From positions 1 to 24,021 of IMG/VR virus record IMGVR_UViG_3300008267_000092: a stretch of 24,021 nt of DNA. One strand, written 5' to 3'. The notes under the pieces were generated by a model, which was not told the origin of the DNA, made no database searches, and worked only from the letters and a program-made list of their open reading frames with translations. Source of the stretch: a virus. The position numbers were made by a program, and so were the translations under genes. Positions 1 through 24,021 of this stretch are shown here, piece after piece; positions within the stretch are counted from its first letter, which is position 1, and the number at the start of each line of letters is the position of its first letter.

Positions 1-897
1 TTTACTCACGCTTTAGTGTTTAATTTACAAGGCGATATAACCACTACTGCTTTGGATTGGTTCGGAGTTAATCTTTTGAATTGTACAAGTGGTGGAACTA
101 TTAAAGACTATGCTAATTTTGTAATGAGTGACTGTGCTTTTTTAAATAGTGGAGGTTTTAACTTTGACGGAACGATTGGAACTATTGGATATAGTAATTG
201 CCTTTTTAATACCGCAACTGGAACTACTGCAATTAATATCTTATCAACTTGTAATGTAAGCCGTAGGTTAAGAATTATCTACTCTTCATTCGTTATTGGT
301 AGCGGGGAAACAGGCGTAAATTTTAGCACTTCGGCAACGGTTGGCGATGAAAAGTATATCTTAGATACGATTAACTTCTCAGGTGGCGGAACTTATACAA
401 GTGGAGTTTTAAACACTTCAAATAAAGCCTTGTTTGTAAATTGCGTAGGTATTGCGAACACTGCAACGCGTGGCTTTATGTATATGATTAACAACACAAC
501 CGATACTACCATAGGTGCAGGAAATGTTAACGTATGGGTAAAGGCTTTGGGTACCACAACAGCAGACACGGGAAACTCTAAGTTTGACCACGCTAGTAAC
601 AGACTAACGTACACAGGAGCGTTTAATACTTCATTTTTAGTAACAATTAACGCAGCGGTTAGGTCAGGTACTACCAATCAAAATATTAGTATTGGAGTTG
701 CTAAGAATGGAACTATTTTAGCTAATTCAGAAATGACAATCAGAACGTCAACGGCTAATCAAGAACATCCAGGCAGTACACAATATGTAATTGATTTAGT
801 TGCTAATGACTATTTAGAATTGTTTGTAAAAAACTCGCAGTCGCCTGATGTTAGGGTTTCAGATTTAAATTTTTCAATAATTAAAATACCATCATAA
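1..897 (+). CDS. Tail fibre/tailspike-like receptor-binding protein, C-terminal part (5' truncated)
   Basis: The frame is open from the first base (a GTG at 16 is internal, not a credible start), so this is the C-terminal 298 residues of a longer protein. The first ~150 residues are short Gly/Thr/Ser/Asn-rich strands with regularly spaced Phe, Ile, Leu and Cys, as in right-handed beta-helix fibre shafts. The last ~120 residues, from about NVWVKALG to the end, alternate polar and hydrophobic strands and read like the jelly-roll (C1q/TNF-like) tip domain that closes many phage fibres, including the pattern ITINAAVRSG...SIGVAKNG...DYLELFVKN. The likely role is host-surface recognition at the virion exterior. 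It lies directly upstream of the lysis genes. The stop codon overlaps the next start (TAATG). The exact fold is inference; a fibre or spike is the best reading. Confidence 0.65.
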   Translation, partial: FTHALVFNLQGDITTTALDWFGVNLLNCTSGGTIKDYANFVMSDCAFLNSGGFNFDGTIGTIGYSNCLFNTATGTTAINILSTCNVSRRLRIIYSSFVIGSGETGVNFSTSATVGDEKYILDTINFSGGGTYTSGVLNTSNKALFVNCVGIANTATRGFMYMINNTTDTTIGAGNVNVWVKALGTTTADTGNSKFDHASNRLTYTGAFNTSFLVTINAAVRSGTTNQNISIGVAKNGTILANSEMTIRTSTANQEHPGSTQYVIDLVANDYLELFVKNSQSPDVRVSDLNFSIIKIPS

Positions 898-1022
898 TGT
901 ATTTCAAGCAATCAAAGGAAGTATTAGAAGCAAAACTAGGAAAAGGATATAGAACAGGTAGATATATTGCATTGACTTTAAGTTCAATATTTTTTACACC
1001 TTATAAATCATTAAAAAACTAA
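897..1022 (+). CDS. 41-residue microprotein, translationally coupled to the fibre gene
   Basis: The ATG shares its A with the TAA stop of the fibre gene (TAATG), a classic stop-start coupling, which supports real translation. The product is basic (about nine Lys/Arg) with one hydrophobic patch, YIALTLSSIFF, near residues 23-33, too short for a confident membrane helix. The TAA stop at 1020-1022 is in the same reading frame as the next gene, whose GTG start follows after a single codon. Function is unknown. Position between a fibre gene and lysis genes suggests a fibre-assembly or lysis accessory, but the sequence does not show which. I do not recognise the family. Confidence 0.5.
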   Translation: MYFKQSKEVLEAKLGKGYRTGRYIALTLSSIFFTPYKSLKN

Positions 1023-1025
1023 AAT

Positions 1026-1691
1026 GTGGAGACGCTAGATATAACAACATTAACACAAAAATTAACACCTTTCTTAACATTCGTATTAATAGCATTATAT
1101 ATATTTAAAGATACAATTAATGAGAAAATAAAGAGCTGGAGGAAATCAAAGAAGATTGAAATATTAACCTCTCACGATGTATTCCTTACAACCGAGAACG
1201 TAAGAACTATAATTAAGAGAATTGAGTTTACCACAAAAGGAAGTCCCGATGTAATGAAAACAAAAGTACTACATCATTTAATTGACTTAAAGATTGATAC
1301 AGTAAACCTTAGATTTAAAGAACTATTAATGGATTCTGATGTAGATGATTGTAGTGGTCAAAGTCTTAAATTTAAAGTCATTACTTGCTTAACTAACGTA
1401 GTAAAGGAATACAACGACCAAGCATTGAAAGATTTTGTATCTTGGGGAATAAGTGAAGCTGATGCAAAATTTGCTATTGACGCTTACGAAGACTTCAGAA
1501 AAGATATTGTAGATGCGTTTCTTGAAAGGTTAGAGAGTATTAGTACTAATGATGATTATAATACAAATTACGATAAAATGAGTAGCATACTTGAGGTAGT
1601 TGCAATTTCACTATATTTGATACCTAAAGACGCAAAAAATGCGTTTGATTTAATTAATGGTAAGTTTTATAAATATGGTCAAAGCAATTGA
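1026..1691 (+). CDS. Membrane-anchored hypothetical protein in holin-like position
   Basis: This 221-residue protein has one hydrophobic segment near its N terminus (residues ~13-30, LTPFLTFVLIALYIFKDTI) followed by a Lys/Arg-rich stretch (KSWRKSKK) and a long, soluble, charged helical domain. By the positive-inside rule the large domain would be cytoplasmic. The start must be GTG at 1026: the ATG at 1024 is out of frame and hits TAG after four codons, and an in-frame TAA lies at 1020. It sits 47 bases before the endolysin, the usual place for a holin or lysis regulator. A single helix with a ~180-residue soluble domain is not a typical holin, so the lysis role is positional inference. It is one of only two large genes here not started by ATG or preceded by an open edge, and the only one ended by TGA. 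Confidence 0.7.
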   Translation: METLDITTLTQKLTPFLTFVLIALYIFKDTINEKIKSWRKSKKIEILTSHDVFLTTENVRTIIKRIEFTTKGSPDVMKTKVLHHLIDLKIDTVNLRFKELLMDSDVDDCSGQSLKFKVITCLTNVVKEYNDQALKDFVSWGISEADAKFAIDAYEDFRKDIVDAFLERLESISTNDDYNTNYDKMSSILEVVAISLYLIPKDAKNAFDLINGKFYKYGQSN

Positions 1692-1738
1692 GTTATTAGT
1701 AGGTATTACGTAGGGAAATTTAATAAATAAAAATAGAT

Positions 1739-2206
1739 ATGATAACAACAAAAGAATTAGTTAAAAGATACGGAACTCCAACGCAAGATGGAAACCCTTA
1801 TTTAATCACTATAACACTACCATACCCTATGCGACTAGCCTGGGATAAGAATGTTATGGTTAAAACAATGAGATGTCATAGACTTGTAGCTGACAACTTC
1901 CTTAGAGTATTCAATGAGTTATTGAAGGTATATGGTTACGAGAAGATTAAAGAGCTTGGTATCGACTTATTTGGAGGTTGTTTTAACTATAGAGCTATGC
2001 GTGGAGGAAGTGACTATTCGAGACATTCATGGGGAGTGGCAATAGATTTAGATCCTGAAAGAAACCAGCTTAAAGAAACTTCAAAAACAGCTAGATTTGC
2101 AAGACCTGAATACAAACCTATGATTGATATTTTCTACAAACATGGATTTATCAGCTTAGGTAAAGAGAAGAATTATGATTGGATGCACTTTGAAATTAAA
2201 GAATAA
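1739..2206 (+). CDS. Endolysin: M15-family (VanY/L-Ala-D-Glu or D,D-) peptidase
   Basis: This 155-residue single-domain protein carries the M15 zinc peptidase signature. The first block is SRHSWGVAIDLD, with His96 and Asp103 as predicted zinc ligands. The second is near the C terminus, WMHFE, with His150 as the third ligand. Families with this fold cut peptide cross-links of peptidoglycan, and phages use them as endolysins. The domain fills the protein, with no cell-wall-binding module, which is usual for phages of Gram-negative hosts. There is no signal peptide, so export to the periplasm would need a holin or similar; the two neighbouring genes both encode membrane-anchored proteins. Bond specificity (L-Ala-D-Glu versus D,D-carboxypeptidase) cannot be decided from sequence alone. 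The next gene starts 3 bases after the stop. Confidence 0.85.
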   Translation: MITTKELVKRYGTPTQDGNPYLITITLPYPMRLAWDKNVMVKTMRCHRLVADNFLRVFNELLKVYGYEKIKELGIDLFGGCFNYRAMRGGSDYSRHSWGVAIDLDPERNQLKETSKTARFARPEYKPMIDIFYKHGFISLGKEKNYDWMHFEIKE

Positions 2207-2209
2207 GTT

Positions 2210-2833
2210 ATGAAAAATATCAACATTAAAGAACTTTTAAAATATTTAATAATTTTCATTTTAATATTAATTATATACTTGCAAAGAAGTTGTACTAATA
2301 AAAATGTAGTGGTTGTAAAAACTCCTGAATTAAAAGGTTCTTTCAACACCGTTAAACCTAAAGAGATTCCATCTAAAACAAAATATGTTTATGTAACCTT
2401 AAAAGGTAAAACAATTAATCTTACAAATCCTGTAAATGATTCGTTAGTTAAAGCTTATGAAAAATCTCAAGATTCAATATGTAAATTACAATTGTATATA
2501 GATGCCGTTTCTGAAAGAGAATATCTTACAGAATATAATAATGATACTATAAATTTAAAAGTATATTCTAAAACACAAGGTGTACTTTTAAGTCAGAAAC
2601 CATCGTATGTTATTAAAAGTAGAACTGTAGATGTTCCTATTAAAGCTAAAGAACAAAAGTTTGCTACATATTTAGGTGTTGATATTTTTGATAATCGTTC
2701 ATTTAATAATTTTGGAGTTAAAGCATCGTTAGGTTTTCAAAATAAAAATAAAGATATTTTAACAATTGCTTATGACACTCGACAAAATATTTATTTAGGA
2801 TACTCTATTAAACTTTTTAGTATTACAAAATAA
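2210..2833 (+). CDS. Membrane-anchored periplasmic protein, possible spanin
   Basis: This 207-residue protein has a strong N-terminal membrane helix (residues ~10-24, LLKYLIIFILILIIY) followed by a Cys and a ~180-residue polar region predicted to be periplasmic. The middle (residues ~75-115) is charged and partly helical. The last ~55 residues switch to alternating strand-like sequence (FGVKASLGF, ILTIAYD, IYLGYSIKLF) resembling beta-hairpins of outer-membrane proteins. It follows the endolysin by 3 bases, the usual site for spanins, which join inner and outer membranes at the end of lysis. There is no canonical lipobox: the residues before Cys28 are LQRS. Spanin identity is inference from position and topology. 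It is markedly more AT-rich than the endolysin gene beside it. Confidence 0.6.
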   Translation: MKNINIKELLKYLIIFILILIIYLQRSCTNKNVVVVKTPELKGSFNTVKPKEIPSKTKYVYVTLKGKTINLTNPVNDSLVKAYEKSQDSICKLQLYIDAVSEREYLTEYNNDTINLKVYSKTQGVLLSQKPSYVIKSRTVDVPIKAKEQKFATYLGVDIFDNRSFNNFGVKASLGFQNKNKDILTIAYDTRQNIYLGYSIKLFSITK

Positions 2834-2856
2834 ATTATAAAATAAATGGTTTAAAA

Positions 2857-2888
2857 TTTGGAATTGTCATTAATTATCACTATATTTG
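2857..2888 (+). promoter_or_regulatory. Bacteroidota-type promoter P1 upstream of the exonuclease gene
   Basis: TTTG at 2857-2860 and TATATTTG at 2881-2888 are separated by 20 bases. This fits the -33 TTTG / -7 TAnnTTTG pattern used by the primary sigma factor of Bacteroidota. Transcription would begin about 5-7 bases after the -7 box, leaving a leader of roughly 20 bases before the ATG at 2915. The full TTTGGA-N18-TATATTTG arrangement recurs at 10663 and 21418. Confidence 0.7.
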
Positions 2889-2914
2889 CATTAATATTAT
2901 TAAATATAAAAAAT

Positions 2915-3847
2915 ATGACAATTAAAGAAATTAAAGAGTTTATTAAATTTCGTCCTGGATATATTAAGGAGGGTGCTAAAAGATTAAGATTTCATTTATT
3001 AAAAAAGGGTTATGACCCAACAATTAATAACTGTAAAATCGCTTTACGTGAATGTCGTGAAGAATTTAAAATGCAAATCACTTCAACTACACCTAATACT
3101 TCAAAAGTTTTAATTTACGATATTGAAACATCTTATAACATTGTTAAGTCTTGGAGAGTAGGTTACAATTTAAATATTAATCCTCAAGATATTTTACACG
3201 AACGTAAAATTATATGTATTAGTTATAAATGGTTTGGTGAAGATCAAATTTATAATTTATCTTGGGATAAAAATCAATGTGATAAATTTATGATTGAACA
3301 GTTTATTGAGGTGTTAAATGATGCTGATTTAATTGTTTCACATAATGGTGATAAATTTGACTTACCTTGGATTAAAACACGAGCGTTATATCATAACCTA
3401 CCAATGCTGGTAAACTATAAACAATTTGATACATTAAAAGTTGCTAAAAGAAAATTTAATTTTAACTCCAATCGTCTAGATTATATTTCAGAATTTTTAG
3501 GTTTTGGAAATAAGATTAAAACTGAAATGGCTTTATGGGATAAAATCATTCTTAATAAATGTCCAGTCGCAATGAAAAAAATGATTGAATATTGTGATAT
3601 GGACGTAGAACTTTTAGATAAAGTTTACGATAAATTAATGTATTGGGAAAATCCAATGAATCATGCAGGCGTAGATAATGATTTACCAAAATATAGTTCA
3701 CCTATTTCAGGTAGTTTAAATCTTGAACTTGTAAAAACTATTACAACTAATCGTGGTACAATTAAACGTATTATGCGAGATTTAGATACAGATCGATTAT
3801 TTGAAATGAGCGATTCTAATTTTAAAAAATATAAACTAAATAAATAA
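2915..3847 (+). CDS. DnaQ-like DEDDy 3'-5' exonuclease with N-terminal helical domain
   Basis: Starting at ATG 2915 the protein has 310 residues. An in-frame TTG at 2858 would add 19 hydrophobic residues but lies on the -33 box of P1, so it is unlikely to be transcribed. All DEDD exonuclease motifs are visible: ExoI YDIETS (Asp69, Glu71), ExoII VSHNGDKFDLPW (Asp149) and ExoIII YCDMDVELLD (Tyr226, Asp230), which makes it the DEDDy subtype. Such enzymes remove nucleotides from 3' ends with two metal ions, in proofreading or DNA turnover. The first ~50 residues (RPGYIKEGAKRLRFHL...) form a short helical, possibly DNA-binding domain. It stands apart from any polymerase, inside the structural region, with its own promoter and terminator. 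The DNA substrate and stage of use are not evident. Confidence 0.85.
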   Translation: MTIKEIKEFIKFRPGYIKEGAKRLRFHLLKKGYDPTINNCKIALRECREEFKMQITSTTPNTSKVLIYDIETSYNIVKSWRVGYNLNINPQDILHERKIICISYKWFGEDQIYNLSWDKNQCDKFMIEQFIEVLNDADLIVSHNGDKFDLPWIKTRALYHNLPMLVNYKQFDTLKVAKRKFNFNSNRLDYISEFLGFGNKIKTEMALWDKIILNKCPVAMKKMIEYCDMDVELLDKVYDKLMYWENPMNHAGVDNDLPKYSSPISGSLNLELVKTITTNRGTIKRIMRDLDTDRLFEMSDSNFKKYKLNK

Positions 3848-3852
3848 CTTTT

Positions 3853-3891
3853 AAACCTCTTAGCTCAAATATGTAGTTGAGAGGTTTTTTT
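3853..3891 (+). terminator. Intrinsic terminator after the exonuclease gene
   Basis: AAACCTCT (3853-3860) pairs perfectly with AGAGGTTT (3880-3887). Five more inner pairs, two of them G-T wobbles (TAGCT 3861-3865 with AGTTG 3875-3879), extend the stem around a 9-base loop. A T run at 3885-3891 follows. It begins 5 bases after the stop codon and ends 11 bases before the next gene, for which no separate promoter is visible, so downstream expression probably depends on read-through. Confidence 0.8.
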
Positions 3892-3902
3892 AATTAAAAA
3901 AA

Positions 3903-4583
3903 ATGATACTAGAACGAATTATTTACGATGTACGCGAACAGTTAAAATTATTTACAGACGATTTTGAAATTGATGATAGATATATTATACATTTATTTAA
4001 TATAAAACGTGCTAAATATTTACGTCAAGAATTAAATAATTATCAACGTACAACAGATGTTTCTGTAAAGCAAACCCTATGTTTAGGTTTAGAAAAGGTT
4101 ACATCAAATCAATGTGGTTTAGATTATGAATGTGGATATATTTTAAGAACTGTACGTGAAATACCTCAACCTTTAGAATTACATATTAAATCTGCGATTA
4201 CAAGTGTAAGACCTACAAATAGAATTGAATTACCTTTTAATTTTGTAACTAAGGAGAAAGGTATTTATAGTAAGTACTCACCTTTCAATAAAGCTGTATT
4301 TGCTTTTCTAGATGTTGATAAACATATTTACGTAGTATCTACAAATGATGCTGTTAACATGTTAGAATGTCTTACCGTTACAGGTGTTTTTGAAGACCCT
4401 CTAGATTTAAAAAACTATTTAGATTGTTGTAGTTGTGAAGATGCTAAACCTTGTTTTGATGAACTTAAAACAGATTACCCTTTACAGCCTCACTATGTAG
4501 ATTTAATTAAAGGTGAAATCATTAAAGAGTTAGCTGCTAGATTTAATATACCTGAAGATAAAGAAAATGACTCAAATGATTAA
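3903..4583 (+). CDS. crAss-like tail/neck ring-type structural protein
   Basis: This 226-residue protein matches the pattern I associate with a conserved Crassvirales virion protein. It has an N-terminal helical part (LERIIYDVREQLKLFTDDFEIDDRYIIHLFNIKRAKYLR), then a strand-rich centre (CGLDYECGYILRTVREIP...LPFNFVTKEKG...AVFAFLDVDKHIYVVS), then LTVTGVFEDPLDL and a C-terminal helix. Related proteins form rings between portal and tail in crAss-like virions; which ring this corresponds to cannot be told here. A Cys cluster (Cys175, 176, 178 and 184) could bind metal or form disulfides. The ATG follows an A-rich leader directly after the terminator at 3853. The 3' end overlaps the IHF-like gene by 17 bases, indicating coordinated translation. 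Confidence 0.75.
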   Translation: MILERIIYDVREQLKLFTDDFEIDDRYIIHLFNIKRAKYLRQELNNYQRTTDVSVKQTLCLGLEKVTSNQCGLDYECGYILRTVREIPQPLELHIKSAITSVRPTNRIELPFNFVTKEKGIYSKYSPFNKAVFAFLDVDKHIYVVSTNDAVNMLECLTVTGVFEDPLDLKNYLDCCSCEDAKPCFDELKTDYPLQPHYVDLIKGEIIKELAARFNIPEDKENDSND

Positions 4584-5094
4584 GAATCCTAGAAGTGAGG
4601 GTAAAATTAAAACTCACTACGGTATGGTTGACTATTTTAAATTTTTTAAATCTAAACATCCTGAAATAAACATTGATCGTGTAAAATATTCAAATATAAT
4701 TTCAGAGTTTAATAAAGAGGTTATAAATTTAATTATTGAGGAAACCTTAGAATATGATTTACCACATATAGGTTCATCATTAAGCATCAAACAAGAAAAA
4801 CGTTTACCTAAAATTGTAAATGGTAAACTATACAACACTGTACCTGTAGACTGGGTAGCCACAAATAAATTGTGGTTTGAAGATTCTGAAGCTCGTGATA
4901 AAAAATTATTAGTAAGATATACTAACTCTCATAGTTCAAAATACGTATTTAGAATTTATTTTAAAAAGTATAAACAAGCGTTCTTCAATAAAAAATATTA
5001 TCAATTTAAACCTACAAGAACATTTCAAAGATTATTATGTAGTAGGATTAAAGATGAAAATAAAGAAAAGTATAACACATTTTTATTATATTAA
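4567..5094 (+). CDS. IHF/HU-like crAss-conserved protein
   Basis: This is a 175-residue basic protein. Residues ~18-80 follow the HU/IHF plan: a helix with VDYFKFFKSKHPE, a second helix (YSNIISEFNKEVINLIIEE), then the turn and strands at LPHIGSSLSIKQEKR, comparable to the GFGSF-type region of HU. The C-terminal ~90 residues are not HU-like and include WVATNKLWFED, RYTNSHSSKYVFRIYF and FKPTRTFQRLL, which I recall as typical of the 'IHF' genes in the Crassvirales structural block. Because it sits between ring-type tail genes, it is more likely a virion neck/tail component than a nucleoid protein, though DNA binding is not excluded. An alternative start at 4576 (ATGATTAA overlap) would shorten it by three residues. 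Confidence 0.7.
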   Translation: MTQMIKNPRSEGKIKTHYGMVDYFKFFKSKHPEINIDRVKYSNIISEFNKEVINLIIEETLEYDLPHIGSSLSIKQEKRLPKIVNGKLYNTVPVDWVATNKLWFEDSEARDKKLLVRYTNSHSSKYVFRIYFKKYKQAFFNKKYYQFKPTRTFQRLLCSRIKDENKEKYNTFLLY

Positions 5095-5096
5095 AT

Positions 5097-5267
5097 ATGA
5101 CAGGAATATATAAAATAACAAGTCCAACAAATAAAATTTATAACTGTGCAAAAGAGGCATTGATAGATTTTAATATTACGTATAGTACACTAATTAGATA
5201 TTTAAAAAATAAATTACCAAATAAAACAACATTAATATATTATAATCATGACGAATTCAAATTATAA
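5097..5267 (+). CDS. 56-residue mini-gene with GIY-like start and NUMOD-like helix-turn-helix
   Basis: The ATG lies 2 bases after the preceding stop, and the last 20 bases overlap the next gene, which argues for genuine translation. The N terminus (TGIYKITSPTNKIY) resembles the first strands of GIY-YIG nucleases. The rest (CAKEALIDFNITYSTLIRYLKNK, then TTLIYYN) resembles the small helix-turn-helix domains (NUMOD/IENR type) attached to homing endonucleases and also found alone as tiny phage proteins. The catalytic core of a GIY-YIG enzyme (the YIG strand, the conserved Arg and the Glu) is missing, so nuclease activity is unlikely. It could be a remnant of a homing endonuclease or a small stand-alone DNA-binding protein. 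Confidence 0.6.
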   Translation: MTGIYKITSPTNKIYNCAKEALIDFNITYSTLIRYLKNKLPNKTTLIYYNHDEFKL

Positions 5268-6003
5268 ATCATTAGGTACTGTGCTTTGGAGAGTAATGAA
5301 ACATTCACTTTGCCAAGAACTCACATATGAGGAAGCTGCAGAGTATGCTTTAGAATTTATAAAGCTATTAGGTGCACCTGTTATATATTTAGATAATGTG
5401 AAGATGTTAGAATTAAGTTGTCATAAAACAGCATTACCATGTGACCTATTATATTTAAATGGTGTTAGGTATATGGACACTGACCTTGAAGGTGCTATCC
5501 ACGAACCTATTGCAATGAGGGAGGCTACAAATGTTTATCATTTAGATCCTGCAGAATTTGCAAATGAAACTAATACTGATTTCAATTTAAGAGGTAATCA
5601 TAGACGTAATGAGTTTACATATCAAATTCAAAAAGGTATATTATTTGCATCTGTACCTGAAGGTTCTGTTGAAATTTCATATAAAGGAATTGCTGTAGAT
5701 GAAGATGGTTATCCTTTAATACCTGATAATGAAAAGGTCATGTTAGGTTTAGAATATTATATTCTTAGTAGATATTTAGAACCATTGTGGATGATGGGTA
5801 AAATTACAGATAAAGCTTTTGAATATATACAACAAAAGAGATATTTCTATACACCTTCCGCATTCACATCGTTACAAATGCCGAGTTTGGATAAAATGGA
5901 AACTATGATGAATAGTTTAAATAGATTAATAATCAATACTACAGCTCATCAAAACTTCTTTAAAAAGATGGGTGAGAAGGAAAGGTTGAAAAAATTTCGT
6001 TAA
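5248..6003 (+). CDS. crAss-like tail/neck ring-type structural protein (second)
   Basis: This 251-residue protein has a pattern I associate with another conserved Crassvirales ring/tail protein. It has an N-terminal helix (LGTVLWRVMKHSL) followed by LTYEEAAEYALEFIKLLGAP, an ALPCDLLYLNGVR segment, strand-rich sequence with EISYKGIAVDEDGYPLIPDN around residues 142-161, and a C-terminal helical part ending in LQMPSLDKMETMMNSLNRLI. The run 'AVDEDGYPLIPDN' is especially characteristic. It probably joins the other ring protein and the muzzle protein in the short tail. The ATG lies inside the preceding mini-gene's 3' end, and the next gene starts 17 bases after the stop. The specific ring position is not resolved. 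Confidence 0.75.
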   Translation: MTNSNYKSLGTVLWRVMKHSLCQELTYEEAAEYALEFIKLLGAPVIYLDNVKMLELSCHKTALPCDLLYLNGVRYMDTDLEGAIHEPIAMREATNVYHLDPAEFANETNTDFNLRGNHRRNEFTYQIQKGILFASVPEGSVEISYKGIAVDEDGYPLIPDNEKVMLGLEYYILSRYLEPLWMMGKITDKAFEYIQQKRYFYTPSAFTSLQMPSLDKMETMMNSLNRLIINTTAHQNFFKKMGEKERLKKFR

Positions 6004-6020
6004 TATATAAACAATAAATA

Positions 6021-9000
6021 ATGAATAAAATCGTTAGACAATCCTATAGTGGGATGGCTCAAGATATTTCGAAATCAAAATTTTCAAATCAATTTTATTT
6101 TGAAGGTAAAAATATTAGAATTGTTACCACAGACACTCAGAGTACAGGTTCGATAACTAATGAAAAAGGAAACTCTTTAATACTAAAAGTACCTAAACCT
6201 GTTATAAATTATACTACTAAAATTATAACTTACGGTTCTAAATCGTTATCTTATACTAATGATGAGATTAATTATAATTCTCAAAGTGGAGATCAAGTGA
6301 TTATAGGTCAAGGTACAACAAGAGATTATGTAATACTTTTTACAACAGATAATAATGGTTTTGATTGTGTATGGAGTGTTAAATATGAAGATTATGAATT
6401 AAAACTTTTGTATTTAAGAAATTTAAATTTTTCAACATCTAATCCAATACAATGTCTTAATAATTTTGAAAACTCAAATATTGATAAAATATATTGGGTT
6501 AATGGTGTTAACCAGATTCAATTTTTAAATATCAAACATTCTATTGATAACCAAGATTTAGAGGAATTAATAGATTTACCTGTAAATGTAATCGACATGG
6601 TTGGTAAATATAGTCTTAGTGCACCTAAGATTACCTCTATTCTTTCAGGAGGTACACATACGTCAGGTATGATTCAATATGCATACAATCTTTATAGATT
6701 AAATTCTGCACAAACTAAATTAAGTCCTTTGAGTGAGTTAATACCTCTGGATAAAGGTATCTTAGGAGGTGGTAATTTAAATGAAAATGTAGGTTCTATA
6801 CCTGTCATCAATATAAATAATATTGACACTAATTACACAAATATTCGAGTATATTCTATAAAATATACCTCTTATAATGAAACACCTAAAGTATCATTAA
6901 TAGAAGATAGAAAGATACCTTCGAAGGGTTCTATTGAAATACTAGATGATAATACTACAATTACAAGTTTGTCGTTAGAGGAATTTTTATTTTTAGGTTC
7001 AGATATAATCATACCTAAACACATTACTAGTAAATTTAACAGGTTATTTATAGCCAACTATGATGAGCTTAATTTTGATGTGAAGTTAGATATGAGAGCC
7101 TATTCATTTCCTCAGTTATCAACATCTGTAAATGTTTATAATGATATCGAGTTAGATGACACCACAGGAGATATTGTACCATCTGAACCAGTATTACAGA
7201 ATACTAGAAATATAACATCTACTTTTACAGATTCAATTGATGATACTTTTGATTCTATAAATTTAAATTACGATGTAAATAGATATTTATATAATTCGTC
7301 AATACAAGGTGGTGAGGGTAAATATTTGAAATATGAATTATTGCAGACAACGGACTATGCTGAAGACAGACGTTATTTTAAAGATGATGAAATATATCGT
7401 TTAGGTATTGAATTTTTTAATGTCTACGGTCAAGTTAGTTTACCTAAGTGGGTTAGTGATTTTAAAGCACCATCTGGTAATCTTAAAGGTCTTCTTAATA
7501 TTTTAAAAATTGAATTAAAATCTGAGTTTTTTACATGGTTAAATATTAGTTCTAATTTTGAAGCTGAATATTCGAAACCTGTAGGGTATAGATTGTTAAT
7601 TGCAGAAAGAACACTTTCAGATAGAACTATTATTGCAAATGGGGCATTAGGTTCTATGATGATTAATGATAAAAGTACAAGAGATGTACCGTTGGATTAT
7701 CGTTCAAATCCTACAGAATATCAATATGTTAAAAATAAAACAGATGAACTTGTGAAATTACCTAATTTCTTATTGAGAAATTGTAATGAAACGTCATTTT
7801 ATGGTAATACACAACCATTACAAAAAGCCTCACATTTAGCAGATATGAATAGAGCTCGTGAAAACTCAAACACAGAGGTTTGTAGAGCTTATTATGGTGA
7901 CGATGATACTTCAGGTAGGTTTTATCAATTTAATCCAATGTTACAGTTGTATTCACCTGAAATATTATTTAAAGAAAGTATTTCATTAAATAGTGGGTTA
8001 GAATTAAAAATAAAAGGTGCATTTAAAAATACTTATAATGCCGTATGGGCTAGAAAATATGAAGCTAATGGTTCGGGAAATATTGCTGATGAAGTTAAAG
8101 CATTTGAAGGTATTATTCCTGCTTATGCTAAAAAAGTAACTCAAATATTAGGTAATCCTAACGCACCTTTAGATTATGGTATTGTATGTCATCCTGGAGG
8201 TAGTGCCCCAGACCGTGTGACACATTCTAAATTTTATAGAGGATATGGTGTTGTGGATATTACAGATGCTTATAATAGTGCAAAATTTATTGAAATTTAT
8301 CAACCTTTTGTGGGTACCACATTACCAGATACTAAAGATTATGTAAATAAGTACGGTCAAGGTTTACAGGTTACAATAAATTCAACAGGTTATCGTAAAG
8401 CGTATATATCATATACTGTAACACCTGATGTTTTAAATTTATTAACACCTTACACAATATCTGTAACTTCTGATAATGAAGGAAATAATGTGTTAATCAC
8501 ACACAATGTTATTTCAGGTAGTTATACGATTGATGTACCTGTTAGAGAATCTCCACTTACAACAACCCCTAATATTGAAAAAACATTTGAAACTTATTTA
8601 AAAATAAAAACACCTGGTGATGTACCATTTAAAGGTACTATGGATTGTTTAGTTAAAATTGCAGATTCAGGTCCTACAGATATTAAAATTGAAGTCTTAT
8701 CTACAGCTAACCTATTTTCAATTAATAATCCTGAATATATTTCAACTAATGCTTTCTCATCTGCAGATTATACTAAATCTTATAAAATTTACGGAACTCC
8801 TGAATTAACTGAAAAAGGTCAATCGTTTACCATCTATAATAAAGATAGTAATTACAGATATTCAAATTCATTTACAGGAATATATACTGACGGAGATAGT
8901 TCTTGGGATAAAACTGGTCTATATGGTCGTAGAATTATAAATTCTAATTCAGATAACAATAGATGTATTACTTTTGTAACAGGACCTAAAAATAGTAGTA

Positions 9001-10634
9001 CACCTAATGATAGTCTTGTAAGACATTATGATAGAAACAGTTTAGAAGATTTATTCACAATGGCAGGAGGTGATGTAGGAGGTGAGGATAATTTATTAAT
9101 TGCTGAACTGGTTAAGACCAAAGCTGAGATTTATCTAGGAGGTATTTATGGTGGTAATAGTTATGAAGATAAACAACGTACAAACTATCTTGAAATAGGT
9201 GAATATAAAACTTTATCACCATCTGAAACATCATACACTTTATTATCTCCTGGTGATACATTTGTTAATAATTTTAGATTTTTAAGAGTTGTTAGAAAAG
9301 ATACTAATATTTTAGCTGAAGGGGTGTTACAACAGGAAGAGATTGTTGAGTTTTTAACTGAAACATCTATAAATTTAAAAAATCGAAGTGATACGAGTGA
9401 CAGTGTTTGGGATTCTAAATTTTTCAATTTAAATAGTGATTATCATACTTACAACAGAGTTTATTCACAACTTTCTGATTTAATTAAACGTAGAAATCTT
9501 AATTATAATTTTAAAAAGATTTCAAGTTATGACACAAACATCATATCATCTAAATTAAAATCCGCAGGTGAATTAATTGATAATTGGACAGATATTCTTC
9601 AAAATGAAGTTATGACCCTTAATGGTAAATTTGGATCAATAAACTCATTAATATCATTTCAGGATGAGGTTTATGCTATACAAGATAAAGCTTTTGCATT
9701 TATATCTATTAGTCCTAGAATACAAGTTTCAGGTTCTGATGGGTTAGCTGTACAATTAGGTACAGGTGCTATTTTAGATAGATATAAATATATTTCCACT
9801 GAGAATGGTACGCGTAATAGATTTGGTGTTATTGTTACAGAGAAAGGTGTTTATTTTTATGATGCATTAAGTAAAGCTATTACAATGTTTAAAGGTCAAA
9901 TTGAAGGTTTATCAAATACCAAATCAATGCACTCATTCTTTATAAATAATCTTGTAGAGGGTGATTTAGTAATGGATAACCCTGTGTTAAAAAAAGGGGT
10001 ATCTTGTGGTTATGATTATGTCAACAATGATGTATTTTTAACATTTCATCAAAATAAAATTGAAAATGGTTTATCTACATATTCACCTTTTACAATAGCA
10101 TTTAATGAAAATTCAAATACATTTGTATCATTTTATGATTATACACCATCATTTTACATTAGTCGAGGTAACTACTTTGTTACAACCGACCCTAATAACA
10201 CATCCATTTATCGTCAAGGTGTAGGATTATATAATACTTTTTATAATGTTAAATATCCTTCATATGTCACATTAAATGTGAACCCTGAACCAAATCTTGA
10301 TTGTGTGTTTGATAATATCAATTTTAAGTCTGAAACATACTCGTATGACACAAATACAGGCTTATACACGATAGATAATCCAGACAAGACCCTTACAGGT
10401 ATTAGAGCTTATACAGATCATCTAGACTCAAATGTAGGAACTTCTGTAACACCATTGGTTGTTGGTAGAAATAATAATATCCGTCGTAAATTTAGAGATT
10501 GGAATGCGTTAATACCTCGTTCAGGTAGAGAACGTATAAGAGGACCTTGGGTAAAATTGAAATTAGTATTTGACCAACAAGGTGATTATAAATTTATATT
10601 ACACGATATTGATATTTCTTATACTACGTCATAA
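6021..10634 (+). CDS. crAss-like tail muzzle / tail stabilization protein
   Basis: This is a 1537-residue protein, the length class of the large tail protein annotated as 'stabilization protein' in crAss-like genomes and named the muzzle in the PhicrAss001 virion structure. Its N terminus (KIVRQSYSGMAQDISKSKF, then FYFEGKNIRI and GSITNEKGN at ~45-53) and C terminus (RRKFRDWNALIPRSGRERIRGPWVKLKL from ~1488, then ILHDIDISYT) match the pattern I recall for that family. The body is rich in beta strands, Asn, Ser, Thr and Tyr, with few Cys, fitting a large extracellular tail-tip assembly analogous to T7 gp12/P22 gp10-type tail tube proteins. The stretch FISISPRIQV...AVQLGTGAILDRYKYIS...RNRFGVIVTEKGVYFYDALSKAI looks like one blade of a propeller-like fold. 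It ends the ring-protein transcription unit; promoter P2 follows. Confidence 0.82.
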   Translation: MNKIVRQSYSGMAQDISKSKFSNQFYFEGKNIRIVTTDTQSTGSITNEKGNSLILKVPKPVINYTTKIITYGSKSLSYTNDEINYNSQSGDQVIIGQGTTRDYVILFTTDNNGFDCVWSVKYEDYELKLLYLRNLNFSTSNPIQCLNNFENSNIDKIYWVNGVNQIQFLNIKHSIDNQDLEELIDLPVNVIDMVGKYSLSAPKITSILSGGTHTSGMIQYAYNLYRLNSAQTKLSPLSELIPLDKGILGGGNLNENVGSIPVININNIDTNYTNIRVYSIKYTSYNETPKVSLIEDRKIPSKGSIEILDDNTTITSLSLEEFLFLGSDIIIPKHITSKFNRLFIANYDELNFDVKLDMRAYSFPQLSTSVNVYNDIELDDTTGDIVPSEPVLQNTRNITSTFTDSIDDTFDSINLNYDVNRYLYNSSIQGGEGKYLKYELLQTTDYAEDRRYFKDDEIYRLGIEFFNVYGQVSLPKWVSDFKAPSGNLKGLLNILKIELKSEFFTWLNISSNFEAEYSKPVGYRLLIAERTLSDRTIIANGALGSMMINDKSTRDVPLDYRSNPTEYQYVKNKTDELVKLPNFLLRNCNETSFYGNTQPLQKASHLADMNRARENSNTEVCRAYYGDDDTSGRFYQFNPMLQLYSPEILFKESISLNSGLELKIKGAFKNTYNAVWARKYEANGSGNIADEVKAFEGIIPAYAKKVTQILGNPNAPLDYGIVCHPGGSAPDRVTHSKFYRGYGVVDITDAYNSAKFIEIYQPFVGTTLPDTKDYVNKYGQGLQVTINSTGYRKAYISYTVTPDVLNLLTPYTISVTSDNEGNNVLITHNVISGSYTIDVPVRESPLTTTPNIEKTFETYLKIKTPGDVPFKGTMDCLVKIADSGPTDIKIEVLSTANLFSINNPEYISTNAFSSADYTKSYKIYGTPELTEKGQSFTIYNKDSNYRYSNSFTGIYTDGDSSWDKTGLYGRRIINSNSDNNRCITFVTGPKNSSTPNDSLVRHYDRNSLEDLFTMAGGDVGGEDNLLIAELVKTKAEIYLGGIYGGNSYEDKQRTNYLEIGEYKTLSPSETSYTLLSPGDTFVNNFRFLRVVRKDTNILAEGVLQQEEIVEFLTETSINLKNRSDTSDSVWDSKFFNLNSDYHTYNRVYSQLSDLIKRRNLNYNFKKISSYDTNIISSKLKSAGELIDNWTDILQNEVMTLNGKFGSINSLISFQDEVYAIQDKAFAFISISPRIQVSGSDGLAVQLGTGAILDRYKYISTENGTRNRFGVIVTEKGVYFYDALSKAITMFKGQIEGLSNTKSMHSFFINNLVEGDLVMDNPVLKKGVSCGYDYVNNDVFLTFHQNKIENGLSTYSPFTIAFNENSNTFVSFYDYTPSFYISRGNYFVTTDPNNTSIYRQGVGLYNTFYNVKYPSYVTLNVNPEPNLDCVFDNINFKSETYSYDTNTGLYTIDNPDKTLTGIRAYTDHLDSNVGTSVTPLVVGRNNNIRRKFRDWNALIPRSGRERIRGPWVKLKLVFDQQGDYKFILHDIDISYTTS

Positions 10635-10662
10635 AAAATATTATAAAATATATAATTAATTC

Positions 10663-10694
10663 TTTGGAATTATCATAAATATTTTGTATATTTG
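10663..10694 (+). promoter_or_regulatory. Bacteroidota-type promoter P2 upstream of the cargo operon
   Basis: TTTG at 10663-10666 and TATATTTG at 10687-10694 have the same 20-base spacing as P1 and P3. It lies in the 138-base gap between the muzzle gene and the cargo genes. The predicted start near 10700 gives a ~70-base leader containing a terminator-like hairpin before the ATG at 10773. Sixteen of the first 18 bases of the element match P1. Confidence 0.72.
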
Positions 10695-10726
10695 TGTAAC
10701 AAATTTATTTAAGACAATACAATTAG

Positions 10727-10752
10727 AGGTGGGAGTAATCTCACCTTTTTTT
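10727..10752 (+). terminator. Terminator-like hairpin in the leader of the cargo operon
   Basis: AGGTGGGA (10727-10734) pairs with TCTCACCT (10739-10746) through 8 pairs, one of them G-T, around the 4-base loop GTAA. A T run at 10746-10752 follows. This is a compact, typical intrinsic terminator. It lies downstream of promoter P2, so P2 transcripts would meet it after ~50 bases. It may end read-through from the muzzle gene, attenuate P2, or end a small leader RNA. Confidence 0.75.
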
Positions 10753-10772
10753 ATAATATAAAATTTTAAAAT

Positions 10773-13700
10773 ATGCCAGATCCTAAAAAGAAAAATGGTA
10801 AAGTTGCTACTGATCCTAGAGATATTCCAGCAACTAGACGAGATAGTCTTAATTTACAAAAACTTGCAATAGAAAGAAGTAATTTTCTTAAAAATGCAGG
10901 TTATGTTAAAGAACCTGACGTTAAAAAAGGACCATTTCCGTATGCACATCAAGATATGTATAGGAATTATCAGCAAATGCAAAAAAAACAACGTGATAGT
11001 ATTACTACAGAAGTTATTAGATTAAACCGTAAAGGTCAGCCTTATAGAAGTACTGAGGTTTATGATCCTAAATATTATAGACAAGAAAATGTTAATGGTA
11101 ATCCTAATAAGTATAAAAGTCAAGAAGTAGGTGATATTGGAGTTTTAAATCCTGCTGTTAAATACGGTGATTTTGATTATAGAATTGATCCTACAAAATA
11201 TGAAAGATGGGTTAATCCCAATACAGGTGATGGTGTAAATAATTATATTTATGATTTTGGAAGTAAATATAATCCCAAACCAGTAAAAATTAATTCAGGT
11301 AAAGGTACTGTAAATGTTAACAAGAATCCTGGACATAATAATCAAAAACAAGTACCTGTTAAAAATGTAACTGCTAATAGTCCATTAGATTATATGAATA
11401 GTTCAACTATAAAATACGCTGATGGTGGTCAAATACATAATGATTTAGATGGTAAATATAATAATTATTTAAACAATAATATGAAACAATACGCACAAGG
11501 TGGAAAACTTACTCGTTTTGACGAAGGTGGTACACACGAACAAAATCCTTTAGGGGGAATTCCTCAAGGTCAAGATGGTCAAGGTAATATGAATACAGTC
11601 GAACAAGGGGAAACCAAGAAAGGTAACTTTGTATATAGTGATAGAATTGCTTTAGATAAAAATCTTATTAAACAATTCAACCTTCCAGGTTACGTAGCGA
11701 ATAAGAGTGTATCAGAAGCATCTAAAGCAATAGATAATCAGTTTAAAGACCGTCAAGATAAATATGCACAAGAAACTAAAAAGACTTTATTAGATAGGTT
11801 ATCTCAAGCACAAGAGCATCTTAAAGCTCAAGAGCAGGCTCAACAACAACAGATTAATCAATCTATGCAGGCTAATTCACAGCAAGTTCCCGATATGATG
11901 GAAGGTCAAATTCCTGAAGGTATGGAAGAATATATGGAACAATCTCAATCACAAAATCCTCAAGAGGAAATGATGGGAGGTCAGCAACCGATGGCACGTG
12001 GAGGGTATATGAATAGATATGATGATGGAGGTTATATTTCAGATTTAAAACCTGCAGGTTTGACAGATTTGAGTCCTTATGGTGCACAAATATCAACTAA
12101 TACATCGGGATTAAATAATATACAACCTACTGAAAATAACACCCAAACTCAAAGTAATACAGATTATTCTAAATTAGCACCTATTGCTACAGGTGTAGGT
12201 AATATGGTTTATAATCAAGATGCACAAAAGAGTGCAACATTAGGTACTATAAATGCTGTAGGTAGTACTGCAGGAGGTACTGTTGGTAAATATGTATCTG
12301 GAGCTACAGGTTTATATGATATGGGTCAAGAAGCTTTTGGTAAATCAGGTGTTGACACATCAGGTAAGCAATCTGTAAGTGGTGCCAGTGCTGGTAGATC
12401 TGCAGGTTCAGGTGCATTAAAAGGTATGGGTACAGGTGCTACAATTGGAAGTATTATACCAGGTGTAGGTACTGTAATTGGTGCAGGAGTTGGGGCAATT
12501 GTAGGTGGAGTTACAGGTTTAATAGGTGGTAAAAAAGATGAAAAAGCTCAAGCTGTAAATAATAAAAAATACTCACTTAATATTAATAAGCAATTTGATG
12601 ATCCTAATTGGGCAGCATACGGGGGTACATTAGATGTAGGTGTTAAACCGACAACAGGAAATAGTACAATAAGACCTTCAGTTAAAATGTTAAAATATGG
12701 TGGTGATATAGATCCCCCTGTAAAATTTTTAAAACCACCTGCAGGATACAATACAAATCCTATTCAAAATTTTCATGATATTACAGGTGTGTCACCTGAT
12801 ACACCTGGTTATGGTCAAGAATTTGGTAAAAAAAGTAATAAATTATTGTTTGATTATAATGTCAATATAAAAGATCCTGATACATTAGCTTTGCAGAAAA
12901 AAGGTAAAACTACATATACAAATACCAAGGAAGACATTATGAATAAAACGTGGAATGACGTACAACAGAAAAAATACGGTATTACAGCAGAAGGTTATAG
13001 AGATATGCATCCAGAAAACGATGTACCTACATTGGATCAAAAAATACCAGATTTTGTACCTGAAACAGGTGTGTTAGCTAGTATGGAAAAAAATTATCAA
13101 GATGTTTTAGCAAAAAGAACTACTGAAGCTAATAAAAAATCAATTGTAGATAAGGCTGGTGACTTTGTTAAAAACCATTACGGAGAAGCTATGAGGTATG
13201 CACCTATAGCAATGAATGCTTATCAACTATCTCAATTAAAAAAACCTCAAGGTGTACAATATCATACATCAGGTGATAAATATAAACCTCAGTATGTTGA
13301 TGAAACACAACTTCAAAATATTGCAGCTCAAAATCAACGTAATCAGATTAATGCAGTTAGTGAAAGTGGTGGTTCAGAGGGAGCAAATCGTGCAGCTATT
13401 CTAGGTTCAGGTGTAAATTTCAATAGAGGTTTGTCTGAGGCTTATTTAAATATGAAAGATAGAAATATGAGTATGGATGATCGTGCTCAACAATTTGATT
13501 CAGCTATAAATTCTCAAAATATTGCAATTAGAAATAGAGCTATTGATGAAATGAGAGCTGATAAAGGTAATTACGATACTCAAAAATCTAAGCTTTTAGG
13601 TGCAATAGGTACAGATATTGGTTCTGTAGGTAAAGAGGAAGTCAATAAAGACCAAATTGCGGCAATGTTGGGTTATACTTGGAGAGGTAATTACATGGTT

Positions 13701-13853
13701 GATGAAAAAGGTCAACGTGTTACTGCTGAAAAAATGGCTAAAGATAAAGCAGCTTTAGAAGCTTCTAATGAAAAACCTGCATATAATTCTAAAACAGGTG
13801 AAAAGATAACATATGGTTATGGTGGATTTTTAAAAACATATAATAAAAGATAA
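10773..13853 (+). CDS. Internal virion (cargo) protein with glycine zipper and GG-motif repeats
   Basis: This 1026-residue, low-complexity, Gln/Asn/Gly-rich protein contains GGTHEQNPLGGIPQG at residues 252-266 followed by a VEQGE...FVYSDRI segment ending at ~292. I recall that combination in structural proteins of Bacteroidota phages. Short aromatic-x-Gly-Gly motifs recur along it (YADGG, YAQGG, FDEGG, YDDGG, AYGG, KYGG, YGYGG). Residues ~549-586 form a glycine zipper (GTGATIGSIIPGVGTVIGAG and on to GLIGG), the kind of helix that inserts and packs in membranes, as expected of a protein ejected to form a channel. Residues ~335-375 are Gln/Ala-rich and may coil. It is first in a three-gene operon and lies after the muzzle gene, where crAss-like phages encode capsid cargo. 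The ejection role is inference. Confidence 0.7.
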   Translation: MPDPKKKNGKVATDPRDIPATRRDSLNLQKLAIERSNFLKNAGYVKEPDVKKGPFPYAHQDMYRNYQQMQKKQRDSITTEVIRLNRKGQPYRSTEVYDPKYYRQENVNGNPNKYKSQEVGDIGVLNPAVKYGDFDYRIDPTKYERWVNPNTGDGVNNYIYDFGSKYNPKPVKINSGKGTVNVNKNPGHNNQKQVPVKNVTANSPLDYMNSSTIKYADGGQIHNDLDGKYNNYLNNNMKQYAQGGKLTRFDEGGTHEQNPLGGIPQGQDGQGNMNTVEQGETKKGNFVYSDRIALDKNLIKQFNLPGYVANKSVSEASKAIDNQFKDRQDKYAQETKKTLLDRLSQAQEHLKAQEQAQQQQINQSMQANSQQVPDMMEGQIPEGMEEYMEQSQSQNPQEEMMGGQQPMARGGYMNRYDDGGYISDLKPAGLTDLSPYGAQISTNTSGLNNIQPTENNTQTQSNTDYSKLAPIATGVGNMVYNQDAQKSATLGTINAVGSTAGGTVGKYVSGATGLYDMGQEAFGKSGVDTSGKQSVSGASAGRSAGSGALKGMGTGATIGSIIPGVGTVIGAGVGAIVGGVTGLIGGKKDEKAQAVNNKKYSLNINKQFDDPNWAAYGGTLDVGVKPTTGNSTIRPSVKMLKYGGDIDPPVKFLKPPAGYNTNPIQNFHDITGVSPDTPGYGQEFGKKSNKLLFDYNVNIKDPDTLALQKKGKTTYTNTKEDIMNKTWNDVQQKKYGITAEGYRDMHPENDVPTLDQKIPDFVPETGVLASMEKNYQDVLAKRTTEANKKSIVDKAGDFVKNHYGEAMRYAPIAMNAYQLSQLKKPQGVQYHTSGDKYKPQYVDETQLQNIAAQNQRNQINAVSESGGSEGANRAAILGSGVNFNRGLSEAYLNMKDRNMSMDDRAQQFDSAINSQNIAIRNRAIDEMRADKGNYDTQKSKLLGAIGTDIGSVGKEEVNKDQIAAMLGYTWRGNYMVDEKGQRVTAEKMAKDKAALEASNEKPAYNSKTGEKITYGYGGFLKTYNKR

Positions 13854-13856
13854 TAG

Positions 13857-15698
13857 ATGCCTATCAATAGATACTCAGATTTAAGTGTTTCAGCATATAA
13901 TCCTATGTCAATGGAAGAATTGGCAATGGTTCCAATGATGAAACGTAAACAACATGATGAATTAGATAAACAATTAGCAGAAGCCGTTGTTAAAGTTGAC
14001 CCTTTAAAATATCATGAAGATGAAGCGTTAAGATTAAAGAATGAAATGGAAGGTAAAGTTGCATTCCAATCGGAGCAACTTGCCTCCCAAGGTATTACAC
14101 CTGATGCAAAATCTTCATTTTATAAGTTAAATAAAGAATATAGAGATTTAGTTGCACCTACAGGTCAAGTAGGTAAAATAAACCGCGCTAAAGAAATTTA
14201 TGATAAGGAACATGCTGCATTTATTAAGAACGCAATGGAAACATCTAAAATAGGTGGTGACCAAGCAGAACTTAGGTGGAATGAACATGTTGCTAAAAAT
14301 TATACAGGATATGAAGATCCTGAACAAAAACGCATTAAATACATTGATCCTTTAGGTGCTGTCGCATATCAAGATCAAGATAAAGATTTAGCGTTAGCTC
14401 ATAGTATATTAGGTAGTTATTCTAGACAAGTGAGTAACGCGGGTTACCATATAGGTGAAGATAAAGCTACAGGTTTATTAGGTGTTATAAATAGTAAAGG
14501 TGAAACTGTACATTCAGATAACTTTAAACAGGTAAATGAAGCATTAAAAGGATATAGTGCAAAATGGCTTAATCCTACTGGAGAAGGTTATAAATGGTCA
14601 AAATTTGCAGGTCAAGATATTGAAAATAATCGTCAACGTATTAAACATGAATTCAATTCAATGTATAATCTAAAAACAGGTTATTCAAGTGAACAATCCT
14701 TTAATCCTTTAGCTGGTCAGGGTGGTGGTGACGGTGAAAACCAAACTGAGACACCTACACAGTTACAAGAATCTGCAAATGTAGAAAACCCAATAACAAA
14801 ACATTTAGATGAATTAAATAATACAAGTGTTAAAGATATACTTAGTCAATTTCCTGCAGCGTGGTCAAATTTACAAACTTTAATAAAAAATAAAAAAGTA
14901 AGTCCTGACGAATTAAAAAAACAAGATTATGCACTACAGCAGATGGTTAAAGATAAACTATCACCCGCAGCATTAGACGCATACACAACAACATATAATA
15001 TAAAAGTTGCACAAGGGTTGATTCCAAAAGGAGAGCCTATGTTTGGATCTAAAGCTCAAAAGGTAATAAAAAATGATTGGTCACAACAAAAAGATTTTGC
15101 ATGGTCAAATAATGTGATATTACCTGACTCTAAAGAAAATGATATTTTAGCTTCTCCACAGTTAGTTAATGCTACAACACCTGCCGCAAGAAATGCGTTT
15201 GCACAAAGAAGATTTGACCTTGCACGTAAAAATAAACAAACATTATTATATGACGAAGAAGGTAATAAAATAGATTTAGATGATGTTAATAGAAAATCAA
15301 TTGAATTAGTAGGTCATTATAATCCTGCGAACATGCTTAAAACTTTTGGTGGAAATCCAGATAATATTGTGTCACCACATGTAGTATCTTATGAAGATGC
15401 TGATGGAGTTTCACATACAGCATTAATGCCTCGTGATGCAAATGAAAAAATAACTAATAATTATAAAGCTGCACAAATAATAAATAAAACAATTAGAAAA
15501 AGTGTTGTACATGGAAATGGATTTGTAAGTTTTACAAGTAAAGATTTTCCAATTTTAAAATCTAAAGGTATCGATAATCTTAGAGTAAAGTTTGATTCAA
15601 AAAATAAAACATATACCGTGGAAACTGCTGGTAAAAAATTCCAACCTATGACACAAGAGGAATATAGTGATTTTTGGTATAATAATTTAAATAATTAA
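13857..15698 (+). CDS. Internal virion (cargo) protein, helical N terminus
   Basis: This 613-residue protein is separated from the upstream gene only by TAA TAG, with its ATG in the same frame. The N terminus (YNPMSMEELAMVPMMKRKQHDELDKQLAEA) and the following helical region up to ~110 (EQLASQGITPDAKSSFYKLNKEYRDL, AKEIYDKEHAAFIKN) match a pattern I recall from conserved proteins beside cargo genes in gut Bacteroidota phages. A Gly/Gln-rich linker lies near residues 287-300. The second half is mixed, with basic segments. No membrane helix, enzyme motif or signal peptide is evident. The likely role is an internal virion protein working with its neighbours; the function is otherwise unknown. Confidence 0.68.
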   Translation: MPINRYSDLSVSAYNPMSMEELAMVPMMKRKQHDELDKQLAEAVVKVDPLKYHEDEALRLKNEMEGKVAFQSEQLASQGITPDAKSSFYKLNKEYRDLVAPTGQVGKINRAKEIYDKEHAAFIKNAMETSKIGGDQAELRWNEHVAKNYTGYEDPEQKRIKYIDPLGAVAYQDQDKDLALAHSILGSYSRQVSNAGYHIGEDKATGLLGVINSKGETVHSDNFKQVNEALKGYSAKWLNPTGEGYKWSKFAGQDIENNRQRIKHEFNSMYNLKTGYSSEQSFNPLAGQGGGDGENQTETPTQLQESANVENPITKHLDELNNTSVKDILSQFPAAWSNLQTLIKNKKVSPDELKKQDYALQQMVKDKLSPAALDAYTTTYNIKVAQGLIPKGEPMFGSKAQKVIKNDWSQQKDFAWSNNVILPDSKENDILASPQLVNATTPAARNAFAQRRFDLARKNKQTLLYDEEGNKIDLDDVNRKSIELVGHYNPANMLKTFGGNPDNIVSPHVVSYEDADGVSHTALMPRDANEKITNNYKAAQIINKTIRKSVVHGNGFVSFTSKDFPILKSKGIDNLRVKFDSKNKTYTVETAGKKFQPMTQEEYSDFWYNNLNN

Positions 15699-15699
15699 T

Positions 15700-18600
15700 A
15701 TGGAAGAAGATGAAGATGGATTATTAAATAGTAGTCCTAAAAATAATACTAGTCCAGGATTAATAGATCATCGTCAAGTAAAAAAAGGATTAGTTTTTGA
15801 TATTAGTAAAAAACACAACATCTCAAAAACTACACAGGCTGCAGAATCTTTTCACGGATATAATACAGGTTTAGGTCAATCAAAATATGATAAAGGTTTA
15901 ACTTGGGGTACAAATATTGATGAAGATGATGTTGCAGGTTCTCTTAATGAATACCGTGCACAACAACAATCAGGTATTGCACAAGTAGGATTAGGATTAT
16001 TGCGTGCAACATCTAAAGGATTACAGGAGGTTGCAAAACTTCCTGGAGTGTTAGGTGGTATGACTGTCGCAACTTTTGAAAATGTTGGAGATTTAATGTC
16101 GGGTAAAGATGAGCATTCATTTATTGATACTGCGTTTAACAACACGTGGATTAAAACAATTGACGAAGTTGGTGAAAAAATAAACACTGATGTTTTACCT
16201 GTATATACTGCAAAAGCTGTTAAAGAAGGTAATTTGTGGGCAAACATATCTTCAACTGCGTTTTGGGCTACAGATGGTGCAGATGGTCTAGGTTTTATTT
16301 TAGGAATGATGGTTCCTGGTGCAATATTTGAATACGCAAGATTAGGTGGTAAATTAATTAGTGCAGCATCTCAAAGTCAACGATTAGCTAAAATTACATC
16401 AATGTCGGGTAAGGCTGAACAAGCTGTAAGTGCTTTAAAAACAATGGGTATCACAGGTAAAAACATTGATAGTGGTTTAGCTGTAATGGGTAATACTTTA
16501 TTTGAAGCAGGTGCTGAAGCTAAAAGTGTTGGTGACGACTTAGATAGAAAAAAACCAGAGTTTATGACTCGAAGAGTTGCTGAAATTAAAAATAACCTTG
16601 TTAAATCAAATTATGCAGGTGAACCTGAATTTATTCAAGGACCAATGCAAATGGTTAAAAATCCTGATGGTACACAATCAATGTCATCTTCAGGATTAAT
16701 TCCTAATCCTAATTATAAAAATTTTGATCAAATTGCATTAGAGCAAGCTGAAAGTGAATATAAGGAACAACGTGCATTAGCAATGAGAAATACTTTTGTT
16801 AGCAATGTAGGTATTCTTTTAGGTCCTAATGCCATGATGCATAAAGCAATATGGGGTAAAGCTGCTCAAAGATTTGAAAAAACTGCAGAACAAGGTATAA
16901 AAGGTGTTGCTAAAAGAGTTGGTAAATCTGCTGAAAGAGTTGGTAAAGCATTTGCTGTTGAAGGTGGATGGGAAGAAGGTTCTCAAACAAGTGTTGAAAA
17001 AATGTATGTCAACAAAGCTATGAAAGGTTCTCTTGGTAAAGATGGTTTTGAAGGTTTTGTAGATGATTTTAATGTAGGTGATTTTGCAAAAGAATACTCT
17101 AATACGTTGGCTACAACTGAAGGGCAGAAAGCTATCTTTTTAGGGGGAGCTCTTGGAGGACCTATGATGTCGTATCAAGGTAGAAAAGAAGATGTTGTAA
17201 ATAGAACACGTACTAATGAAGTATTAGATGGTATTGATAAACAGATAACTCATTTTAATAATATATTTGATAATGATGTTTATCAAAAAAATGAAGATGG
17301 TAGTTTTAAATATAAAAAAGATGAGCAAGGTAACGATACAACTGAAAGATTATTAGATAGTAAAGCTGTTCGTAAAATTGCTCAAGATTTAAATTATACT
17401 GAACAACGATCTGCAATATTTGATCTTGCTGTAAAAACAGGTAATACTGAAGTTGTTGATAAATTAAAACAGGACGCAATTTTTAATTTAATTTTACCAT
17501 CTATACATAACGGTGAAATGGGTCTTCAGGCTTTAGAGCAACAACTAAATGAAAATTCTAAGTTTCAGGAATTAACTGAACGAGATGCTAAAGCTGACAA
17601 TAAGGATAAGACTAAAGAATTTGTTAAACAAACCCTTGAAACAGCTAAATATCTTCAAAAACAAAATGAGAAGTTTGGTGATTTTAGTAGAGATGTAATT
17701 GATTTAACTCATCCTACAGCCACACAAGAACAAAAAGATGATTTTCTTAATAAATTAAACACATCTTACTTAAATAGTAAACATGAATTAAGACAAGATG
17801 AAATAAAATTAAAAGAATTAGAAGCTAAACGTGAAAATATTTTTGAAGAATTAGGTGTAGATCCATTATATAATCCTGAAGCAGAGTTTCCAACTGCAAA
17901 AATGAAAAATGGTATTGTTTCAGATGAAGATTTAATGCAACGTGCTGAACGAACAAAAGCAGCACTTAATTCAAATGAATTATTAAAGAAAACAGAAGCT
18001 GAGTATAATGAATTAAAACAGAAAATAGATAATCATAAAAAAGATATTTCTGAAATTTGGCAAGGTAAAGATAAAATAGCAGGTGCATTTAGTAAATTTG
18101 TAGATAAAGATAATAAAGATACTGAAAATACTTCTGATGAAAAAGTTGCACAAGCTGATGCATTAATAGCAAATGTCACAAATGCTCAATCTAATAAAGA
18201 ATTAGATCAGTTATTACTTCCTCCACATATACCTCAAAAAACAGAGGCTGATTATAACAGGGAAACAGAGTTAAATCTTATTCAAAATGTATCTAAAAGT
18301 ATTAATGAAGATCAATCTATTGGTAATTTAAAATTAAATTTAGATAAATTAAAATCATTAAACATCAGTTCTTTAAAAATAGATGAGATTGCTAAAAGGA
18401 TTGAAGATAGAATTAAGCAGTTACAGGATGAACAAGAATCATTTAAAGATTATCTTTTAGATGCTATTAATTCTTTTGACGAACAATCTCAAAAAGTTAA
18501 TGATTTTATATCTGATTTAAATACTGAAATTGATTCATTATTAAAAACCAAAGATGTTTTAGTTAAAAGTTTAAATGAGCAAGATAAATCTCCTAGAGGT

Positions 18601-21417
18601 AGAAATGCTAAACTTATTAAACAGTTAATTAAAGAAGCTGAGAATGAATTAGCAAAGGTTGAAAAAGAACTAGAGTATTTAGAAGGTTTAAAAGAGGAGG
18701 CTCAAAAAGAACTTACCAAAATTGAAAAAGATTTAAGTTATATTTTTAATAGATATGATCAAATTGAAAAATCTGATTTTGCATCTGTACAAGATATTAT
18801 AGATTATTTAAATGATAATAAAGAATTATTTAAAGATCACAGATTTGATTTTGAAAGACTTTTAGTTAACAAACATTATACTGAACAAAATATTGAAGGA
18901 TTATCAACAGCTATTAATGCTTTAGAAAATTACGCAGATGTTTTAAAAAGAACAATACGTTCATTATTAGACAGTGATGAAAATCATTCAGAAGATCTTT
19001 ATTATTTACAAGAACAATTAAATGATGTTCAGGAAAATTTAACTACTGCTAAAAAAGATTTAAAATCTGAACAAGCTAAATTAAAAAGATTAAATCGAGC
19101 TATACTTGATAAACAAGCAATTAAATCTGTAAATTTAGAAGAGGATTTTTGGAAAGATTTACAGACGTTTAAAAAGGATAAAATTAATCCTTTAGTAAAT
19201 AACCCTATTATTGCTGAAAAAATTCAAGCTAAACGCGATGAACTTACACAACAAGAACAGGAACTTGCTGATCAGATAGCTGCTGAACAAACAGATCTGC
19301 AAGAAGATCAAATTATTAATGATCCTACACAAGTTACTGAAGTTGTAGCACCAACTGTTACACTCGATGAGAATGGTAATTTTCAATCTGAATCATTGCC
19401 TACACAAGTAGATGAGGATGAAGACAATGAGGTTGTTCATGCTGAGAATATGTCTGAGGAAAAAATTAATGAATCATTAAAAGGTGAAGTTGCAGGTGCT
19501 AAAGTTATTAGTACTAACAGAGAAACTGGTGAGCCGTTAGGTAATTTATTACAACAATTTGTTGACTATGAAAGAACCCCTATAGATAAATCTGAACATG
19601 TTATAACTATTGAGTTAGGTGATCTTAATAAAGCAAGTAAAGAAGTTGAAAAGGCGTATAAAAGATTATTAAAAGGTACAGCAACTATAGAAGATGTCGA
19701 ATTGTTAAAAGCGAAACTACCTATTAAAATAGTATCTAGTTATAAAAATGAAAAAGGTGAACAACCTTATTCTTGGATAGAGGATCAGACCGAATTTAAT
19801 CAAAAAAATCCTGACTCTAAAGAAATATTAGATAAACAAACAATGCCTTTAAGAGTACGTATAATTGACGAGGCTGTTAAAAATAATAAAGCTGTTAATA
19901 ATACAGGTTTAGCGGGATTGACCACTAATATAGTTAAACAATATCCTGGGTTACTTACAGTTCAATATACAGATGAAGGTGCTGCTAAAAACAACATATT
20001 TGATTTACAGGTTTTTGATGGTATGTCTGAAGATGAAAAGGTTGTTTATTTTCAAAAAAATAGTGCGTTTGTAAACTGGGAAGGTAATTTAGTAAGTACA
20101 CTAAATCCTAAAAAAGTAATTCAAAGTAATTTTGGTCAAAATCATAAAGGTGAAGTATTTTTAACTATACCACAAAATAATGGTAAACCGTTTTATTTAA
20201 AATTAAACGTAAGTAAGGTTAGTGAAGATAAGGCTGAAGCTATTTATGAAATGGTTAATGCATTAAGTCAGGTATCACAAACAATAAGTGCACCAACTAA
20301 CTTTCAAGCAATGACTGTTGGTAAGTTTTTTGAAACACTTGATGGAATTGACCCTGAATTAAGTAGTCGTCTACAAGATGTACTTAAAAATGAAATTGAA
20401 TTTGTTAAACAGTACAATAAAGGTGATGAGCGAAATGAAAGTTTATCTAGATTTTTAGATCTTCTTATTTATCATAAGAGTGAAAATAAAAAAACTGCAT
20501 TTAATTTAAGTAAAGACGGTAATTTAACACTTGGTTCATTAGCTGAACATTTAATAAGTGATTCAGATTTTAAACATCAATTAACAATTACTAAAGATGA
20601 ATTAGGTACTGAAGAAGCTAAAAGTGTTATAATGAATTACATTCAGTATAAAAGACACAACATTCTTATTACTAAAGATAATGTTAATGAATTTGTTTTT
20701 AACAATAAAGACTATATTAAATATCTTTTAAATTCAGAATATCCTATATTAACTACAAATGCAATAACAGGTAAAGATGAAAAAGGTAATCAAATACCAA
20801 CATTTCAAGGTTATAGTAATATTTATTTAAATCAGGATGTTAAAAATTCTAAAAGTACTACAAATATTTTAAGTGGTAGAGGTACAGTTGCACCAATAGT
20901 TAAAAATAATTTAGATGTTAAAAAAGCTGATATAGAAAAAAGAAGACAAGAAGAATTAAATAGAAAAGATGATTGGTTTTTAAGTTTATCTGAAAGTGCT
21001 CAAAAAATAACTTTAAATAAAATTAATGCTAGATTTGATGCAGAACTAGCTGCTTTAGAAGGTAACAATCAACAAGTTTCAGCTACACCAATTGAAATCG
21101 AATCTGCGAATGAAGATGGTACATTGCCATCTGTGAAAGCTAGATTGGCTGCAGCATTAGGAAATAAAACACAACCCACTAAAAAAGAAGATGTAAAAAT
21201 GGATGTAACAAATATTCAGTCAATGTATGACAACGCTAACGAAGATAGTAAAATGAACATAGTATTGGCGCTTGCTAAAACTTTAAATCAAACCGTAGAA
21301 TCTGATAATATTGAAACTGTTGAAGATTTAAATAATATATTTAAAAATTTAATTACTGTGGCACAAAATGAAACAAACAAATCTATTGATCAAATTACAA
21401 AAGAATGTGGATTTTAA
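15700..21417 (+). CDS. Giant internal virion (cargo) protein with membrane-like and coiled-coil regions
   Basis: This 1905-residue protein starts 1 base after the upstream stop. The acidic N terminus leads to a segment with amphipathic/hydrophobic stretches: VGLGLLRATSKGLQEVAKLPGV (~97-118), WATDGADGLGFILGMMVPGA (~188-207) and AIFLGGALGGPMM (~477-489). These could engage a membrane. Residues ~660-740 and ~930-1160 are charged heptad-rich coiled coils (KEAENELAKVEKELEYLEGL and similar). An acidic linker follows (~1235-1250). A folded domain near 1290-1525 includes EVFLTIPQNNGKPFYLKLNV. The pattern matches the giant cargo proteins that crAss-like phages package in the head. No catalytic motif was recognised. 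A role in forming or traversing the ejection conduit is inferred from place, size and composition. Confidence 0.72.
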   Translation: MEEDEDGLLNSSPKNNTSPGLIDHRQVKKGLVFDISKKHNISKTTQAAESFHGYNTGLGQSKYDKGLTWGTNIDEDDVAGSLNEYRAQQQSGIAQVGLGLLRATSKGLQEVAKLPGVLGGMTVATFENVGDLMSGKDEHSFIDTAFNNTWIKTIDEVGEKINTDVLPVYTAKAVKEGNLWANISSTAFWATDGADGLGFILGMMVPGAIFEYARLGGKLISAASQSQRLAKITSMSGKAEQAVSALKTMGITGKNIDSGLAVMGNTLFEAGAEAKSVGDDLDRKKPEFMTRRVAEIKNNLVKSNYAGEPEFIQGPMQMVKNPDGTQSMSSSGLIPNPNYKNFDQIALEQAESEYKEQRALAMRNTFVSNVGILLGPNAMMHKAIWGKAAQRFEKTAEQGIKGVAKRVGKSAERVGKAFAVEGGWEEGSQTSVEKMYVNKAMKGSLGKDGFEGFVDDFNVGDFAKEYSNTLATTEGQKAIFLGGALGGPMMSYQGRKEDVVNRTRTNEVLDGIDKQITHFNNIFDNDVYQKNEDGSFKYKKDEQGNDTTERLLDSKAVRKIAQDLNYTEQRSAIFDLAVKTGNTEVVDKLKQDAIFNLILPSIHNGEMGLQALEQQLNENSKFQELTERDAKADNKDKTKEFVKQTLETAKYLQKQNEKFGDFSRDVIDLTHPTATQEQKDDFLNKLNTSYLNSKHELRQDEIKLKELEAKRENIFEELGVDPLYNPEAEFPTAKMKNGIVSDEDLMQRAERTKAALNSNELLKKTEAEYNELKQKIDNHKKDISEIWQGKDKIAGAFSKFVDKDNKDTENTSDEKVAQADALIANVTNAQSNKELDQLLLPPHIPQKTEADYNRETELNLIQNVSKSINEDQSIGNLKLNLDKLKSLNISSLKIDEIAKRIEDRIKQLQDEQESFKDYLLDAINSFDEQSQKVNDFISDLNTEIDSLLKTKDVLVKSLNEQDKSPRGRNAKLIKQLIKEAENELAKVEKELEYLEGLKEEAQKELTKIEKDLSYIFNRYDQIEKSDFASVQDIIDYLNDNKELFKDHRFDFERLLVNKHYTEQNIEGLSTAINALENYADVLKRTIRSLLDSDENHSEDLYYLQEQLNDVQENLTTAKKDLKSEQAKLKRLNRAILDKQAIKSVNLEEDFWKDLQTFKKDKINPLVNNPIIAEKIQAKRDELTQQEQELADQIAAEQTDLQEDQIINDPTQVTEVVAPTVTLDENGNFQSESLPTQVDEDEDNEVVHAENMSEEKINESLKGEVAGAKVISTNRETGEPLGNLLQQFVDYERTPIDKSEHVITIELGDLNKASKEVEKAYKRLLKGTATIEDVELLKAKLPIKIVSSYKNEKGEQPYSWIEDQTEFNQKNPDSKEILDKQTMPLRVRIIDEAVKNNKAVNNTGLAGLTTNIVKQYPGLLTVQYTDEGAAKNNIFDLQVFDGMSEDEKVVYFQKNSAFVNWEGNLVSTLNPKKVIQSNFGQNHKGEVFLTIPQNNGKPFYLKLNVSKVSEDKAEAIYEMVNALSQVSQTISAPTNFQAMTVGKFFETLDGIDPELSSRLQDVLKNEIEFVKQYNKGDERNESLSRFLDLLIYHKSENKKTAFNLSKDGNLTLGSLAEHLISDSDFKHQLTITKDELGTEEAKSVIMNYIQYKRHNILITKDNVNEFVFNNKDYIKYLLNSEYPILTTNAITGKDEKGNQIPTFQGYSNIYLNQDVKNSKSTTNILSGRGTVAPIVKNNLDVKKADIEKRRQEELNRKDDWFLSLSESAQKITLNKINARFDAELAALEGNNQQVSATPIEIESANEDGTLPSVKARLAAALGNKTQPTKKEDVKMDVTNIQSMYDNANEDSKMNIVLALAKTLNQTVESDNIETVEDLNNIFKNLITVAQNETNKSIDQITKECGF

Positions 21418-21449
21418 TTTGGATATATTAAATTAATTTCGTATATTTG
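21418..21449 (+). promoter_or_regulatory. Bacteroidota-type promoter P3 upstream of the last giant gene
   Basis: TTTG at 21418-21421 begins directly after the stop codon of the 1905-residue gene, and TATATTTG occupies 21442-21449, again 20 bases apart. The start codon is only 20 bases past the -7 box, so the leader would be about 15 bases and A-rich. No terminator is seen between this promoter and its gene, unlike P2. Confidence 0.72.
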
Positions 21450-21469
21450 TATAAATATAAAATATAAAA

Positions 21470-24021
21470 ATGGCGTGTAAAAAAATAACAAAGACAAATG
21501 GTTCAGAATCTGAATTAATAACTACTTTAGAAAGCATTTATGAAAATGAATTTAAAGCTGAAGCAGGTTATTCTTATTTTGAATCTGATGTGTTTATATC
21601 AGAATTTGGAGATTATATTAAAGGTTATGAGGAAGGAGATCCATCATTTAGTGGTCGTGTAGACAATAATGGTGAACCTAAATTACATTATAACGAAGCA
21701 GCTAAAAAATATTATTTTATTAATGAAAAGAAAGAAGAAGTTTTCTACCCTCTTATAAAGAGAGGGTTGAGAGCAACTTTTAACTATAAACAGATTGATA
21801 AAATTGTTTCAAGATTAGCATTAAACTACTTTAAAAAATCTAATTTAAATTTCAATAATATTAAGTTTGAAGAAGGTGAAAAATTACCTAATTTAAAAGA
21901 CGATATTAGATTAGAATTAGTTACCAAAATTAATGAGTTAAAAAATGGTAATTTTAAAGGGAAATTTTCCGCAAAATTACTTGAAAGTTCATTAGAGAAT
22001 TTAGATGAATATGTTGAACGAGTAGATGCTTTTTATAAACAAATAGGCATTAAGCGTGTAGATAATAATGATCAGTCATCTCTTGAGTCTGAAGCTGAAG
22101 AAGGTAAAGATCCTTCGTTTACTAAACAATCTTTTGAAAAAGATATAAAGGATTCATTAACTACAAATATTAAATTAAAATTAGCATTATTAGAAGATAC
22201 TAATGATTTAGATCCTATATGGGGAGAACCTACTTTTATTGGTTATAATGAAGCTCACGGTACGTTATTAAATAATATTACAAATCAAGTAGCTGTTGAA
22301 GGTGAAGATTTGTTTGAGTTACAACGCGATGCTATCACCTTATTAGCTACTAAAAAACCGTATTTAAAGCAGTTATTATCCTACATGAAGGAGTTTACTG
22401 AAGAGGATAAAAATCAGTTCGCACAGGCTTTTAATTTACACGGTAATAATTATTTAGTATCCGAGATTCAAACAAAAACTAAAGTGACAGACCCTGTAAC
22501 AGGGGAAGCATCTGTTAAAAAAGGATTTACTCATGTAGTTAAACAAATTTCAGAATCAGGCTCAAAAGCAACACTTGTAACATCTGAGTGGGGAAATAAT
22601 TTTAAAAATTCTTTTTTAGATGATAAGAATAAATTAACAACTGAATCTAAAGAAATTCTTAGTAAAATTATTGAGGATTTAGACACATTAAAAACTAATA
22701 TTAAAAATGACTTAACACCTTCAGAGTTTGAAAAATTTACAAACGAGTACATTTCTTTAACTCGGAAGTTAGGTGTTGAAATGTCTGAAAATGGAATAAT
22801 TAACTTTTTAGATAACGGTGGTGAAATAGCGTTTGATATAAGTGCTCAAATTAATAAACTGTCAACATCTGTTACACAAACAGCTATTGCAGTTAAAAAA
22901 GCAATTACAACTTTTAAAAAAGTAAATGAAAGTTATAAAAATCCATTTGATACAGAAAGTGTATTTAAAAAGTTAGCAAAAGCTGAAGCTTTTTATTTAT
23001 CTGAAGGTTCTGAATCAAGTATATATTCAAGAGGTAAGAATCAATGGTTATTTTCATATCCATCTTATTTATCAACTCGTATATTACAATGGAAGAAGAA
23101 TCCTGAATTATTGAGAAACTGGTATAATCAATCAGCATATAATAAAGGTTCTGAAATAATGAAGTATTTGTTAGCGTTAGATCTTGACCAAAATAGAACG
23201 TATGAGGATAATTATGTTGAAGATTTAATTAAAGAAAGATTAGAAAATTTTAAATTAGGTATATTTAACTCATTTCAAGAAACAGGTAATGATAAAAATC
23301 AACAACAGTCTGCAACAGATTTATCTTTTAAAGATTACTTTACAGATAACGTAAATAAAGTATTACTTAACAGTTATGTTAGAACTACCACTCCTGCAGA
23401 TAAAGGTTCAGATTTACAGATTAAGACTGGATTTTTTATTGAATCTGCTAATTTTCAAGATGGTATTTTAAATCTTACTGCTAAAACAAAAGAGGTATTT
23501 TTTAACTACTTTAACTCTGAAGTTAACAGAATGAAAGAGGCTTCAAATGAAGTTGATACTTTAAAATTTACACCTGAAAAATTAATTATTAATTATCATT
23601 ATAAAGAAGGTTCTACAATTGATGCTAAAGATGGGAATGCATTTCAATCACAATATTTTCCAGAATTATCATTTAATAGTAAATCTAAAAATGAACTAGT
23701 ATTGAGTATTAAAGATCAACTCTATAATTTAGATGGATCTATAAAACATACTGCAGATATAAGTGCCAACCCTGAATTAAAACAATTAATTATTTCACAT
23801 CTTAATAATGTATTGTCTGAAGGTATTAATCAGACGTTAAATACCTTCCTAGAACAAGAGATTTTAGAAATTAATGGTGAAGGATTACTTTCAAATAAAG
23901 CTATAGATCAAGTAACATTTACAGAGTATTCAAAAAAGAATTTATTAAATTCTGAAAACGCAGCATTAGAAATTGTATCGGATTACTATATTAATAGTCT
24001 TATACAAAATGTTGAATATTC
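21470..24021 (+). CDS. Giant virion-type protein, N-terminal 850 residues (3' truncated by window edge)
   Basis: The frame runs without a stop from ATG 21470 to the window end. The start is chosen because it is the first ATG after promoter P3 and has an A-rich leader. The N terminus begins MACKKITKTNGSES. Residues ~35-120 (VFISEFGDYIKGYEEGD, GEPKLHYNEAAKKYYFINEK, FNYKQIDKIVSRLALNYFK) follow a pattern I recall from giant proteins of crAss-like and other gut Bacteroidota phages. The rest is mostly helical and charged, with no membrane helix or nuclease motif. In crAss-like phages, the genes after the cargo block include the giant proteins containing the virion RNA polymerase (phi14:2 gp66 type). 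The polymerase DFDID-type metal motif is not in this part, so the identity beyond 'giant virion protein' is unproven. Confidence 0.7.
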   Translation, partial: MACKKITKTNGSESELITTLESIYENEFKAEAGYSYFESDVFISEFGDYIKGYEEGDPSFSGRVDNNGEPKLHYNEAAKKYYFINEKKEEVFYPLIKRGLRATFNYKQIDKIVSRLALNYFKKSNLNFNNIKFEEGEKLPNLKDDIRLELVTKINELKNGNFKGKFSAKLLESSLENLDEYVERVDAFYKQIGIKRVDNNDQSSLESEAEEGKDPSFTKQSFEKDIKDSLTTNIKLKLALLEDTNDLDPIWGEPTFIGYNEAHGTLLNNITNQVAVEGEDLFELQRDAITLLATKKPYLKQLLSYMKEFTEEDKNQFAQAFNLHGNNYLVSEIQTKTKVTDPVTGEASVKKGFTHVVKQISESGSKATLVTSEWGNNFKNSFLDDKNKLTTESKEILSKIIEDLDTLKTNIKNDLTPSEFEKFTNEYISLTRKLGVEMSENGIINFLDNGGEIAFDISAQINKLSTSVTQTAIAVKKAITTFKKVNESYKNPFDTESVFKKLAKAEAFYLSEGSESSIYSRGKNQWLFSYPSYLSTRILQWKKNPELLRNWYNQSAYNKGSEIMKYLLALDLDQNRTYEDNYVEDLIKERLENFKLGIFNSFQETGNDKNQQQSATDLSFKDYFTDNVNKVLLNSYVRTTTPADKGSDLQIKTGFFIESANFQDGILNLTAKTKEVFFNYFNSEVNRMKEASNEVDTLKFTPEKLIINYHYKEGSTIDAKDGNAFQSQYFPELSFNSKSKNELVLSIKDQLYNLDGSIKHTADISANPELKQLIISHLNNVLSEGINQTLNTFLEQEILEINGEGLLSNKAIDQVTFTEYSKKNLLNSENAALEIVSDYYINSLIQNVEY

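Follow-up and report, generated by a model that had tools for sequence, protein, structure and literature searches.

A promoter at the junction between a virion structural gene and the cargo genes of a crAss-like phage is followed, before the first cargo gene, by a putative intrinsic terminator. What does a terminator do between a promoter and the genes that this promoter precedes?

Genomic setting

The DNA analyzed here (the window) comprises bases 1 to 24021 of a viral record of 94,131 bases, which protein matches identify as a crAss-like phage (~94 kb). The promoter (P2) and the hairpin lie between the stop codon at 10634 and the start codon at 10773 (Table 1). Gene order suggests a cargo role for the two genes that follow the first cargo gene, and the unit from 10773 to 21417 amounts to 10.6 kb, the length given by an earlier, sequence-only reading of this locus. 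The next promoter, before the 2908-amino-acid open reading frame (ORF), has no hairpin downstream. According to published accounts, transcription of late crAss genes is probably the work of the host polymerase (PMC10136315). Elsewhere in the record, the DNA polymerase is encoded in two fragments around a homing endonuclease gene (genome positions 61315 to 64215; L012:1315-4215).

Table 1. Features of the window around the cargo junction and upstream of it
Feature	Position	Strand	Basis or remark
Internal terminator after 310-aa exonuclease gene	3853..3887	+	5 nt past the gene; next start codon 15 nt further on
crAss ring protein gene	5248-6003		Protein match
crAss001 gp44 homologue (annotated as stabilization protein/virion structural protein)	6021..10634	+	phrog_28748, E=1.4e-262; tblastn to phi14:2 and crAss001
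P2, sigma-ABfr-type (Bacteroidota) promoter, TTTG-N20-TATATTTG	10663..10694	+	Motif match
Unpaired leader segment	10699..10724	+	Sequence comparison of near pairs
Predicted intrinsic-terminator hairpin, AGAGGTGGGA-GTAA-TCTCACCTTT + T7	10725..10752	+	Folding, motif, shuffles, covariation
First cargo gene, crAss_CARG1 domain (PF25725)	10773..13853	+	E=4e-22
Remaining two cargo-unit genes, both large (613 and 1905 aa)	13857..21417	+	ORFs
Next promoter, P2 type	21418..21449	+	20 nt 5' of 2908-aa ORF at 21470

Promoter, leader, and hairpin

P2 was correctly placed by the sequence-only reading and matches TTTG-N19-21-TANNTTTG exactly: TTTG (10663 to 10666) and TATATTTG (10687 to 10694) are separated by 20 nt, within the 19 to 21 nt between TTTG and TAnnTTTG that characterize sigma-ABfr promoters. 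In Flavobacterium johnsoniae, the G of the -7 box is at -5 (PMC6847099), and application of this rule to P2 predicts a start site at ~10699. No TAnnTTTG box, and hence no second P2-type promoter, occurs between the hairpin and the start codon (10753 to 10772). The divergent region at genome positions 70784 to 70943 carries two P2-type promoters ~150 nt apart, and past the first of these lies G-rich sequence that contains no ORF.

In several relatives (L019, L020, L023, L027, L029, L053, and L064), an inverted repeat, one arm of which is the -7 box, spans the predicted start site of the cargo promoter (e.g., ATCTTTGT..ACAAAGAT). The summed arm length is 114, versus 57 ± 11 in shuffles, and the repeat, which is weak in the window (10687 to 10706), is a possible operator.

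The hairpin, proposed earlier at 10727 to 10752, has a stem of 10 pairs (10725 to 10748) with a GUAA loop, and seven T residues (10746 to 10752) abut the stem as in intrinsic terminators. It begins 30 nt past the -7 box and ~27 nt past the predicted start site, its folding z score is -2.96, and a T-flanked hairpin of equal stability arose in none of 1,000 dinucleotide shuffles of positions 10695 to 10772. On a terminator score calibrated on Escherichia coli, the hairpin (d = 12; relatives, 11 to 32) is predicted to be a terminator of normal strength and not obviously leaky. Its predicted formation is 0.97 in RNA originating at P2 and 0.96 in RNA originating upstream. Terminated P2 RNA is predicted to be ~54 nt long, close to the ~50 bases suggested previously.

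A search for competing folds in the leader found none (pre-terminator folds reach just -0.1 to -3.6 kcal/mol), and no ATG precedes 10773; cis-acting attenuation is therefore unlikely, and both a riboswitch and leader-peptide attenuation were rejected on these grounds. An Rfam search gave no match.

Order of promoter and terminator among relatives

As the window has no DNA-level similarity to named phages, relatives were compared through the upstream protein, with loci found by means of the protein of gene 6021 and two hairpin patterns. The order promoter, hairpin, gene is kept in 12 relatives besides the window (L014, L016, L025, L081, L029, L039, L037, L038, L045, L051, L075, and L093; L028 has the same junction as L016). 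The opposite order, terminator, promoter, gene, is found in about a dozen (L017, L019, L020, L021, L023, L026, L027, L033, L053, L064, and the named phages crAss001 and cr85_1; L024 equals L019, and L030 and L032 were grouped with L027). Some of the latter have a promoter that matches only in part (TTAG or CTAG at -33), and in L022 and L058 an endonuclease gene precedes the terminator-promoter unit. phi14:2 and a few other relatives have no hairpin at the junction. The sequence-only reading, which had looked to related phages for conservation of the order, is thus upheld for 12 relatives but not for those with the reversed order or without a hairpin.

Junctions that carry a hairpin carry a single one, either 5' or 3' of the promoter, and none has both. 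Among 37 promoter-gene pairs identified by strict criteria, only the nine at the cargo junction have a hairpin after the promoter, and none was found at ~15 other promoter-gene pairs. Phages with one order are interspersed in the tree with those of the other, at least four changes being forced for type A, and L019 and L025 are sisters with opposite orders. Such alternation among relatives constitutes a natural experiment. Two further loci (L031, after 11119; L065, after 7107) lack the leader hairpin. They have instead, ~37 nt past the -7 box and within the first part of the coding sequence, a hairpin whose stem shows compensation (CCCCC/GGGGG versus CCTCC/GGAGG).

In two relatives, a gene separates the promoter from the hairpin: in L015, a GIY-YIG endonuclease gene comes between the promoter and the leader, which persists along with the hairpin, the latter with a compensated stem change (G-C to U-A), and in L055 a 98-amino-acid ORF lies between promoter and hairpin. 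A short RNA made directly from the promoter is consequently not a constant property of the arrangement; as far as the sequences indicate, the constant property is the ending of one unit just 5' of the next gene. GIY-YIG-like homing endonuclease genes also occur more widely at the junction of gene 6021 and the cargo genes (L015, L016, L017, L022, L026, L027, L038, L051, L055, and L058), on differing sides of promoter and hairpin.

Conservation and cassette exchange

All promoter-proximal hairpins lie 26 to 30 nt past the -7 box and end in six or seven T residues. They fall into several groups of differing sequence, all of which preserve stem, T run, and spacing, and compensatory changes are seen. 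In the L037 family and L025, 97% of stem cells are paired and both sides have changed in 4 of 11 pairs; on four of five measures, covariation as high was seen in only 0 to 2 of 500 shuffles. Covariation was counted only on this six-sequence alignment (A4), because MAFFT misplaces L016, L029, L039, and L055 when the full set is aligned.

Comparison of four near pairs gives 0 to 2 changes per 22 to 25 nt for the unpaired leader and 0 to 9 changes per 19 to 20 nt for the promoter spacer. The pooled difference (4/97 versus 18/79) is significant by Fisher's test when a gap is placed by hand in L029/L039 (p = 0.0004) but not when this pair is left ungapped (p = 0.41). Leader identity reaches 95% between the window and L014 and 92% between L037 and L045, above nearly all other segments nearby (mean, 57%), and the excess is smaller or absent in other pairs. 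L081 and L025 have exactly the same promoter and leader, although the identity of their upstream proteins is 54%. This exact sharing and the interleaved orders indicate that the cassette moves between phages. Leader conservation may therefore be due in part to cassette exchange, and alignment-wide conservation was rejected as proof of RNA function.

Other terminators without promoters

The internal terminator at 3853 to 3887 is followed by no promoter before the next gene and has a counterpart at the corresponding site in most of the relatives examined. Another, at genome positions 87075 to 87104 after the auxiliary capsid gene, recurs in the same place in several relatives and in crAss001 (L105, 2515 to 2543). 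These promoterless terminators lie 15 to 28 nt 5' of a late gene, and such late genes would have to be read through the hairpins. Their presence elsewhere in the late region favors constitutive partial read-through at the cargo junction as well.

Proposed function of the promoter-proximal terminator

The reading we favor, with about even confidence, is that the terminator lowers cargo transcription by constitutive partial read-through and also closes the upstream unit. Host RNA polymerase would start at P2, make ~54 nt, and partially terminate at the hairpin, which would also be met by transcripts coming from the upstream gene. Cargo mRNA would then be the read-through fraction only, and the hairpin would act as a constitutive step-down valve, like Tphi before genes 11 and 12 of phage T7, and would additionally close off the unit upstream. 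The simplest account is partial read-through without regulation, although about a dozen relatives manage without a hairpin downstream of the promoter and the hairpin's normal E. coli-calibrated score speaks against obvious leakiness. The main rival is regulated processive antitermination, in which a factor from the phage would alter polymerase at P2 or in the leader and let it read through, as with Q proteins or AlpA, thereby timing cargo expression. This is less likely, but the anatomy resembles that of PalpB-tB (PMC9371919), the hairpin is predicted to be strong, the unpaired leader is more conserved than the promoter spacer, and crAss001 RNA polymerase ORFs are expressed at different stages for a reason that is not known (PMC8375218). 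Against it, the spacer is variable, although a poorly conserved site may be present; no conserved -7-like box was seen in the early transcribed region, sister phages have opposite orders, and PHROGs recognized no antiterminator in the 30 other genes scanned, many of which had no match. The earlier proposal that cargo genes are held back until a factor appears thus finds neither an alternative fold, a leader ORF, a conserved spacer element, nor a recognizable antiterminator. A more general version, in which an unrecognized antiterminator acts at P2-proximal and other promoterless terminators to time or dose Crassvirales cargo genes, is a little less probable again.

It is unlikely that the hairpin simply ends the upstream unit, having come to lie 3' of the promoter by chance during cassette exchange and hardly affecting cargo. 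This account fits the interleaved orders and the limit of one terminator to a junction, whether 5' or 3' of the promoter. It does not fit the fixed spacing, the slowly changing leader, or the several independent hairpins at one position, and a working terminator at this position must also act on P2 transcripts. The small-RNA half of the sequence-only reading fared worse than the attenuator half, to which the recurrence of the order in relatives lends weight. That the ~54-nt leader RNA is itself a product acting in trans, like the short IsrK of Gifsy-1 (PMC4825925), agrees with its length, its layout, and the slow change of its unpaired 5' part within groups, but leader sequences vary between groups and the genes inserted in L015 and L055 argue against it, making this very improbable. 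Equally improbable is a 5'-untranslated-region hairpin that stabilizes or processes cargo mRNA: it lies 20 to 25 nt 5' of the start codon and has counterparts before other late genes, yet the six or seven T residues abutting the stem in every case would be needless for stability.

With a terminator at a fixed distance past the cargo promoter and promoterless terminators before other late genes, including one in the cultured crAss001, how much capsid, tail, and cargo protein crAss-like phages make becomes a concrete question of partial read-through or antitermination.

Comparison with known systems

A literature search of partial coverage found no description of the promoter-then-terminator arrangement. 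The gp44-gp45 junction of crAss001 (L070) has the same genes and promoter type as the window, but its terminator lies 5' of the promoter and none lies 3'. In Pseudomonas aeruginosa PalpB-tB with AlpA and at phage Q late promoters, as here, a promoter is followed by a leader intrinsic terminator and then the operon; Q and AlpA use a promoter element and a -10-like pause site (PMC9371919), whereas the window has no conserved spacer element, evident pause element, or recognized antiterminator. Transcripts from the phage promoter of IsrK in Gifsy-1 either stop at a terminator in the leader or continue past it (PMC4825925), as is predicted here, but the window leader has no known trans target and, unlike in IsrK, a gene can intervene between promoter and hairpin. 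In T7, expression of genes 11 and 12 depends wholly on read-through of Tphi (PMC5592923), an intrinsic terminator that lies past the capsid gene, between genes 10 and 11, within the late region. The window terminator likewise has no promoter between it and the next gene, and its downstream virion genes would likewise need read-through. Tphi, however, is met by T7 polymerase after a long gene, whereas the window terminator would be met by host polymerase ~27 nt past the predicted start site.
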